64,000 nucleotides of DNA from Paenibacillus sp. FSL R7-0337 (GTDB taxonomy: Bacteria > Bacillota > Bacilli > Paenibacillales > Paenibacillaceae): assembly GCF_037969875.1 (NCBI RefSeq), contig NZ_CP150218.1, forward strand, positions 2,728,001-2,792,000, read 5' to 3'. The notes under the pieces are model-generated. The model saw only the letters and a list, made by a program, of their open reading frames with translations, ran no database searches and was not told the origin of the DNA. This document shows, one piece after another, positions 1 to 64,000 of this stretch. Every line of letters begins with the position of its first letter. The first letter of the stretch is position 1. Position numbers and translations under genes: made by a program.

Positions 1-223
1 ATGTTGCTGGCCATTTAGGCATAATGTCTTTGCAACAGTTTGTTAATCTACTTTGCATGCACCTCGACCTCTCTGTTTCACTCATTTCGAGGCTCTATCA
101 CTTTCAGTCCTACTAACTGGCTGTCTACGTTTAACATCTGAAATACTTCCAGATTCGATTGGTCTGACTCTTCAGTTGGGTATTGTTTATCGAAATAAAA
201 AATTAAGAGCAGAATAAAGACGA

Positions 224-241
224 AAACCCCTAGGCGGGGTT
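224..241 (-). terminator. Short hairpin, possible minus-strand terminator
   Basis: A six-base-pair stem (AACCCC/GGGGTT) has a five-base loop and is followed on the minus strand by TTTT. It lies downstream of the minus-strand helicase gene but about 350 bases beyond its stop. The short stem makes this a weak call. Confidence 0.35.
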
Positions 242-320
242 AAGGCAAGACTACCGGATCGATTGTAACGGCTTGTACGGCGATTTGAGAGGGGGTTGAG
301 AGTATCCGAATACCCAAAGA

Positions 321-356
321 AGCCCCGCCAAGGAGAGGGCCGGGGCTGGCATTTTT
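321..356 (+). terminator. Hairpin plus T-run, possible plus-strand terminator
   Basis: AGCCCCG and CGGGGCT form a seven-base-pair GC-rich stem, followed by GGC and a run of five T. No plus-strand gene precedes it inside the window, so it may end a gene lying to the left. Apart from these two hairpins I see no gene in bases 1-490. Confidence 0.45.
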
Positions 357-492
357 GAAGGGCGTTTTCTTTGGATCGCTCCCCTCGGGGGAGGTAAACT
401 ACAGGTGGCAGATAATTGCTCTTCCCGTTGATACCTGCAATACAGACTTTTCGTTGATCAAAATCAGATTTCTATAAGAGCATAAAAAGTAA

Positions 493-546
493 TGCCCTTG
501 GTGCCCTTGGTGCCCTTGGTGCCCTTGGTGCCCTTGGTGCCCATCG
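493..546. repeat. 9-bp tandem repeat, five exact copies plus one partial
   Basis: The unit TGCCCTTGG occurs five times head to tail at 493-537, followed by a degenerate sixth unit. The unit length is a multiple of three, so several frames stay open and the minus strand reads Gly-His-Gln repeats. No ribosome binding site or family supports a gene here. Confidence 0.9.
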
Positions 547-595
547 ATCATTGGGCGATACCGATTTATTTGCGAATACAGCATCGCCTTAGTGT

Positions 596-2356
596 TTATA
601 ACCTCACACCGAGTCCTATAATATGATAATAACCATCAGACTTAACTTGCTGATATGGTATCTTATTCTCTTCCAACACACGTCTAAAAAGCTCCATAAA
701 TTTCCTTGGATTGTTTATTTTATCAAACCCATTTTCATTTGCCCATCTGTTAAAATCGTCTCTAAAGCTTGAACGTAAGGTCATCTTCTTATTATCCTGA
801 TAAACCTCTTCCATAACAAACTCGGCAACTGGATTCAGCTCATTTTTATACTTATCCAAAGCTTGATCACATGCTTTGCTTTTAGTTAGATTGAAATCGT
901 TCTCGATTAACCTTGCTAACCCCTCTAGAGCAAATACTAGTATGCCCGGCAACTCTTTTAGAAGTTTATCTGTTAGAGTTTTGTCCATATAAGCTATGCC
1001 CGTAATGGAAGTCTCGCCTGCTTTCAACTCTCGGTAAGTCTTATTGAACGGAAGAATAATGAGTCGACGGAAGAACCCGTTTGATAAATCGTCAGTGTCC
1101 ATCATGCTGTTCAATAGAATAATCGATTTAACGACTAAATTCGTGTTAAACGAAGGAGTGTACTTCTGCTCTACATTTACGGCATCTCCACTTGTGAGCA
1201 TTTTGAAATTCTGAGTATTAAATTTTTTAGTAAGTTCATTTTCCGCGCTAATATTAACCAACTTCCCTGGGAGATTTTGCAGTCCGAAACGTCCGTTCAA
1301 TGCATTTAGGGGAACATTCGAAACATTTTCAACCCCGATTAGATTTCTAATGATTTCAGCTAAAACACTCTTTCCGTTTGAACCACCACCAAGACAAATA
1401 AGGGAAGCTTGAATTTTAATCTCATTCAGGAAGCAATAACCCATCCACTCTTGGACAAGATTTACGCGTTCTTCATCACCCTCAAAAATATTATGGAGGA
1501 AGCTAAGAAATACTGGACACTCAGCTTTTGAATCGTAGGCAATTGGGATCTGGAAGGTGGACAAGAACTTCGGATGGTGACTTACAAGTTCTCTAGAATA
1601 CAACCCCAACATCCCCGATCTTAAATTCAAATACTTTGGTTCGGGATTCATACTTGCAACATACGGGATCTCTCTCTTCAAAGCCTCAATGTATTCTGTT
1701 TCATATCTCTTTTTCCAGATATTTGACTTAGCCTCATGAAGAATATTACGACAGATTGTTCTTAAAAGCCGATCACTCATTTCAATATAATAACCACTGT
1801 TCGTATACACGTAGATTTGACCATTCTCAAGTTGAACCAAACGCAACTGCCTTAACACAAAGGAAGCAAAGATATTAGAGTTGACTTCGATTTTATTCCA
1901 TGTTTCTGAGATACCTCTATTTCTCTTTTTGACATCCTGAATACCTCTTAAAATATTCTCAAAAGGGCTTCCAAAACCACCATTAGTAACTTCACCAGAA
2001 TACCCCTTCTGTATTAAATAGTGATAACTTGTTGGCGGGGAATTATCGATTTCACCGTAGTATGAATTTTCTAAAGCGGCTACTAAGTTCTCCATAAAGT
2101 CACCTTCAGCAAGAACTCTTAACAACTCATCTAAATATTTTTTACCATCGTCCGCTAACATTTTCAGATTTGATGCAAGTCCTTCAACTAAAGGCACATT
2201 CAATTTGTTCGTGTTGTTTAAAACCCACTGTAGAAATGGATCTTGGGACATTCTCGCACTTACGCTTTCCTCAATAACTGGTGCGAAATAAATGTTTCTA
2301 AAACTAATAGCTGTGTTCATACTTCCCTCTTCTTGCTCAAATGAATTAATTGTCAT
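596..2356 (-). CDS. Phage/plasmid-type DNA helicase-primase (D5/SF3 family)
   Basis: This 586-residue protein carries the core of superfamily 3 helicases of the D5/P4 primase type. The Walker A motif GGGSNGKS lies near residue 320, and downstream are the conserved stretches SAENELTKKF and SGDAVNVEQKY and the arginine-finger region NGFFRRLIILPF. About 300 residues precede the helicase domain and show no obvious primase catalytic motif. The start is preceded by AGGAGGG nine bases upstream. Family members open DNA for replication of phages, plasmids and satellites. No integrase, capsid or other replication gene is nearby, and the gene is visibly AT-richer than the chromosome to its right, so it is probably a remnant of a mobile element. 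The gene itself looks intact. Confidence 0.85.
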   Translation of the reverse strand: MTINSFEQEEGSMNTAISFRNIYFAPVIEESVSARMSQDPFLQWVLNNTNKLNVPLVEGLASNLKMLADDGKKYLDELLRVLAEGDFMENLVAALENSYYGEIDNSPPTSYHYLIQKGYSGEVTNGGFGSPFENILRGIQDVKKRNRGISETWNKIEVNSNIFASFVLRQLRLVQLENGQIYVYTNSGYYIEMSDRLLRTICRNILHEAKSNIWKKRYETEYIEALKREIPYVASMNPEPKYLNLRSGMLGLYSRELVSHHPKFLSTFQIPIAYDSKAECPVFLSFLHNIFEGDEERVNLVQEWMGYCFLNEIKIQASLICLGGGSNGKSVLAEIIRNLIGVENVSNVPLNALNGRFGLQNLPGKLVNISAENELTKKFNTQNFKMLTSGDAVNVEQKYTPSFNTNLVVKSIILLNSMMDTDDLSNGFFRRLIILPFNKTYRELKAGETSITGIAYMDKTLTDKLLKELPGILVFALEGLARLIENDFNLTKSKACDQALDKYKNELNPVAEFVMEEVYQDNKKMTLRSSFRDDFNRWANENGFDKINNPRKFMELFRRVLEENKIPYQQVKSDGYYHIIGLGVRL

Positions 2357-2575
2357 GATTGGTTGCCCTCCTGTAGCTGTTTTTATATTTTGTTGCCTGC
2401 ACTTAAATGACTACTTGACGATTTGTCTCCAACTCCATCCGATAGATATTCAACTCCATGTGCAGTTGAGATCGTTAGGGCAGAAATTACTTATTCTGTT
2501 TTCAAGGAGCTATGTTACGTCAATATTTGTTGCTAAGATCATCCGAGCTTTACTATCTTGAAACGCGAACCCCAA

Positions 2576-2733
2576 CTCGAGACTAGGTTTTTACCTACAC
2601 CACCCATAAAAATAACAAGACCATGCTAGCTTTATGAACACCACCTTTAGGATTATTAGGGGGCAAGCCCACCAGAAGGAACAGGTCTATGAGCCTACTC
2701 GAGAAAAACCTCGAGAAATTCGATCAACTCGAG
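2576..2733. repeat. Cluster of four CTCGAG palindromes upstream of the helicase gene
   Basis: CTCGAG occurs at 2576, 2698, 2710 and 2728, twice inside the longer context CAACTCGAGACA/T. Three of the four lie within 36 bases. The stretch 2357-2969 otherwise shows no convincing gene on either strand. Repeated short palindromes beside a replication protein could be protein-binding sites such as an origin, but this is inference. Confidence 0.4.
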
Positions 2734-2969
2734 ACATGGTGAAAAATTCAATTCCCCTTGCAGGCTAAACAGCCTTCTCACCAGCAAAAAGTCGGACTGT
2801 ATGATCGGTGAAAGTTCAAGTTTGCAGGAGCGGTTGCTCGTTGGATCTAATCTGACGGGTGGTCGGGAGGGCGGTAAAGTTGGATGAGCTCTGAACCATT
2901 TTTCTGAAGCTCGGAAGGGGCGAGAAAAAAGTGAGTTTCTGTTTGTCTGGGCATGAAATAATCAGACAT

Positions 2970-3001
2970 AAAAAGAAGCTGGCAATTTTGTCGCCAGCTT
3001 C
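2970..3001 (-). terminator. Intrinsic terminator on the minus strand
   Basis: A nine-base-pair perfect stem (GAAGCTGGC/GCCAGCTTC) with a nine-base loop is followed on the minus strand by a run of five T. It lies downstream of the broken minus-strand genes at 3067-3468 and may once have ended their transcript. Confidence 0.7.
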
Positions 3002-3066
3002 AATTACCCCTCACTTGAAATATCCCTTGGACAACTCAGATTACTTACAAAAAGGTAGTACAAAGT

Positions 3067-3246
3067 TCAGGATAGAAAATCAGGTGCTTTCTTAACTCCG
3101 ATTTGACCAGTGGAGCTATCTACAGTCATTTGAGCGGTACCGGCTTTAAGTTAGAGATTTGCAAGACCAGGTACGCCGACACTTAAGAACTTCGTTTTAT
3201 CCATCAGTGTAGCAAGGTCAACTGTCAACTCTAGAGGAACTTGATG
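3067..3246 (-). pseudogene. Degenerate coding remnant with an internal stop
   Basis: Read in one frame on the minus strand, this stretch gives a protein-like sequence. About 31 residues containing LTVDLATLMDKTKF come first, then a TAA stop, then 27 residues containing AQMTVDSSTGQIGVKK and a final stop. The composition on both sides of the internal stop is coding-like, which suggests a decayed gene rather than chance. The frame is the same as that of the truncated gerE just upstream. I do not recognise the family. Confidence 0.4.
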
Positions 3247-3291
3247 TCATAAGAGACAAAAGGTTGCATGCTCCCCATATGACCGCATGAT

Positions 3292-3468
3292 TTAATTGAT
3301 GCGTGTTTCAAAACACATAACATTGGAGATGTGGTTGCGGACGGTTTTTTCGCTGATGAATAACAGTCCGGCAATATCCCGTGTAGTTTTGTCCTGCACA
3401 AGAAGCTCGAATACTTCGCGTTCACGATGCGTCAACAAGAATTTGCTATGATGTTCGTTGCCCTTCAA
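3292..3468 (-). pseudogene. gerE: GerE-like LuxR-type regulator, 3'-truncated
   Basis: From a TTG start at 3468, preceded by AAGGAGG ten bases upstream, the sequence encodes 58 residues. They match the N-terminal two thirds of the sporulation regulator GerE: LTHREREVFELLVQDKTT, then LFISEKTVRNHISN, which is the helix-turn-helix. After HISNVM the similarity stops abruptly and the frame ends seven residues later. GerE is normally about 74 residues, so the last quarter, including the dimerisation helix, is missing. GerE acts late in the mother cell on spore coat genes. A frame shift does not restore the missing end, so this looks like a rearrangement junction with unrelated sequence (3067-3246). 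An intact copy may exist elsewhere in the genome. Confidence 0.7.
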
Positions 3469-3899
3469 TGGTGTCACCCCTCCTTGCCCTGGGTTTGTTT
3501 GGTATAACAAGGTAAAGGGATACAGTCAAAACATACTATGTGGAGGGGCAAGTAATGGTGCTGTCGCAGCATTAAATTGGGCGGGGGCAGGCGCAGAGTC
3601 TGGACAATCCCGGAACATCGCAGCCAGGCCGCAGCAAAACCGGCCGCAGCTCCTTACGCGTTAAGGGCTGCAGCCGGCGGGCAAATGCTATAGAATTCGC
3701 TAATTCGCGTTACAGCAGCAAGCTGTACCGGTCCGTCACGCCCTTGCGGTCACGCCGGTTTCTCCGGTAGAGCTGTTGTTGCACCCCCAGTGTAATGTAT
3801 GAAATGGATTCCATAGCAAGCTTTTTATCGGCCGAAAAGCGGTTCATTTCTATGTTAGAATAAGGTCATACCAGTCTCACACAGGAGGCGCAGACGAAC
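3469..3899. other. Intergenic stretch with a long imperfect hairpin
   Basis: No gene is convincing here. At 3640-3677 there is a long hairpin with arms of about 16 bases, one mismatch and one bulge, around a CGCG loop. It has no T-run, so it is not a classical terminator. An AGGAGG ribosome binding site at 3883-3888 belongs to the next gene. Confidence 0.5.
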
Positions 3900-4877
3900 G
3901 TGGCTAATATTAAAGAAATCGCCCGGATGGCCGGAGTATCTGTAACGACCGTCTCACGGGTGCTGAATAATCATCCGTATGTCAGTAAGGACAAAAGAGC
4001 CGCTGTACTGCAGACGATTGAGCAGCTCGACTATACCCGCAATATGAACGCCGTTCATCTGATTACCGGACGTACCGGTGCGGTGGCGGTGATTCTGCCG
4101 TATATTCATGCTTTTTATTTCTCTATTATTATGAATGGCATTGCCCGCGAGGCGCTGCTCTCGCAATACCGGCTGATTCTGTGCCAGAGCAATTATCTGG
4201 AGGAAGAAGAAATCAAAGTGCTGGAGATGCTGCGCCATAAAGAAATTGACGGTGTCGTGATTGTATCTACTGCGCTGAAGCCGGACATCATTGAGGAGTA
4301 TACGGCCTACGGTCCGGTTGTCACTTGCCAAGACAACGGAGCGCGGCGATACTCTTCTGTCTATATTGAGCATTATGCGGCTTTCAAGGAAGGTCTGGAG
4401 TACTTGACCGGCAAAGGTTACCGCTCCATCGGATATTGTGAAGGACGGAGTAATGGCAGCAGCGCCGTGATCCGTCAGGCTGCTTACCGCGAATTCATTG
4501 CTGAGCATAAGCTGGCTTTTGAAGAGGAATGGATGATCTATGACTGTACAACGGAGGAAGACGGCGCAGCCGTTGCACAGTCCCTGCTGAAGATGCCACA
4601 GCGGCCGGAAGCCATGATTATTACGGGAGACCATGTTGCTGCCGGGCTGATTATTGAAGCGCGCAGAGCCGGCCTTAGCATCCCTCATGACCTCGCAGTT
4701 ATGGGCTTCGACAACCAGCCAATCGGACGGCTGCTTCAGATCACCACCATGGATAACCACCTGTATGAGATGGGGGCCGCCGCCTTCCGCATTATCCATG
4801 AGCAGATTCACTCGGAGCACCTGGGGCCGGTCTACCGCAAGCTGGACTACCGGATTATTGAGCGGTCCACGGTGTAG
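3900..4877 (+). CDS. LacI/GalR-family transcriptional regulator
   Basis: The 325-residue protein begins with the classic LacI helix-turn-helix and hinge (IKEIARMAGVSVTTVSRVLN, residues 4-23). A periplasmic-binding-protein-like sensor domain follows, with GVVIVS and the late MGFDNQPIG motif. The start is GTG with AGGAGG 11 bases upstream. Such proteins repress sugar uptake or catabolism genes and respond to a sugar or sugar phosphate. No sugar gene adjoins it: the next operon is for iron uptake on the same strand behind a terminator, so the target cannot be read from context. It appears to be transcribed alone. Confidence 0.9.
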   Translation: MANIKEIARMAGVSVTTVSRVLNNHPYVSKDKRAAVLQTIEQLDYTRNMNAVHLITGRTGAVAVILPYIHAFYFSIIMNGIAREALLSQYRLILCQSNYLEEEEIKVLEMLRHKEIDGVVIVSTALKPDIIEEYTAYGPVVTCQDNGARRYSSVYIEHYAAFKEGLEYLTGKGYRSIGYCEGRSNGSSAVIRQAAYREFIAEHKLAFEEEWMIYDCTTEEDGAAVAQSLLKMPQRPEAMIITGDHVAAGLIIEARRAGLSIPHDLAVMGFDNQPIGRLLQITTMDNHLYEMGAAAFRIIHEQIHSEHLGPVYRKLDYRIIERSTV

Positions 4878-4964
4878 TCACAGATCAGGCGGTTGAGCTA
4901 TGATTTTGGGCCGTTGTTATGAGTACATAGCTGCATTTTGTGCAGGAATACAGATATGATCTGC

Positions 4965-4991
4965 GTCTTCCGCCTGTCGGAAGGCTTTTTT
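4965..4991 (+). terminator. Intrinsic terminator of the LacI-type gene
   Basis: CTTCCG and CGGAAG form a stem around a five-base loop, followed by GC and six T. It sits about 90 bases after the regulator's stop and before the efe promoter. Confidence 0.75.
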
Positions 4992-5030
4992 GTGCGTTCC
5001 TGCATGGATATGATAATTATCACATTTTTA

Positions 5031-5059
5031 TTGACAGCTATTAGCTGTGGAATTATGAT
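5031..5059 (+). promoter_or_regulatory. Sigma-A promoter of the efe operon
   Basis: A perfect -35 TTGACA (5031-5036) is separated by 17 bases from TATGAT (5054-5059). A palindromic TGATAATTATCA at 5011-5022 just upstream resembles half of a Fur site. Confidence 0.8.
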
Positions 5060-5071
5060 AAGTCCATAATT

Positions 5072-5090
5072 GATAACGATTATCATTTTC
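5072..5090 (+). promoter_or_regulatory. Fur box
   Basis: The 19 bases at 5072-5090 match the classic Fur consensus at 17 positions (GATAACGATTATCATTTTC). The box lies just downstream of the -10 element, where bound Fur with iron would block transcription. It fits the iron uptake genes that follow. Confidence 0.85.
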
Positions 5091-5115
5091 ATAATCGAAA
5101 AGGGGTATCCACCGG

Positions 5116-6021
5116 ATGAAAATAGGTTATGCAGTACCTGCGGGTCTGCTTGCAGCGTCCCTCCTGTTCGCCGGATGTGCGGGCAAGGACAACAGTAATA
5201 ACAATGGTAATAACAGCAATGATTCGGGAAATAATGCCGCAGCCCAGGCAGGTAGCGGGACAGAAAGATTAGCGAAGGCCGGAGGTGAGACCAACGCAGA
5301 TTTCACCACTGCCATCGACGAATACCGCAAATACGTCATTGAACAATGCGATGCGTTCGTCAAGCAGACCGAAGGCTTCACGGATGCCGTCAAGGCGGGC
5401 AAGCTGGAAGAAGCCAAAGCGCTGTATGCTCCGGCGCGTATGCACTATGAGCGGATCGAGCCGATCGCGGAAGCGCTCGGAGATCTGGACCCGAATATAG
5501 ATGCCCGTGAGAATGATGTGGATGCCGCGCAGTGGCGCGGTTTCCATAAGATTGAACAGGCACTCTGGCAGAATCATACAACGGAGGGCATGACGGATGT
5601 CGCGGACCGCCTGCTGAAGGATGCGCAGCTGCTGCGTGCCAAGGTGGAGACGGCCGGAATCGATGCCAATCTGCTCGTTACCGGGGCGGTTGAGCTGCTG
5701 AATGAGGTCTCCTCCTCCAAAGTTACGGGGGAAGAGGAGCGTTATTCCCATACGGATTTGTATGATTTTGTGGCGAATGTGGAGGGGGCCCAGAAGATCT
5801 ATGAGCTGCTAAAGCCGGAGCTGGCCAAAAAAGACCCGGCCCTTGAGCAAACCATCGGCGAGCGGTTCACCGCCTTAATGAATGAGCTGGCGCCGTTCAA
5901 ATCGGGGGAGGGGTACGTCTCTTACGAAACGCTCAAACCGGAGGAGGTCCGCAGGTTAAGCCAGAACCTCGACGCCTTGGCTGAGCCGCTATCCAACATG
6001 GGAACGATTCTGGGAGTGTGA
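5116..6021 (+). CDS. efeO: EfeO/EfeM-type iron uptake lipoprotein
   Basis: The 301-residue protein starts with a lipoprotein signal (LLFAGC lipobox near residue 20) and an Asn/Ser/Gly-rich linker. An imelysin-like (peptidase M75) domain follows with the HxxE motif of this family (FHKIEQ). There is no N-terminal cupredoxin domain, so it is the short EfeM-like form. It should be anchored outside the membrane and deliver iron to the permease. It is first in the efeO-efeB-efeU operon behind a sigma-A promoter and Fur box, with only four bases between it and efeB. Confidence 0.9.
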   Translation: MKIGYAVPAGLLAASLLFAGCAGKDNSNNNGNNSNDSGNNAAAQAGSGTERLAKAGGETNADFTTAIDEYRKYVIEQCDAFVKQTEGFTDAVKAGKLEEAKALYAPARMHYERIEPIAEALGDLDPNIDARENDVDAAQWRGFHKIEQALWQNHTTEGMTDVADRLLKDAQLLRAKVETAGIDANLLVTGAVELLNEVSSSKVTGEEERYSHTDLYDFVANVEGAQKIYELLKPELAKKDPALEQTIGERFTALMNELAPFKSGEGYVSYETLKPEEVRRLSQNLDALAEPLSNMGTILGV

Positions 6022-6025
6022 CGAT

Positions 6026-7372
6026 ATGAACAAGAAAGATAAGAATGCCCGGAATGCGGCTGACGCGGATCACGGAATTCCTGCAGCGGAGACTAAGCTG
6101 TTCAATACCAAATTCAGCCGCCGCGATATGCTGCGGCTGACCGGTGCCTCGGGTATCGGGCTGCTGCTGGGCGGAGGCGGTGTGGGCGGCATTATGGCGG
6201 CGCGCCAGGCAGCAGGACGGGCGGTCCCGGCCGCCGCAGCCTTCGGGCAGAATGAAGAACAGGCGGATACGATCCCCTTCTACGGCAAGCACCAGGCGGG
6301 GATTCTTACCCCTGCGCAGAATTTTCTGTGCTTCGCTTCATTTGATGTGACGACTACCAGCGTCGGTGATGTACAGAAGCTTATGCAGGCCTGGACTACA
6401 GCTGCTGCCGCGCTTACTTCCGGTACGATGATCGGCACGGCGAACGACAAGCCCAATCTTCCGCCTACCGATACCGGCGAGGCGGATGGTCTCACCCCTT
6501 CCAAGTGCACACTTACCTTCGGGGCAGGCCCGGCCCTGTTTGACAGCCGGTTCGGGCTGGCCGGGAAGCGGCCCGCCTCCTTCATTGAGCTCCCGGCATT
6601 CCCAGGGGATAGCCTGGAGCCGCAGTGGTGCGGCGGCGATCTCTGTGTGCAGGCCTGCGCGGATGATATGCAGGTGGCGTTCCATGCCATCCGCAATCTG
6701 GCCCGCATCGCCCGGGGCACAGCGGTGCTGCGCTGGACCCAGGAAGGCTTCCAGCGCAGCGGCAGCGCCGATCCGTCAGGCGGCACCCCGCGTAATCTGC
6801 TCGGCTTCAAGGACGGTACGGGGAATCCGGACGTCACCGATGAGACGCTGATGCGAAATATCGTCTGGAGCGGCAACGCCGATGGCCCGGCCTGGATGAA
6901 TGGGGGCACGTATCTTGCGGTGCGCCGCGTACGGTTCCGTATTGAGGTCTGGGACCGCTCCTCGCTGAGCGATCAGGAGGCCACCTTCGGGCGGCACCGG
7001 CAGAGCGGCGCACCGATTGGAGCCGGAGATGAATTCGCTGAGCTAAATCTGGCAGCAGCGGATGCTGCCGGCAAGCCGCTCATCCCGCCGGACTCCCATT
7101 CCGCTCTCGCCCATGGAGACGGCTCGGTCCAAATGCTGCGCCGCTCCTATTCCTATTCCAGCGGCATGGATCTCAAGACCGGACAGCTTGATGCCGGTCT
7201 GGTATTCATCAGCTTCCAAAAGGATCTGATGAAGCAGTTCGTCAGCATCCAGCAGCGCCTCGCTAAAAATGACCGGCTGAATGAATATATGGTTCACACC
7301 GGCAGTGCTGTCTTCGCCTGCTTCCCGGGTGTACACGAAGGCGGCTATATCGGGGAGCTGCTGCTGGGATGA
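6026..7372 (+). CDS. efeB: EfeB, Tat-exported DyP-type haem peroxidase
   Basis: The 448-residue protein has a twin-arginine signal (FSRRDMLRLTG, residues 30-40) followed by a Gly/Ala-rich hydrophobic stretch, so it is exported folded. The DyP peroxidase signature GFKDGTGNPD lies near residue 260 and includes the catalytic Asp. The conserved C-terminal half (LAHGDGSVQMLRRSYSYS, then GLVFISFQKD) is present. In EfeUOB systems it oxidises ferrous iron or releases iron from haem outside the membrane for EfeU. Its ribosome binding site GGGAG lies in the end of efeO, and its stop region overlaps or abuts efeU. Confidence 0.93.
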   Translation: MNKKDKNARNAADADHGIPAAETKLFNTKFSRRDMLRLTGASGIGLLLGGGGVGGIMAARQAAGRAVPAAAAFGQNEEQADTIPFYGKHQAGILTPAQNFLCFASFDVTTTSVGDVQKLMQAWTTAAAALTSGTMIGTANDKPNLPPTDTGEADGLTPSKCTLTFGAGPALFDSRFGLAGKRPASFIELPAFPGDSLEPQWCGGDLCVQACADDMQVAFHAIRNLARIARGTAVLRWTQEGFQRSGSADPSGGTPRNLLGFKDGTGNPDVTDETLMRNIVWSGNADGPAWMNGGTYLAVRRVRFRIEVWDRSSLSDQEATFGRHRQSGAPIGAGDEFAELNLAAADAAGKPLIPPDSHSALAHGDGSVQMLRRSYSYSSGMDLKTGQLDAGLVFISFQKDLMKQFVSIQQRLAKNDRLNEYMVHTGSAVFACFPGVHEGGYIGELLLG

Positions 7373-7398
7373 CTGAATGCCTGAGAGGAATGATCCCG

Positions 7399-9216
7399 AT
7401 GAAGATCACGGTTATACATGGCCCTTGGCGGCAGATCAGGGCAGCGCTGCTGCTCCTCTGCCTGCTTGTGCTGCTGCCCGGCGCGCCGGCTTCTGCGTCA
7501 GGCGCGCCGCTGGATGAGCTGCTGCCGCCTGTAGGCAGCGCGCTGGTCGAGGCCGGCCAGAGCCGCTGGGAAGCGGCGGCGGCCGATGTCGATTCGTTCG
7601 CGGCGCTGTGGCGCAGCGCGAACGGGAGCACGCCGGACCCGGCACTCGCCGGTCCGGCTGCTGAGGTGGACGCCGCGCTGGCCGCTGCGGCGGAAGCTTT
7701 GGCGGGCGGCGGCGGAGCGCCCGCCAAGGCAGCCTTGTCCACGCTCGCCCGCAGCGTGGACGCGTTCGTCACCGCCGCCGCAGGCGAAGGCGGCGGTGAC
7801 ACGGGCGCCGCCGGACGCGCAGCGGCGGCGAAGCTGCTGCCCGCGGCGGAGCGCACGCGGGATGCGGCGCGCAGCGCCGACTGGGCCGCGGCGGCGGAAG
7901 CCTACCGCGCCGTGGTGAACGGCTGGACGCCGGCGGAACGCGGCATCCGGGCGGACAATCCCGCCGTCTACGGCTTGCTGGAGACGAAGATGAGCCTGCT
8001 GCGCATTGCGCTGCAGGCAGAGCCGGTCCGCGGAGAGGCCGCGCAGGCGGAAGCGGAAGCGCTGGTGACGCTCCTGTCCGGCTACAGCGAAGGTAAAGCC
8101 GTCGATACCGGTGGCGCGCCAGCGGAGCCAGCTTCCATTGAAGGGCTGATCCGCTATCTGAAGCAAGCTTCCGCCGCCGCCCAGGCCGGCGACAGCGCAG
8201 CAGCCGCTGATATCATGGAACAGCTCATCGCTGCCTGGCCTTCGGCCGAAGGCCAGGTCCAATTGGCCTCACCCAAGGTCTATGCCAGCGTTGAGAACGA
8301 GAGCACCGCCGTCACCGGGTATCTGCTCTCCAGTCCTCCAAAGCTGGACCAAGCTCTATCGCTTATGGACACGATGCTCTCTGAGCTGACGCCGCTGACG
8401 GGGGAACAGACTTATACCGCATGGGATGCGGCACTCATTCTGCTACGGGAGGGGCTGGAGGCGATTCTAGTACTCGCCGCCCTACTTGCCTATCTGCGCC
8501 GTGAAGCAGTACCGGCGGCACGCCGCTGGGTATGGTCCGGCGCGGCGGCAGGTCTCGCTGCAAGCATCGGCCTCGCCGTATTGCTGACCTATTCCCTCTC
8601 TCAAGCCGCCTCTGGCGGCGCACGCGAGCTGATCGAAGGGATCGCCGGCCTCGTGGCCGTGATCATGATGCTCACCGTCGGCCGTTGGCTGCACGGCAAA
8701 TCCAGCACGGCGGCCTGGAATAAATATGTAGACCGCCAGATGCAGGGTGCCCTGGCCAAGGGCAATCTGTGGTACCTGTTCTTCATCGCTGCGCTGGCCA
8801 TTTTGCGCGAAGGGGCGGAGACTACGATTTTTTACGCAGGGATGGCCCCGGCCATCGATACCTCTCAGCTGCTGCTCGGGATTGGCAGTGCTCTTATAGT
8901 CCTGATCATTCTCGGCTATGCCATGATTGCACTGAGCGCCAGATTGCCTGTTGTTGCCTTCTTCCGCGTCGCTACAGCACTGATCTACTATTTGGTGTTC
9001 CGCTTCCTCGGTGAGAGCCTTCATGCCTTACAGATCGCTGGCAAGCTGCCCGCCCATAACGGGCACAGTCTGCCTTCCATCGGCTGGCTTGGCATGTATC
9101 CGACCTGGGAGACTACCATCCCACAGCTGCTGATACTCGTCTTCATCTTATGGGAGCTGCTGCGCGGCAGACGTACTGCCAACAGGACAAAGGCTGCAAA
9201 CGGGATCACTAAGTAA
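7399..9216 (+). CDS. efeU: EfeU, FTR1-family iron permease with large extracellular domain
   Basis: The C-terminal 270 residues form a multi-pass FTR1/EfeU permease with two REGxE motifs (LREGLEAILVLAALL and LREGAETTIFYAG), which carry the iron-binding glutamates. A signal-like hydrophobic N-terminus is followed by about 300 residues of Ala-rich helical extracellular domain. The start used here is ATG 7399 with AGAGGA nine bases upstream. An in-frame ATG at 7369, overlapping the efeB stop, is the alternative and adds ten residues. The bases coding for the Ala-rich domain (7540-8000) are unusually GC-rich. The last gene of the operon, it ends at a strong terminator. Confidence 0.9.
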   Translation: MKITVIHGPWRQIRAALLLLCLLVLLPGAPASASGAPLDELLPPVGSALVEAGQSRWEAAAADVDSFAALWRSANGSTPDPALAGPAAEVDAALAAAAEALAGGGGAPAKAALSTLARSVDAFVTAAAGEGGGDTGAAGRAAAAKLLPAAERTRDAARSADWAAAAEAYRAVVNGWTPAERGIRADNPAVYGLLETKMSLLRIALQAEPVRGEAAQAEAEALVTLLSGYSEGKAVDTGGAPAEPASIEGLIRYLKQASAAAQAGDSAAAADIMEQLIAAWPSAEGQVQLASPKVYASVENESTAVTGYLLSSPPKLDQALSLMDTMLSELTPLTGEQTYTAWDAALILLREGLEAILVLAALLAYLRREAVPAARRWVWSGAAAGLAASIGLAVLLTYSLSQAASGGARELIEGIAGLVAVIMMLTVGRWLHGKSSTAAWNKYVDRQMQGALAKGNLWYLFFIAALAILREGAETTIFYAGMAPAIDTSQLLLGIGSALIVLIILGYAMIALSARLPVVAFFRVATALIYYLVFRFLGESLHALQIAGKLPAHNGHSLPSIGWLGMYPTWETTIPQLLILVFILWELLRGRRTANRTKAANGITK

Positions 9217-9232
9217 ACATACTAATTATGTA

Positions 9233-9282
9233 AAAGCTGCAATCTGTGCGTGTGCCTTCAAACATGCAGATTGCAGCTTTTT
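9233..9282 (+). terminator. Strong terminator of the efe operon
   Basis: A 14-base-pair stem (AAAGCTGCAATCTG and its complement) surrounds a loop of about 20 bases and is followed by a run of T. It lies just after efeU. Confidence 0.9.
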
Positions 9283-9341
9283 GTATCTCCTGCCACTTGG
9301 TTGGCTATATTCCCCTCCGCCAATGCATGAAGCAGAAATGA

Positions 9342-9530
9342 ATAGATGGAAAAACGTCACTTACTAAAAGAGTAGAATACTTTTTATGGAGGATAGATGG
9401 AAAAACAGCATTTAATTTTTACTCAATGAGCTTAAAGTGGAATATGAGCAAAATTAAGCAGCAAAAATCCAATTATTTTCCACAACAAACTGAATTACGA
9501 GTTAATAAGTAACGAAAATCCAACTGTTTC
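9342..9530. repeat. Degenerate intergenic repeat with 51-bp spacing
   Basis: ATAGATGGAAAAAC occurs at 9342 and again at 9393. AAAATCCAA occurs at 9464 and at 9515. Both pairs are exactly 51 bases apart. The region between efeU and the RpiR-type gene (9283-9825) is AT-rich and holds no convincing gene. Confidence 0.55.
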
Positions 9531-9825
9531 CTCTTACAATAATCCTTCCATCCTCCCCCCTACCACAAATCCACCACCTCCATCTCCTTAATTCTGCCCC
9601 AGACCAGCCTTAAACCAAACTGCCTATTGCAACCTTCCGCAATTTGTTTTATCCTGATTATGAAAATAATTTTCTTAATAAACACAAATATTATGTAAAA
9701 TAATTTCAAATGCAACTTAGGTCAAAACTTAACCTGTCCATTTCCGCATGTCCATTTCTACATTTTCATTCGGGTAAGTAGAGAAAGCTACATGAATCTG
9801 ATTCTATAGAAAAGAAGGTGAGCGC

Positions 9826-10704
9826 TTGTCTCCCATTCTGCATGCTCTGGAGCATGACAATTCCAAGCTGTCGCAAATGGAACGCAAGCTGGCTGAGCGC
9901 ATTCTGGCCTCGCCCGGGGAAATTGTCCATATGGGCATCACGGAGCTGGCGGAGGAATGCGGCATCAGCACGGCGACGATTACGCGGTTCTGCAAAGCGC
10001 TGCACTTCAAGGGTTACCCTGATTTCAAGCTCAAGCTGGCAGCTGAGCTGGCGCATAGCGACGGCTCGCCGGAGACCGGCAGCTCCTCTTATCAGGACAT
10101 CGTGGCCGGCAATCCGCTGCAATTCATTGTAGAGGCCATGCAGGCCAACCACCTGGCCTCGATCCGGGACACCACCTCGCTGCTGGATCTGGGCCGGCTG
10201 CAGCAGGTCATTGATCTGCTGTGCCGGGCGCGGCGGGTCGATCTGTACGGGATGGCGACCTCATCCATCGTAGCCCAGGATTTCTATCAGAAGCTGATCC
10301 GCATCGGCGTGAACTGCACCGCTTTTGCCGATTCCCATATGCAGATTACTTCCGCTTCCTCACTCTCTTCCGGCGATGTGGCCTTCGCAGTCTCTTATTC
10401 GGGGGAGACCCCGGAGACGGTGGATGCCTTAACCTGTGCAGCCGCAAGCGGCGCAGCTACGGTGTCGTTAACCTCCTACGGAAGCAGTACTCTGGCTACA
10501 CTCGCTGACATTCCGCTGTTCTCCTCGTCTCTTGAGCAGGGCATGCGGCGCGGCGATATGGCTTCACGGATCGCACAGCTGCATATTATCGATATTCTGT
10601 TCACCGGCATGGTCAGTACCCGGTTTGGAGATTTCATCCCAAGGCTTGAGCAATCTTACCGGAACGTCCAACATTACCGTCATAAACGGGGAGGTCAAAT
10701 CTAA
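9826..10704 (+). CDS. RpiR/MurR-family regulator with SIS domain
   Basis: The 292-residue protein has an N-terminal RpiR helix-turn-helix (GITELAEECGISTATITRFCKAL, read in two parts around residues 38-60). A C-terminal sugar isomerase (SIS) domain follows, with VDLYGMATSS and the phosphosugar loop SYSGETPETV. The start is TTG with AGAAGGTGA just upstream. It shares its stop/start base with nagB, so it almost certainly controls the nag genes, with an amino sugar phosphate as the probable ligand. That ligand is inferred from context. Confidence 0.88.
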   Translation: MSPILHALEHDNSKLSQMERKLAERILASPGEIVHMGITELAEECGISTATITRFCKALHFKGYPDFKLKLAAELAHSDGSPETGSSSYQDIVAGNPLQFIVEAMQANHLASIRDTTSLLDLGRLQQVIDLLCRARRVDLYGMATSSIVAQDFYQKLIRIGVNCTAFADSHMQITSASSLSSGDVAFAVSYSGETPETVDALTCAAASGAATVSLTSYGSSTLATLADIPLFSSSLEQGMRRGDMASRIAQLHIIDILFTGMVSTRFGDFIPRLEQSYRNVQHYRHKRGGQI

Positions 10705-11432
10705 TGAATATTTTGAAATTTCAGCATGAAGAAGATTTCGCAGCCACAGGAGCTAACCTGATCGCCAGTCTGCTGCAGAGCAATCCCAGAGCCGTTCTCG
10801 GGCTGGCTACCGGAAGCTCCCCTGTCGGGGTATATGAGAAGCTGGTAGAAATGCACCGCAAGGGCAATGTCAGCTTCGCCAAAGCCTCATCCTACAACCT
10901 GGACGAATATGTCGGACTGCCTGTGGATCATCCGCAGAGCTACCGGAGCTTCATGAATGAGCATCTGTTCAATCACGTTGATATCGACCCGGCCCGCACT
11001 CATGTGCCTAACGGAAATGCTCCAGACCTTGCGGCCGAATGCCGTGCGTATGACAAGTTGCTGGAGGATAACGGTCCGGCGGATCTGCAGATCCTCGGCA
11101 TCGGCAGCAACGGCCATATCGGCTTCAACGAGCCGGATGCCAGCCTGAGCAGCGGAACGCATGTGGTCGATCTGCTGGAAGAGACCCTGGAAGCCAATGC
11201 CCGCTTCTTCGACCGTGTAGAGGATGTGCCGCGTCAGGCGGTAACGATGGGCATCGGCGGTATTCTCAAGGCGAAGCAGATTGTACTGCTTGTCCGCGGG
11301 GAAGAGAAGGCGGAAGCGGTTAAAAATGCGCTGGAGGGCCCTATCACTACCCAGTGCCCCGCTTCGCTGCTGCAGAGCCATCCGAATGTGGTCGTCCTGC
11401 TGGATGAAGGTGCCGCCAAATGGCTGAAATAA
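10704..11432 (+). CDS. nagB: Glucosamine-6-phosphate deaminase
   Basis: The 242-residue protein converts glucosamine-6-phosphate to fructose-6-phosphate and ammonia. It shows the NagB landmarks LGLATGSSPVGVYEKLV, NLDEYVGL (catalytic Asp) and LGIGSNGHIGFNEPD (catalytic His and Glu), and has the usual length for the Bacillus enzyme. The ATG overlaps the stop of the RpiR-type gene by one base and follows GGGGAGGT. Its last 13 bases overlap nagA, which implies translational coupling. Confidence 0.96.
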   Translation: MNILKFQHEEDFAATGANLIASLLQSNPRAVLGLATGSSPVGVYEKLVEMHRKGNVSFAKASSYNLDEYVGLPVDHPQSYRSFMNEHLFNHVDIDPARTHVPNGNAPDLAAECRAYDKLLEDNGPADLQILGIGSNGHIGFNEPDASLSSGTHVVDLLEETLEANARFFDRVEDVPRQAVTMGIGGILKAKQIVLLVRGEEKAEAVKNALEGPITTQCPASLLQSHPNVVVLLDEGAAKWLK

Positions 11433-12613
11433 ACGGTATGAGCGGAGAACTGTTGTACGGTAAGGTGTTGACTCCTGATGGAATCATCGAGCAGGGTGTA
11501 ATTGCCGTAGCAGAAGGCTTGATTCAATATGCAGGAGAAGCCGCTTGGCTGCCCGCAGCTTATGAGGGCTGGCAGACAGTCACCCGTGAGCCGCAAGGTC
11601 TGCTGATCCCCGGATTCGTCGATGTGCATGTACACGGCGGAGCCGGACATGACTTCATGTACAGCGATGCAGATGCTCTTGACACCATCACACGGTTCCA
11701 TGCCTCACACGGGACGACCTCGATGCTTGCTACAACCATGACAGCTGCCAAGGCAGACATCGATCAGGTGCTGGCTGAGGTAGATGCTTATCGCACGCGT
11801 GAAGGCGGCATGCCCTTTGCAAGGCTGGCAGGTGTACATCTGGAGGGACCTTTCATTAGCGTAAGATGGCCTGGAGCGCAGAATCCTGAGCACATTGTTC
11901 CGGCTAATATAGAATGGCTGGAGGAATGGGAGGACAAGTATCCGGGAATGATCCGTCAGGTCACCCTGGCTCCCGAGCGCGAAGCTGCTCTGGAAGCTAT
12001 CCAGTGGCTGCGCAAGCATGGCATTACGGCTGCACTCGGCCACACAGATGCTACATTCGAGCAGGTGATTACCGCTGCCGATGCGGGACTGAACCAGGCG
12101 GTGCACATGTTCAATGCCATGACGCCGCTGCATCACCGCAAGCCGGGAACGGCCGGTGCCGTCCTGTTCGATCCCCGGATCAGAGCCGAGGTCATTGCCG
12201 ACGGAATCCATGTTCATCCGGCAGCCATCAGCCTCATTACCCGGCTCAAGAACAATCATAATCTGCTGCTGATCACAGATGCCATGTCAGCGACGGGACT
12301 CAGCGACGGAGAATATGCCATCGGTGATCTGCCTGTGATCGTCAGAGACGGCATAGCCACGCTGAAGGAGCATCCTGAAGCTCTGGCCGGCAGCACACTG
12401 ACCATGATTAGCGGGTTCCGTTATCTGGTTCAGGAGGTCGGTCTCAGCCTGCTCGAAGCCTCACAGGCTGCCAGCCTTAATCCGGCGCTGTCACTAGGCC
12501 TGCAGCGGTCTATCGGAACGCTTGAGGCAGGGAAGCGCGGCGATATTCTGCAGCTGAACCAAGACCTGAACCTGCGCGGCGTATGGATCGGCGGACGCAA
12601 GCTGAAGGCCTAA
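11420..12613 (+). CDS. nagA: N-acetylglucosamine-6-phosphate deacetylase
   Basis: The 397-residue amidohydrolase removes the acetyl group from N-acetylglucosamine-6-phosphate to feed NagB. Visible motifs are GFVDVHVHGGAGHDFM, VHLEGPFIS (metal-binding Glu), ALGHTDATFEQ, HMFNAMTPLHHR and LITDAMSATG. The ATG lies inside the end of nagB with GAAGG ten bases upstream. The usual Pro-Lys run after EGPFI is replaced by SVRWPGAQNPEH, which is a mild deviation. It is the last gene of the operon and is followed by a strong terminator. Confidence 0.95.
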   Translation: MAEINGMSGELLYGKVLTPDGIIEQGVIAVAEGLIQYAGEAAWLPAAYEGWQTVTREPQGLLIPGFVDVHVHGGAGHDFMYSDADALDTITRFHASHGTTSMLATTMTAAKADIDQVLAEVDAYRTREGGMPFARLAGVHLEGPFISVRWPGAQNPEHIVPANIEWLEEWEDKYPGMIRQVTLAPEREAALEAIQWLRKHGITAALGHTDATFEQVITAADAGLNQAVHMFNAMTPLHHRKPGTAGAVLFDPRIRAEVIADGIHVHPAAISLITRLKNNHNLLLITDAMSATGLSDGEYAIGDLPVIVRDGIATLKEHPEALAGSTLTMISGFRYLVQEVGLSLLEASQAASLNPALSLGLQRSIGTLEAGKRGDILQLNQDLNLRGVWIGGRKLKA

Positions 12614-12656
12614 ATACAGGCAGTAAGACGCAGCTTCGTATTCCTATAAACGCAGG

Positions 12657-12704
12657 CAATGCAGCCCTCTCACCCGGCTTTCCGGGTAAGAGGGCTGCAT
12701 TGTT
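12657..12704. terminator. Long hairpin terminator between nagA and the YhcN-like gene
   Basis: A stem of about 20 base pairs (arm GCAGCCCTCT then ACCCGG) has a CTTT loop and is followed by TTGTTT on the plus strand. The two genes converge here, so it may serve both. Confidence 0.8.
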
Positions 12705-12819
12705 TGCGTTTGTCTTCATTCACTTGTGCCCGTCTATGCCCATCTGTGCCCGTCATTTGAATAAGCCTCATATCCCTCTGGAATACTATCTTCATTCAAG
12801 GCACTATGCAGTAGGCTGC

Positions 12820-13563
12820 TCACTGTCCGCTGCGCGCAGGGAAAATCCGTTCCGCCATGATACGGAATTCATTCGCGAAGCCTCTGAGCGGATGTCCGGC
12901 ACGGAATTCCCGGGCATAATAATCGGCCCGTTCCACGAAATCCGGGTTCGCCGAGACATACACATTGCTGACGTATGTGTTGCCTTTTTTAACCTCTGCA
13001 GCGATTTTATTCTTGATCTCCCCGGGAAGATTGTCTTTATCCTCCCCCATATTGCTTCTGGACATAATCCCGTTATTGCCGTTCCCCGGATAATCTCCGG
13101 GAGTCGCCATACCTGTACCGCCAACGGTTCCGGTGCCTGTCAGACTCCCTGGAATGCCCGCCATGGAGCCGCCTGTCCCTGTCATCCCGGGAACACCCGC
13201 AGCAGTTCCTCTTCCGGTAGCTTTCTCGCGGGTGGTACTCGTGGTGTGAACCCCGCCCGAAGCATGCTCGAGCATTACAGCGACATAAGCGCTTCGGCCG
13301 ACCATGATAACGTTAGCCGAACGAACTTCCGGCATGGCCGCTACACGGTCAGCCAATTCCTTGCTTACCTCCATGCTGCCGAAGTCATCGTCACGCATTC
13401 CGTCCCGTGCGGAGTTCACGTGGATTCGCCCGTCAGTCCCCCTTACACTTTTCGTCTGCATATTGCCATTATCTGCCGAATGGCCGGCACTGCAGCCGGT
13501 CATACTTAAGACGCCGGCCAGCAAGGCAGCAGACACGGACAAGCCGAATTTCGATCGCAACAT
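12820..13563 (-). CDS. YhcN/YlaJ-family sporulation lipoprotein
   Basis: The 247-residue protein starts at ATG 13563 after GGGAG. It has a lipoprotein signal with lipobox SMTGC near residue 24. The family signature follows: RIHVNSARDG, then ELADRVAAMPEVRSANVIMVGRSAYVAV (read in two parts), and a C-terminal IKNKIAAEVKK with VSNVYVSANPDFVERA. A Gly/Thr/Met-rich low-complexity insert of about 60 residues (rich in GTGG and PGMTGT) splits the domain. YhcN-like proteins are found in the inner spore membrane and affect germination or outgrowth. It is transcribed alone toward the nag terminator. Confidence 0.85.
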   Translation of the reverse strand: MLRSKFGLSVSAALLAGVLSMTGCSAGHSADNGNMQTKSVRGTDGRIHVNSARDGMRDDDFGSMEVSKELADRVAAMPEVRSANVIMVGRSAYVAVMLEHASGGVHTTSTTREKATGRGTAAGVPGMTGTGGSMAGIPGSLTGTGTVGGTGMATPGDYPGNGNNGIMSRSNMGEDKDNLPGEIKNKIAAEVKKGNTYVSNVYVSANPDFVERADYYAREFRAGHPLRGFANEFRIMAERIFPARSGQ

Positions 13564-13754
13564 TCCTTCATCTCCCATCACAGAATAATGTAGTGCAGCG
13601 TCACAAGACTTAGCATGGCTCCTCCGCTGCCGGGCTATCCAGAAAGGATTTGGCAATGCCGCCCCCCACAGTCACGTGTAAGAGAAATCCGGCGTATCTT
13701 ATATAACAGCAGACTGTGTTTCTCCGCAGGCAGTCCAGATCAGGAGGGGTAAGC

Positions 13755-14825
13755 TTGAGAATTCTATTTACGTTTTATGTACCTAGCGGCGGGGTGGAGA
13801 CCCTGAACAGGCTGCGGTGTGAGAGTCTTCAAAAGAACGGCATCGAATGCCATGTGCTCTATCTCATGCCGGGGTCCGGCACCCACAATAGTGTAAGCTT
13901 CCCGGTATTTATCACTTCGCAGGATGAAGATATCAGGGCTATACTGAATGCCCATCATTATGACGCCATCATTGTAACCTCAGATTATCTGCTGCTGGAA
14001 CGTCTGCGCCGGCTGGGGTATGGAGGCCTCCTGATCTACGAGTCCCAGGGTCTGGGAACACGAAGTGAAGCCCGTAATGTGATTATAGATTCTGTGCCTT
14101 ATCTGCAATCCTTCTGCAATGCCGTGCTGATTCCCCCCACCGATCATTTACTGGAGCTGTTTATCGAGATCTGCCCCTGGCTCCAGCGCTATGTCATTCC
14201 GAACCTTGTGGATGTACAAGGATTCCGGTATATCCCCGCTGAGGCGCCCGTTGATCCTGTCATTGCCTGGGTAGGTCGGCTGGAACCCAACAAGAACTGG
14301 AGCGAGTACCTGAAGATTGCCCACCATATCCGCAAAGCAAAACCTAACCTGCATCTCTGGATGTTCCATGATCCGGGCTTGGCCTCCGATGACCAGAAGG
14401 CGGCATTCAATGAAGAACTGCATGCTCTTGGTCTGAATGACCGGCTGAATGTGTTCACGAATATGCCTAACCAGATGATGCCTGTCTACTATTCATCGAT
14501 TGCCGCTTCAGGAGGCTTCCTGCTGTCCAGCTCTGTCACAGAAGGCTTCGGATATGCCGTAGCTGAGGCTGTCTGCTGCTCCTGTCCTGTACTCAGCACG
14601 GATTCCGACGGGGTCAGATCCTTCATCACCCATAATATTACGGGCAAATTCTATCCGCTTGGCAATGTGGAGGCTGCCGTGAACGAAGGACTGGAACTGA
14701 TGAATAACATCCCGCTGCGCGAAGCTATCTGCTATCAGGGCCGTCAGCATATGGTTACGCATTTCGGCTTCGATCAGTATGCGCATTCCTTCCGCGAGAT
14801 GATGAATTCCTTCTCTATCTTCTAA
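13755..14825 (+). CDS. GT4-family glycosyltransferase
   Basis: The 356-residue protein starts at TTG 13755, with AGGAGGGG seven bases upstream. It has a GT-B fold N-terminus (ILFTFYVPSGGVETLNRLR). The donor-binding half carries VIAWVGRLEPNKNWSEYL and the acidic ExxE region SVTEGFGYAVAEAVCCSCP. It should transfer a sugar from a nucleotide donor in the cytoplasm to a growing glycan. It is the only plus-strand gene of the glycan locus and converges with the long minus-strand run. The acceptor is unknown. Confidence 0.88.
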   Translation: MRILFTFYVPSGGVETLNRLRCESLQKNGIECHVLYLMPGSGTHNSVSFPVFITSQDEDIRAILNAHHYDAIIVTSDYLLLERLRRLGYGGLLIYESQGLGTRSEARNVIIDSVPYLQSFCNAVLIPPTDHLLELFIEICPWLQRYVIPNLVDVQGFRYIPAEAPVDPVIAWVGRLEPNKNWSEYLKIAHHIRKAKPNLHLWMFHDPGLASDDQKAAFNEELHALGLNDRLNVFTNMPNQMMPVYYSSIAASGGFLLSSSVTEGFGYAVAEAVCCSCPVLSTDSDGVRSFITHNITGKFYPLGNVEAAVNEGLELMNNIPLREAICYQGRQHMVTHFGFDQYAHSFREMMNSFSIF

Positions 14826-14859
14826 CTACTACAAGCTTCTCATCTCCCAGTCTTCCGGC

Positions 14860-14904
14860 AAAAAAACCTTCAACCCCAGCGCCAGCCGGGGTTGAAGGTT
14901 TCTC
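14860..14904. terminator. Bidirectional terminator closing the glycan locus
   Basis: AACCTTCAACCCC and GGGGTTGAAGGTT form a 13-base-pair perfect stem. The minus strand has a run of seven T after the stem and the plus strand has TTTCTCT. It separates two converging glycosyltransferase genes. Confidence 0.88.
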
Positions 14905-14930
14905 TGTGTATGGCATTCTGCCCTGACGCA

Positions 14931-15974
14931 TTACGTGCCTTGTCTGGACACCATCTCAAACAGCTCAGCCTGGAAGACCTGTACGCTTCTCTCCCAGGTG
15001 AAACTCAGGGAATCCTGCTCTCCCCTGGCAGCCAGATGCCGGCGAAGCTCCCCGTCGTTAATGAGCGTTACAATATCTGCAGCAAGACGGTTCTCATGAC
15101 GATACGACATCAGGCAGTTCTGCCCGTGTGCACAGTATTCGAGATTTCCTCCTGAATATACGGTAGCCAGAGCAGCACCGCAGCGCATCGCTTCCAGCCC
15201 CGGCAGTGAACCGGCATCATTGGTACTTGCGCTGACAAAAATATCCGTCTCATTGTAATGATAAGCCAATTCATCGTCATTCCCGGGTGTCCGCAGCTGA
15301 TAGCGCCCTGTATTAAGTAAGGCCTGCAACCTCCCGGAAGTGGCATATTCAGCAGGGGGAGTCATGATATAGATCTCCACCTCAGGATGAAGCCGCTTGA
15401 CCATATCGAGCTGCTGAATCAGGTATTCCTGTTCACGGTGGCCGGAGAATCCGCCTTCTGGACGCCGCATAATAGCCGAGACGATCAGCGGCTTGCCCGG
15501 ATTGTCGCGAAAATGCGTATTATGGAAATGCGGATCAACACCGACCGGAACAATCATCCCCTTAATGCCGTGATTGATCCGTATGACCTCCTGCTGCCAG
15601 CGCGACAGTACAAGCAGGTTGCGGGTAATGCCGTAGGAGGCGAACGACTGATTATTATCCGGCAGGAAATTCGGCTCATAGCATAAGGCCAGCCGGATAT
15701 GCAGCCCTTTGCCCTGAAGGCTGGCCCGTTCGGCAACCGGAACGGTTGTATAATAATTGGAGATAATGACATCCCCGTAAGGGAAATGGTCTTCTGTAAG
15801 GACCGGGGCGGGCACAGGGATAATCGGACATTTCATCTCATATTCCACAACACCTAAGCTGGGCATAAGAACAACGACCTCATGGCCTATTAAAGTCAGG
15901 GCGTTCGCAAGCTCCGCTATCATCCGCTGCGCACCGCCTCTGGATAAGGTCAGAACCGGAAAGGTCAGTCTCAA
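14931..15974 (-). CDS. GT4-family glycosyltransferase
   Basis: The 347-residue protein opens with FPVLTLSRGGAQRMIAELAN, a typical GT4 acceptor-domain start. It has NLLVLSRWQQEVI and MIVPVGVDPHFH mid-way. The C-terminal ExxE-type region is NDAGSLPGLEAMRCGAALA. It is the last gene of the minus-strand glycan run and overlaps the stop of the preceding GT2 gene by four bases. Its product probably adds a late sugar in the same glycan. Confidence 0.87.
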   Translation of the reverse strand: MRLTFPVLTLSRGGAQRMIAELANALTLIGHEVVVLMPSLGVVEYEMKCPIIPVPAPVLTEDHFPYGDVIISNYYTTVPVAERASLQGKGLHIRLALCYEPNFLPDNNQSFASYGITRNLLVLSRWQQEVIRINHGIKGMIVPVGVDPHFHNTHFRDNPGKPLIVSAIMRRPEGGFSGHREQEYLIQQLDMVKRLHPEVEIYIMTPPAEYATSGRLQALLNTGRYQLRTPGNDDELAYHYNETDIFVSASTNDAGSLPGLEAMRCGAALATVYSGGNLEYCAHGQNCLMSYRHENRLAADIVTLINDGELRRHLAARGEQDSLSFTWERSVQVFQAELFEMVSRQGT

Positions 15975-16693
15975 TTCCTTCTCTCCTTTCTCAGCAGCTT
16001 CGTCAATTTCCCCCTGTGCATGGACTGAACCATGGCAATTTCCCGGTTCTGCGCCTCGCTGTGCAGGACCGAGCCCATCTCATTATGGACGCGGTAATCC
16101 AGCAGCGGCTCTTCTATATAAGACCACTCATAATGAGGCAGAATCCGCAGCCACATATCATAATCCTGTGTATACAGGAGCTTCTCATTAAACATACCAA
16201 CCCTGGAGAGAACCTCCATATCTAACAGCACCGTGCTGCCGTTCACCGGACAGCCGGACATCATGGTCTGTATGAGGGCCGGCCTGCGCAAGGACGGCAT
16301 TCGGACTATATCGGAGAACCGCTGCCCGTGCTCATTAATATAGTAGTAAGCCGTATGATTGAAGGAGGTGCCCGAATTGCGGATAGCTTCTATCTGCCGT
16401 CTGATTTTATCGGGATGAAACAGATCGTCCGCGCTTAACCAGGCAAAATAAGCTCCGCTTGCCACCTCGATTCCCTTATTGAGGGCCGAGCCGGTCCCTC
16501 CATTGGTCTTGCGGACATACACAATCCGGCTTCTATAGGCGTCTAGCTTCTCTGTATGGAGCGTTGAACCGTCATCCACCACGATCAGCTCAATATCCGT
16601 GTAGCTCTGGGCCAGCACGCTTTCGACCGCCAGATGTACGTAAGGACAATTATAGAACGGAATTACCACCGAGACCTTGGTCTTCTGATTCAT
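15971..16693 (-). CDS. GT2-family glycosyltransferase
   Basis: The start at ATG 16693 follows GGAGGAGG and gives 240 residues. The GT-A motifs are plain: VSVVIPFYNCPYVHLAVESV, IVVDDGSTLH, the DXD-like LSADDLF, and YTQDYDMWLRI as the catalytic-base region. It is a close relative of the GT2 at 17365-18081, which shares PFYNCPY, DDGSTLHAE/T and the C-terminal YDxWxR layout, so the pair probably arose by duplication. It overlaps the next GT4 gene by four bases. Confidence 0.9.
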   Translation of the reverse strand: MNQKTKVSVVIPFYNCPYVHLAVESVLAQSYTDIELIVVDDGSTLHTEKLDAYRSRIVYVRKTNGGTGSALNKGIEVASGAYFAWLSADDLFHPDKIRRQIEAIRNSGTSFNHTAYYYINEHGQRFSDIVRMPSLRRPALIQTMMSGCPVNGSTVLLDMEVLSRVGMFNEKLLYTQDYDMWLRILPHYEWSYIEEPLLDYRVHNEMGSVLHSEAQNREIAMVQSMHRGKLTKLLRKERRN

Positions 16694-16717
16694 GCCCCGG
16701 CCTCCTCCCTGAGTCAT

Positions 16718-17293
16718 TTATACAGTCTTGCAGGCGAGCAGGGCGTCCAGCGGCGCGTGATTCTCACCGAAGGCTTCCCGGAATGAAGGATTCTCCGCAT
16801 GGTGAAAGCCCTTCAGTACAGTTACAGCGTAGCCCAGCTTCAGAAAGTCCTCAGGCTCCCATCCGCTCCAGTGCTTCTGGTAGTACTCTCCATGCAGATT
16901 GAAATGGTCCTTCCCCTCCTGCGGGAAGAAGCCCCGCGGTGTAAATACGACGACACGGTTCGCAGCGATGAGCTCCGCCTTACGCAGCAGCTCCTTGCCT
17001 TCACTCATCGAGAAATGCTCCAGCGAATCAATCAGAGTGACCGCTGAGAAGGTTCCCGGCAGGAACAGCTTATCGATATGACCGGCATCGGCATGAACCG
17101 GAATGATATGGGGAGCCTTGTATTTGCGGTGCAGCAGATAAGGCCTGTGGATATCCAGCCCCAGCACCACTGCGGCTTCATACCGCTCCAGCAGCGTACC
17201 GGTACCGCTGCCGATATCCAGTATACTCTCGGAGAATTTCAACTGCTCCAGCAGGACCGGCAGGAAGTCTTTCACTTCGATTTCCCGGTACAT
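16718..17293 (-). CDS. Class I SAM-dependent methyltransferase
   Basis: The 191-residue protein has motif I ILDIGSGTGTLLERY near residue 24, then GLDIHRPYLL and TLIDSLEHFSMSEG, the expected order for a Rossmann methyltransferase. A strong AGGAGGG precedes ATG by seven bases. Lying between two GT2 genes, it probably methylates a sugar or the glycan end, a common way to cap chain length. This substrate is inferred from context only. Confidence 0.85.
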   Translation of the reverse strand: MYREIEVKDFLPVLLEQLKFSESILDIGSGTGTLLERYEAAVVLGLDIHRPYLLHRKYKAPHIIPVHADAGHIDKLFLPGTFSAVTLIDSLEHFSMSEGKELLRKAELIAANRVVVFTPRGFFPQEGKDHFNLHGEYYQKHWSGWEPEDFLKLGYAVTVLKGFHHAENPSFREAFGENHAPLDALLACKTV

Positions 17294-17364
17294 ATGCTCT
17301 CCCTCCTAAGCGTTAATTGCCTTACCTTGGGCTGTGCTGCAGTGCCGGCTGTCCGCTCCGGCAG

Positions 17365-18081
17365 CTAGCCGCCCATGGAGGCAATCAGGGCGCTTAACGG
17401 AGCGTGATAACGGGCACTGGTTGCTGCAGCTTCAGCCATAATGACATCGTAGTGTCTGAGCGTGCCCATTCCCTCATGCCGGCGGTAAGCCGTCAAGGAC
17501 TGGTTCAGCATCACCGGTGCATAACCATTCAGAATCGCCCGGTACCACAGATCATAATCATGGGTATACGGCAGCGCTTCATCGAACATCCCGATGGCTC
17601 CGAAGATCTCCCGCTTGAACATTACCGTACAGCCGTTGATGGGATTGCCGTACAGGAAGCAGCGCAGATATTCAAGCTGGTTCGGGAATACGGCCGCAGC
17701 ATTCAGCTCCATCGCCTGCGAGTTTGCGTTAATGTAGTTGAAGTTGGTGTACGAGATCAGCAAACGGTTCTGTTCCATGAACAGAACCTGATTATTGATC
17801 TTGTCACGATAGAACATATCATCCGAGCTGAGCCAGACTACATAATCTCCCGTGGCATGCCTAATACCATGGTTAAGTGCCGAAGCGGTGCCGCCGTTGG
17901 CCTTGCCCAGATAGTGAATGTAGGGCAGATAAGGGGTAATCCGCTCTGCATGCAGAGTAGAACCGTCATCCACTACGATAATCTCATAAGGCTGCCAGGA
18001 TTGGCTCATAGCGCTCTGCAGCGCCTGCTCAATATAAGGGCAATTGTAAAAAGGAATAACTACGGATACTCTGGGCTTCAT
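17365..18081 (-). CDS. GT2-family glycosyltransferase
   Basis: The 238-residue GT-A enzyme carries VSVVIPFYNCPYIEQALQSA, IIVVDDGSTLHAE, LSSDDMFY and YTHDYDLWYRA. It is the paralogue of 15971-16693. AAGGAAGG lies five bases before ATG, and the start overlaps the upstream epimerase stop by four bases. It belongs to the same minus-strand transcript. Donor and acceptor are unknown. Confidence 0.9.
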   Translation of the reverse strand: MKPRVSVVIPFYNCPYIEQALQSAMSQSWQPYEIIVVDDGSTLHAERITPYLPYIHYLGKANGGTASALNHGIRHATGDYVVWLSSDDMFYRDKINNQVLFMEQNRLLISYTNFNYINANSQAMELNAAAVFPNQLEYLRCFLYGNPINGCTVMFKREIFGAIGMFDEALPYTHDYDLWYRAILNGYAPVMLNQSLTAYRRHEGMGTLRHYDVIMAEAAATSARYHAPLSALIASMGG

Positions 18082-19076
18082 AACAACCTTCCTTCCTTAC
18101 CGGCTCTTGTATAGCGGATTATATCTGCCAGTGAACGGTCCAGCGCAATCTCCGGCTTCCAGCCGGACATAGCAGCATAGTCCCCCGATGCTTCAGGCGT
18201 TCCCTTAGTATCAGCAGATTCAAATGGAGGCTTCGCCGGAACGGCAGATGACAGGGAAGGATTGCCCCGGCTGTGCTCCTCCTGCGGCCCCCAGTCCATC
18301 CTTACCGGAGCCGCAGCATGAGCCAGCAGCTTCGCTGCAATCTCTCCCAGTTCCCGCTCTGTCCCGGAATCGATGCGGTAGATCCTGCCGGTCTCTCCCG
18401 AATCCAGAATGAAGCCATACGCCCTGACCGCATCACGTACATCCAGAAAATCACGCAGCGCATGGCGCGAGGAGAGCCGAAAGGCAGCAGGAGCAGCCGA
18501 TCCGGCTACGGCAGCTGCTTCACTGCGTACAATATGCTGTGCCAGCAGGGAACAGAAGCCGGTGGACGGACCAGGCCCAATCAGGTTCGAGGGCTCCGCC
18601 ATCAGCACCGGCTGTGCAAACAGTGTTCCCCAGGCCAGCGATACCAGCTCTTCCAGCGTCTTACTGAGGCTGTAGGGGTGAGGCGGGTCTGTCGCACCCG
18701 GTCTGTACTTAAGCCGGGAGCCGGCCACCAGAATACGGCTGGCCGGCTGGACACGCAGCGCCTCAAGCAAATATAGAGTAGCCATTACATTGGTTTCCAT
18801 GTAGAGCAGCGGGTCCTGCCAGGACTCCGGGACCGAATTCTTGCCTGCCAGGTGCAGCACCTGATCCGGCTTCACCGCTCCAATCATTGCCGCTACAGCC
18901 CTGCGGTCCCCCAGGTCACAGACAACCTGCTGAACACCCTCCGGGAACAGCCCTGCTTCTGGCTCGCGGCGGACTACAGCAGTCACCTCCGCTCCTCCGG
19001 CGGCAAAATAGGCCACGGCATGCCTGCCGGTAAAGCCGGAAGCTCCGGTAATAAGGAGACGCCGCCGCCCGCTCAT
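18078..19076 (-). CDS. NAD-dependent sugar epimerase/dehydratase (extended SDR)
   Basis: The 332-residue protein has the dinucleotide-binding LLITGASGFTGRHAV at its start, VLHLAGKNSVPESW, and the catalytic YxxxK as PYSLSK near residue 140. An Ala-rich and then Ser/Pro-rich insertion lies near residues 255-300. It resembles GDP-mannose 4,6-dehydratase and RmlB-like enzymes in layout, but the substrate cannot be assigned. It overlaps both neighbours by four bases, which shows tight coupling with the amino sugar genes upstream. Confidence 0.8.
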   Translation of the reverse strand: MSGRRRLLITGASGFTGRHAVAYFAAGGAEVTAVVRREPEAGLFPEGVQQVVCDLGDRRAVAAMIGAVKPDQVLHLAGKNSVPESWQDPLLYMETNVMATLYLLEALRVQPASRILVAGSRLKYRPGATDPPHPYSLSKTLEELVSLAWGTLFAQPVLMAEPSNLIGPGPSTGFCSLLAQHIVRSEAAAVAGSAAPAAFRLSSRHALRDFLDVRDAVRAYGFILDSGETGRIYRIDSGTERELGEIAAKLLAHAAAPVRMDWGPQEEHSRGNPSLSSAVPAKPPFESADTKGTPEASGDYAAMSGWKPEIALDRSLADIIRYTRAGKEGRLL

Positions 19077-19912
19077 GTCGGCAGCTCTGAGCTGCGCATA
19101 AAGCCCTCAAGCTCGCTAAGCATCCGGGGATAGGACGGCAGCTCAATCGTAACATCGCTTCTCGTGCTGATCAGCGTCCGGTCCTGAACTGGTGTCTGCT
19201 GCGGGATGATCTCAACATCCTCTTTATGAAATGCCGCCTGCATCATCTGCAGCAGCTGATATTTGCTTACGGGCTGCGGGTGGGCCAGATGAATCAGCCC
19301 GGAGAGATCCGAGTCCAGTAAGGAGTCGACGGCTTTGGCCAGCTCCAGGGTAGTGACTCCATTCCACATCACGCATTCATATCCGGTTACCCGGCCCTTC
19401 TGGGCCAGGAACCATTCCATGAGGCCGATTCCGCCAGAACGGATCTCAGGCCCGATAATGGAGGTGCGGATCGTAAGATGTCCGGGATCACGCACTTCTC
19501 CAAGACTCTTGGTAAGGGCGTAGACCGAGGTTCCATCCGCGGCATCATCCTCTGTGTATCCACCGCGTGTTCCTTCGAACACGCAGTCGGAGCTGATGTG
19601 GATGAGCCGGGCATGAATCTGGTCCGCTGCCCTCCGCAGGCGGTGGGGCAGGAATCCGTTGACATGGTACGCGCCGATCCGGTCCCGTTCGGCGAATTGA
19701 TTGAGTACCCCCATCGCATTAATAATGCAATGGGGGGAGACGATTTCAACCAGCTTTTCTACACCGGCGATGTCGTCGGCGTCCAGATACAACCCTCCAA
19801 GATCCTTCTTATCCCGGGTTGTATGGAAGATGTGGTGCTTGCCCTGGCGGCGAAAATACTCCGCCAGCATATGACCTGCCATACCATTTCCGCCGAGAAT
19901 AAGGAGCTTCAC
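19073..19912 (-). CDS. RmlD-like nucleotide-sugar reductase
   Basis: The 279-residue SDR has LLILGGNGMAGHMLAEY at the N-terminus, IINAMGVLNQFAE, HISSDCVFEGTRGGY, and the catalytic YALTK. It looks like dTDP-4-dehydrorhamnose reductase. It lies directly after a CapE/WbjB-like dehydratase and is coupled with a UDP-GlcNAc 2-epimerase, the arrangement of UDP-L-FucNAc and UDP-L-QuiNAc pathways. It lacks the C-terminal cupin domain of CapF/WbjC (about 370 residues). Short RmlD-like reductases are known for the L-RhaNAc/L-QuiNAc branch, so that product may be likelier. Confidence 0.82.
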   Translation of the reverse strand: MKLLILGGNGMAGHMLAEYFRRQGKHHIFHTTRDKKDLGGLYLDADDIAGVEKLVEIVSPHCIINAMGVLNQFAERDRIGAYHVNGFLPHRLRRAADQIHARLIHISSDCVFEGTRGGYTEDDAADGTSVYALTKSLGEVRDPGHLTIRTSIIGPEIRSGGIGLMEWFLAQKGRVTGYECVMWNGVTTLELAKAVDSLLDSDLSGLIHLAHPQPVSKYQLLQMMQAAFHKEDVEIIPQQTPVQDRTLISTRSDVTIELPSYPRMLSELEGFMRSSELPT

Positions 19913-20895
19913 TGGAGGAACCCTCCCCGGATCAGGATAGCCTTGATTTCAGCCTGCTCCATCAGATGATTCTCGGAGCTGAAGCTGCTGAAGGACACAT
20001 GGGGGAAATGACGGTAATGCTCCTTCAGCTCCGGCATATCTAGCGTAGGCAGAATAACCAGGTACTGCTCATCGTAGACCACCGTAGTCAGGCTCTCGAA
20101 ATCGCTCATCAGGATCTCATGGATTTTCTCACCCGGGCGGATGCCGGTCTCAATCATACTGACATCCGTCCGCCCGGAAGCTTCGATCAGCACATCCGCC
20201 AAATCCACGATCCGGCAGGTCGGCATGGTCATGACGAAGATCTCGCCGCCGATACTGACATCGGAAGCCTTGAACAACAGGGTAATGGCATCGCGCAGGG
20301 TGAAAAAGAACCGGGTCATGTTCATATCCGTAATCTTTACCTGTCCCTTGTCCTTGATCTGCTTCATGAACAGATGGACCACGCTGCCGTTCGTCCCCAG
20401 CACATTGCCTCCGCGCACGGTAACAAACTTGGTGCCTGAGCCGATCAGATTGGCATAGACGAATAGCTTCTCGCCGATGGCCTTGGTCATGCCGTAGAAG
20501 TTCGACGGATTAGCTGCCTTGTCGGTAGAGATGTAGATCGCCTTCTCCACATTGTTGGCAATCGCCGCTTCAATGACATTCTGTGTACCGACCACATTCG
20601 TCTTGAGTGCCTCGTACGGCTGGTCTTCGCAGACGGGTACATGCTTAAGTGCGGCCAGATGGAAGACATAATCCACCCCCCGGCAGGCTGCCACCAGCGC
20701 ATCCTTGTCACGGATATCGCCGATGATGAAGCTGAGACGCTGATCTTCAAATTCACGGCTCATGGCTACCTGTGCAGACTCACTGCGGGAGAATACGATG
20801 ATTTCTTTGGGATGCTGCGGCAGCAGCTGCCGGATCAGCTCATGCCCCCAGGAACCGGTACCGCCTGTAACCAGAATCCGTTTATTATTGAACAT
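19909..20895 (-). CDS. CapE/WbjB-type UDP-GlcNAc 4,6-dehydratase (polysaccharide biosynthesis)
   Basis: The start at ATG 20895 follows GGAGGG and gives 328 residues. Landmarks are ILVTGGTGSWGHELIRQLL, VFHLAALKHVPVCEDQP, YISTDKAANPSNFYGMTK (catalytic region) and VTVRGGNVLGTNGSVV. These belong to the inverting UDP-GlcNAc dehydratase/epimerase family (CapE, WbjB, FnlA, FlaA1). It should make a UDP-4-keto-6-deoxy-L-sugar that the next gene product reduces. It overlaps the end of the 2-epimerase gene by 11 bases. Confidence 0.9.
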   Translation of the reverse strand: MFNNKRILVTGGTGSWGHELIRQLLPQHPKEIIVFSRSESAQVAMSREFEDQRLSFIIGDIRDKDALVAACRGVDYVFHLAALKHVPVCEDQPYEALKTNVVGTQNVIEAAIANNVEKAIYISTDKAANPSNFYGMTKAIGEKLFVYANLIGSGTKFVTVRGGNVLGTNGSVVHLFMKQIKDKGQVKITDMNMTRFFFTLRDAITLLFKASDVSIGGEIFVMTMPTCRIVDLADVLIEASGRTDVSMIETGIRPGEKIHEILMSDFESLTTVVYDEQYLVILPTLDMPELKEHYRHFPHVSFSSFSSENHLMEQAEIKAILIRGGFLQ

Positions 20896-21979
20896 GCAGG
20901 TTCCCTCCAAGCAGAAATTTAACTACCTTTACCGAGACACCTTGGGCAAGATACCCTTCCGGCGCCTCCCAATCGGGCTTAAGCGACGTCATCAGCACGG
21001 TGCAGCGCAGAATGCTGTTCTGTTCTACCCCGGACACTACATTACTTCCGCAATCGACGGTCTCCGGACGTTCTGTTGTCCGGCGTATGGTCACCGTAGG
21101 TACTCCCATCAGGCAACATTCTTCTTGAACGGTGCCGCTGTCGGTAATGGCGCACAGGGCATAACGTTCCAGATGAACAAAGTCAAAAAATCCGAAGGGC
21201 TCGTGAAACTCCACCAGCGGGTTCATAGTCAGCGGGAACTGCTCCGTAAGCTTGGAGCGTGTACGGGGATGGATGCTGCAGATCAGGCGGAGCTCCAACT
21301 GCTCAGCCACCAGGTTCAGCCCGGTCATAATCTGGAGCAGCGACTCCGGATCATCGACATTCTCGGCCCGGTGCGCGGTCACCAGCAGATACCGGCCGGC
21401 TTCAAGCTTCAGCCGGGACAGGATGTCACTGGCTGCGATCTGCTCTTCGTAATGCGTGATCACCTCATGGATGGGATTACCGGTTAGCACGATACGCTGG
21501 CTGGGGAACCCTTCGCTGAGCAGATGTCTTTTACTCTGCTGGGTATACGGCATATTTATGGTGGAGACGGCATCTATGACACGGCGGTTTTTCTCCTCCG
21601 GCACTTTCAGATCGTAACAGCGGTTGCCTGCTTCCATATGCACCACAGGGATGCCCATCCGCTCGGCCAGAATGGCACACAGCGCACTGTTGGTATCACC
21701 CAGCAGCAGCACGCGGTCCGGCTGCTCCTGGAGCAGAATGCTCTCCAGGCTGCCGAACATGGCGGCCAGCTGGCCCCCGAGTCCGGCCTGCTTATCCTGT
21801 AGCACATAGTCCGGTGCGCGGAGTCCCAGCTCGGCGAAGAATACCCCGCTGAGGCTGGCCGTGAAATTCTGTCCCGTATGCACCAGTACATGCCGATCCG
21901 CATACCGGTCCAGCAGCGGAATGATGACGCTAAGGCGGATGATCTCGGGCCGTGTGCCCAAAATCGTCATGATCTTCAT
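20885..21979 (-). CDS. Non-hydrolysing UDP-N-acetylglucosamine 2-epimerase (WecB/CapG type)
   Basis: The 364-residue protein begins KIMTILGTRPEIIRLS and carries VLVHTGQNF, VLLLGDTNSAL, VVHMEAGNR, PEEKNRRVIDA, VTAHRAENVDD and AITDSGTVQEECCLMGVPT, all hallmarks of the WecB family. In three-gene cassettes with CapE and CapF or RmlD-like enzymes it acts as the final C2 epimerase giving UDP-L-FucNAc or UDP-L-QuiNAc. Alternatively it supplies UDP-ManNAc for another polymer. The context favours the cassette role. Confidence 0.92.
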   Translation of the reverse strand: MKIMTILGTRPEIIRLSVIIPLLDRYADRHVLVHTGQNFTASLSGVFFAELGLRAPDYVLQDKQAGLGGQLAAMFGSLESILLQEQPDRVLLLGDTNSALCAILAERMGIPVVHMEAGNRCYDLKVPEEKNRRVIDAVSTINMPYTQQSKRHLLSEGFPSQRIVLTGNPIHEVITHYEEQIAASDILSRLKLEAGRYLLVTAHRAENVDDPESLLQIMTGLNLVAEQLELRLICSIHPRTRSKLTEQFPLTMNPLVEFHEPFGFFDFVHLERYALCAITDSGTVQEECCLMGVPTVTIRRTTERPETVDCGSNVVSGVEQNSILRCTVLMTSLKPDWEAPEGYLAQGVSVKVVKFLLGGNLHVQ

Positions 21980-22030
21980 GGGTTCACTCCCCTTTGATTA
22001 TGGCCTGCCCTTAGGAACCGGGCAGGCTGC

Positions 22031-23578
22031 TCAGGATGCCTTACGCCGCCGCTTGCTCCGGCGGCTTCCGGCATGGCCCGCGCGGCGCTTCTTGCCGCCG
22101 CCGCTGGCCCGCCTGCGCGCGGAGCCTGCCGCACGCTTCTTACGGCTCTTACGGCGCGGGCTCTTTCCCGCTGCGCCGCTCCGGGACTTGGCGCGGCGCA
22201 GCCTGCCGCGCCGCAACTTCGCGGCCCGCAGCCTTGCAGCGCGGCGCCCGGTCTTCCCCCGCGGCGGCTCTGCCGCGGGGGCGCTCTTCCCGCCCGCCGG
22301 CGCAGCAGCGGGCGGGGCTTCCGGGCCGCCGATGAGCTGCGGCGGCTGGAGGCAGTAGCGGAGATGCCATCTCTCCGCTAAGCCTTGCAGCCGGGCGCGG
22401 TAAGCCGCCGGGCCGTAGACGGCCTCGATGTGCTCCCGCGCCTGCCGGCCAATGCCGGCCGCCATCGCCTGGTCGGCCAGCAGCGCGTTCACCCGCCCGG
22501 CCAGCGCGTCGATATCTCCAGCCGGCACGAGCAGCTCGCCGCAGCCTGCGGCGTTCAGGATCTCCCGCAGGCCGCCGGAATCATAAGCGACGACCGGCTT
22601 GCTGAAGGCATAGCCCTCCAGGGCCGTCATGCCGAAGCCTTCCCGGATCAGGCTGGGGACAACGAGCAGGTCCATCGCGCAGTAAGCGGCCGGCAGACAT
22701 TCTTCATATCCGACGAACCGGAAGCGTGAGGTCAGTCCCTCCAGCTTCACCTTGCGGACACAGCGCTCATAGTAGCTTTTATCCCCCGGAGTCCCCACTA
22801 CGAGGTAGCGGGCATCCGGATGCTGCTGATGCACCAGAACCGCCATCTTGACGAAATGCTCCAGCCCCTTCTCTTTATTAATGAAGGAAGAGACATAGCC
22901 GATCAGCGGGTCTCCCGGGGCAATCTTCAGCTCACTCCGCCGTTCGCCGCGCAGCTTGCTCCAGGCCTCGAACAACAAATCCGCGTCACTCCATGACGGA
23001 GGCAGCTGGGTCACCTTGCTATCGCGGATCTCCTCAGGGAAGCACGCTGCCGCTGTCTGTGAAATCGCCAGAATCTCATCGCTGTGGTTGTGGATCAGCT
23101 CTACGCTGACCGGGGTGTACTCGTTGTCTGTGATGGTCTCTGAGATCTTCCAGATCACCGGTATACCCAGTGACTTCGCCGCGATTGGCGGCAGGGCATG
23201 CACACAAGTGCTGGTGATCACGAAGGACGGGCGGAGCTCCGCAAGCCAATGCGTCAGCTCATGATATTCCCGGCCCTCTTGCAACTTGCGGATATCTGCC
23301 GGAAGACCGGCATAGGGGGTGTACACTCCATAGACCAGCGGAATAGACATCAGCCGGACATGAAGGCCGTAGCTCCGGGCCAGCTGTGTCAGCTTCCCGT
23401 CCTGCGGAGCTACGAGGATACAATTGAAGTAAGGAGACAGCTCCCGGCTGAAGAATAACAGCAGCTTCTCCGCACCCGTAATACTGCGTGTGTTGGAGAC
23501 ATGGGAAAAGAGGACGATCGTCGCTTTGTCGGCCATGTTGTCTCGGTGCTCCTCTGCGAAGGGCTGTGGAGCAGCCAT
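22031..23578 (-). CDS. GT4-family glycosyltransferase with a long basic C-terminal tail
   Basis: The 515-residue protein has a normal GT4 body (about residues 15-405). It contains PLIGYVSSFINKEKGLEHFV, RFRFVGYEECLPAAYCAMDL and SLIREGFGMTALEGYAFSKPV. About 110 residues of Ala/Pro linker follow, then a very Arg/Lys/Ser-rich tail with blocks such as RRKSRKKR and RRSKRRRK. The tail is likely disordered and strongly positive, which is unusual for the family. AGGAGG sits only three bases before the first ATG. A second in-frame ATG at 23536 is possible. It precedes the amino sugar genes in the same run. Confidence 0.85.
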   Translation of the reverse strand: MAAPQPFAEEHRDNMADKATIVLFSHVSNTRSITGAEKLLLFFSRELSPYFNCILVAPQDGKLTQLARSYGLHVRLMSIPLVYGVYTPYAGLPADIRKLQEGREYHELTHWLAELRPSFVITSTCVHALPPIAAKSLGIPVIWKISETITDNEYTPVSVELIHNHSDEILAISQTAAACFPEEIRDSKVTQLPPSWSDADLLFEAWSKLRGERRSELKIAPGDPLIGYVSSFINKEKGLEHFVKMAVLVHQQHPDARYLVVGTPGDKSYYERCVRKVKLEGLTSRFRFVGYEECLPAAYCAMDLLVVPSLIREGFGMTALEGYAFSKPVVAYDSGGLREILNAAGCGELLVPAGDIDALAGRVNALLADQAMAAGIGRQAREHIEAVYGPAAYRARLQGLAERWHLRYCLQPPQLIGGPEAPPAAAPAGGKSAPAAEPPRGKTGRRAARLRAAKLRRGRLRRAKSRSGAAGKSPRRKSRKKRAAGSARRRASGGGKKRRAGHAGSRRSKRRRKAS

Positions 23579-23774
23579 TCACCTCCTAATTTTTAATGCG
23601 CATACTCCATTAACACTCTGCGGTTCACCAACTTAGGACGGGTATATCAGCTGGCAGGCCAACATCTCTGCCCGGTACTCCAGTATATTGAGGGGGCACA
23701 GATGCCGGCACGACACCTGTCCCCTGTGATACGCACATTTTGCTGACAGCCTGTTCTACGATTGCCCTGCTGGC

Positions 23775-24908
23775 TTACCCGTAAATAATAGTGAGCAACT
23801 GACTCAGACGTCTGGTGTACGTATGATCCCTCAGTGTCCGTTCGAAGGCACGGAGGGACATTTCCCGGCGCTCTTCCTCGTGTGTCAGATAGTACTGGAT
23901 TTTGTCCATCAGCTCGCGGGGGCTGGAGAAGGTGTCGATCTCTTCGCCCACCTTGTAGAAGGAACCGAGATCGTCACGGGCATCACTGAGCTGCAGCGTG
24001 CCGCTGGCAGCAATCTCGAACGTACGCGGATTCGGCGATACGGCCGGAATATACAGCGTGTTATTGTTGACAACATCATCGATATGCGAGCGGTGAAGGT
24101 TGATCACAATCTTCGAACCGCTATAGGCTACGGCCGTCTCCTGAGGAGACATCCACTTGCCGATCTCAATCCGCTCGCCATAGAGCGGCGCTTCGGGCAA
24201 CCGGTCCCACCAGATTCCGTTAATGACCGTGTTATAGCTCATCAGCTCCGGCATAATATCGCGGAAGAAATTGATCCGGTTCCAGTAGGCGGATCCGATG
24301 AAGCTGACCTCACGGCTGACCAGTGAACGTCCGATAGTCGGACGGTAATGTTCGCGGTGCGCGGCAAAGGGCAGATAGTGGACCTCCGCGCAGCCAAGGC
24401 CGCGGTAGATCTCTACGCAATTACGCTCCAGTGTGAATACATAGTCATAATGGGCCACAATCTTCATAGTGAAATCGGTGTAATACGGATCATCGGTTAG
24501 CCAGATCGCGGTCTTGATGCCCCGGCCGCGCAGAATGGCTACCTGCTCCAGCGGCAAATCCAGACCATCCAGCACCAGCACCAGGTCGGGACGCTGGGCA
24601 GAAGCCAGCTCCACCAGATTCTGGCGCACATCGGTAATCGTGACCTGAGCTGTTAACCGCTGGAGTGCGAAGAGTACCGCATCATCCAGCGGAGAATAGG
24701 GATAGCCCTTGCCCGAAGCCACGTACATCACATGGATATTCCTTACCGGCTGCGGCTCCTCCGGGCGTCCGTCCAGCACGGCCAGCCGTCCCCGCAGATA
24801 GCCTTCGTCATAACCGCCCTTGAAGCCAGTCAGACGTCCCCGCAACTTCTCTTCCTCCGCAGGGGTTCTCGGCAACGGCGGGGCAGGCATAATAAATTCG
24901 TTGTTCAT
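23775..24908 (-). CDS. CgeB-like glycosyltransferase (spore maturation family)
   Basis: The start at ATG 24908 follows AAGGAG and gives 377 residues. The body resembles CgeB/DUF3880 proteins: PDLVLVLDGLDLP, IKTAIWLTDDPYYTDFT, HYDYVFTLERNCVEIYR, VSFIGSAYWNR and the C-terminal NPRTFEIAASGTLQLSD. Near the N-terminus is a GFKGGYDEGYLRGR stretch with regularly spaced Gly and Tyr that recurs in two other proteins of the window. In B. subtilis CgeB matures the outermost spore layer, so a spore-surface glycan role is likely here. It is paralogous to the next gene upstream. Confidence 0.85.
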   Translation of the reverse strand: MNNEFIMPAPPLPRTPAEEEKLRGRLTGFKGGYDEGYLRGRLAVLDGRPEEPQPVRNIHVMYVASGKGYPYSPLDDAVLFALQRLTAQVTITDVRQNLVELASAQRPDLVLVLDGLDLPLEQVAILRGRGIKTAIWLTDDPYYTDFTMKIVAHYDYVFTLERNCVEIYRGLGCAEVHYLPFAAHREHYRPTIGRSLVSREVSFIGSAYWNRINFFRDIMPELMSYNTVINGIWWDRLPEAPLYGERIEIGKWMSPQETAVAYSGSKIVINLHRSHIDDVVNNNTLYIPAVSPNPRTFEIAASGTLQLSDARDDLGSFYKVGEEIDTFSSPRELMDKIQYYLTHEEERREMSLRAFERTLRDHTYTRRLSQLLTIIYG

Positions 24909-24940
24909 GAGTATTCGCTCCTTTTGATCCATAATGAATT

Positions 24941-26041
24941 TCACCCTCTTGCTGAAGTAAGAACACCCAGTAAATGAGGCAGACGCGAAGTAAAGGTATG
25001 CCGGCGCAGCGTGGTCTGCAGTCCCCGCAGCGCATACTGGCGGCGTTCCTTCTCATGCTTCAGGTAATAATCAATTTTGCGCTTCAGCTCATCGGCAGAA
25101 GCGAAGGTCTCCAGATCCCGGCCCGGCTTGTAGTGAATATCCAGATCCTGACGGATATCAGTCAGCTGCATCGTCCCGCAGGCACTGATCTCATAGGTCC
25201 GGGGATTAATGGAGAGGGACGGAAGCTGGAACGTATTCCGGTTGTCCATCCCTCCTTCCCAGGGCCGGTGGATATTGATAACCAGCTTAGCGCCGCTGTA
25301 GTAATTGGCCGTCTCCTCCGGCGGGATGAAGCCCTCTCTGATGTAAGGAGACAGCTCCTCGAAGTGAGTCAGCCGCTCCCAGAATCCGCCGGCGATCAGC
25401 ACCTTTTTCCCCCGCAGGAAGGGGACCAGTTCATCGAACAGCTCCGTGCGGTTGCGGAAGGCATTACCAATGAACACGACATCATAGTGATATTGTGGTC
25501 CGGTGTGGCGCGGGTAGAACATCTGGGGGTTGACGCACAGCGGAAGGTAGTGCACAGACGCCGTCCCCAGCGAACGGTAGAATTCCACACAGCCCAGCTC
25601 ATGCGTGAACACATAATCATAATGCCGGCAGATAACGGATGTGTCCTCGGTGAAATAAGGATCATCCACAAACCAAATTGCCGCCGGGATCCCCAACTGT
25701 CTTATTGCCATAATTTGTTCCAGATGATTCTCCGGAAATACATGCAGCCCGTTCATCACCAGCACCGCCCCCGGCAATTCGCGCGCTGCCACCTCCAGCA
25801 TGGTTTCCGGTGAACAGATTATCAGCTCGCTTACCAGCAGCCGCAGCGCTTCTGCGACTCCCGTATCGATGGCCTGAAACCCCTGAGGAACATACATCAG
25901 CCTGAACGGCTGGCATTCCCCCACTTCAGGGGTGTTCAGGCGCTTCACGGCTTCGCACAGGCCGAGATGGTACCCTTCCAGATAACCATCCCGGTAATCC
26001 CGTGGAAGCCCGCCTCTCTTTTTTGTTTTCACGGCTTTCAC
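24941..26041 (-). CDS. CgeB-like glycosyltransferase, paralogue
   Basis: The 366-residue protein repeats the layout of its neighbour: AAIWFVDDPYFTEDTS, HYDYVFTHELGCVEFYR, VVFIGNAFRNR and INPRTYEISACGTMQLTD. The N-terminal DYRDGYLEGYHLG again shows spaced Gly/Tyr. The start is GTG. GTG 26041 and GTG 26032 (with AGGGTG six bases upstream) are both possible. It is the first gene of the long minus-strand glycan run. The close pair suggests duplication with different sugar or acceptor specificity. Confidence 0.83.
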   Translation of the reverse strand: MKAVKTKKRGGLPRDYRDGYLEGYHLGLCEAVKRLNTPEVGECQPFRLMYVPQGFQAIDTGVAEALRLLVSELIICSPETMLEVAARELPGAVLVMNGLHVFPENHLEQIMAIRQLGIPAAIWFVDDPYFTEDTSVICRHYDYVFTHELGCVEFYRSLGTASVHYLPLCVNPQMFYPRHTGPQYHYDVVFIGNAFRNRTELFDELVPFLRGKKVLIAGGFWERLTHFEELSPYIREGFIPPEETANYYSGAKLVINIHRPWEGGMDNRNTFQLPSLSINPRTYEISACGTMQLTDIRQDLDIHYKPGRDLETFASADELKRKIDYYLKHEKERRQYALRGLQTTLRRHTFTSRLPHLLGVLTSARG

Positions 26042-26297
26042 CCTGCCCCGTTAGATTCTCAAGACAGTAGTACTATATGCGGAGTCAGCATCCGCCTCAT
26101 GGACATCTGTCTGTATTGCGGCGAAATTGGCATATGCCCCCCGGCCTTTCGCCCGCTTGGCCCGAACCCTTGCAGATTTCATCCACTCTCGTCCATGCAG
26201 AGGCCGGGTCTGCACTCTGAAGCTTACTCAGGTACTTTGCGGGGACCCCATGAATCATCTACAATTAGAGGAAAACCTACTGAGGAGGCACGAAGAT

Positions 26298-27062
26298 ATG
26301 AGTTCAATCTATGGCCCTATGCTGTATCTGCGCCATGTCGAGCTGCTGCGCGATGCGGTCCCTTCCTTCGGGAGCTATCCGTTTAATCTGCCGGTGGTAC
26401 GCACCTTGGAACGGCTTGCTTTTCAGAAGCAGGTTACTTTTCTTGTGGGGGAGAACAGTAGCGGGAAGTCTACCTTGCTGGAGGGCATTGCTGCTGCCTG
26501 GGGGTTCAATCCGGAAGGAGGGACGCTGAATTTCTCGTTTAATACCCGTGCCTCGCATTCCAGTCTCTATGAATATTTGCGGATTGCCAAAGGGGTGAAA
26601 CGGCCGAGGGACGGATTTTTTCTGCGTGCGGAGAGTTACTACAATGTGGCTACTTACATCGATGAGCTGGATGAGGACCCCGAGGCAGGAAGACCCATTA
26701 AATCCTCCTATGGAGGGAGTTCTCTGCATGAGCAGTCGCATGGAGAATCCTTCTTCTCCACATTCGTTCACCGCTTCAGCGGACAGGGCATCTATATTCT
26801 GGACGAGCCTGAGGCTGCCTTGTCTCCCGTACGGCAAATGTCGCTGCTGGCGCGGATGCATGAGCTGGCGGGGCAGAATTCCCAGTTCATCATCGCCACC
26901 CACTCCCCGATTCTGATGTCCTATCCGGGTGCCGATATTCTTCTGCTGGAGGGAGAGAGCATTACGCCTGTTGCGCTTGAAGATACGGCTCATTACACGG
27001 TCACCCGCGCCTTCATGATGAGCCGGGAGAAGATGCTCCGTGAGCTGCTGGGCGATGACTAA
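26298..27062 (+). CDS. AAA/ABC-type P-loop ATPase (predicted, RecF-like)
   Basis: The start at ATG 26298 has AGGAGG nine bases upstream and gives 254 residues. The Walker A is VGENSSGKSTLLEG near residue 50. An ABC-like signature region SSLHEQSHGESF follows, with Walker B GIYILDEPEAALSP and a switch HSPILMSYPGA. There is no membrane domain or transporter partner. Such solitary ATPases of the AAA_21 kind act in DNA-linked or toxin-like systems, or have unknown roles. It stands alone on the plus strand between surface-glycan genes, so no function is proposed. Confidence 0.8.
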   Translation: MSSIYGPMLYLRHVELLRDAVPSFGSYPFNLPVVRTLERLAFQKQVTFLVGENSSGKSTLLEGIAAAWGFNPEGGTLNFSFNTRASHSSLYEYLRIAKGVKRPRDGFFLRAESYYNVATYIDELDEDPEAGRPIKSSYGGSSLHEQSHGESFFSTFVHRFSGQGIYILDEPEAALSPVRQMSLLARMHELAGQNSQFIIATHSPILMSYPGADILLLEGESITPVALEDTAHYTVTRAFMMSREKMLRELLGDD

Positions 27063-27085
27063 ACGAACCCCAGAACATATAAATT

Positions 27086-27190
27086 CAAGTGGAAACGGCA
27101 TTGCCGTCCTTTCAAAGGACGGTACCGTTTCAGCGAGAAATAGAAGGACAATTTATCATGTGAAACATATAAATTCTATATTTTAAAAAA
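27086..27190. repeat. Dispersed intergenic element, copy A
   Basis: This stretch contains a long hairpin (AAACGG outer arm, CCGTCCTTT inner arm) followed by CAGCGAGAAATAGAAGGA and GTGAAACATATA. Close relatives occur at 52221-52295 and 40035-40106. Each lies immediately beyond a minus-strand terminator. No gene overlaps it. Confidence 0.75.
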
Positions 27191-27226
27191 GACACCTCAA
27201 GGCGTTGAACGCCCGAGATGTCTCTT
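27185..27226 (-). terminator. Terminator of the Spo0E-like gene
   Basis: An imperfect stem (GAGACATCTC/GAGGTGTCTT around GGCGTT/AACGCC) is followed on the minus strand by TTTTTT. It may also serve the plus-strand ATPase gene. Confidence 0.75.
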
Positions 27227-27253
27227 GAATTGGCATAGCTGCTCTGTATTTCT

Positions 27254-27427
27254 CTAATAAAGCTGGTCATCCTTCTCCGTATTACAATCACTGTATTCAT
27301 TCAGGAGCGCATCCAGCTTCACCGATTGGCGGAGTACCCGGACATCCTGCATCCCGTACTCCAAGGCCAGTTTGTTCAGTTCCTGTCTTGCCTGTTCGAT
27401 CTTATCTTTGTATTCGTCATTCCCCAT
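27254..27427 (-). CDS. Spo0E-like sporulation phosphatase
   Basis: The start at ATG 27427 with AAGGGGG five bases upstream gives 57 residues. The sequence IEQARQELNKLALEYG, then VLRQSVKLDALLNEY, fits the Spo0E helical hairpin with its SxxLD motif. Family members dephosphorylate Spo0A-P and delay sporulation. The size is normal for the family. It is transcribed alone with its own terminator. Confidence 0.82.
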   Translation of the reverse strand: MGNDEYKDKIEQARQELNKLALEYGMQDVRVLRQSVKLDALLNEYSDCNTEKDDQLY

Positions 27428-27543
27428 AGCGGCCCCCTTGTAGGATGAGGCTGTATCAAGCCATTTCCACTCTTTTACTAAAGTTCCAAACACATTGTAT
27501 TCTATAATCCGCTAGGGGTCAATTAAGGGTTTGACATGACAGG

Positions 27544-28956
27544 TTATTTCAGCAGCCTCGACAGCTTATGCAGCGTCCAGCCCAGCATCGCCACCGCCAT
27601 CATATCGAAGCAGACATTGAACAGGAACAGATGCTTGCCGATATCCGCACGGCCGTCACCGAGGATGGGAACCAGGAACGAGAACAGCCCGATCATTCCC
27701 AGCAGCATCATCAATTCTCCGGCAATCCGCCCTGCCGCCTCCCGCGTACGGAAGTATTGATAGAGCAATCCAGCGTAATACACTAGATAGAAAATAACCA
27801 GGAACCCGAGAGAATGGGGCAGATGCTTGTTCTTGAGCTCGCTCCACCCGCTGTACATTCCTGCTACCGCGCCTGCAGGCTTGCCCTCACTTTTCTCATA
27901 GCTTCCGAGATAGTAGGGACGGATGGACATGCTGTTAGCAGCCGCATACTTCATATTCTCTATTAACCGGCCGGGATGCTTCATATAAAAGAACAGCACA
28001 TCCTTATGCGATACACGGTCATAGAAATCCGGGCCCAGCGATGGATCATCCTGCTTGATCGCCGTATCCCCCTGGAAATAATTCGTCCCGGCTAGTACCT
28101 CGAGGCGCTCCGGCAGCCCCAGATCGCGCAGATCCCCGCGCACATCCGGCGATTCATTCAGAATGCCGAAGAACACCGTCTGATACAGGTTGATATGCTT
28201 AAGCTCCTTCGGCGCTGTCACGTACATAATCACTGATACCAGCGCTGTAGCCACCCCAAGCCCAAGTGCCAGCTTGCGCCAGTTGCCTGTTCCATGCAGC
28301 GTCCGCAGGCGCAGGAAGATCAGCGCGAAGGCGAGGCCGACGGGGGCATTCTGGATTTTGGAGCAGATCAGGAACAGCACGGCAACGAAGAACAGCGTAA
28401 GAGCCTTGGATGACGGCTGCTCCTGCCCGGTAAGCCTTAGACCGAGCGCGAACGTAAGCAGCATGAAGACCATCGACACGGGTTCGCCGAACAGGGAATT
28501 GAAATAAGCCAGATAGCCGATATCGTAGAACACCAACAGCATTCCCGCCCCCAGAAGCAGGCCTGTGGCATAGGAGCTCTTCGCGCCCAGCTTGACGATC
28601 ATCCACGTGGCAGCCAGCAGCAGCACTGCATATACAATTGCCAGAAGACGGATATCGAAGTAACTGCCGTGAAATAAGCCCGCAAGCAGCCTTGGCACCA
28701 GCACCAGCAGAATTTGCGAGGACGGGTAGAAGCCCGTAAACAGATCATCATAAGCAAATTTAGAATGACTGAAGCTGAAGAAGCGGTCGGCATAACCCTC
28801 CCCGGCATCAAAATAATTCAGTCCGACCGTATTCATCATCCGCAGGAAATCGCCGTTATCGGCAACGCCTGTGAAGGGCCGCACGAACAGCAGATAGAGG
28901 ATCAGCACAGCGCCAGCCAGCGAGATGAGAACCTCGGGTTTCCATAGTCTTTTCAT
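27544..28956 (-). CDS. Polytopic membrane protein, probable GT-C-type glycosyltransferase
   Basis: The 470-residue protein has about ten or more hydrophobic segments. A soluble loop after the first segment contains VADNGDFLRMMN, an early acidic motif as in membrane-embedded glycosyltransferases that use lipid-linked sugars. It resembles proteins annotated as WsfD in S-layer glycosylation loci of Paenibacillus, but that recognition is tentative. It follows the LtaS-like gene by nine bases, so they share a transcript and probably act in surface polymer assembly at the outer face of the membrane. Confidence 0.65.
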   Translation of the reverse strand: MKRLWKPEVLISLAGAVLILYLLFVRPFTGVADNGDFLRMMNTVGLNYFDAGEGYADRFFSFSHSKFAYDDLFTGFYPSSQILLVLVPRLLAGLFHGSYFDIRLLAIVYAVLLLAATWMIVKLGAKSSYATGLLLGAGMLLVFYDIGYLAYFNSLFGEPVSMVFMLLTFALGLRLTGQEQPSSKALTLFFVAVLFLICSKIQNAPVGLAFALIFLRLRTLHGTGNWRKLALGLGVATALVSVIMYVTAPKELKHINLYQTVFFGILNESPDVRGDLRDLGLPERLEVLAGTNYFQGDTAIKQDDPSLGPDFYDRVSHKDVLFFYMKHPGRLIENMKYAAANSMSIRPYYLGSYEKSEGKPAGAVAGMYSGWSELKNKHLPHSLGFLVIFYLVYYAGLLYQYFRTREAAGRIAGELMMLLGMIGLFSFLVPILGDGRADIGKHLFLFNVCFDMMAVAMLGWTLHKLSRLLK

Positions 28957-28965
28957 AACATTCTC

Positions 28966-30867
28966 CTAACGCTGCGGAAGCAGCTTCACATATTCATCAG
29001 ATAAGCCCATCAGCTTCAGAATGTAGTCGTAATCGCTCTGATAGGCACTGAAATCCTTAACTGGCTCATGCGTATCCAGCGAGACCGCCTCACCATCCGC
29101 GAAGCTTGTACCGGGCACAAACAACACTTCATCATTGAAAAACGAGCCTGTCGGCAAATAATAGCGCATGCCCACCACGTTGCGGTCCACATTCAGCAGA
29201 TCATGCCCGAACGCCGTAAACCCCTCGTCCTTCAGCGATACCCCGAGCAGATTGGCTACCGTTGGCAGCACATCCAACTGTCCGCCGGTCCGCTCCACAA
29301 CCTGCCCCTGCTTCATGCCAGGCACGTGGATCACCAGCGGAATGTTAAACCGGCTGATCCGGTCGTCATACTTGATGCCAAGCGTCTCCTCCACCTGCTC
29401 CGCCGGGACGTCCTTAGGCTGCAGGCCGAAATGGTCACCGTACAGCACCAGCACAGTATCCTCCCACATGCCCTGCTGCTTCAATCCGTCGATTAGCGTG
29501 CCTATTGCATAATCCGTATAGTTCACCGCGCTCAGATAATCGCCCAGCATCGTGCCCTGGAGCTTGTCCGGTACCTGAATGCGGCGGAAGCTGTCCGGCA
29601 CCTTGAACGGATGATGGCTGGAGGCCGTCACCAGTTGGGCATAGAAAGGCGTACCCTTCTGATGCAGCACCGCCAGTTTCTCTACGGCAGTTGCATAGAG
29701 CTGCTCATCGGAAGCCCCGAACGAATTGAAATGGTCATTTTTGAAGGAGCCTTTATCATAGTAGCCGTTGAAGCCAAGGGCCGGATACAGCTCGTTCCGG
29801 TTCCAGAAGCCCACCTTGTTCACATGGAACGTGTACGCCTCATACCCCTTATCCCGCAAAAGCCGCGGCAGTCCCGGCAGCTCCCGGTCTCCGAAGCCTG
29901 TGGGCATGGCAAGCGAAGCGATTGGATAGATTGAGGTGTTGCTCATGAATTCCGCATCCGAGGTATTGCCCGGACCTACCTGCTGATACACATGCGGGAA
30001 ATAGAAACCCTCTCCGGCCAGGCCATTCAGCACCGGCGTCAGCTCCTGACCCTCCAGTGACTGATGCAGCGGGAAATTCTGAAACGCCTCCAGTTGAATG
30101 ATGATGACATTCTTCCCCTTTTGCGATCCGTAATGCTCCGGCAGTCCGCCTGTCATAGCCTTGTAAGGATAGGTAGCCTCCAGTGCCTGCACCTTGGCTA
30201 TCGTCTCCTGAATATCACCGGTCCCGATGAGGCCGTTATCCTCCTGGGCCTTGATCGCTGCCACCACCTCATAACTCAGAAATCCGGCCGTCTCCGCCTG
30301 GACCAGCTCATTGGTAATTCCCCGGGCCGAATGAATCGAATACGCTGACAGCGAGCCGCCTCCAAGGATTGCCACCAGCAGCACCACCAGATAGATGCTC
30401 CGGGATCTGCGTACAGGCCGACTGTCCCTCTGCCACCGTTGTTCAGGCCCTCTCTTCCATCTGCGGAAGAGCGAATAGACCATCACTATCAGCAGATCGG
30501 CAAAAAACAGATAATCGACCCACTCAATCGTAGATTCTACACTCTCTTTTACCTGAAACACCTGGTTCAGCTCATAGAGCGCCAGATAGGTAGGCACCGA
30601 GCCGAAGTGATTGAAGTACACACTGGCCGCGAAGAGCAGCAGCGATAATAAGCCATTGAAGGTCCAGAAGACCCCTTTTCTCATCCGTCCAGGCGTAATA
30701 ACAGCCAGCACACCCAGCAGCAGGAGCACCGGCGCCAGATCCGCAGCGATCCACTCCCAGGCAATCCGGTCAAAGAACAGCCCTCTCAGCAGCAGCAGCT
30801 TCAGCCACAGCAGTCCCGCCACGATATAGAAATGCGCCTGTGCAGACGCAGGTTTGCCCTCTCTCAT
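28966..30867 (-). CDS. LtaS-family phosphoglycerol transferase (sulfatase fold)
   Basis: The 633-residue protein has about five N-terminal membrane segments and a large extracellular sulfatase-type domain. The catalytic Thr sits in GPGNTSDAEFMSNTS. Metal-binding regions are IIIQLEAFQNFP (Glu), LVLYGDHFGLQ (Asp, His) and TASSHHPF. It should transfer glycerol phosphate from phosphatidylglycerol to make lipoteichoic acid, or decorate another surface glycan. The following gene is a membrane glycosyltransferase candidate in the same transcript. Confidence 0.93.
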   Translation of the reverse strand: MREGKPASAQAHFYIVAGLLWLKLLLLRGLFFDRIAWEWIAADLAPVLLLLGVLAVITPGRMRKGVFWTFNGLLSLLLFAASVYFNHFGSVPTYLALYELNQVFQVKESVESTIEWVDYLFFADLLIVMVYSLFRRWKRGPEQRWQRDSRPVRRSRSIYLVVLLVAILGGGSLSAYSIHSARGITNELVQAETAGFLSYEVVAAIKAQEDNGLIGTGDIQETIAKVQALEATYPYKAMTGGLPEHYGSQKGKNVIIIQLEAFQNFPLHQSLEGQELTPVLNGLAGEGFYFPHVYQQVGPGNTSDAEFMSNTSIYPIASLAMPTGFGDRELPGLPRLLRDKGYEAYTFHVNKVGFWNRNELYPALGFNGYYDKGSFKNDHFNSFGASDEQLYATAVEKLAVLHQKGTPFYAQLVTASSHHPFKVPDSFRRIQVPDKLQGTMLGDYLSAVNYTDYAIGTLIDGLKQQGMWEDTVLVLYGDHFGLQPKDVPAEQVEETLGIKYDDRISRFNIPLVIHVPGMKQGQVVERTGGQLDVLPTVANLLGVSLKDEGFTAFGHDLLNVDRNVVGMRYYLPTGSFFNDEVLFVPGTSFADGEAVSLDTHEPVKDFSAYQSDYDYILKLMGLSDEYVKLLPQR

Positions 30868-31180
30868 TGCGATTCCCCTCTTACTCTCTTCATTAATAGT
30901 GGTGTGAAATTAATTCCTTGTTTCTGTAAAAAGCTCACGTTGCTCTAGTATAGCAATACTCGTAAAGGGAATCAAAAAAGGGCCACCCTATTAAACAACT
31001 GAGCGGGAGAAAAGGTTCATTTAAAGTCATTATCCTTTCACGGACAAAAAAAAGCAGAGGAGCGAAGTCCCCTGCAAGGCTACAATTTAAATCTAAGACG
31101 CTTCTGGTCGAGGCCGCAATCATGCCTCCAGCCACTATAGTCAGTTTGTCCGGAACAGCTGGCGGTGAAGCCCCTTCCGC
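30868..31180. other. Intergenic stretch with a terminator, no gene
   Basis: No convincing gene is seen on either strand. It contains the terminator at 31046-31075 for the amidohydrolase gene and the upstream region of the LtaS-like gene. Confidence 0.6.
31046..31075 (-). terminator. Terminator of the amidohydrolase gene
   Basis: On the minus strand GCAGGGGA and TCCTCTGC form an eight-base-pair stem with a six-base loop, followed by eight T. It lies about 100 bases after the stop of the 31181-32518 gene, so that gene is probably transcribed alone. Confidence 0.85.
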
Positions 31181-32518
31181 TCAGGATAGCCGCGCGCTGC
31201 CCAGCAGTCTTTTAATGGAACAGTTCGCTTCATGAAGCACGACCTCTTTGTCGATGGTCTTCAGCAGCCCTGAGTGCATGAGAATCTCACCGTCAACCAT
31301 CGTTGTCTCCACATCAGCACGGGTGGCCGAGTAGACGATCCGCGAGATCGGGTCCACATCATAAGAGGGGAAGGTGTGAAAATTATAGAGATTAAGAATG
31401 GCCAGATCCGCCTTCTTGCCGACCTCGATGCTGCCGATCTGATCCTCCATCCCTACCGCCTTCGCGCCCCCGATCGTTGCCATCCGAAAGACGCTCCGGG
31501 CATCCATCGTAGTCGGGCCATGCGCGGGCTTCTGGATGACTGCCGCCAGACGCATCTCGTTGAACATATCCAGGTTATTGTTGCAGGGCGCGCCGTCTGC
31601 ACCCAAGCTGAGGTGAATATGGTCATGAAGCATGCCCGGTGTATCGGCAATGCCGGAGGCCAGCTTGAGGTTCGAGCCCGGGCAGTGGCTGACATGAACC
31701 CCGCGGTCCCGCAGAATCCGCTTCTCCTGCTCATCCAGCCAGACACAGTGCGCCAGAATCAGACGTTCGTTAGCCAGCCCCAGGTGATCCAGATAGACGA
31801 TATTGCGCATACCGGTCATCGCCTGCACAAGCTCGATCTCGCCCAGATTCTCGGAAGCATGGGTATGCACCTTCACCCCGTAACGGGCCGAGAGGCTCTC
31901 CACCTCCCGCAGCAGCGGCTCCGTACAAGAAATGACAAACCGCGGGGAAAAAGCATACTGAATCCGGCCGTTCGCATATCCGTTCCATTTCTCCAGCAGA
32001 TCCACACTCTCCTGCAGCGAAGCCGCCGTCTCCTCCTGCAGGGCCGCCGGTGCATCGGGGTTCTTCCGGTCCATCATGACCTTCCCTGACAGGGCGCGGA
32101 TACCGCTCTTCGCAATCGCCTGGAAGGCATAATCCGTATGATGTACCGTCTCCATATCCACGATGGTCGTTGTGCCGCTGGTGATTAATTCCCCAATGCC
32201 AAGCATGGCAGAATAGTACAGCGACTCCTCATCATGCGCCGCCTCCAGCGGCCAGATCCGCTTGCGCAGCCAGTCCATCAGCTCCAGATCATCCCCTTTG
32301 CCGCGAAACAGTGTCTGGCAGAGATGAATATGCGTCTGGATGAAACCGGGGATAACCGTCCGGTTCTTGGCGTCGATGACAAGCTCATCACCTCTCACTT
32401 CAAGGCCGGTGCCAATCTCCACAATCAGATCACCTTTGATGCGGATATCACCGTAAATAATGTCCTCCTGCTTGTTCATCGTAATAATCTCCGCATGCTT
32501 GATCAGGATATTCGCCAT
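31181..32518 (-). CDS. Amidohydrolase, probable guanine or related purine deaminase
   Basis: The 445-residue protein belongs to the metal-dependent TrzN/SsnA/MtaD amidohydrolases: PGFIQTHIHLCQTLFRG (metal His pair), VKVHTHASENLGEIE, LAHCVWLDEQE, HCPGSNLKLASG and SLGADGAPCNNN (catalytic Asp). Family members deaminate guanine, methylthioadenosine, S-adenosylhomocysteine or deoxyadenosine. A guanine-type riboswitch with ON-switch geometry lies directly upstream, which favours guanine or a guanine-derived purine as the substrate. ATG follows GGGGGAG by six bases. The gene stands alone between a promoter and a terminator. Confidence 0.85.
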   Translation of the reverse strand: MANILIKHAEIITMNKQEDIIYGDIRIKGDLIVEIGTGLEVRGDELVIDAKNRTVIPGFIQTHIHLCQTLFRGKGDDLELMDWLRKRIWPLEAAHDEESLYYSAMLGIGELITSGTTTIVDMETVHHTDYAFQAIAKSGIRALSGKVMMDRKNPDAPAALQEETAASLQESVDLLEKWNGYANGRIQYAFSPRFVISCTEPLLREVESLSARYGVKVHTHASENLGEIELVQAMTGMRNIVYLDHLGLANERLILAHCVWLDEQEKRILRDRGVHVSHCPGSNLKLASGIADTPGMLHDHIHLSLGADGAPCNNNLDMFNEMRLAAVIQKPAHGPTTMDARSVFRMATIGGAKAVGMEDQIGSIEVGKKADLAILNLYNFHTFPSYDVDPISRIVYSATRADVETTMVDGEILMHSGLLKTIDKEVVLHEANCSIKRLLGSARLS

Positions 32519-32563
32519 TGTCTTCTCCCCCTAGTCTTGTGATGTCCGGCTGATCTGTAACAC

Positions 32564-32604
32564 AAAAAGGCCACAAAAATATGCCTCAGCATATTTTCGT
32601 AGCC
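32564..32604 (-). terminator. Riboswitch-controlled terminator
   Basis: On the minus strand GGCTACGAAAATATGC pairs with GCATATTTTTGTGGCC around a TGAG loop, followed by TTTTT. The 5' arm contains the 3' strand of the aptamer P1 helix (TACGAAAA), so aptamer and full terminator exclude each other. Confidence 0.85.
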
Positions 32605-32661
32605 AGAAATTTACGGTTCCCGGTAGAGACCCTTAAACCAATTATTAAGGATATACGAAAA
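32594..32661 (-). promoter_or_regulatory. Guanine-type purine riboswitch, predicted ON switch
   Basis: Read on the minus strand, an eight-base-pair P1 (TTTTCGTA/TACGAAAA) encloses P2 (ATCCTTAA/TTAAGGGT), with loop TAATTGG. The junction is CTCTACC and a short P3 is capped by the invariant CCGTAAA loop. The 3' junction reads GGCTA, whose C is the position that selects guanine; adenine sensors have U. The base before it is G, where most members have A. Because the P1 3' strand is also the 5' arm of the terminator, ligand binding should prevent termination and switch the gene on. Confidence 0.88.
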
Positions 32662-32690
32662 GGACTATTCAATTACTAATGAATAATCCA

Positions 32691-32720
32691 ATCATAGTCC
32701 AAAGACAACTTTCATGTCAA
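32691..32720 (-). promoter_or_regulatory. Promoter of the riboswitch transcript
   Basis: TTGACA (32715-32720) and TATGAT (32691-32696) on the minus strand are 18 bases apart. They lie about 30 bases upstream of the aptamer. Confidence 0.75.
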
Positions 32721-32849
32721 TAAGAGTAATGAAAGTTCACACAAATATTCGATTAAGTGAGGTCAGGGCACGATTTAACATTTTAACACTAGGTAATCAA
32801 GAATAAATGTAATGTTATCTCACTTCATTGGGAATTAGTTCTCCATATT

Positions 32850-33362
32850 CTATGTCAGTGCCTTCTCAAACACCGGAAAAGCAGCGGTACGGCCGGGAAA
32901 ATGAATCTCGCCTCTCTGTGAATACCCGAGTGAAGGATACAGCTTAAGCGCCCTGTCGTTCTTCGCGTATGTATCGAGCCGGATACTTCTGTACCCGCTG
33001 CTGCGGGCGAATTCCTCAGCAAAGGCGATCAGCCGCCGGGCAATCCCTTTGCCCTGAATCTCGGGATGTACCGCAAGCCGGTGCATGATCAGATGCGGCC
33101 CTTGCTGCTGTTCCCATTCAATGCCTGCATATTGCTCCGCCTGGTTCTCATCCAGCACAAGGATTCCGGCGATCGCCTCTTGCTCCAGGCAGACAAATAA
33201 GGTTCCCTTGCCGATATCTTCACTAATGACTTCTCGGTTAGGGTATCCTTCATCCCATTGATCGCTTCCGCCTGCCTGCATAACTTGTACACATTTGGCA
33301 ATCAGATTCATGATCCCCTGGACCTCCTCACTCCGCGCTCTTCGTATCTCATTCCCCATCAT
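32850..33362 (-). CDS. GNAT-family N-acetyltransferase
   Basis: The 170-residue protein has the acetyl-CoA-binding motif RLAVHPEIQGKGIARRLIAF (about residues 94-113) and the C-terminal YAKNDRALKLYPSLGYSQRG typical of GNAT enzymes. GGGG precedes the tandem ATG codons. The substrate is unknown. No neighbour on the same strand suggests a pathway. Confidence 0.88.
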   Translation of the reverse strand: MMGNEIRRARSEEVQGIMNLIAKCVQVMQAGGSDQWDEGYPNREVISEDIGKGTLFVCLEQEAIAGILVLDENQAEQYAGIEWEQQQGPHLIMHRLAVHPEIQGKGIARRLIAFAEEFARSSGYRSIRLDTYAKNDRALKLYPSLGYSQRGEIHFPGRTAAFPVFEKALT

Positions 33363-33482
33363 GTACGTTCCCCGCTTTCCTGCCTGAATAGTGAACCTGG
33401 TAAAGATTCTGTTAAGAAGTCTACCATATCCGGCCGGAAATTCCGATAGTCCGCCTTATCCCAAAGTATCCCATGAATTGTA

Positions 33483-33507
33483 GGGTCGGCGCATTATGCG
33501 CCGACCC
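33483..33507. other. Perfect GC-rich palindrome
   Basis: GGGTCGGCGC and GCGCCGACCC flank a five-base ATTAT spacer, which is itself almost palindromic. No T-run follows on either strand. It lies about 50 bases downstream of the basic-protein operon and could be a processed 3' hairpin or a repetitive palindromic element. Confidence 0.6.
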
Positions 33508-33553
33508 CTGTAGCCGCTGTATCGGCCTGCACGTTGCTGTGCCTGCGGCTCTG

Positions 33554-33958
33554 TCAGCCGAGCTCCAGCTTATGCCCGTCCTCGAAGCCCTTGGCGAAAC
33601 CGGCGTCGAACCCCACGTTGTATGCTTCGGTGTAGCCCTGCTGATAGGCGTCTCCCGGCGGCAGCTCCGGCGGGACGCCCAGATCCGGGGGGAGCGGAAC
33701 CACCTGCGGCTGGGGAGGGGGCTCGATAGCCGGGATAACCTGCACCGGCGGCTTAACCATGCGGGATCTGCGGAGCAGCCGTCTGCGTAGTCTTCTTTTT
33801 CTGCGCAGCAGCAGGGATTTCTTCCCCGGCTTGCCTAGCAGACCCTTGCGTGATTTGCCTCCGGGACCTTTGCGTATCCGCGTCTTCCGCGACAGCAGCG
33901 GTCTGCGTCTCTTCCCCTTGCCCGTGGAACGAAGCTTGCCCAGTCTCTTCCTCTTCAT
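33554..33958 (-). CDS. Very basic protein with Pro-rich linker and Gly/Tyr-spaced C-terminus
   Basis: ATG follows AGGAGG by about eight bases and the product has 134 residues. Residues 1-65 are dominated by Lys, Arg and Leu (blocks such as RRKRRLRRRLLRR). Residues 70-100 are Pro-rich. The end reads QGYTEAYNVGFDAGFAKGF, with aromatic residues spaced four apart and Gly between. The same kind of stretch begins the two CgeB-like proteins at 23775-26041. I do not recognise a family. It is the last gene of a four-gene minus-strand operon of small proteins and may be a structural or anchoring protein of the spore surface. Confidence 0.75.
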   Translation of the reverse strand: MKRKRLGKLRSTGKGKRRRPLLSRKTRIRKGPGGKSRKGLLGKPGKKSLLLRRKRRLRRRLLRRSRMVKPPVQVIPAIEPPPQPQVVPLPPDLGVPPELPPGDAYQQGYTEAYNVGFDAGFAKGFEDGHKLELG

Positions 33959-33977
33959 CTTCTACGCCTCCTGTACT

Positions 33978-34265
33978 TCATCTACTCCTGGCGGTCCCCT
34001 CTGAGCAGACCTTACTCAGCCAGGGGGCTGCAGGCACTCCTTCTTTGGGCTCATGCAGTGAAATACCGGATATCATCCGGCACATTGAACTCTGGTACCC
34101 GCTAAGAATCCTGATATTGTCGCTCAGCTTGCGGGCTGTCAGCTCCGATTGCCCCGTCACTTCAGCAATACTCTCAAGGATGGCTGCGAGCGCTGCCTGG
34201 CTGCGGGCGATCGAGCGGATCATCTCCAGCTTGACGGCATGTTCGGAGAGCAGCCCGCCGCTCAT
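33978..34265 (-). CDS. Small helical protein, unknown family
   Basis: The 95-residue product is mostly predicted helix: LEMIRSIARSQAALAAILES and TARKLSDNIRILSGYQSS. The pattern of a short hydrophobic residue, then SxAxxxxxxAxIL and an acid, recurs in the next two upstream proteins. The ATG overlaps the stop of 34262-34597 by four bases, so it is translationally coupled. No cysteine pair, signal or membrane segment is evident. Function unknown. Confidence 0.7.
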   Translation of the reverse strand: MSGGLLSEHAVKLEMIRSIARSQAALAAILESIAEVTGQSELTARKLSDNIRILSGYQSSMCRMISGISLHEPKEGVPAAPWLSKVCSEGTARSR

Positions 34266-34597
34266 TTGCTGTCGTCCCCGAAGCTGAAGCCTTCGCTATC
34301 CCCGCCGAAATCGCCGCCCTCGTCTTCCCCGCTGCCCAGCACCGCCTTCAGGTTGCTGTACAGCCCGTTCTCCAGCTTCGTCAGCCCCTCTACCATTTCC
34401 ACGATTACCTCGTGAATAGAGATGGATTCCTTCAGCTGGTCTTCGTGGGAGTCGAACGCTCTAGCGTGGATGTGATGATGGGTCCACTGCTTCACTTTTT
34501 CCGCTTCCACCGCTTTGGCCTCGAGAATCATCGCGATGTTCCACTGGATGACAGCGGTCGACTCCAGCATTTGCAGATATGCCTTTTCTCTGCTCAT
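34262..34597 (-). CDS. Small helical protein with acidic Gly-rich tail, unknown family
   Basis: The 111-residue product starts MSREKAYLQMLESTAVIQWN and continues with AMILEAKAVEAEKVKQW, sharing the AxILEA pattern with its neighbours. A His-rich HHHIHAR patch follows. The end is rich in Asp, Glu, Gly and Ser (about the last 22 residues). It is the second gene of the four-gene operon. The acidic tail contrasts with the very basic protein made from the same transcript, so the two could bind each other, but this is inference. Confidence 0.7.
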   Translation of the reverse strand: MSREKAYLQMLESTAVIQWNIAMILEAKAVEAEKVKQWTHHHIHARAFDSHEDQLKESISIHEVIVEMVEGLTKLENGLYSNLKAVLGSGEDEGGDFGGDSEGFSFGDDSK

Positions 34598-34630
34598 CCT
34601 CCGCCTCCTTGCTCAGGTTACACGTTACCC

Positions 34631-35011
34631 TTACTCTTCTTCCTGACCGTTTAATTCCTTGATGACCCTGCCCACTCCCTCAGCCATCGCCTCTTCAAGA
34701 TCGGCAAGTGCATTGAGGTAAGCAATGATGTTTTTGTTGACTTGACCTGAGCTTTCCACCAGCCCACTGAATCCGCCGAAATCAGGGTCCGCATCCGGCA
34801 GATCGTGAACTATTTGCGACATACGGACGGCTACGTGGCGTTCGGCGTCGAGAATCCGTGCCATTTGTTCGTGCGTATGGGCCATGTGCTGCAGGACTTT
34901 TGTAATTTTACTCTGCACCTTCATGTCTCCTTTGCTCAAACGCCCTGCTACAGCATATGCGGCATCCGCCTTGACGGTGCCGGAGAAGCGCTGCAAGTTG
35001 GTCTGGAACAT
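34631..35011 (-). CDS. Small helical protein, unknown family
   Basis: The 126-residue product has the related stretch KVLQHMAHTHEQMARILDAE, then a helix-rich C-terminus NKNIIAYLNALADLEEAMA. It is the first gene of the operon. The ribosome binding site before ATG 35011 is weak. An internal ATG at 34924, right after AAAGGAG, is a less likely alternative because the spacing is only two bases and it would lose the N-terminal third. Function unknown. Confidence 0.68.
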   Translation of the reverse strand: MFQTNLQRFSGTVKADAAYAVAGRLSKGDMKVQSKITKVLQHMAHTHEQMARILDAERHVAVRMSQIVHDLPDADPDFGGFSGLVESSGQVNKNIIAYLNALADLEEAMAEGVGRVIKELNGQEEE

Positions 35012-35197
35012 GTCGCAAGATGACCATTAATTTCAACTTTCAAATCCCCATGTCCGCTTCCGCTTCAAGACAGGGAGAAGGCTTCCGGCTGGGAGCATAT
35101 TGACAAGAAACGTAACAGCAGACTATGCTTGGCTGAAAATACATTCAAATGATGTATGTCCGCATCTATTTAGCCGGATTAGAACTGGAGGTAATCT

Positions 35198-35722
35198 ATG
35201 AAACTTACAGGCGAACACCTGGACCTATACCCTCTGGGCGCTTCCGAGCTGGCGTTAGCCTTAGAGGATTACGCCGGGCTGGAGCAGAGGCTGGGCTTGA
35301 ACGTGACGAGCACCACCACCCTGCTGGACGATGAAGAGATGCGCTACGCGATGCGGGTCAGGCATGCCAAGGTGCTGCAGGATGAAGAGAACTACTGCTG
35401 GCTGACCATGTGGGCCATCATCCACCCGGAACAGCAGCAGCTCATCGGCTTCCTGATCCTCAAAGGCCGCCCGAATGAACAAGGGGAAGTCATCGTTGGT
35501 TATGTCCTGGACGAGAGATACTGGGGCCAAGGCTATGCCACTGAGGCGCTGCGGCAGATCACCGCCTGGATCTTCAGCCATCCCGGCGCACACTGGATCA
35601 TTGCAGATACCGAGACGGATAACTTCGCCTCCCACCGCGTCCTGCAACATTTGGGTGCGGAGCTATACCGCGAGACGGAGGATTTGTTCTGGTGGAGAAT
35701 CGCCCGGCCAGCCAGTAGCTGA
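35198..35722 (+). CDS. GNAT-family acetyltransferase, RimJ/RimL type
   Basis: The 174-residue protein has the RimL-type layout: MKLTGEHLDLYPLGASELAL at the start, VGYVLDERYWGQGYATEALR as the acetyl-CoA loop, and ADTETDNFASHRVLQHLGAE near the end. GGAGG lies before the ATG. It may acetylate a protein N-terminus or an antibiotic-like small molecule. It is divergent from the small-protein operon and stands alone. Confidence 0.9.
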   Translation: MKLTGEHLDLYPLGASELALALEDYAGLEQRLGLNVTSTTTLLDDEEMRYAMRVRHAKVLQDEENYCWLTMWAIIHPEQQQLIGFLILKGRPNEQGEVIVGYVLDERYWGQGYATEALRQITAWIFSHPGAHWIIADTETDNFASHRVLQHLGAELYRETEDLFWWRIARPASS

Positions 35723-35740
35723 TGGTGATGATGTGGAGGC

Positions 35741-35866
35741 GTTAAGCTGAGGGCTCTTGTTGAGGCGATAAGCTGGGGTTTGCATGCTGGCGCGATAAGC
35801 TGGGGGCTCATGCTGAGGCGATAAGTTGTGGGCTACGGGCGATAAGCTGGTGCCTGCATGCTGGAG
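35741..35866. repeat. Short-period array, GATAAGCTG units about 26 bp apart
   Basis: GTTAAGCTG or GATAAGCTG/GATAAGTTG starts at 35741, 35767, 35794, 35820 and 35841, giving spacings of 26, 27, 26 and 21. Between them GGGGCT and CATGCTG recur. It follows the acetyltransferase stop directly and is not coding as far as I can see. Confidence 0.7.
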
Positions 35867-35904
35867 ACTACACGCCTAGGGCTGCATGCTGAACGGCAGT
35901 ACAG

Positions 35905-36240
35905 CCCGCGGAGGCCATCCCGCCGACTTTCGACCCCTGCGCCCGCTTGCGGCGGGATTCAGGGGTACTTGTACTCCTCATTTCCGCCCAACTCCGACTT
36001 TCGCCGGATTCAGGGGTACTTGTGCTCCTCATTTCTGCCCAACTCCGACTTTCGCCGGATTCAAGGGTATTTTTACACCTCATTTTCGACCAGCGCCAAC
36101 TTTTGTTGGATTCAAGGGTATTTGTACACCTCATTTCTGCCCAACTCCGACTTTTGAGGAATTCAGAGGGATTTATCCCTCTTATTTCAGCCTCCAGCCC
36201 ACTTTCAGCGAATCCAAAGGGATTTATCCCTTTAGTTACC
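35905..36240. repeat. 51-bp tandem repeat array, six units
   Basis: The core GGATTCAGGGGTACTT or its variants recurs at exactly 51-base steps, with anchors at 35956, 36007, 36058, 36109, 36160 and 36211. Units drift in sequence toward the right. Each carries an inverted TCCG/CGGA around ACTTTCGC in the better copies. Since 51 is a multiple of three, long frames stay open on both strands, but no start signal or family supports a gene. Confidence 0.88.
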
Positions 36241-36380
36241 TTTGACCACTCAAGCTTCCTTCAATTTCCATAATATCCCTATGTAGATCAACGAATTAGT
36301 CTTCCCTCTTCCCTTTCCCCTCACCCGCTCTCCCCTCCCTTTCACCTTCCTCCATAATCCCCTCACCTACCAAAAACAAA

Positions 36381-36406
36381 AAAACGCCGCCCCTCAGGGC
36401 AGCGTA
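36381..36406 (-). terminator. Terminator of the nucleotidyltransferase operon
   Basis: On the minus strand CGCTGCCC and GGGCGGCG pair around a four-base loop, followed by a run of six T. It overlaps the last codons of the 36394-37125 gene. Confidence 0.82.
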
Positions 36407-37125
36407 TCTCTCAGCTTATCTCCGGCTTCGCGCAGAGACTGGAAGGTTCCCGCGTCGCTCCACCAGCCTTGCAGCACATCATAGCTCAGCTTGCGCTCGG
36501 CAGCATACAGGTTGTTCACATCGGTAATCTCCAGCTCGCCCCTTCTGGAAGGCGAAATCCGGCGGATGATATCGAATACTGCTTCATCGTACATATATAT
36601 GCCTGTAACACAGAATTTCGTCTTCGGCTGCTCCGGCTTCTCTTCAATATAAGCAATCAGGGAGGCATCTGCACTGTCAAACACCGGAACCCCGTATCTG
36701 CGCGCATCCTCGACAGGCTTCAGGAGCACCTTCGCGGTCCCCGCCGGCTGCTGCAGATAACTCTTCACATAAGGCTCCAGACTGTCCATGAACAGATTAT
36801 CCCCCAGCAGCACGACAAACCGTTCCCCCGGCAGGATGAATCCTTCCGCCAGCTCCAGCGCTTCCGCGATGCCGCCTGCCGCCTCCTGGATTTTGTAAGT
36901 CAGGGAGACGCCGAATTCCGCGCCGCTGCCCAAAAAGTCAGTGTACTGTCCTGCGGACTGTTTGCTGATGACCAGGAGAATATCGGTGATCCCCCCTTGG
37001 CGCAGCCGCTCAATCCCGTAGCACACCATAGGGTATTTGCCGACCGGAAGCAAATGTTTGTTCATTAGCCGGGTGAGCGGGTATAGCCTTGTTCCTGTTC
37101 CGCCTGCCAGTATGACTCCTTTCAC
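36394..37125 (-). CDS. Sugar-1-phosphate nucleotidyltransferase (RmlA/SpsI-like)
   Basis: The 243-residue protein shows the nucleotidyltransferase signature MKGVILAGGTGTRLYPLT, then NKHLLPVGKYPM, VLLGDNLFMDSL (metal Asp), IEEKPEQPKTKF and TGIYMYDEAVFD. Length and motifs fit short glucose-1-phosphate thymidylyltransferases such as B. subtilis SpsI, which serves spore coat polysaccharide. No rmlB, rmlC or rmlD follows here, so the dTDP sugar may be used directly or modified by genes elsewhere. It is the last gene after a run of three GT2 genes. Confidence 0.88.
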   Translation of the reverse strand: MKGVILAGGTGTRLYPLTRLMNKHLLPVGKYPMVCYGIERLRQGGITDILLVISKQSAGQYTDFLGSGAEFGVSLTYKIQEAAGGIAEALELAEGFILPGERFVVLLGDNLFMDSLEPYVKSYLQQPAGTAKVLLKPVEDARRYGVPVFDSADASLIAYIEEKPEQPKTKFCVTGIYMYDEAVFDIIRRISPSRRGELEITDVNNLYAAERKLSYDVLQGWWSDAGTFQSLREAGDKLRDTLP

Positions 37126-37172
37126 TTACGTTCCTCCTCTTTCTCTACGTCTTTAGCCTTCGGCCAGCGGTC

Positions 37173-37910
37173 TCAGATAAACTGCGACGGGTCCACTTGC
37201 CATTTCTCCATAAAAATCCTGCGGTTGCGCTCCACCAGCTCCTGCAATGAGGCAGAATAGACCTCCTTGAAGCTGGCGCTGCCTTCATGATGAACCAGGC
37301 AATCTCCGGCAATCAGCAGCCGGTATCCCTGAAGCCGGGCACGGTAGCAGTAATCGTCATCCTCATAATGCCCCGGCGAAAAACGTTCATCAAGCAGGCC
37401 AATCGCGTCCATAAGCTGTCTTTTGAATAAAAAACACAGACCTACAAGCCTTCGGGTCTCCAGCCACTTCGCCGCATCCGGGATATTGGTCCGGAGCGTC
37501 TCGGCATGGAAGCCTGCAATATCCGTATAGCAGGTCTGTACCTGCTGCCGTCCGCTGGCATAATTCGTTACTGGTCCGACAATTCCTATATCAGGGGCAC
37601 TGTATAAAGCATTCTTCAGATTATCCAGCCAGCCTTGCGACACAATAACGTCATTGTTCAACAGCAGCAGTTCCTCCCCCGCAGCCAGCTGCAGCCCGAT
37701 ATTGCAGGCCAGCGGAAAACCGCGGTTCTCCGGGAGGGAAATGAGCGTCAGCTTGCTGGCCCGGCAGTAGGCTTCGGTACCATCATTCGAGGCATTGTCC
37801 ACTACAATAATCTCATAGGCAGACCGGGTATGCGCTCTGATCGATTCGACGCAGGAGCGCAGCAGCCCGAGCCTGTTATACGTAGGAATAATAATGCTCG
37901 TCATTGTCAT
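37173..37910 (-). CDS. GT2-family glycosyltransferase
   Basis: The 245-residue GT-A enzyme has TSIIIPTYNRLGLLRSCVES, IIVVDNASNDGTE, LLLLNNDVIVSQGW (DXD-like) and GHYEDDDYCYRARLQGY (catalytic region), as in rhamnosyltransferase-like GT2 proteins. It overlaps the stop of the preceding GT2 gene by four bases. The neighbouring thymidylyltransferase suggests a dTDP-sugar donor, which is inference. Confidence 0.9.
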   Translation of the reverse strand: MTMTSIIIPTYNRLGLLRSCVESIRAHTRSAYEIIVVDNASNDGTEAYCRASKLTLISLPENRGFPLACNIGLQLAAGEELLLLNNDVIVSQGWLDNLKNALYSAPDIGIVGPVTNYASGRQQVQTCYTDIAGFHAETLRTNIPDAAKWLETRRLVGLCFLFKRQLMDAIGLLDERFSPGHYEDDDYCYRARLQGYRLLIAGDCLVHHEGSASFKEVYSASLQELVERNRRIFMEKWQVDPSQFI

Positions 37911-38899
37911 AGCGCGTTCCTCCAGGCAGCAATCTGCCTGCGGTGCTCCAGCAGGTTCTCGTCCGACAGCTGCCCGCTGCTCTGCCGGTGGGCAATTACG
38001 CAGACCAGAGCTTCGGCGTGATCACCGGCAATCAGCTGCTCTATGGCATTGCCGGCTCCCGTGTTGCCCTGGCGCAGCCGGTTCTGCTTGATCACATTCA
38101 CCCCTCCCGCCTTCTCTACCCGCAGGCGGCCCATAATGGAGAGCGCCAGCGCCCGAGGCGGCACCATCAGCTCGCGGTAGCCGATTCTCTCCAGCGCCCG
38201 GCGGGATAAGGCATGCGGAACGGCTGTCATGGAACTTGCTCCAAGATCCGGGCGGCCCAGAACCTGATTCAGGTAGAGCTTGCAGCGGGTAACCGCATCA
38301 CTTAGCCCGAAGGGGGGCAGAAGCGGATCAAGGTCGTTGAGCGCCACATCCACCCCGCGGTCCACCGCAGCCACAAAAGAGGATAGCTGCCCGGCGGAGA
38401 TCACCATATCGCCATCCAGAAACAACAGGATATCTCCCCGGCTGAGCTTGGCGCCAAGGGAACGCCCTACATCATGTCCGGCAGATTCCGGAATGCACAC
38501 TATACTCGCCTGAGCGCATAACCGTGTCCGCTGAAAACTACGGTCATTACAGCCGTTCAGCACCACAATAATCTCCTGCGGCTTCAGGCGTTCCACCTGC
38601 TCCAGCAGCTTCGGCAACGTCTGCTCCTCATTCCTGGCCGAGATAATCACCGACAGCGAACCCTGCGATGCCGGCAGGGACAGGACCCGCCGCCCGGAAG
38701 CAGGCTTCCGCTTGGACCGGGAGAGGTCCAGGCCCGCCGCCGCAGGCTTGTTGCGGCGCTGCGCGGACCGCTGCTTGGAGGCGCCTCTGCGCACTGCTGC
38801 GCCGCGTCCGGTGGCGCGGCCTTTAGAGCTGCTGCTTCCGGGGGCAGTACGCCGCGCTGAAGACCGGCCGCTGACGGATACTTCCCGCTCTTCCATCAT
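37907..38899 (-). CDS. GT2-family glycosyltransferase with basic Ser/Arg-rich N-terminus
   Basis: Residues 1-75 of 330 are low-complexity and rich in Arg, Ser, Ala and Lys (RRTAPGSSSSKGRATGRG and similar). From residue 80 a GT2 domain follows: LSVIISARNEEQTLPKLLEQ, IIVVLNGCNDRSF, GDILLFLDGDMVIS (DXD) and MTAVPHALSRRALE. The domain is closely similar to the next gene upstream (shared GHDVGRSxGA, LDGDxVI and TAVPHAxSRRALE), so the two are paralogues. Both carry basic N-termini. It overlaps both neighbours by four bases. Confidence 0.86.
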   Translation of the reverse strand: MMEEREVSVSGRSSARRTAPGSSSSKGRATGRGAAVRRGASKQRSAQRRNKPAAAGLDLSRSKRKPASGRRVLSLPASQGSLSVIISARNEEQTLPKLLEQVERLKPQEIIVVLNGCNDRSFQRTRLCAQASIVCIPESAGHDVGRSLGAKLSRGDILLFLDGDMVISAGQLSSFVAAVDRGVDVALNDLDPLLPPFGLSDAVTRCKLYLNQVLGRPDLGASSMTAVPHALSRRALERIGYRELMVPPRALALSIMGRLRVEKAGGVNVIKQNRLRQGNTGAGNAIEQLIAGDHAEALVCVIAHRQSSGQLSDENLLEHRRQIAAWRNAL

Positions 38900-39747
38900 C
38901 TCACCATCTCCCTTCGCCGGGTGCCGTCCCCGAAGCCCGCCCGGCCGCCCTTGCGTTCCAGCACCAGGGCTACAGCATCCAAGTGGTCTCTGAGGATAGC
39001 CTCCTGCAGAAGATCACTGCCGCTGTGCTTCCGGCGGACCGCGTTCATCCTGCCTACAGGCACATTATGCACCGCTGTCACAACCAGGCCCTCTAGCACT
39101 GCCTGCGCATGGGCGAGCGGCGGTCTCGACAGCAGGCCGCTGCCCAGAACCTCCAGCGCTCTGCGGCTAATCGCATGAGGGACGGCAGTCAAGGAGCAGC
39201 CCTTCAGCTCAGACCTTCCGAGCAGAAGATTCAGCACATGCTTGGATAACACCACCGGATGCGGAACTCTGCTGCGGACCGGACCGGAATAATCATTCAG
39301 TGCCAGATCCGCTCCGCCGCTGACCGCCGTCACGAAGGGACGCAGCTGTGAGGCGGGGATTACCAGATCCCCATCCGTGAACAGCAGAACCGCTCCCTTC
39401 GCAGCCGCAGCACCTACGCTTCGCCCGACATCATGCCCGAGCGGCTGTTCATACACAATTACGTTCGCTCCGCAGGAGCGCGCAATCTCTGCGGTCTGAT
39501 CTGCAGAACCGTTAACAATCACAATAACCTCACAGCGGGGATGAACGCCTCTGGCTCCGGCGATTACCGCGGCAATCGTCGCCGCCTCATTCATGGCCGG
39601 AATAATAACCGACACCTCAGGCTGCGGATGATTCACCGCTGGCGGCGGTATAGCAGGCCGCACCGGCCGTGTCACTGGCCGCCGTGCTGTCCGGGTCGCC
39701 CGCCGCCCCGTGCGGCGGGCAGATACTCCTTTTCTTTTCATGCTCAT
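38896..39747 (-). CDS. GT2-family glycosyltransferase with basic Arg/Pro-rich N-terminus
   Basis: The first 40 of 283 residues are Arg/Thr/Pro-rich (RRTGRRATRTARRPVTRP). The GT2 domain has VSVIIPAMNEAATIAAVIAG, VIVIVNGSADQTAEIA, LLFTDGDLVIP (DXD) and LTAVPHAISRRALEVL. It is paralogous to 37907-38899. AAGGAAGG lies before the first ATG, and a second ATG six bases on is equally usable. It is the first gene of the GT2-GT2-GT2-nucleotidyltransferase operon, downstream of the giant repeat protein gene. Confidence 0.86.
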   Translation of the reverse strand: MSMKRKGVSARRTGRRATRTARRPVTRPVRPAIPPPAVNHPQPEVSVIIPAMNEAATIAAVIAGARGVHPRCEVIVIVNGSADQTAEIARSCGANVIVYEQPLGHDVGRSVGAAAAKGAVLLFTDGDLVIPASQLRPFVTAVSGGADLALNDYSGPVRSRVPHPVVLSKHVLNLLLGRSELKGCSLTAVPHAISRRALEVLGSGLLSRPPLAHAQAVLEGLVVTAVHNVPVGRMNAVRRKHSGSDLLQEAILRDHLDAVALVLERKGGRAGFGDGTRRREMVR

Positions 39748-40034
39748 CCACCTTCCTTCACAGGGCTGCTCCCGGGCTGAGGGTTACACCATAGTCTATG
39801 TATCCCGCCACCCCCGGTAACGGCAAGTGTCTCCCTGAGGTTAGATAATTGGACAAATGCCGCTATGCGCCTCCACCCGGTAATAGGCCAGTAAAGGAGC
39901 ATTTACAGGAGCAGGAACACTCCGTCCATCAGCAAACAGAATATATTAAGGCAGGTCGTGGCAGGTTGGAACAGATCTGCTCAGAGCAGCTTCAGCATTC
40001 TCCTGGCTTCCCTGCTTGTCCTTCCGCTCGCAAT

Positions 40035-40106
40035 TCCCGGTTCAGTAAGCAATAGAAAGATAAGTTATCGAGTGAAACATATAGACTATATTTCAAAGAA
40101 AGACGC
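40035..40106. repeat. Dispersed intergenic element, copy C (degenerate)
   Basis: The sequence CGGTTCAGTAAGCAATAGAA, then GTGAAACATATAGAC and TATATTTCAAAGAAAGAC, aligns base by base with copy A at 27125-27196, with small gaps. The hairpin half of the element is decayed here. Confidence 0.6.
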
Positions 40107-40122
40107 AGCCAACGGCTGCGCC
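40097..40122 (-). terminator. Probable terminator of the giant repeat protein gene
   Basis: On the minus strand GGCGCAGCC and GGCTGCGTC pair around a GTT loop, followed by TTTCTTTG. The T-run is interrupted, so strength is uncertain. Confidence 0.65.
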
Positions 40123-40209
40123 TCATACACATTCCAACCTGTCTACGATCTGAGCATATGTTGCAGCAACGAGAATTCGCGTACCCCACTAACCGCCAAT
40201 AGTCGCAGA

Positions 40210-43200
40210 TCAGTCAAAAGCGCGATGCTCCACAGCAGGTTTGACCAGCGGAGTGCCAAGTGCAATCCACGACAGCACGCCATAGAAATGCTGAGTTTCG
40301 CGCAGCCGTACCACCTCAATCGTCGCTTCTCCGCCTGTTCTGTTCTTCAATGAGGCATGGAAGTACGGCTGGTTAGCCATGGCAACCAGCACATAGCCGG
40401 TATGACCGAAGCTCTCGTCAAAAGAGACCGTCACCTCTACACTCTCAGAATCACCATTGAACATAAACGCCGTCATCCCGAACTGCTGCAAAACATCGCG
40501 GTTCCCGACACTCTGCACCGGATGGAAGGACAGATGCTCCGCATGGACGGATCCGGGAGCCAGATGATCACCGTTCACTACACCCTGAGCAATATGATGA
40601 CTCTGGATGCTGTCTTCTTCCAGATGCCGGGACTGGATGGCAAAGGGAGCGATTTTGGAAGCATTCACCGCCTCGTCCTGCAGCTCAGTGCTTCCTACCG
40701 CACCTTCAGCCAGATGCCCGGTGCCGACACTGTGAAGAGCAAGCTTCTCTCCGGTAACACTATGGTCCTGGAGCAGCTCGGAAGTCAACGTATTCTCGGC
40801 CAGATGCTCCAGGCCGATGCTGCCGCTGCGGATATGGCGTCCGTCAACGATTCCGGGAGCCAGATGGCCTCCGTAAATGCTGCCGGGAGCCAGATGATTA
40901 GGCCCCACCGCTCCTGGCGCCAGCTTGCTTCCGTCTATACTGCCCTCTCCCAGCAGTTCGGAGGTCAACGTGTTCTCGGCCAGATGCTCACGCTTGATGC
41001 TGCCCGCGCGGAGATGGCTGCTATCCACTGAATCAGGCGCCAGATGATCCCCGCTCACTACCCCCTGAGCAATATGATGGCTCTGAATGCTCTCTTCTTC
41101 CAGATGCCGGGACTGGATGGCAAAGGAAGCGATTTTGGAAGCGTTCACCGCCTCGTCTTGCAGCTCGGTGCTTCCTACCGCACCTTCAGCCAGATGCCCG
41201 GTGCCGACGCTGTGAAGAGCAAGCTTCTCTCCGGTAACACTATGGTCCGGGAGCAGCTCGGAGGTCAGCGCATTCTCGGCCAGATGCTCCAGGCCGATAC
41301 TGCCGCTGCGGATATGGCGTCCGTCAACAGTTCCGGGAGCCAGATGGCCTCCGTAGATGCTGCTTGGAGCCAGATGGTTAGACCCCACAGCTCCTGGCGC
41401 CAGCTTGCTGCCGTCTATGCTGCCCTCACCCAGCAGCTCGGAGGTCAGCGTGTTCTCGGCCAGATGCTCACGCTTGATGCTGCCCGCGCGGAGATGGCAG
41501 CTATCCACTGAATCGGTCGCCAGATGATCTCCGCTCACCGCACCCTGAACAATGTGGTAGCTCTGCACGCTGTCTTCTTCCAGATGCCGGGACTGGATGG
41601 CAAAGGAAGCGATTTTGGAACCATCCACTGCCTCATCCTGAAGCTCTGAGCTTCCCACTGCGCCTTCCGCCAGATGCCTGGTTCCAATGCTGTGAGGAGC
41701 AACCTTCTCCCCTGTAATGCTGCCGTCCTGCAGAAGCTCGGAGGTACGGGCATCCTGGGCCAGATGCTCCAGGCTGATGCTGCCGGGACGGATATGACAG
41801 CCATCCACAGCTTCAGGCGCCAGGTGACCTCCATAGATACTGCCGGAAGCCAGATGGATAGAACCCACAGAACCCGCTGCCAGCTTGCTTCCTCTAATAC
41901 TGCCATCCGGCAGCAGCTCCGCACTTCTTGTCTCCTCCGCCAGATGCGCCAGCCGGATAATCCCCGACCCCAAATGACGCTCCTGAATTACTCCGCCTGC
42001 AAGATGCTCTGCGTCCACACTCTGCGGCTGGAGGTGCTGCGAATCCACTGCGCCTTCAGCCAGCTTTCTTCCACCTATACTGCCATCCGGCAGCAACTCC
42101 GCACTTCTCATTTCCTCTGCCAGATGCGCCAGCCGGATAACTCCTGAGCCCAAATGACGCTCCTGAATCACTCCATCTGCAAGATGCTCTGCCTCCACGC
42201 TCTGCGGCTGGAGATGCTGCGAATCCACTGCGCCTTCAGCCAGCTTCCTTCCACCTATACTGCCATCCGGCAGCAGCTCCGCACTTCTCGTCTCCTCTGC
42301 CAGATGCGCCAGCCGGATAATTCCTGAGCCCAAATGACGCTCCTGGATCACTCCGCCTGCAAGATGCTCTGCCTCCACGCTCTGCGGCTGGAGATGCTGC
42401 GAATGCACTGCGCCCTCAGCAAGCTTACTTGCATCTATACTGCCGTCCGGCAGTATCTCCGCACTTCTCGTCTCCTCTGCCAGATGCGCCAGCCGGATAA
42501 TTCCTGAGCCCAAATGACGCTCCTGAATCACTCCATCTGCAAGATGCTCTGTCTCCACGCTCTGCGGCTGGAGATGCTGCGAATCCACTGCGCCTTCAGC
42601 CAGCTTCCTTCCACCTATACTGCCATCCGGCAGCAGGTCCGCGCCCCGCGTATCGGGAGCCAGATGACTGAGCTGAATGCTACCGGCGCGGATATGCCGG
42701 CTGCTTACTGCATCCGCAGCCAGATGGCCGCTATACACACTGCCCGCAGCCAGATGGAAGGCCCCTACCACCCCTGCTCCCAGCTTGCTGCCTGCGATGC
42801 TGCCATCCGGGAGAAGATCCGCGCTGCGCGTCTCCTTGGCCAGATGGGCCAGCGTAATCTCTCCGGCACCGATATGCCGGGCTTCTACCGCTGCCGGTGC
42901 CAAATGAACGGCTTGAACAATGGCTTCAGCCAAATGAACCGATTCTACAGCACCTGCTGCCAGCTTCTCTGCGCCAATGCTGCCATTAGGCAGTAGCTCC
43001 GCACTGCGGACCTCCTCCGCCAGATGCGCCAAGCGAATGCCGCCATCCGCGAGATGCCGACCTTCCACTGAGGCCTCAGCCAGCTGGCTTCCGCCCACAC
43101 TGCCGGGGGTGAGATGTTGGGAAGCTACCGCTCCCTCTGCCAGCTTGGCGGCGCTGATGCTGCCATCCTGAATCTGGATCGATGAGACAGAGCTTGGAAT

Positions 43201-45324
43201 AAGATGTCCGTTGCCGATCGACATCGGCCGGATATGTCCACCGCCCACGCTGCCTGCTGCAAGATGTCTGCCTTGTACAGACGTATCCTTAAGCGAATCC
43301 GGGCCGACCGCGCCTGCCGACAGATGCTCACTTTGCACTGCTGAGGCTGCCAGCTTCTCCGCACTTACACTTCCGTCTGCCAGCTTGATTGAAGTGACGG
43401 CCAGATCGCCCAGCTTATCCGTCGAGACACTCTCCGGCGATAACTTCAGGGAAGTGACGGCATAGTCAGCCAAATGATGCGGCTGCACGATCGCCGCAGT
43501 AAGATGAGCCTCCTTGACGGCACCGGAGGACAGCTTATCTGCCGTGACCGAACCGGATTGCAGCGCCGATGAAGTCACACTGCTGTCTCCCAGATGCCGG
43601 CGTTCTATGGCGCCGGATGCCAGATGACCAGCATCTACAGCCTCCTCCTGCAGCACCCGCCCGCTGATGCTGCCGTCCGCCAGGTGCTTCTCCTCCACGG
43701 CGCAGACCGCAATATGCTCTCCGCTGACAGCTTCCTTTGCAAGGATCGTCCCCCCGACCGCGCCCATGGCCAGCTTGGCGGTAATGATGCTGCCGTCCGC
43801 CAGCTTGGCTGCGGTAATACTCTGCGGGCTAATATGTTCTCCAGTAACGGATTCATATCCCAGTTGTTCTTCCGTAACTGCCCCTTTGGCCAGATGGCCG
43901 GTCAGGACGGAGTGCTCCTGCAGCTGGGCTGAGCCTACAGACTCTGCGGCTAGATGAGAATTATCCACGGCATCGCGCTGCAAATGTGCCGAAGTGACAG
44001 CCTGCGCGGCAATCTGCGCACTGCGGACAGCGGATTTCGCAATATGGCGCGTCATTACGGCTTCGTCAGCCAGTTTATGGGCCAGAATGCTCTGATCCGC
44101 TATTTTGGAAGAGGTAACCGCCTGCTCAATCAGCTGTGTAGTCCCTACCGCACCATCCGCCAGCTTCACAAAAGAAATGCTGCGGTCTGCCAGATGACGG
44201 CTGCCAATTTCACCTTCCGCGATATGGTCCGCATGGATGCTCTCCGGGTTAATATGCTGGCTGCGGACAGCCTTCGCCCCGATCTGCCGGGACCCGGCAG
44301 CCCCATCCGCGAGATGCCCGCTCTCAATAATACCGGGCTGAAGCTGTTCCTTGCCGATCAGGCGCGCCGCCAGCTGTTCCCGTCCAATGGCACCCGGTGC
44401 CAGATGCTTGGCGGTAATGACGCCTTCTCCCACATGCCGGCTCTCGATCACCGCATCGCCCAGCTTGACACCGCTGATCTCACCATCGGCGATTTTTTCG
44501 GCGGACACTGCTTCGTCAGCCAGCTTAGAGCGGTCAATACTGCCGTTGCTGAGATGGCGGCTGTCAATGCTGCTGCTGAGAATCTTCTCACCAGTCACCG
44601 CCCCATCATCCAGCAGCTCCGCTGTGATGATGAACTCACTCAGATGCCGGCTGCTGATGGCACCATCGGAGATATGTCCTCCGCTGATCATCCGGTCTGC
44701 CAGCTTCTCTGGACCGACGCTGCCGTCCTTCAGCTTTTCCCCGCCAATGGAGTGATCCAGCAGCTTGCCTCCGCTGACGCTGCTCTCCGCCAGATGCTCA
44801 CCAGTAATGGACTCCGGCGCTATCTTCGAGGAGGTTACCGCCCGGTCCGCAAGGTTGATGCTCTGCACTGCATAGTCCTGCAGCCAGGGTGTGCCGATGA
44901 TGCCATGCTTTAGCCTGGACCCGTCAATGGTACGTGGAGCAATCTTGGCACCGGTGACGGCGCCATCAGACAGATCATCGGTGTATACGGGCTGGAGGCG
45001 TTCCTTTTCCAGGGGAGCCGTTACCTCAGCTTCAAGCAGGGCAGCACGGTCCTCCTGCCCGAGCACCTCTTCCTTCACGGTTCCCTGATTCCCCTCCAGT
45101 GCAGGTACAGTCTGCTGGGGCGGGGCGGTCACTTCCAGCATCTCCACCCCGCTCACCTGCAGGGTAATATCTTCTGCCTCAGCCGATTCCACCGCTGCCG
45201 ATTGTTGGGTTTTCTGTGTTTTGGGACTGCTGTCCAACATGCTAAGTTCAGTCGTATCGGGATTATCCACGTAATAGAGCGGTCTTTTTGTACTGCGCTG
45301 CTGTTTTCGTTTGGGACCCTTCAC
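40210..45324 (-). CDS. Giant decapeptide-repeat surface protein with C-terminal knob-like domain
   Basis: The product has 1704 residues from a GTG start with GGAGGAG just upstream. Residues 1-20 are basic (KGPKRKQQRSTKRP) and residues 20-117 are acidic and Gln-rich. About 148 decapeptides follow without a break (roughly 118-1599), for example AVTSSKIAPE or SVGPEKLADR: small-Val/Ile, two or three polar residues, Lys/His, Leu/Ile, Ala, Asp, Gly. This pattern is known from beta-helical phage tail fibre shafts. The last 105 residues (VEVTVSFDESF to FYGVLSWIALGTP) resemble the WIAG-tail or H-type lectin-like knob. No signal peptide, LPXTG or S-layer anchor is seen, as expected for a mother-cell-made spore coat protein. 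It is flanked by glycosyltransferases and YheC/YheD. Confidence 0.85.
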   Translation of the reverse strand: MKGPKRKQQRSTKRPLYYVDNPDTTELSMLDSSPKTQKTQQSAAVESAEAEDITLQVSGVEMLEVTAPPQQTVPALEGNQGTVKEEVLGQEDRAALLEAEVTAPLEKERLQPVYTDDLSDGAVTGAKIAPRTIDGSRLKHGIIGTPWLQDYAVQSINLADRAVTSSKIAPESITGEHLAESSVSGGKLLDHSIGGEKLKDGSVGPEKLADRMISGGHISDGAISSRHLSEFIITAELLDDGAVTGEKILSSSIDSRHLSNGSIDRSKLADEAVSAEKIADGEISGVKLGDAVIESRHVGEGVITAKHLAPGAIGREQLAARLIGKEQLQPGIIESGHLADGAAGSRQIGAKAVRSQHINPESIHADHIAEGEIGSRHLADRSISFVKLADGAVGTTQLIEQAVTSSKIADQSILAHKLADEAVMTRHIAKSAVRSAQIAAQAVTSAHLQRDAVDNSHLAAESVGSAQLQEHSVLTGHLAKGAVTEEQLGYESVTGEHISPQSITAAKLADGSIITAKLAMGAVGGTILAKEAVSGEHIAVCAVEEKHLADGSISGRVLQEEAVDAGHLASGAIERRHLGDSSVTSSALQSGSVTADKLSSGAVKEAHLTAAIVQPHHLADYAVTSLKLSPESVSTDKLGDLAVTSIKLADGSVSAEKLAASAVQSEHLSAGAVGPDSLKDTSVQGRHLAAGSVGGGHIRPMSIGNGHLIPSSVSSIQIQDGSISAAKLAEGAVASQHLTPGSVGGSQLAEASVEGRHLADGGIRLAHLAEEVRSAELLPNGSIGAEKLAAGAVESVHLAEAIVQAVHLAPAAVEARHIGAGEITLAHLAKETRSADLLPDGSIAGSKLGAGVVGAFHLAAGSVYSGHLAADAVSSRHIRAGSIQLSHLAPDTRGADLLPDGSIGGRKLAEGAVDSQHLQPQSVETEHLADGVIQERHLGSGIIRLAHLAEETRSAEILPDGSIDASKLAEGAVHSQHLQPQSVEAEHLAGGVIQERHLGSGIIRLAHLAEETRSAELLPDGSIGGRKLAEGAVDSQHLQPQSVEAEHLADGVIQERHLGSGVIRLAHLAEEMRSAELLPDGSIGGRKLAEGAVDSQHLQPQSVDAEHLAGGVIQERHLGSGIIRLAHLAEETRSAELLPDGSIRGSKLAAGSVGSIHLASGSIYGGHLAPEAVDGCHIRPGSISLEHLAQDARTSELLQDGSITGEKVAPHSIGTRHLAEGAVGSSELQDEAVDGSKIASFAIQSRHLEEDSVQSYHIVQGAVSGDHLATDSVDSCHLRAGSIKREHLAENTLTSELLGEGSIDGSKLAPGAVGSNHLAPSSIYGGHLAPGTVDGRHIRSGSIGLEHLAENALTSELLPDHSVTGEKLALHSVGTGHLAEGAVGSTELQDEAVNASKIASFAIQSRHLEEESIQSHHIAQGVVSGDHLAPDSVDSSHLRAGSIKREHLAENTLTSELLGEGSIDGSKLAPGAVGPNHLAPGSIYGGHLAPGIVDGRHIRSGSIGLEHLAENTLTSELLQDHSVTGEKLALHSVGTGHLAEGAVGSTELQDEAVNASKIAPFAIQSRHLEEDSIQSHHIAQGVVNGDHLAPGSVHAEHLSFHPVQSVGNRDVLQQFGMTAFMFNGDSESVEVTVSFDESFGHTGYVLVAMANQPYFHASLKNRTGGEATIEVVRLRETQHFYGVLSWIALGTPLVKPAVEHRAFD

Positions 45325-45540
45325 AAGCAGTCTCCTCCTTCCATCTGTATCTTCTAGGCATCATATGCAGCAGCATGGGCGGATGACACCCTTCTCTTGC
45401 CTGGAATCCATTCTTCCCCTTCCAAAAAAGGGCATCTGCCGCCGCGCATCCGTCCAACCCTTACGGGCACATACATACATACAATGACAGGAGACATAAA
45501 AACAGCCGGGAAGTACTTCAAAATAACAGGAGGAACGAAC

Positions 45541-46638
45541 ATGGGGCAAAAGCTCGTTGGGATACTGCTAAATGCCGCTATGCACGGGGGCGTTCCCCGG
45601 TTAAAAACCGGACAGGAATCTCTGGCTAACTACGAAGAGGCCGCCGCCGCATACGGATTAACCCCCTGCTTTGTGAAGCTGTCTGACATCAACGTGGCGT
45701 CAGGCTTCAGCAGTGTCTATATGAAGGAAGGTCCGCAAGGCTACCGGAGACAGATCGTCCCTACGCCGGAGGTCATCCACAACCGGGCAATCTATGATCC
45801 GCGCAGCACCGGCGTCGAGCGCTTGCTCCAGCAGGGTATTCAGGTATACAACACCTGCAATCGTTACGGCAAGGATCAGATTCACAGCCTGCTGGAGCGC
45901 AGCCGGGAACTACAAGCCGTTCTGCCAGTCACAGCAAGCGGACTTTCCGGCTTGAGGGAGATGATGAACCGCTACCCGGATCTGATCCTCAAGCCTTGCC
46001 GGGGCAGCGTGGGTAACGGCGTGATGCGGCTCACCCGCAGCGGCGAAGGGCGATGGCTCTGGAGCTACTCTCTCTCTGGCTCAAGACGCAAGGTTAGCAG
46101 AGCCGTAAACCCAGACGCCCTTCCCCGGATCCTCCGCGCCCGGCTCTCTTCCGTGCCCTATCTGGTCCAGGAACGGATTCCGCTGGCCGAGATTAACGGA
46201 CGCCCTTTTGACCTGCGTGTCACGGTACAACGGGGCTGGGGCGGAGCGTGGCAGGTCACCGGCCTGTTCGCCAAGCTGGCTGCACCCGGCGGCTTTGTAT
46301 CGAACATCGCCAGAGGGGGCGAAGCCCTGAAGTCATCTTTTGCGCTGGAGCAGGCATTCCCTGGAGAAGAGGCAGCCAGAATCCGTATGTCCGTCCTCTC
46401 CCTCAGTCTCGCCATCGCCCGTGAGCTGGAGAAGAGTCTGCCGGGGCTGGCCGATATCGGTCTGGACATCGGTGTCACGAAGCACGGACATCTGTATTTC
46501 ATTGAATGCAACGGGCGCGACCAGCGTTACGGCTTCCAGAAAGCCGGACTGCGCGGGGTATGGAAAGACAGCTACCGCCAGCCTATGGGCTATGCCAGAT
46601 ATCTGTACGAAGAAGCATTAAGAATGAACTCTTATTGA
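45541..46638 (+). CDS. YheC/YheD-family ATP-grasp protein (endospore coat-associated)
   Basis: The start at ATG 45541 follows AGGAGG by seven bases and gives 365 residues. It has the YheC/YheD opening KLVGILLNAAMHGG, PEVIHNRAIYDPR, and the ATP-grasp core LILKPCRGSVGNGVMRL, VQERIPLAEINGRPFDLRV and GLDIGVTKHGHLYFIECNGR (metal ligands). Family members were found with the spore coat of B. subtilis, but the reaction is unknown. An amide or peptide ligase acting on a coat protein is plausible. It is divergent from the giant repeat protein gene, which suggests joint expression. Confidence 0.88.
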   Translation: MGQKLVGILLNAAMHGGVPRLKTGQESLANYEEAAAAYGLTPCFVKLSDINVASGFSSVYMKEGPQGYRRQIVPTPEVIHNRAIYDPRSTGVERLLQQGIQVYNTCNRYGKDQIHSLLERSRELQAVLPVTASGLSGLREMMNRYPDLILKPCRGSVGNGVMRLTRSGEGRWLWSYSLSGSRRKVSRAVNPDALPRILRARLSSVPYLVQERIPLAEINGRPFDLRVTVQRGWGGAWQVTGLFAKLAAPGGFVSNIARGGEALKSSFALEQAFPGEEAARIRMSVLSLSLAIARELEKSLPGLADIGLDIGVTKHGHLYFIECNGRDQRYGFQKAGLRGVWKDSYRQPMGYARYLYEEALRMNSY

Positions 46639-46729
46639 TTTGTCTCCTATTCTATGTCAATATAATGCAGAGCGGGTGGAGTCCCTTGGCACGGGATTTT
46701 TACTGCTGCATGATGGAAGGGAGATGGGC

Positions 46730-47521
46730 ATGGTTAAACAATTGCTGCGGCTGATGACCGAGCTATCCTCGCACAGATGGCTTTCCAGGTTGATGGGGGC
46801 TTTATCCCACAGCAGACTCAGCCGCCTTATGATTCCGGTATTTATTCGTTCCTATCAGATTCCTGCCGCCGAGGCGGAGAAGACTGCCGGAGAATACCGT
46901 ACACTGAATGAATTCTTCAGCCGCCGCCTGAAGCCGGGAATGCGCCCGGTGGCCAGCGGTGAGCATGCCGTAGCCAGTCCTGTAGACGCTATGATTACGG
47001 CAATGGGCGAAATCAACTGCGGCACGATAATGAATGTGAAGGGGCAGGATTATACGCTGGAGGATTTGCTTAATCACTCACCACACCTTGAACTGTACAA
47101 GAAAGGCTATTATTTCGTCCTCTACTTAAGCCCTACCGATTATCACCGGATTCACTCCCCGTTAACCGGGCAGCTGAGGGAGAGCGATTATATCCGCGGC
47201 CGGGCTTACCCCGTGAATGATTTCGGCATGCGCCATATGAAGAGTGTCCTGAGCCGCAATGAACGGCTGATTACTTATATAGCCGGCAGCCATGGCGAGA
47301 CCGCCGTGGTCAAGGTAGGCGCAATGAATGTGAGCAGTATCCGCTACACCGACGAGACGGCCAGAGAGTGGCAATGCGGCGATGACCTGGCATATTTCGA
47401 ATTCGGTTCCACGGTAGTTCTGCTGATGGAGAGCGGCACCTTCACCCCGCGCCCCGGGCTTGCTCCGGACATGAAGGTGAAGATGGGCGAGCTGCTGGGA
47501 GAGATGCGGCGGCCGGTTTGA
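46730..47521 (+). CDS. psd: Phosphatidylserine decarboxylase
   Basis: ATG 46730 follows AAGGGAG and gives 263 residues. It shows RTLNEFFSRRLKPGMRPV, ASPVDAMITAMG, YLSPTDYHRIHSP (the conserved His) and the self-cleavage site in YFEFGSTVVLLME, where the Ser becomes the pyruvoyl group. The enzyme converts phosphatidylserine to phosphatidylethanolamine in the membrane. Length is normal for the Bacillus type. It ends at a bidirectional terminator. Confidence 0.95.
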   Translation: MVKQLLRLMTELSSHRWLSRLMGALSHSRLSRLMIPVFIRSYQIPAAEAEKTAGEYRTLNEFFSRRLKPGMRPVASGEHAVASPVDAMITAMGEINCGTIMNVKGQDYTLEDLLNHSPHLELYKKGYYFVLYLSPTDYHRIHSPLTGQLRESDYIRGRAYPVNDFGMRHMKSVLSRNERLITYIAGSHGETAVVKVGAMNVSSIRYTDETAREWQCGDDLAYFEFGSTVVLLMESGTFTPRPGLAPDMKVKMGELLGEMRRPV

Positions 47522-47537
47522 CAGTAACATTTTCTTT

Positions 47538-47578
47538 AAAAAAAGGACTTCAGGCAGAATAAGCCCGAAGTCCTTTTT
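47538..47578. terminator. Bidirectional terminator between psd and the PTS operon
   Basis: AAAAAGGACTTC and GAAGTCCTTTTT form a 12-base-pair stem that supplies a T-run in both directions. Confidence 0.9.
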
Positions 47579-47597
47579 ATATTTAACTTTAAGAGCT

Positions 47598-48347
47598 TTA
47601 TAGTTCATCATAAGTAATTAGCTCTATTCCTGCTTCAATCAGCCATTCTCTTGTCTTGGGATCGCATAACATATCTACTTCCAATGGCCTTGGCAAGGTG
47701 AGAGACGAGTTTTTCAAAAGATATCCGTCCACATAGCCAGGATGACAGATAAACATATGGTATTCATCTTTTTCGGCATTTTTCATAGCAGATCTTAAAG
47801 ACTCAAAAGGAACATAATCAGGCTTCATACTGTCCATATGAAATAAAACATCCTTGCTTCCAATCTTTACAGGATTATCATCCATAGAAAATCCAGAATA
47901 TTTAAGACCGTACTTTTCCGCGACGATTTCCAGACCTTTTAAGAGGTTAGCACTGAAAACGGCATGACCTTCAAAATAACGCGGAGGTTCACCAACAAGC
48001 TCGACAAATCTATGGTATTGAGCTTCAATTTCAAGGATGACTTCATCAAGAACGACAAAGTCTTCTTCGGTCTGGCGGTATTCACGCGATGATTTAAATT
48101 CCCCGTTTTTATTTGTGATGCTTGGTATTAAGTCGGGAGGAGTGAGCGGTCTGCCAAGACATACATTAGTGTGTTGCCCCAAGCAAACATCTGCATCCTT
48201 TAACAGTTCTAGCCCGTGCACAGCAGCCGGCATATTGGGCATTACTCCCACACTTCCAATGATGCCGTCTTTTACACTTTTAGCAATACCGTAATTAACT
48301 CCTTCGGAGTAGCCTAGATCATCAGCCCTTAATAATAATTTTTTCAT
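47598..48347 (-). CDS. ChbG/YdjC-family carbohydrate deacetylase
   Basis: The 249-residue protein has the YdjC landmarks LLLRADDLGYSEGVN (metal-binding Asp pair), LGQHTNVCLGRPL (His), EGHAVFSANLL (His) and FICHPGYVD. Members remove an acetyl group from chitobiose or its 6-phosphate. It is the last gene of the PTS operon, so the substrate is probably a phosphorylated acetylated disaccharide. Base composition is AT-rich like the rest of this operon and unlike the flanks. Confidence 0.88.
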   Translation of the reverse strand: MKKLLLRADDLGYSEGVNYGIAKSVKDGIIGSVGVMPNMPAAVHGLELLKDADVCLGQHTNVCLGRPLTPPDLIPSITNKNGEFKSSREYRQTEEDFVVLDEVILEIEAQYHRFVELVGEPPRYFEGHAVFSANLLKGLEIVAEKYGLKYSGFSMDDNPVKIGSKDVLFHMDSMKPDYVPFESLRSAMKNAEKDEYHMFICHPGYVDGYLLKNSSLTLPRPLEVDMLCDPKTREWLIEAGIELITYDEL

Positions 48348-48383
48348 TTCAAGTCCCCCTCACATTCAATACAATGATTCCTC

Positions 48384-49811
48384 TTAACGATTGTCGGCAT
48401 TGCTCGTAATAAGCGGATCGCCTTTCTTGAAACCCAAAAAATAAGTAGCGATTGTGGAAACTATAAAGGCAATCACTGCTGAAATAATACCATTCACCAG
48501 ATTGGACATAGGCCCCCCGACAAAGCCAAAGACCGATAGAAAGCTTGCTACCGGAATAAAGGTATACGCGGTTACCCCCGTTAGACCTGCATAGAGACCA
48601 CCCGCAAATCCACCGATAATCATTCCTATAAACGGACGTTTATACCTCATACCTACACCATAAAGTCCAGGTTCGGTAACTCCACCAATAATTGCGGCTA
48701 CAAAAAATCCTACGGATAGATTACGTTGTTCCCTCTCCTTAATTCGAAGTCCTGCCCCCAAACACATGCCCGCCACAGCAAGGCTGGCTGCAATCGCAGC
48801 AGGCATAACCAAAGCCTCATGTCCATTCGTAGAAAAAGCGAGAATAAGTGTAGTGATTAACACAAGATGCATTCCACTTATTACGAGGAACTCATAGAGT
48901 GCGGCAATAATTGCAACTCCAAGAAATCCTGTTACACCAGATAAGCCTAATAGTCCATTGCTGATATAACTCCCTAAGAAAGATCCTACCGGTCCAAGCA
49001 CTGTAAGAGCAATTGGAAGCATAATAAAAATAGTTAGCGAGGGTGCCAAAATGCTCTTTAGGGTGTTAGGGAGATGTTTTTTGATGAATTTTTCAATGTA
49101 GGACATCACCCATACAGACATGATGACCGGCAAAATGGTACTGGAATAATTTTGAATTTTACTTGGAATTCCCAGTACGGAAAAAGCAGTACCTTTAGTC
49201 GCAATATCTATGATGGTTGGATGAATCATAATACCACCTAAAAACATAGCTAACACTGGTGTGGCACCGAACTTCTTAGCAGCCGTATAACCGACCACAA
49301 CCGGGAAGAAGTAGAATCCTGCATCTCCAACAAGGGTTAACAAAGTGTATAGATCACTGGATTCATTAAGGACATTAAGCATATTTTGACCCAGTACAGC
49401 TACTAGTAACTTAAACATAGAGACGGCCAGCAGAAGCGGGATCAAAGGCGTGAGACAACCGGCAATAGCGTCAAGGACAGCACTTCCAATGGATTTTAAA
49501 GTTATTTGTTTTTTCTGTTTTACAGAATCTTCGTCGGCTTCTATAACATTCGCCATTCCACCCTTTGAAGTTAAAGATTTGTAGACTTGGTCAACCGTCT
49601 GCCCAATCACGATTTGGAATTGTCCTCCTGCATTCACAGTACCTAAAACACCTGGAATCTTTTTGATATCTTCCGCATTTGGTATACTCTCATCCTTGAG
49701 GTTAAACCGCAGTCTAGTCATACAATGTGTAACCGTGGTAATATTGTCTTTCCCTCCAACTGCTTTTAATACTTCACTTGCTGTCTTTTCAATTTTTTCG
49801 TTTTGAGCCAT
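48384..49811 (-). CDS. PTS enzyme IIBC, beta-glucoside/sucrose (glucose superfamily) type
   Basis: ATG 49811 follows AAGGAG by eight bases and the product has 475 residues. The IIB domain (residues 1-80) has the phospho-cysteine in VTHCMTRLRF (Cys30), and GVLGTVNAGGQFQIVIGQ. The IIC part has about ten membrane segments and the family stretch AAIIGGVTEPGLYGVGMRYK. There is no fused IIA; that domain is the separate first gene of the operon. It transports and phosphorylates a sugar, probably a beta-glucoside or amino sugar disaccharide given the deacetylase downstream. Confidence 0.93.
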   Translation of the reverse strand: MAQNEKIEKTASEVLKAVGGKDNITTVTHCMTRLRFNLKDESIPNAEDIKKIPGVLGTVNAGGQFQIVIGQTVDQVYKSLTSKGGMANVIEADEDSVKQKKQITLKSIGSAVLDAIAGCLTPLIPLLLAVSMFKLLVAVLGQNMLNVLNESSDLYTLLTLVGDAGFYFFPVVVGYTAAKKFGATPVLAMFLGGIMIHPTIIDIATKGTAFSVLGIPSKIQNYSSTILPVIMSVWVMSYIEKFIKKHLPNTLKSILAPSLTIFIMLPIALTVLGPVGSFLGSYISNGLLGLSGVTGFLGVAIIAALYEFLVISGMHLVLITTLILAFSTNGHEALVMPAAIAASLAVAGMCLGAGLRIKEREQRNLSVGFFVAAIIGGVTEPGLYGVGMRYKRPFIGMIIGGFAGGLYAGLTGVTAYTFIPVASFLSVFGFVGGPMSNLVNGIISAVIAFIVSTIATYFLGFKKGDPLITSNADNR

Positions 49812-49833
49812 TATGATCACTCCTTATTTTAAT

Positions 49834-49880
49834 AAAAAAACCCAAAGCTAATATGAGTACGCACTCACATAGCTTTGGGT
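49834..49880 (-). terminator. Conditional terminator between licT and the IIBC gene
   Basis: On the minus strand ACCCAAAGCT and AGCTTTGGGT pair, with an inner TGAGT/ACTCA stem, followed by seven T. Its 5' arm overlaps the 3' end of the antiterminator hairpin upstream. Confidence 0.88.
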
Positions 49881-49906
49881 AATGCCTCCATTACGAGTTA
49901 CAATCC
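49878..49906 (-). promoter_or_regulatory. RAT antiterminator site (LicT target) before the IIBC gene
   Basis: The minus strand from 49906 begins GGATTGTAACTCGTAATGGA and ends GGCATTACC, matching the known LicT/SacY antiterminator hairpin consensus (GGATTGTTACTG, then GGCAAAACC). It abuts the licT stop codon and overlaps the terminator. Bound LicT would prevent termination and allow transcription of the IIBC and deacetylase genes. Confidence 0.85.
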
Positions 49907-50740
49907 CTAGTCTTCAATTTTCGTATTTCGGACAATCCGGTAAATATGCATCATCAGGTACAAAATCTCATCTTCTGTACTTTTAGAGTCTAGCCTTTGA
50001 TTAATAAAATCTCCAATCTTATAGGCACATTCATAAACCTGTGGGTTTGAATTTTTAATTTCTTGCATGAAGGAAGCTTTATCATCTTTGAACTGTGATT
50101 TATTGTTTACTCTTTTTAGAAAGTATCTCAGGTGCATGGCAAATCTATTATAATTGAAGTCATTTCTATCAATTGTAATCGAATAAAAATTTTCGATCTG
50201 ATCAGCTATTTCTAAAATCAGAGCCTCTGCAGCGGTTCCTTCATCTGGCTCCCTTTCTTCTTGTGCATTAACAAAATGCATCGCAATATTTGTAATTTCA
50301 CTATCAGGTAAGGTTACAAATAGTCTCTCTTGAATAAGCTTAACTGCATATCTTCCAAGCTCAGTTTCTTTTGGATACAGCTGTTGCACATCATAAGAAA
50401 ACAACATTTGCATTTTTTTATAATTTTGCATACGGATGAGCGCGAAGTTAATGTGATCAGAGAGACCAACCACAAGATTGGGATTCAGGTTGCTTTTTAT
50501 TTCTAATTGAGCCTTTTTTACGATTAGAGCCACAATTTCAAACACATTCTCCGGAATCTCCTGAATAAAGTTATAAAGCTTATTGTCAATCCGATAAAAT
50601 GTCATGGATATCTGACTTAAATCTGTAATTTCATAAGGCATTTCCGGAAATCCTATTCCTTTTCCAAAGGCGATTAATTCCTTATTGTTGCCATCCAAGC
50701 ATAGAGCTACGTTGTTGTTAATTTTCTTAATCACTTTCAT
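49907..50740 (-). CDS. licT: LicT/BglG-family transcription antiterminator
   Basis: ATG 50740 follows GGTGGGG and gives 277 residues. The N-terminal RNA-binding domain begins MKVIKKINNNVALCLDGNNK and has FGKGIGF. Two PRD domains follow, with regulatory His residues in LSDHINFALIRM, IAMHFVNAQE, NRFAMHLRYFL and LMMHIYRI. The PTS phosphorylates these His residues to tune activity. It sits inside the operon it should control, between the IIA and IIBC genes, with a RAT/terminator pair on each side. Confidence 0.95.
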   Translation of the reverse strand: MKVIKKINNNVALCLDGNNKELIAFGKGIGFPEMPYEITDLSQISMTFYRIDNKLYNFIQEIPENVFEIVALIVKKAQLEIKSNLNPNLVVGLSDHINFALIRMQNYKKMQMLFSYDVQQLYPKETELGRYAVKLIQERLFVTLPDSEITNIAMHFVNAQEEREPDEGTAAEALILEIADQIENFYSITIDRNDFNYNRFAMHLRYFLKRVNNKSQFKDDKASFMQEIKNSNPQVYECAYKIGDFINQRLDSKSTEDEILYLMMHIYRIVRNTKIED

Positions 50741-50780
50741 CAGCAACCCCACCTTCAGTAGCTTAGTTGCAGGGCATCAT

Positions 50781-51494
<714 letters not shown>

Positions 51495-51500
51495 ACATTT

Positions 51501-51529
51501 AAAATATCATACTAAATTTCGTTTGGCAA
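51501..51529 (-). promoter_or_regulatory. Probable promoter of the PTS operon
   Basis: On the minus strand TTGCCA (51524-51529) is 17 bases from TATTTT (51501-51506), just upstream of the RAT leader. A possible catabolite-response element resembling TGNAARCGNWWWCA with two mismatches lies at 51536-51549. Confidence 0.5.
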
Positions 51530-51627
51530 GAGATAAGTATGCGTTTTCTTTTTGTTAATTATAATTGTGCGAAATAATACCCTCCAGCTTCTAAATGATT
51601 TCAGATGCCGGCATCACCCGGACCTTT

Positions 51628-52137
51628 TTAATGGATAAAGGTGTACCTTACGCGCTCCGATTTCCGGAAGTAGGCTGTCCACAACGCACAGGTGAATACC
51701 GCTCTAATCAGATCACGCATACTGCTTCCATCCTGCAGCTCACTGGCAACAGGAATATTCATCACGAGCACATAGTCAATGATCCCTATCAGCAGGTTGA
51801 CGGAATAGAGCAGAATCATCATGCGCGGCAGGCGTGCCTTTTTTTGATAAAACAAAATCAAAGTAAAAATAGTCAGCAATAGCAGCACTCCGTTCGCAGC
51901 GGCTTCAAATATAAAGGCCGGCGCCCAGAGCGGATGGTACATTTCCCCTTGCGGGGATGCCAGAAGATCCCAATACTCCCGGCCGAAGCTTGGAATATTG
52001 TAGTTAATCAGCTGTAACGACACTTGAAATAATGTTGTGACTAACCCGATCTGCACCAGCACCAGCCAGCCTCCGAGACCTGACGGGCGTAGCGGTGGAT
52101 AGGTTTGGGGTGAAGCAGGTTGTACATTTATTTCCAC
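51628..52137 (-). CDS. DUF2569-like membrane protein
   Basis: The preferred start is GTG 52137, with AAGGAGG eight bases upstream, giving 169 residues. ATG 52182 would add 15. The protein has four hydrophobic segments, beginning with GLGGWLVLVQIGLVTTLFQV, the usual opening of DUF2569 proteins, and an extracellular loop between segments one and two. Function is unknown. It has no obvious operon partner. Confidence 0.7.
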   Translation of the reverse strand: MEINVQPASPQTYPPLRPSGLGGWLVLVQIGLVTTLFQVSLQLINYNIPSFGREYWDLLASPQGEMYHPLWAPAFIFEAAANGVLLLLTIFTLILFYQKKARLPRMMILLYSVNLLIGIIDYVLVMNIPVASELQDGSSMRDLIRAVFTCALWTAYFRKSERVRYTFIH

Positions 52138-52220
52138 AATTTGTTCCTCCTTATATAGTGTAGCCTTAACAAGAATATACATATTTCCCCTTACACTCTA
52201 CTACAAATTATGTAAAATAC

Positions 52221-52295
52221 TAAGTGAACACGGCATTATCATCCTTTTAAAGGACGGTACCGCTTCAGCGAGAAATAGAAGGATAATTACTTAAA
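52221..52295. repeat. Dispersed intergenic element, copy B
   Basis: AAGTGAACACGGCATTATC, AAAGGACGGTACCG and CAGCGAGAAATAGAAGGATA match copy A at 27086-27155 over about 70 bases with few changes. Like copy A it lies just beyond the T-run of a minus-strand terminator. Confidence 0.75.
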
Positions 52296-52300
52296 TTTTC

Positions 52301-52343
52301 AAAAAAAAAGAGTACCCCAACCCCCATATCGGCTGGAATACTC
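52301..52343 (-). terminator. Terminator of gpmA
   Basis: On the minus strand GAGTATTCCAGCC and GGTTGGGGTACTC pair with minor mismatches, followed by nine or more T. Confidence 0.82.
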
Positions 52344-52384
52344 CCTTTATTATATAGCCTAAGCTGAACGCCACGCTGCTCCGG

Positions 52385-53134
52385 TTACTCCGTAACCTTG
52401 CTCTGATTCGCCACCTCGCGGGCTTTCTGCTGTACTTCTTCCGGTTCGCCCAGATAGAAGCGGCTGATCGGCTTCACATCGTCGTCGAGCTTGTAGACGA
52501 GCGGGACGCCGGTCGGGATGTTGAGGTCGAGCAGCGCGGTCTCGTCGATATCCTCCATATACTTGATCAGGGCCCGCAGCGTGTTGCCGTGCGCCGAGAT
52601 CAGGACCCGCTCCTTCTTGCGGATCAGCGGTACAATCCGGTTGGTCCAGAAATCACCGACCCGGTGTACGGTATCCTCCAGGCTCTCGCCGCGCGGGATG
52701 TCACCCGGACGCACTTCTTTGTAGCGGACATCGTGTCTCGCATAACGTGGGTCATCCGACTCCAGCATCGGAGGCCGGACGGAGAGGCTGCGCCGCCAGA
52801 TATGGAGCTGCTCCTCACCGTATTTCAGAGCGGTCTCGCTCTTGCTGAGGCCCTGCAGCGCCCCGTAATGGCGCTCATTCAACTTCCACGACTTCTGCAC
52901 CGGAATCCACAGCAGGTCCATCTCATCCAGAATATAGTTCAGCGTCTTGATTGAACGCTTCAGCACCGAAGCGAATGCAAGATCGAAGGTGTATCCGTTC
53001 TCCTTCAGCAGCCGGCCCGCTTTCATGGCCTCCTCCACGCCCTTCTCCGTCAGATCGGGATCACTCCAGCCCGTAAACAGATTCTGCCGGTTGTATTCAC
53101 TCTCACCATGCCGTATCAGAACGATTTCGTACAT
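52385..53134 (-). CDS. gpmA: 2,3-bisphosphoglycerate-dependent phosphoglycerate mutase
   Basis: The 249-residue enzyme interconverts 3- and 2-phosphoglycerate in glycolysis. It carries LIRHGESEYNRQNLFTGWSD (phospho-His), LNERHYGALQGLSKSE and LISAHGNTLRALIKY (second catalytic His), with standard length. AAGGAGAA precedes ATG. It stands alone with its own terminator. Confidence 0.96.
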   Translation of the reverse strand: MYEIVLIRHGESEYNRQNLFTGWSDPDLTEKGVEEAMKAGRLLKENGYTFDLAFASVLKRSIKTLNYILDEMDLLWIPVQKSWKLNERHYGALQGLSKSETALKYGEEQLHIWRRSLSVRPPMLESDDPRYARHDVRYKEVRPGDIPRGESLEDTVHRVGDFWTNRIVPLIRKKERVLISAHGNTLRALIKYMEDIDETALLDLNIPTGVPLVYKLDDDVKPISRFYLGEPEEVQQKAREVANQSKVTE

Positions 53135-53400
53135 AAGTATTCTCCTTCTCCCGTGTATGATTGGCTTCTCTTGCTTCTATTCTGTCACAGAGCAGTGTCC
53201 GCTTCAACTTCAGGCCTATCTTGCGGACTGGAAAGCCGCTATTTCAGCTATTCTGCCTGATCACGCAGGCAAGCGGACACAGATGCTCTTAAGTTTGCCT
53301 ATACTCCTCTATTTCAGCCCCAATCAGTCAGATAACGGCCCCTGAGTCCGTAGCGTGGGGAATAAGTGACTTTTTCGCACAATAAGGTCCGCTCGGTCCG

Positions 53401-53481
53401 CATAGCACACATAGCACACATAGCACGCATGGCACTCATAGCACATCAAGCACACATGGCACACACAGCACACCTAGCACC
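53401..53481. repeat. 9-bp tandem repeat array, nine units
   Basis: Nine consecutive 9-base units follow the pattern CATAGCACA, with one or two changes in some. The intergenic stretch 53135-53525 between gpmA and the AraC-type gene holds this array and no convincing gene. Confidence 0.88.
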
Positions 53482-53525
53482 CGAAATACCTACACCACAC
53501 TCAGCACGATACTCCCCCCGCTGCT

Positions 53526-54311
53526 TCAGCGGATCTCTGACGGGCTTTTCCCGGTATGCTGCTTGAATTGGCGGCTGAAAAAGAAGATATCACGGTAGCC
53601 GAGCGCATCTGCGACCTCCGTGACATTCATGCCCGCATACAACAGCAGATGCTGGGCCCGTTCGATCCGTGCGCGGATCACATAGGACTGGACCGAGGAG
53701 CCGGTGATCTCCTTGAACTTGATTGAGAAGTAACGCGGGGACAGCCCCGCCCGGGCGGCCAGGTCCTCTACCCGGTGCGCGGCCCCGGGATGCTGGCTGA
53801 CATAGTTGGCGACCTCGTGGATCACCTCCGCCAGCTGATTGCTGACATGGCGCTCGACCGGCCTCGCCTGATCCTGCCGCAGCAGATGAATCATGAGCTG
53901 CTTCAGAATCAGACGGCCTTCCTCCTCCGCCGCATAGGTCTGCACCAGGAACAGCCGGACATAACGGGCGAGCAGATGCTCGAACTCCACCGTCTCGGTC
54001 AGCTCATGGTAAGGGGCCGGCAGCTCCGTGACCTCCTCCGTCACATCGAAGTGAATATATGTAATGACAAGCGGTTTCTGCGGATTATGTGTGGCACTGG
54101 TATAATCCCCCGGCCGGAACAGGAAGCAGCTTCCCTTCCCCACCTGATAGGGCACGCCGTTACGCACAACCGTACCCTCTCCACTCCAGACATAGAACAA
54201 GTCATAGTTTTGCAGCGGCTTCTCTCTTTTCTGCCATTTCCAGCCCGGTTCACAGACAATCTTCGCCAGGGCCGGGAGGATGACAAAAGAGGATGGCGAT
54301 GCATGAAGCAT
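53526..54311 (-). CDS. AraC-family transcriptional regulator
   Basis: The 261-residue protein has an N-terminal cupin-like sensor (YDLFYVWSGEGTVVRNG, FLFRPGDYTSATHN). The C-terminal pair of helix-turn-helix motifs is VEDLAARAGLSPRYFSIKFK and VTEVADALGYRDIFFFSRQF, ending in TGKSPSEIR. It should respond to a sugar or related ligand. Divergent from the aminotransferase gene, it might regulate it, but that is only positional. Confidence 0.9.
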   Translation of the reverse strand: MLHASPSSFVILPALAKIVCEPGWKWQKREKPLQNYDLFYVWSGEGTVVRNGVPYQVGKGSCFLFRPGDYTSATHNPQKPLVITYIHFDVTEEVTELPAPYHELTETVEFEHLLARYVRLFLVQTYAAEEEGRLILKQLMIHLLRQDQARPVERHVSNQLAEVIHEVANYVSQHPGAAHRVEDLAARAGLSPRYFSIKFKEITGSSVQSYVIRARIERAQHLLLYAGMNVTEVADALGYRDIFFFSRQFKQHTGKSPSEIR

Positions 54312-54475
54312 ATCGTTCCCTCCTATAGATGTAGCGTTAGCTTACTTTTCATAATACCTTGTCCGGTTCCTGTTTGTACATCTTCCGCATGCCGCAATGA
54401 AGCAGACCGCCGCCGGATTCCAAAACTATTTATCAAATCACCGCATTACTCAGTGACGGCGGCAATCCACGGTGT

Positions 54476-54481
54476 TATAAT
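54476..54481 (+). promoter_or_regulatory. Probable -10 box of the aminotransferase gene
   Basis: TATAAT lies 54 bases before the start, with a weak GTGACG -35 at 17-base spacing. An inverted repeat of GCCGCCG/CGGCGGC type flanks the region upstream (about 54403-54466) and could be an operator. Confidence 0.5.
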
Positions 54482-54534
54482 GTTAGGCAATGTTAACGTA
54501 TATATCCCAGAAGAATACCGGAAGGATGAAACTG

Positions 54535-55836
54535 ATGAATCCACTGGCTGGACAATTGAATGACAGCATCAAGGCAGGCAATGAACATGTATACGATATG
54601 CTCTCGAGTCTCGGTAAAGCGATCTATTTTCCCAAAGAGGGGATTCTGAGCCAATCCGCAGAGGCAACGGCTCATGCTAAAAAGTATAACGCCACCATCG
54701 GGATTGCTACCGAGAACGGGTTGCCGATGCACCTTGGCGTAATCCAGGATAAACTCTCCGCCTACAGTCCCAAAGACCTGTACGGCTATGCGCCTCCAGC
54801 AGGCAAGCCGGAGCTTCGCGCCGTCTGGCGGGAGAAGATGCTGCGTGAGAATCCGTCGCTTGAAGGCAAGTCTTTCAGTAATCCAATCGTCACGAATGCG
54901 CTGACCCACGGGCTTAGCATCGTTGCCGATCTGTTCGCAGAGCAAGGGGATGTCGTCATTTATCCGGACAAAAACTGGGAGAACTACGAGCTGACCTTCG
55001 GCATCCGCCGGCTGACCGAAACCGTGAATTACCCGCTCTTCACGGAGGACATGAGCTTCAACAGCGAAGGGCTGCTGGATGCCCTGCTGGCCCAGAAGGA
55101 CCGCGGCAAAGCCATCGTCCTGCTTAACTTCCCGAATAATCCAACCGGATATACGCCCGGCCTTGCAGAAGGCGAGGCTATTGTTGCCGCTATCCTGCGT
55201 GCCGCCGAAGCAGGCGTTAATGTGGTAGTGGTCAGCGATGATGCTTATTTCGGACTCTTTTTCGAGGATTCGCTCAAGGAATCCCTGTTCGGCAAGCTGG
55301 CGAACCTGCATCCGCGCGTGCTGGCGGTCAAGATTGACGGAGCTACCAAGGAAGAATTCGTCTGGGGCTTCCGCGTCGGCTTCATCACCTATGCTTCGGA
55401 GGACAAGGAGCTGCTGGCAGCGCTGGAACAAAAAACCCTCGGTATTATCCGGGCTACCATCTCCAGCGGCGCACATCCGTCGCAGACCTTCGTGCTCGAC
55501 GCGTTGAAGGCACCGGAATTCGCTGCACAGAAGGAAGAGAAGTTCCAGATCATGAAAGGCCGGGCCAACAAAGTGAAGGCGCTGCTGGACAGCGGTAAAT
55601 ACGGCGATGATGTGTGGACCTATTATCCGTTCAACTCCGGGTACTTCATGTGCCTGAAGCTCTTTACCGTCTCTGCGGAAGATCTGCGGCTTCACCTGAT
55701 TCACACCTACGGCCTGGGCACCATCGCCCTTGGCGAGAGCGACCTGCGCATTGCCTTCTCCTGTATCGAGGAGGATCAGCTGGAGGATCTGTTCGATCTC
55801 GTCTATGCAGGCATCCGTGATTTGGAGAAGGTCTGA
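54535..55836 (+). CDS. PLP-dependent aminotransferase, class I/II
   Basis: ATG 54535 has GGAAGG about nine bases upstream and gives 433 residues. The fold type I aminotransferase layout is visible: ATENGLPMHLG, YGYAPPAGKPELRAVWREKM, TNALTHGLSIVADLFAEQGD, LNFPNNPTGYTPG and the PLP-binding Lys region KIDGATKEEFVWGFRVGFI. The Lys in GATKEE is the likely Schiff-base residue. The substrate is not evident. An earlier ATG at 54490 lacks a good ribosome binding site. Confidence 0.88.
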   Translation: MNPLAGQLNDSIKAGNEHVYDMLSSLGKAIYFPKEGILSQSAEATAHAKKYNATIGIATENGLPMHLGVIQDKLSAYSPKDLYGYAPPAGKPELRAVWREKMLRENPSLEGKSFSNPIVTNALTHGLSIVADLFAEQGDVVIYPDKNWENYELTFGIRRLTETVNYPLFTEDMSFNSEGLLDALLAQKDRGKAIVLLNFPNNPTGYTPGLAEGEAIVAAILRAAEAGVNVVVVSDDAYFGLFFEDSLKESLFGKLANLHPRVLAVKIDGATKEEFVWGFRVGFITYASEDKELLAALEQKTLGIIRATISSGAHPSQTFVLDALKAPEFAAQKEEKFQIMKGRANKVKALLDSGKYGDDVWTYYPFNSGYFMCLKLFTVSAEDLRLHLIHTYGLGTIALGESDLRIAFSCIEEDQLEDLFDLVYAGIRDLEKV

Positions 55837-55861
55837 TATACAGCAGCCTTTGAATACGTTC

Positions 55862-55894
55862 ATCAGCCCCGGAATTACGGGGCTGATTTTTTTT
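55862..55894 (+). terminator. Terminator of the aminotransferase gene
   Basis: ATCAGCCCCG and CGGGGCTGAT form a ten-base-pair stem with a six-base loop, followed by eight T. Confidence 0.92.
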
Positions 55895-55994
55895 GCCCGG
55901 TGCTACGGCATTGGCCTATACACGTTCTGCCCTCCGCACATACAATACGATGTACTCAAGTACAACACACTCACACGCGAAAGGGGAATGAACA

Positions 55995-56108
55995 ATGAGC
56001 GAAGAAGTTAGAGGCGGATACGGATACGGCGGCGGGTTCACAAGCACTGGAGCCATTCTGGTTCTCTTTATCCTGCTGGTCATCATCAGCCGTTCACTCT
56101 TTGTCTAA
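55995..56108 (+). CDS. YjcZ-family small sporulation protein
   Basis: This 37-residue protein has the typical two parts of YjcZ-like proteins: a Gly/Tyr-rich start (EEVRGGYGYGGGFTSTG) and one hydrophobic segment (AILVLFILLVIISRSLFV). AAGGGGA precedes ATG by about eight bases. Family members are tiny membrane proteins made during sporulation in many Bacillales. It is flanked by terminators and transcribed alone. Confidence 0.85.
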   Translation: MSEEVRGGYGYGGGFTSTGAILVLFILLVIISRSLFV

Positions 56109-56223
56109 CAGGGAGTGAGTCCCCTGGAGGGAGCTGCGCGCTCTCTCCGATCCACGTGTTATAGCATTCCCTGCACCACCTGAGATGAAGAGGGAATTCC
56201 CTATTATACATTCTTTTCTTCTG

Positions 56224-56270
56224 AAAATGGCCTCAGACTCCGCATTCGCGAGAGCCTGAGGCCATTTGTT
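56224..56270. terminator. Hairpin terminator after the YjcZ-like gene
   Basis: AAATGGCCTCAG and CTGAGGCCATTT form a 12-base-pair stem extended by CTC/GAG. It lies between converging genes and can serve both. Confidence 0.82.
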
Positions 56271-56320
56271 ATAAGCACACCCGCTTGCGGGTGACGCCTT
56301 GTCTGCTGCTGCAATCCGTT

Positions 56321-57541
56321 CTACAGGTCGTCTTCATCCGCACGCGCTTCCTTGCGGGCGGAGCTTACCTTGAACAGATACGCGAGCAGGAATCCGCAGG
56401 CGAAGGTAGACAGTACTTCCAGCGGCCGCTGCCCGGCCTGAAGCAGGAGCGGCAATCCGGTCAGCAGCGCCAGGACCAGATGGGCCCGGAAGACAAACTG
56501 GATCGTTCCCTTACCCTTGCTGCCCTCCGGCAGCGGGTAGACGGTCAGCCAGAACGATTCGCTGTGCAGCTTGCGCAGCGCCGTCAGCTGAATGCCCATC
56601 AGGAAGAGGAAGAATACATAGATGCCGCTGCCGAGATAGCTGTCCTTCATCATCCACACCAGGAACAGGTCCAGCACCGCCATCCGCAGGACGATGCCGA
56701 AGACGTCACCACGGGCAAAGCTTTTGGTCAGGAGGAACCGGTACGCGGAATCCCGCTGCCAGCTGAGCCCGCTGCCCCAGCGCGACAGATAACGGCGGGC
56801 ATAGACCCGCTGCTCGCGTCCCGGAACATCGACGAACCAGCCGAGGACCATCAGCGCCCGGGTTCCCTGGTTCTTCTCCATAGTGATCAGGCGTTCCCAC
56901 GGAACAGCATGCCGTCCGGGAACAGCCAGTGCGGCCACATAGGCTGCGGCCAGAATCAGGATGAAGATCAGAGCGCGCATGGACGGCTGCCATAGCCATG
57001 CCCCAACCATTAGACCGCCGGCTGCCCAGCGCAGCAGGTTATAGCCTGCCGCAGCGGGGCGGGAGAGCATCGCTGTCTCCCGCCATAACCCGTAGCTGGA
57101 TAACAGCTTGACAAGAATCAGCACCAGCAGGGTAGCCAGCAGACCCCGGGGTGACTCGTCGGTGCGTATGTACAGCGGCCATAATGTAATGAGGATAAAG
57201 GCTAGTCGCAGAATCTTCCACACATTGCCGCTAACCCAGGACGGGGCGAAATACTCTCTCATCCGGTGGCCCTGCGGCAGCAGGAAGATTGTATCCGGGG
57301 TCTGCAGATACGTCCGGAAGCTGCTGTGTACCGCCGCAGGCACCAACAGGACGAACATAATCCAGCGGATCGGTATGCCAGTCGGAATATCGCGCAGCAG
57401 CGCTGTGTACCAGGCGGAGAAGATAATCAGCACCAGCAGGAACACCATGGCAACACCGCTCTGAATGATATATCCCATATAAGGGACCAGGCTTCCCGTG
57501 AACCGGCTGCGCCGCTGCCGGCGCAGCTCCTTCAAATCCAT
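56321..57541 (-). CDS. ecsB: EcsB-type ABC transporter membrane protein
   Basis: The 406-residue protein has about eight or more membrane segments in two groups. The EcsB-like start is LKELRRQRRSRFTGSLVPYM, and LPQGHRMREYFAPSW is in the first third. It follows ecsA by one base. EcsAB in Bacillus affects secretion, regulated proteolysis and competence. The exported substrate is unknown. Confidence 0.88.
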   Translation of the reverse strand: MDLKELRRQRRSRFTGSLVPYMGYIIQSGVAMVFLLVLIIFSAWYTALLRDIPTGIPIRWIMFVLLVPAAVHSSFRTYLQTPDTIFLLPQGHRMREYFAPSWVSGNVWKILRLAFILITLWPLYIRTDESPRGLLATLLVLILVKLLSSYGLWRETAMLSRPAAAGYNLLRWAAGGLMVGAWLWQPSMRALIFILILAAAYVAALAVPGRHAVPWERLITMEKNQGTRALMVLGWFVDVPGREQRVYARRYLSRWGSGLSWQRDSAYRFLLTKSFARGDVFGIVLRMAVLDLFLVWMMKDSYLGSGIYVFFLFLMGIQLTALRKLHSESFWLTVYPLPEGSKGKGTIQFVFRAHLVLALLTGLPLLLQAGQRPLEVLSTFACGFLLAYLFKVSSARKEARADEDDL

Positions 57542-57542
57542 A

Positions 57543-58289
57543 TCATTTCCCTCCCTGAACCAGCTCGTAGAACAGCTGCTCCAAATTCAAGCCCTGCCGC
57601 CCGGCCTTCGCGGTCATCTCGGCCAGCGTTCCCTCCGCAATCACCATTCCGCGGTGCAGCACAATGAACCGGTCACAATAGTTCTCAATTGTGGAGAGAA
57701 TATGCGAGCTGAGCAGAATCGAAGCTCCGGACTTCTTCAGGTCCAGCATGAAATCCAGCAGGGAGCGGATACCCAGCGGGTCGAGTCCGAGAAACGGCTC
57801 GTCGATTACATACAAGGCCGGACGCGCTACGAACGCGCACATGATCATCACCTTCTGCTTCATGCCCTTGGACAGATGGGAGGACAAGGTATCCATCTTG
57901 TCCTCCATATTGAAGAGTGCAGCCAGCTGGCTGGTGCGTGATTCATAATCACTGCGCTCCACGCCATACGCTCTGGCTGTGAATTCCACATGCTCACGAA
58001 CCGTCATTTCCTCATAGAGCAGAGGGGATTCCGGCACGAAGGACAGCGCACTGTGGTAGCTCTCCGGATCGCTGCTGCGCGTCTTCCCCTGTACCGTAAT
58101 CTCACCCTTATGGGGGGACATCAACCCCAGGATATGCTTCATTGTGGTGCTCTTGCCCGCACCGTTCAGTCCGATTAACCCAACCATCTCACCGGGCTGC
58201 ACCTGCAGGCCGATATCATGCAGCACCGGCTTGTTCAGGCTGTAGCCTCCGCTGAGGCCCGTAATTTCCAATACGGGAGCTGTATTCAT
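57543..58289 (-). CDS. ecsA: EcsA-type ABC transporter ATPase
   Basis: The 248-residue ATPase has Walker A GLNGAGKSTTMKHILGL, the signature SSHLSKGMKQKVMI, Walker B ALYVIDEPFLGLDPLG and the switch LLSSHIL. It powers the EcsB membrane subunit encoded immediately downstream. Its ATG overlaps the stop of the DEAD-box helicase gene by four bases, so the three genes form one transcript. Confidence 0.93.
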   Translation of the reverse strand: MNTAPVLEITGLSGGYSLNKPVLHDIGLQVQPGEMVGLIGLNGAGKSTTMKHILGLMSPHKGEITVQGKTRSSDPESYHSALSFVPESPLLYEEMTVREHVEFTARAYGVERSDYESRTSQLAALFNMEDKMDTLSSHLSKGMKQKVMIMCAFVARPALYVIDEPFLGLDPLGIRSLLDFMLDLKKSGASILLSSHILSTIENYCDRFIVLHRGMVIAEGTLAEMTAKAGRQGLNLEQLFYELVQGGK

Positions 58290-59770
58290 TGACCGTCACC
58301 TCTCGGGGTTTTGTTCTTGAGCCATTTCGGGGCTCCTTTATTCTTGCGGTTCTTGTCCCGCTCCGCCTGGCTGCGGGCCTTGCCCCCCGGCCCCGCCGCG
58401 CTGCGCGTGCCGGCGCTCACTCCCGGGCGGTGCTGCTCGCGCCGCACCGTAACGCCACTGCCGCCAGGCGCTGGGCCTGGCTGGCCTGCCGGCGCGTCGC
58501 CGCCCGTCCCTCCGGCTGTTCCAGCCGCAGAGGTCCGCACCTGCGGCTTGCCGGTGCGCGCTGCAATGCCGCCGCGCGGTTCAGCCCCTTCGCGGCGCTC
58601 CTTCGTGCCGCCGCTGCGCAGCTCGGCGCGTCCGCCTTCCGCCAGCGCCTTGCCGAAGGCCATCTCCCGCTCGTCCAGCTGGATATCCAGCTCGCGGGCG
58701 AATTTGCGCATGATGAACGTCTGCTGCTCCGTAACGATCGTTACGGATAAGCCGCGTTTACCCATGCGCCCGGTCCGTCCGGCACGGTGGACATAGTGCT
58801 CGGAGTCAAAGGCAGGATCGAAGCTGACGACAAGCGTCAGATTCTCAATGTCCAGGCCCCGCGCCGCTACGTCACTGGCGACCAGGACCTTGAGCTTGCC
58901 GTCCCGGAAGCGGGTCAGCACGTTAGCGCGCGTCACCTTGTCGGCATCGCCGTACAGCGCTGCGGCCGGAAGGCCCAGGTGGTTCAGCTTCGCTGTCACC
59001 TCGGCGATGTCATCCGTCGCGTTCACGAAGACAATGGCCCGGTCCGGCTTATAGTGGCGGATGACCCGGCGCAGCATATCAATCTTGTTCCGCTCCTCGC
59101 ACACCACATAGTGATGTTCGAGGCTCTGGGCAGTCATCATGCCGGGGTCGATGCCCACCTCCGCCGGATTCTTCATCTCCCGGTTCGCCAGCAGACGGGT
59201 CTCCGGTCCAATCGTGGCCGACAGCATAACCAGCTGCCGCGTACGCAGCGCGCTGCTGACGATCTTCGTCACTTCGCCCGCACCGCTAAGCTGGAACATC
59301 TGATCCGCCTCATCGAGAATAATCGTGCTCACCTCATGCATCTTGAGCTTGCGCAGCCCGATCAGCTCACGTATGCGTCCCGGGGTGCCTACCACCAGCT
59401 GCGGATGCTCCCGCAGCTTGTCAATCTGGCGCTTGATCGCCGCCCCGCCGATCAGTCCTATGGCGCGGATGCCACGGTGTGCACCGTAGCGCTCCGCTTC
59501 ACGGAGAATCTGCATCGCCAGCTCCTGAGTTGGCGCCAGCACCAGCTTTTGCACCGATTTCGAGTCCGGGTTAATCCCTTGCAGCAGCGGCAGCAGATAA
59601 GCCAGTGTCTTGCCTGTTCCTGTCTGGGATGCGGCCAGAACATCTCTTCCTTCCAGCAGAAGCGGAATCGTCTGCTCCTGTACAGGGGATGGTTCGGTGA
59701 TGCCGAATTCAGACAACCGGGCAGCAAGGTCTTCCTGGATGCCGATAGCCGCAAAAGAAGCTTTATTCAT
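58286..59770 (-). CDS. DEAD-box ATP-dependent RNA helicase
   Basis: The 494-residue protein has all core motifs: the Q motif FGITEPSPVQEQTIP, ASQTGTGKTLAY, PTQELAMQI, TPGRIREL, ILDEADQMF, MLSATIG, ASDVAARGLDIE and HRAGRTGRMG. After residue 370 comes a Gly/Arg/Ala/Pro-rich low-complexity tail ending in Lys/Arg-rich KNRKNKGAPKWLKNK, likely for RNA binding. It unwinds RNA in ribosome assembly or mRNA turnover. It is the first gene of the transcript with ecsA and ecsB. Confidence 0.93.
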   Translation of the reverse strand: MNKASFAAIGIQEDLAARLSEFGITEPSPVQEQTIPLLLEGRDVLAASQTGTGKTLAYLLPLLQGINPDSKSVQKLVLAPTQELAMQILREAERYGAHRGIRAIGLIGGAAIKRQIDKLREHPQLVVGTPGRIRELIGLRKLKMHEVSTIILDEADQMFQLSGAGEVTKIVSSALRTRQLVMLSATIGPETRLLANREMKNPAEVGIDPGMMTAQSLEHHYVVCEERNKIDMLRRVIRHYKPDRAIVFVNATDDIAEVTAKLNHLGLPAAALYGDADKVTRANVLTRFRDGKLKVLVASDVAARGLDIENLTLVVSFDPAFDSEHYVHRAGRTGRMGKRGLSVTIVTEQQTFIMRKFARELDIQLDEREMAFGKALAEGGRAELRSGGTKERREGAEPRGGIAARTGKPQVRTSAAGTAGGTGGDAPAGQPGPAPGGSGVTVRREQHRPGVSAGTRSAAGPGGKARSQAERDKNRKNKGAPKWLKNKTPRGDGQ

Positions 59771-59944
59771 AATAGGGTTTCATCCTTTTCACTTAAGATA
59801 ATATGTTCATTATATGCCAAAAAGGCCTCTCCACCAAATGGAAGGCCATAAAATCTAAGTCCGAACCGTATTTAAACGGTCATACCATCCTGTATACCAA
59901 AGGGGGACAAGTCGTTCACGCCACACATCGAAACTACAATTTAT

Positions 59945-60721
59945 TCATTTTCTGTTCATCAGGTTATAGGTCAGCTTGTCTGCCAGCCGCGGGAACAGCC
60001 CATAGAGCCGGATGCCGAAGCCTGCCAGACCGGGCAGGTCCACTTCCTCTTTTCCCTTGTCCATCAGCTTGACGATCTTCGCGGACACATGCTGCGGCGT
60101 CATCATGATCCGGCTTACGCTTCGTTCATAATTACCGGAGGGGTCGGCGGTCTTGAAGAATTCGGTGGCGATAGGTCCAGGGTTCACAGCCGAGACAATA
60201 ATACCGCTCTTCCGCAGCTCCTGGCGGAGCGCATTGGTGAAGCCGAGAACGGCATGCTTGGTGGCCGTGTAGGACACTGAGCGTGCGGTTCCGATTTTGC
60301 CGGCCATGGAAGCCACATTCACGATCTGACCGCTGCCGCGCGTAAGCATATGAGGAACGACAGCCTTGGTGCAGCGTACAATTCCCATATAGTTAACATC
60401 CATCATATCGGCGAACTCTTCAGACTCCATCTCTGTAAAAGCCGCAAACTTGCCGTAACCGGCATTATTGAGCAGAATGTCAATTCTGCCGTATTGCTCC
60501 AGGATCTCCGCAAAGGTACGCTTCACTGCCGCCTCATCGGTCACATCACAGACGAACAGCCCATGCTCGCCCTGGATGCCCGCCGCAACAGCCTGCAGCT
60601 TGTCCCTGGACCGGGCCAGCAGAACGGGAACCGCCCCGTGCCCGCTGAGCATCTGCGCCGTAAGCGCGCCAATCCCGCTGGAAGCTCCTGTAATTACCAC
60701 AATCTTGCCTTGTAATGCCAT
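59945..60721 (-). CDS. Short-chain dehydrogenase/reductase
   Basis: The 258-residue protein is a classical SDR: VVITGASSGIGALTAQML, ILLNNAGYGKFA, the catalytic Ser region IVNVASMAGKIG and YTATKHAVLGFTNAL (YxxxK). The C-terminus has an extra hydrophobic and basic stretch, as in the DltE/YqjQ-like group. The substrate is unknown. It lies downstream of the CheX-like gene on the same strand. Confidence 0.9.
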   Translation of the reverse strand: MALQGKIVVITGASSGIGALTAQMLSGHGAVPVLLARSRDKLQAVAAGIQGEHGLFVCDVTDEAAVKRTFAEILEQYGRIDILLNNAGYGKFAAFTEMESEEFADMMDVNYMGIVRCTKAVVPHMLTRGSGQIVNVASMAGKIGTARSVSYTATKHAVLGFTNALRQELRKSGIIVSAVNPGPIATEFFKTADPSGNYERSVSRIMMTPQHVSAKIVKLMDKGKEEVDLPGLAGFGIRLYGLFPRLADKLTYNLMNRK

Positions 60722-60748
60722 GGAATAGATTCACTCCCGATTATCCGC

Positions 60749-61204
60749 CTAAGAGATCATAACCTGAATATCAAGCTCGCCGATCCCTTCCATCACAAGA
60801 GGAATACTCAGCGCTTTGCGCGGCAGTATGGACATGCTCTCCGACTTCATCAGCTTCGGCGGGGTAATGTCTACGGACACCCCTTGATTGGAGAGAATAG
60901 TACTGGCATTGCCGCTAATCATATTGCCCAGCTCGGAAATGGCGCTCTGGCCCATCTCATCCATCTCCGTAATTACATAACCGCCCATCATGGCCGACAC
61001 CATCTTAAGTGCGACCGGTTCGGCAATCCCGAAGATAATATTCCCGCTGAGCTGACCTGTCATTCCCACTTGAATCCATATATGATTATCGATCAGTTCA
61101 ATATCCTTAATCCCCAGCATACCGGTGGACGGCGAGACTTGGATCACCTGTTCAATTACAATGCGCGCAGACTCTAGAAACGGATTAATTACTTCTGCTT
61201 TCAT
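60749..61204 (-). CDS. CheX/CheC-like chemotaxis phosphatase family protein
   Basis: The 151-residue protein begins MKAEVINPFLESARIVIEQV and contains SAISELGNMISGNASTILS, the ExxN active-site helix of the CheC/CheX/FliY family. It also has GNIIFGIAEPVALKMVSAMM. CheX enzymes dephosphorylate CheY-P. Only one ExxN helix is seen, as in CheX. No chemotaxis gene adjoins it. GAGGGGGA lies about ten bases before ATG. Confidence 0.85.
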   Translation of the reverse strand: MKAEVINPFLESARIVIEQVIQVSPSTGMLGIKDIELIDNHIWIQVGMTGQLSGNIIFGIAEPVALKMVSAMMGGYVITEMDEMGQSAISELGNMISGNASTILSNQGVSVDITPPKLMKSESMSILPRKALSIPLVMEGIGELDIQVMIS

Positions 61205-61590
61205 GAAAGTGCTGTCCCCCTCGACCAGTCTTTAGTCATATACCAAAAGTCCTAAGCAATAAAATTTATTATACTTCATATATCGGCATTATTCACCAAA
61301 AATTAATGGTCTTGTCGAATGATTTCTAAAGATAGTTTGGAGCTCAACATTGCCCTCCCGGGAGGAATCTCCTATAATTTAATCAATAAACGTAAGATCT
61401 GCGGCGTCACACCCTCCGAGTGCAGCACTCACAGCGACCCTTGTACCTATCTACTTTGTCAGAATCCGCGGCTTGCAGACTCTAATTCTGAAAGCTTGCA
61501 TGTGCACATACGCCCTCCGGAAAGCTGCGGCTTTCCCTGTTTGTACAAATATACGGCGGCACCATCCGGTAGCCATAAGGGGGACAGTCC
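61205..61590. other. Intergenic stretch between divergent genes, no gene seen
   Basis: The 386 bases between the CheX-like and LysR genes hold no convincing gene. A small perfect hairpin (GGAAAGC/GCTTTCC) lies at 61519-61536, close before the LysR gene, and the ribosome binding site AAGGGGGA is at its end. Confidence 0.55.
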
Positions 61591-62493
61591 ATGAATATCA
61601 GCCAGCTCGAAACACTGATCACCATCTCCAAAACCATGAGCTTCCGCAAGGCGGGAGAGCTGCTCAACCTGACGCAGCCGGCAGTCTCGGCCCAGATCAA
61701 AAGCCTGGAGGAAGAGTTCAAAACCCAGCTTGTTGACCGGAACCAGCCGGTTACGCTGACGGACAGGGGCAAGGTCTTCCTCGCCCACGCGGAACAGATT
61801 GTCGGAATCGTAGATGAGCTTAAGCAGCGCCTTGCCGATCTGGAAGAGAATCCCCAAGGGCATATTATTCTCGGTACGACCACCTCCATCGCCATCCAGA
61901 TTCTCCCCAGGGTGCTCTCCTATTTCCAGGATCAGTTCCCTCATATCAAAACCTCGATCTCATCCATGTCCTCCTCCCAGATCTACCAGCAGGTCGAGAA
62001 CGGGATTGTGGATGTCGGCATCGGCTATCTGATCGGCCGCAATCCGGGAATGACGACCTCGGTCCTGTATTATGATACTTTCGAACTGGTTGTTTCGCCC
62101 CGCCATCCGCTGGCCCAGGTCAAAACAGCCGGGATCGAGGCACTGGGCACCATCCCGCTCATCCTGCTCTCACCGGATACAGTCGGCCGGAAATTTGTCG
62201 ATGAGGTGCTGGCAAGGCACGGTATTCAGCCGCTGGTGATTATGGAGCTGACCAGCAGTGAGGAAGTGAAGCGGATGGTCGAGCTTGATCTGGGAGCGGC
62301 GGTCATCTCCAAGCAATCGGTCACTGCCGAGGTCAGAAGCGGAACCCTGCGCATCGTCCCGATCATCGAGCTTGAGGTTACCCATCCTGTAGGTGTTATT
62401 ACCAAGTCCGGCAAGTATGTCAACTCTGCGATGAGGCAGTTCCTGAGCGATCTTAAGGGAATGCCCGAGACCCAGTTCATCGGCTCAGAGTAA
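61591..62493 (+). CDS. LysR-family transcriptional regulator
   Basis: The 300-residue protein has the LysR helix-turn-helix (SFRKAGELLNLTQPAVSAQI, residues 17-36) and a periplasmic-binding-like effector domain with ILGTTTSIAIQILPRVLSYF. The closest layout is that of CysL/YwfK-type regulators. AAGGGGGA precedes ATG by six bases. The target is unknown. The PHP phosphatase gene follows 45 bases on in the same direction. Confidence 0.92.
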   Translation: MNISQLETLITISKTMSFRKAGELLNLTQPAVSAQIKSLEEEFKTQLVDRNQPVTLTDRGKVFLAHAEQIVGIVDELKQRLADLEENPQGHIILGTTTSIAIQILPRVLSYFQDQFPHIKTSISSMSSSQIYQQVENGIVDVGIGYLIGRNPGMTTSVLYYDTFELVVSPRHPLAQVKTAGIEALGTIPLILLSPDTVGRKFVDEVLARHGIQPLVIMELTSSEEVKRMVELDLGAAVISKQSVTAEVRSGTLRIVPIIELEVTHPVGVITKSGKYVNSAMRQFLSDLKGMPETQFIGSE

Positions 62494-62538
62494 CCTGCAC
62501 CCTATTTCGCCATATTGGCCTAAGGAGATGTTCCCATT

Positions 62539-63348
62539 ATGAAGTTCGACCTGCATACCCATCATTTCCGCTGCGGCCATGCTGACGGCACGATCCGGGA
62601 TTATATTGAAGCCGGAATAGCGGCGGGGCTGGATGTTATCGGTATTTCCGATCATTCGCCTTACTTCGGAAGCCCGTCCGAGCAGGCTTTTCCGCGCATT
62701 GCCATGGCCAAGTCCGAGCTGGTCCACTATGTGGAAGAAGTATTGTCGCTGCAAAAAGAATACGAAGGCCGCATTGATGTCCTGCTCGGCATGGAATCCG
62801 ACTTCTTCCCGGAGCATGCGGAGCTGTACCGCAAGACCTACGCCGCCTACCCGTTCGATTATGTAATCGGCTCTGTGCATCATGTTGAGGAGGTCAGTAT
62901 CTTCAACCAGGGACGCTGGAAGGGGCTTGCCCCCGCACAGAGGCTTGCTTCCAAAAGCGAGTACTACCGGCTAATTGCGGAATCCGCACGCAGCGGCATC
63001 TTCCAGATTCTCGGCCATATCGATGCCATGAAAGGCAACTATCCGCCCTTCTCCGAGATCGCTGCTCCCAAGGAGATTGACGAAGCCTTGCGCGTGATCG
63101 GCGAATGTGGTCCGGCCATCGAGATCAACACCTCCGGCGGCACCAAGCTGTGCGGCGGCTGGTACCCTTCCGATGAGATTCTGGAGCGGGCCCTGCACTT
63201 CGGCGTGGAGGTCAGCTTCGGCTCCGATGCCCATCTCCCTGCCCGCGTCGCCGACCAGCGCAATCAGGTGGCTGCGCGGCTGAAGGAGATTGGATTCGAA
63301 TACTGGGTCTATTACAAGCGGCGCGAGAAGGTTAAGGTCGCGTTATAG
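62539..63348 (+). CDS. hisK: PHP-domain phosphatase, histidinol-phosphatase type
   Basis: The 269-residue protein starts with the PHP metal motif KFDLHTHHFRCGHADGT, then GISDHSPYFG, LLGMESDFFPEH, VIGSVHHVEE, ILGHIDAMKGN and a final FGSDAHLPARV, all metal ligands of HisK-type histidinol-phosphatases. It would complete histidine synthesis if the substrate is histidinol phosphate. No his genes adjoin it. AAGGAG lies 11 bases before ATG. Confidence 0.85.
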   Translation: MKFDLHTHHFRCGHADGTIRDYIEAGIAAGLDVIGISDHSPYFGSPSEQAFPRIAMAKSELVHYVEEVLSLQKEYEGRIDVLLGMESDFFPEHAELYRKTYAAYPFDYVIGSVHHVEEVSIFNQGRWKGLAPAQRLASKSEYYRLIAESARSGIFQILGHIDAMKGNYPPFSEIAAPKEIDEALRVIGECGPAIEINTSGGTKLCGGWYPSDEILERALHFGVEVSFGSDAHLPARVADQRNQVAARLKEIGFEYWVYYKRREKVKVAL

Positions 63349-63368
63349 GCAGACACATAATTCATTTA

Positions 63369-63417
63369 AAAAACCCCGCCTTGCCAAAGTCTGCACCAGA
63401 CTTGCAAGGCGGGGTTT
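63369..63417 (+). terminator. Terminator after the PHP phosphatase gene
   Basis: AAACCCCGCCTTGC and GCAAGGCGGGGTTT form a 14-base-pair stem, extended by AGTCTG/CAGACT-type pairing, followed by TTTCTATT. Confidence 0.88.
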
Positions 63418-63564
63418 CTATTGGGCTAAGGCGATACTATTAGAGAATCAGAGACAAACTGTTAGCTGCTACCTTCCAACTCTTCACTAGCATCTAACAG
63501 CTACCTGCCCACCGACTGAGCCGCAGATCCCGGGAGGATCTGCATTCCTCCGGATGTTAACTAG

Positions 63565-64000
63565 TTACTCCTTATTCAGATTCTCACAGGTGAAGCCCTG
63601 CTGCTTCAGCGTACGCTGTGAGTCCCCATACTGCGGATTCAGAGCGTAGAAGCGGGCAATCATGCTGGTCCAGCTCCGCTCCGTCAGCCCCTGGGACTTG
63701 AGCAGCTCCCGGTGGGTCTCATTATATTCTTCGATCAAGTGTTGCTGATCTGGGTTATAGACCTCTTCATGGTATACCGCCGCTATAGGCAGGCGTGAAC
63801 TCTTCGGCTGTTCTCCCTCCGGATAGCCAATGCAGAGTCCGACCACCGGGAATACATACTCTGGCAAATGCAGCAGCTCAATTACTCCTGCCGTGTTACG
63901 GCGCACACCCCCAATGGGGATAATCCCCAGCCCCAACGACTCGGCGGCAGCTACGGCGTTCGCTAGTGCAATGCCGACATCCGTGGCTCCAACGAGCAGC
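63565..64000 (-). CDS. NfsA-like nitroreductase / FMN-dependent NADPH oxidoreductase (5' end beyond window)
   Basis: The frame is open to the window edge on the minus strand, so only the C-terminal 144 residues are visible. They include GATDVGIALANAVAAAESLG and LGIIPIGGVRRNTAGV, then LLHLPEYVFPVVGLCIGYP, typical of NfsA/FRP-like nitroreductases that bind FMN. The C-terminal half (RSWTSMIARFYALNP) also fits. Such enzymes reduce nitro compounds or flavins with NADPH. The start and upstream signals lie outside the window. Confidence 0.85.
   Translation of the reverse strand, partial: LLVGATDVGIALANAVAAAESLGLGIIPIGGVRRNTAGVIELLHLPEYVFPVVGLCIGYPEGEQPKSSRLPIAAVYHEEVYNPDQQHLIEEYNETHRELLKSQGLTERSWTSMIARFYALNPQYGDSQRTLKQQGFTCENLNKE

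Follow-up and report, generated by a model that had tools for sequence, protein, structure and literature searches.

A purine riboswitch stands ahead of an amidohydrolase gene in Paenibacillus sp. FSL R7-0337, and the locus raises the question of which purine the RNA senses, in which direction it switches the gene, and what the encoded enzyme acts on. We analyzed this locus within a window of 64 kb (the whole stretch of 64,000 nucleotides) and in related genomes. Computation shows an aptamer, structures that exclude one another, the conservation of both, the family and motifs of the enzyme, and a purine-gene context in relatives; from these we infer the ligand, the direction of control, and the substrate. 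The results make it quite probable that a guanine-I aptamer sits on a pbuE-like ON platform and drives a probable guanine deaminase.

The element was placed on the minus strand, the strand not having been given in the original prediction, and its features are listed in Table 1. Relatives of the gene were collected by a protein scan of genome contigs, which gave 346 relatives, and the best 80 were kept (75-99% identity over the best segments); an Rfam purine aptamer lies upstream in 75 of these best 80 of 346. The predicted promoter call is based on position and consensus match and not on the scan count, as two promoter-like sites were found in the scanned region against a mean of 1.6 for shuffles; terminator-like sites numbered four against 2.1. 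A sigma-70-type promoter pattern was matched in 38 of the 75 leaders. The inverted repeat that follows could act as an operator or as a hairpin at the 5′ end of the mRNA. Of the 75 leaders, 29 have some repeat before P1 whose arms reach at least 8 pairs, and by-eye reading finds a TATTC/GAATA-type repeat (8-12 pairs) in 25 of the 75, mainly in the window's own clade, with some paired changes and G-U wobbles among relatives. The next gene downstream (28966-30867, minus strand) matches lipoteichoic acid synthase at 284 bits against a cut-off of 970 bits, and no purine link of this gene was seen.

Table 1 Features of the riboswitch locus in the window
Feature	Positions	Strand	Basis
Predicted sigma-70-type promoter, TTGACA (32720..32715), 18-nt spacer, TATGAT (32696..32691)	32691..32720	-	11/12 consensus positions
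Inverted repeat GGATTATTCA..TGAATAGTCC, between -10 box and P1	32662..32689	-	Sequence scan
Guanine-type purine riboswitch aptamer, P1-P2-P3 three-way junction	32594..32661	-	RF00167, 70.3 bits
P1 5′ strand TTTTCGTA	32654..32661	-	Covariance-model alignment, folding
P1 3′ strand TACGAAAA, switching strand common to aptamer and terminator	32594..32601	-	Folding
C74, guanine-specifying base	32602	-	C in 75/75 relatives with aptamer
G73 in J3/1 strand, pairs with C in terminator	32603	-	G 73/75, A 2/75
Intrinsic terminator stem-loop, 16 bp, 4-nt loop	32569..32604	-	-21.8 kcal/mol, z -8.5
Terminator U-tract TTTTT (U5)	32564..32568	-	Read from sequence
Ribosome-binding site AGGGGGAG	32525..32532	-	Read from sequence
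PRK07228-family amidohydrolase, 445 aa, predicted guanine deaminase	31181..32518	-	Pfam PF01979; NF005557 709 bits; TIGR02967 255 bits

The Rfam model RF00167 matched the minus strand at 32678..32580 over the full model (1-102), with a score of 70.3 bits (E 2.3e-10) above the gathering score of 37, which places the element in the RF00167 family; this is the sole Rfam match within the 64-kb window at gathering thresholds. Our own covariance model, built from 30 aptamers including that of the window, scores it at 77.4 bits. The 99-nt aptamer region alone is unremarkable in stability (z -1.0). The CCGTAAA loop, the J2/3 junction (TCTCTACC), and C74 claimed in the original prediction are all present. 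The aptamer also carries U51, and J2-3 and J3-1 are free of insertions in the RF00167 alignment, all in agreement with the guanine-I type; U22, U51, and C74 are the contacts named in the accessible text of PMC9295807. The same text marks xanthine-II by U51G together with insertions in J2-3 and J3-1, and neither these marks nor the J2-3 and J3-1 insertions of guanine-II, as described there, were found in the window aptamer. C74 is present in all 75 aptamer-bearing relatives from the best 80 of 346. Judged by these features, the window aptamer is most likely of the classical guanine-I type with guanine as its ligand.

The original prediction also suggested that the G before the specificity base, where A is usual, could alter affinity or ligand choice. 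G73 does stand in place of the Rfam consensus A, and the accessible text of PMC9295807 describes three-way-junction variants whose altered joining regions go with other purine ligands, so it is conceivable, though very unlikely in our judgment, that the aptamer senses xanthine, hypoxanthine, or 2′-deoxyguanosine. The xanthine-II marks are absent, and G73 gives way to A73 in 2 of the 75 leaders of the same gene, where the terminator partner is then U. A survey of the order, covering 45 genomes of which 37 had a match, bears on the same question. The best 134 of 142 matches were analyzed and the 8 weakest left out. The aptamer was located in 134 of 134 loci by a covariance model built from 30 of the aptamers later scored, which was used because extraction by regular expression had missed 49 of the 134 loci and mis-set some others. 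Bases 73 and 74 were read at a fixed offset from the model end, a reading that shifts by one base if P1 contains an insertion or deletion (L233 appears as GA by this offset and as A73 C74 by eye). On this reading, 51 of the 130 C74-type aptamers carry G73, 76 carry A73, and 3 carry T73, five of the 51 being guanine-II-like by eye; among the aptamers before purine permeases, 29 of 39 carry G73. G73 is thus a common natural state that gives no ground for expecting a different ligand, and we rejected it as a sign of a changed ligand. Guanine remains the predicted ligand.

The 3′ strand of P1, TACGAAAA, forms part of GGCTACGAAAATATGC, the 5′ arm of a stem of 16 bp that has no mismatches when G-U pairs are allowed; the original prediction had claimed this overlap of P1 and terminator. 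This stem at 32604..32569, followed by TTTTT, has a folding energy of -21.8 kcal/mol, compared with -5.3 +/- 1.9 for dinucleotide shuffles. Because the terminator uses the P1 3′ strand itself, bound P1 and the terminator are mutually exclusive, and a ligand that holds P1 is therefore predicted to prevent termination. In growing-length folds from the predicted +1 at 32684, P1 belongs to the best structure until about 32576, and the terminator state is ahead by 9 kcal/mol once the transcript reaches the U-tract. The pbuE (ydhL) adenine riboswitch of Bacillus subtilis reportedly has the same platform, with the P1 3′ strand in the terminator 5′ arm, and controls an efflux pump. In both elements the ligand is predicted to block termination, but pbuE has U74, specifying adenine, and an efflux pump where the window element has C74, specifying guanine, and a deaminase. 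The leader thus has the geometry of a transcriptional ON switch with a predicted direction, and the pbuE-like layout put forward in the original prediction is supported by folding and by its recurrence in relatives described below.

In the mechanism that we propose, the aptamer would fold first while the leader is transcribed. Without guanine, the downstream sequence would capture the P1 3′ strand and form the 16-bp terminator, and transcription would stop before the gene. With guanine bound, P1 would keep its own 3′ strand, no terminator would form, and the deaminase would be made. The deaminase would most likely convert guanine to xanthine, such that excess guanine would induce its own removal. 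An OFF switch, in which guanine binding raises termination as in xpt-pbuX, would agree with the accessible text of PMC9295807, which predicts OFF control for the guanine-I switches of Paenibacillus and ON control for guanine-II, and with the order survey, where 98 of the 130 C74-type aptamers fail the strict geometry test for ON switches. We nevertheless regard an OFF switch at this locus as extremely improbable, since the sole terminator seen uses the P1 3′ strand and so excludes bound P1, and the layout of the window is repeated in 74 of 75 relatives. Read from the sequence, neither a second terminator between the aptamer terminator and the start codon nor a separate anti-terminator before the gene was seen, and the OFF mode was rejected with no second terminator in view.

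The original prediction had proposed a covariance search of the aptamer plus terminator in relatives. The Rfam model gave the aptamer in 75 of 80 relatives, and the terminator test in its strict form gave ON geometry in 74 of these 75, compared with 2 of 225 shuffled downstream regions; this control is a plain letter shuffle, three per locus, rather than a dinucleotide one, and also breaks up T-runs. All 75 pass the loose test. The loose classifier was the first one used; it tolerated long loops and failed to pick up L004 and L170, and the counts given here are from the refined, strict one, which may be wrong in counting the xpt-like L162, whose loop is long. The lone strict-test failure, L026, has an insertion in the terminator loop that makes a hairpin of about 95 nt with the stem kept. 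Among 62 distinct hairpins, position 73 pairs as G-C in 57, G-U in 3, and A-U in 2; position 72 pairs as A-U in 30, G-C in 20, and G-U in 8, with 4 unpaired; and positions 83-87 vary among several standard pair types. These counts use the fold predicted for each sequence by itself, a procedure biased towards pairing. The inner four pairs of P1 are invariant, so P1 gives no covariation signal. No aptamer match was found in 5 of the 80 relatives (L038, L041, L049, L080, and L086). In one of them, L038 of Paenibacillus validus, the leader at 2735-3003 has no model match and has seemingly lost P2 with P3 and the terminator kept; it is probably a decaying riboswitch.

The pairing was followed in two further samples. 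In the genus sample, 44 of 61 genomes contain the gene over the NF005557 cut-off, and the aptamer accompanies it in 41 of the 44 (30 of 30 loci, 10 of 13 further loci, and the window), being absent within the roughly 600 bases searched upstream of L293, L295, and L296. In the class sample, 30 of 200 genomes have the gene over the cut-off, and only these 30 genes were screened for riboswitches. The aptamer was found in only 7 of the 30, the window being one of the seven, and all seven are ON by geometry; among the 23 counted as without it, L228 starts at a contig end and so could not show an aptamer. By these model matches, the riboswitch accompanies the gene almost throughout the genus but only here and there beyond it, a habit of a clade. 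In the order survey, 32 of the 130 C74 elements are ON by the strict test (G73 18/51, A73 14/76, T73 0/3), so that ON elements make up a substantial minority of the guanine-type switches of the order. G73 was also considered as a mark of ON switches and rejected: the proportion is 18 of 51 against 14 of 76 for A73, but the sequences are related, and many permease elements with G73 lack ON geometry (35 of the 39 aptamers before purine permeases are not ON and 4 are).

We then asked which substrate the sequence of the 445-aa protein favors. By score it belongs to NF005557 (PRK07228), named 5′-deoxyadenosine deaminase, at 709.3 bits against a cut-off of 522, and it scores 255.3 bits with the guanine deaminase model TIGR02967, below the curated cut-off of 375.4. 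The gene is the genome's best TIGR02967 match (255 bits, the next being 161). The best full-length PDB matches are 4dzh, an unnamed amidohydrolase, and 4f0r, an MTA/SAH deaminase; the 8-oxoguanine deaminase 7ww2 ranks behind these, and the guanine deaminases 6ohb and 2uz9 rank well behind. At the motif level, 4f0r has HSAM and PHAPY where the window protein has HLCQ and PRFVI, and 7ww2 has HMFQ, which keeps the Gln, but PCSPF compared with Q68 and PRF in the window protein. The best PDB matches of the PRF segment are clostridial 2i9u, human 2uz9, and yeast 6oh9, which are guanine deaminases or relatives and have PRF and HxSEN in common with the window protein; PRF as a general guanine deaminase mark is a reading from these few sequences. 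All 81 proteins compared, without exception, have Q68, PRF192-194, and HTHASEN218-224, and thus show the Gln, PRF, and HxSEN of a catalytic-type guanine deaminase. The accessible text of PMC13054789 describes the Gln as oxyanion-stabilizing, with 98.4% conservation in the cluster of canonical guanine deaminases.

These observations suggest that guanine is the most likely substrate of the enzyme, with xanthine as the product, and that the database name 5′-deoxyadenosine deaminase is likely wrong for it. Activity on 5′-deoxyadenosine is disfavored because the residues of 4f0r (M and PHAPY) are absent from the window protein. It is unlikely, in our view, that a guanine ON switch here controls an enzyme whose main substrate is 5′-deoxyadenosine, 8-oxoguanine, or N-alkylated guanine. 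Such a substrate would fit the NF005557 score, which exceeds its cut-off while that of TIGR02967 does not, and N2,N2-dimethylguanine can be the preferred substrate of guanine-deaminase-like amidohydrolases in the AtzB cluster (PMC13054789, accessible text). It would fit poorly with Q68, PRF, and HxSEN in all 81 proteins, with PRF and HxSEN as in the human, yeast, and clostridial guanine deaminases, with PCSPF in 7ww2 and M and PHAPY in 4f0r, and with a sensor of guanine type in all 75 relatives. The original assignment of the deaminase to guanine thus gains support from the motifs and from the purine neighbors of relatives, and guanine is the substrate we prefer. The genome contains five PF00383 proteins. 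RibD, TadA, and a cytidine deaminase score above the cut-off, and two others, one ComEB-like and one more of cytidine-deaminase-like kind, score below it. The guanine deaminase of Bacillus subtilis is of a small type, and none of the five looks like it.

Gene neighbors were examined as the two longest frames on each side and named by similarity to five of these neighbors taken as references. In the class sample, 16 of the 23 genes without a riboswitch have a purine-catabolism or purine-permease neighbor no more than about 1.5 kb away; these comprise 3 genes with urate oxidase, 1 with allantoate deiminase, 2 with a purine permease, and 10 with an XdhC-like gene beside them. None of the 7 neighborhoods with a riboswitch matches the same five reference proteins. 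The gene therefore often sits in a purine locus in this sample when it is without its own guanine sensor. Urate oxidase, allantoate deiminase, and an OHCU decarboxylase beside L256 exceed the NCBIfam cut-offs, and the permease beside L229 is Pfam PF00860. The ten XdhC-like genes stem from two genera, and the scanned one, at L245, is below the XdhC cut-offs (147/350 and 65/161.6). The genome of the window has no match at E 0.001 to xanthine dehydrogenase (PF20256, PF02738) or urate oxidase (TIGR03383), and xanthine would therefore need salvage or export; it may be salvaged or exported in this organism. The original prediction had called the deaminase catabolic, a description only half borne out in this genome, where these three models are unmatched.

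The element can be placed among known systems as follows. Relative to guanine-I switches (RF00167, xpt-pbuX type), it has the same three-way junction, L2/L3 loops, U51, C74, and joining regions without insertions; it differs in being ON by geometry, whereas guanine-I is predicted OFF in Paenibacillus (PMC9295807, accessible text), and in having G73, common in the order, instead of the consensus A73. Guanine-II and xanthine-II elements, as far as the same text describes them, also occur in Paenibacillus with purine ligands and are predicted ON (xanthine-II "in some examples"), but have J2-3 and J3-1 insertions and, in xanthine-II, U51G, neither of which the window element has. A xanthine-I (NMT1) switch on guanine-deaminase-like genes, the nearest case among the papers found, is described in the accessible text of PMC7373994; it senses xanthine and uric acid through an unrelated aptamer, is reported as OFF, and is linked to an enzyme model different from PRK07228 of the window gene. 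Canonical guanine deaminases (GuaD of E. coli, human, and yeast; TIGR02967) share with the window protein the amidohydrolase family, the catalytic Gln, PRF, and HxSEN, but the window protein scores 255 against their cut-off of 375 bits and is PRK07228 by score.

An adenine riboswitch precedes the adenine deaminase gene add in Vibrio vulnificus. There, as here, an ON switch sensing a base would drive the deaminase of that base; the window element differs in sensing guanine, as predicted, and in its deaminase family. Two U74 elements of the order survey, L129 and L166, have ON geometry and precede adenine-deaminase-like genes, and a 130-residue piece from L166 has TIGR01178 as its best match. 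We found no description of a guanine riboswitch paired with a guanine deaminase in the accessible open-licence literature. The word "deaminase" is absent from the main text of PMC9295807, and in their accessible parts PMC3519856 concerns a glycine riboswitch and PMC9430930 a purine riboswitch that precedes a nucleoside permease regulator. Aptamer and platform both belong to known kinds, and their combination and sign appear to be new.

If our reading is true, a guanine-I riboswitch with reversed sign drives the enzyme that breaks down the purine sensed by the RNA, a counterpart to the adenine riboswitches on adenine deaminases. The substrate of a large amidohydrolase family, over the NF005557 cut-off in 44 of 61 genus genomes, becomes directly testable, and its name, 5′-deoxyadenosine deaminase, is opposed by regulation, motifs, and, in relatives, gene neighbors. 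The chief gains would be that the name of an enzyme could be tested and corrected and that further guanine-ON genes come into view. We tentatively raise the possibility that guanine ON switches with a classical aptamer form a separate guanine-excess regulon in the order and in related Bacilli, opposite in sign to the non-ON purE-like, xpt-like, and most permease elements. Its possible members would be the guanine deaminase, an oxidoreductase-like gene (15 of 16 ON), XapX/DUF1427 (4 loci), and permeases (4 of 39). If such a regulon is real, it would give a first functional handle on the oxidoreductase-like and XapX/DUF1427 families as guanine-disposal genes, and the whole amidohydrolase family would be shown to be misnamed.

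Several other loci of the survey are of interest in their own right. The labels purE-like, xpt-like, phosphoribosyltransferase-like, and oxidoreductase-like were given by eye and, where scanned, from partial or sub-cut-off matches. C74 ON aptamers precede an FAD/NAD-binding oxidoreductase-like gene, a label from weak matches of a 130-residue piece, in 15 of 16 such loci of the order (L004, L119, L121-L124, L153, L161, L167, L170, L174, L177, L180, L198, and L209), one of them in the window's own genome (G000:C1:4666369-4666468). The same genome has one element that is guanine-II-like by eye, with extra J3/1 residues, at L006 (G000:C1:2531832-2531934). Its downstream gene encodes 186 aa and was read as phosphoribosyltransferase-like, which matches the gene association in the accessible text of PMC9295807; a 130-residue piece of this protein is without a Pfam match. 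Low-scoring aptamers with long inserts (38-43 bits with our own covariance model) at L211-L214 precede a membrane-protein-like family, of which the scanned 130-residue piece is likewise without a Pfam match, and all four are ON by the strict test. C74 ON aptamers also precede a membrane protein of about 54 aa, XapX/DUF1427, at L192, L196, L204, and L210, in four genomes of one genus; the L210 reading frame looks broken, and the L192 protein matches XapX at 71 bits.
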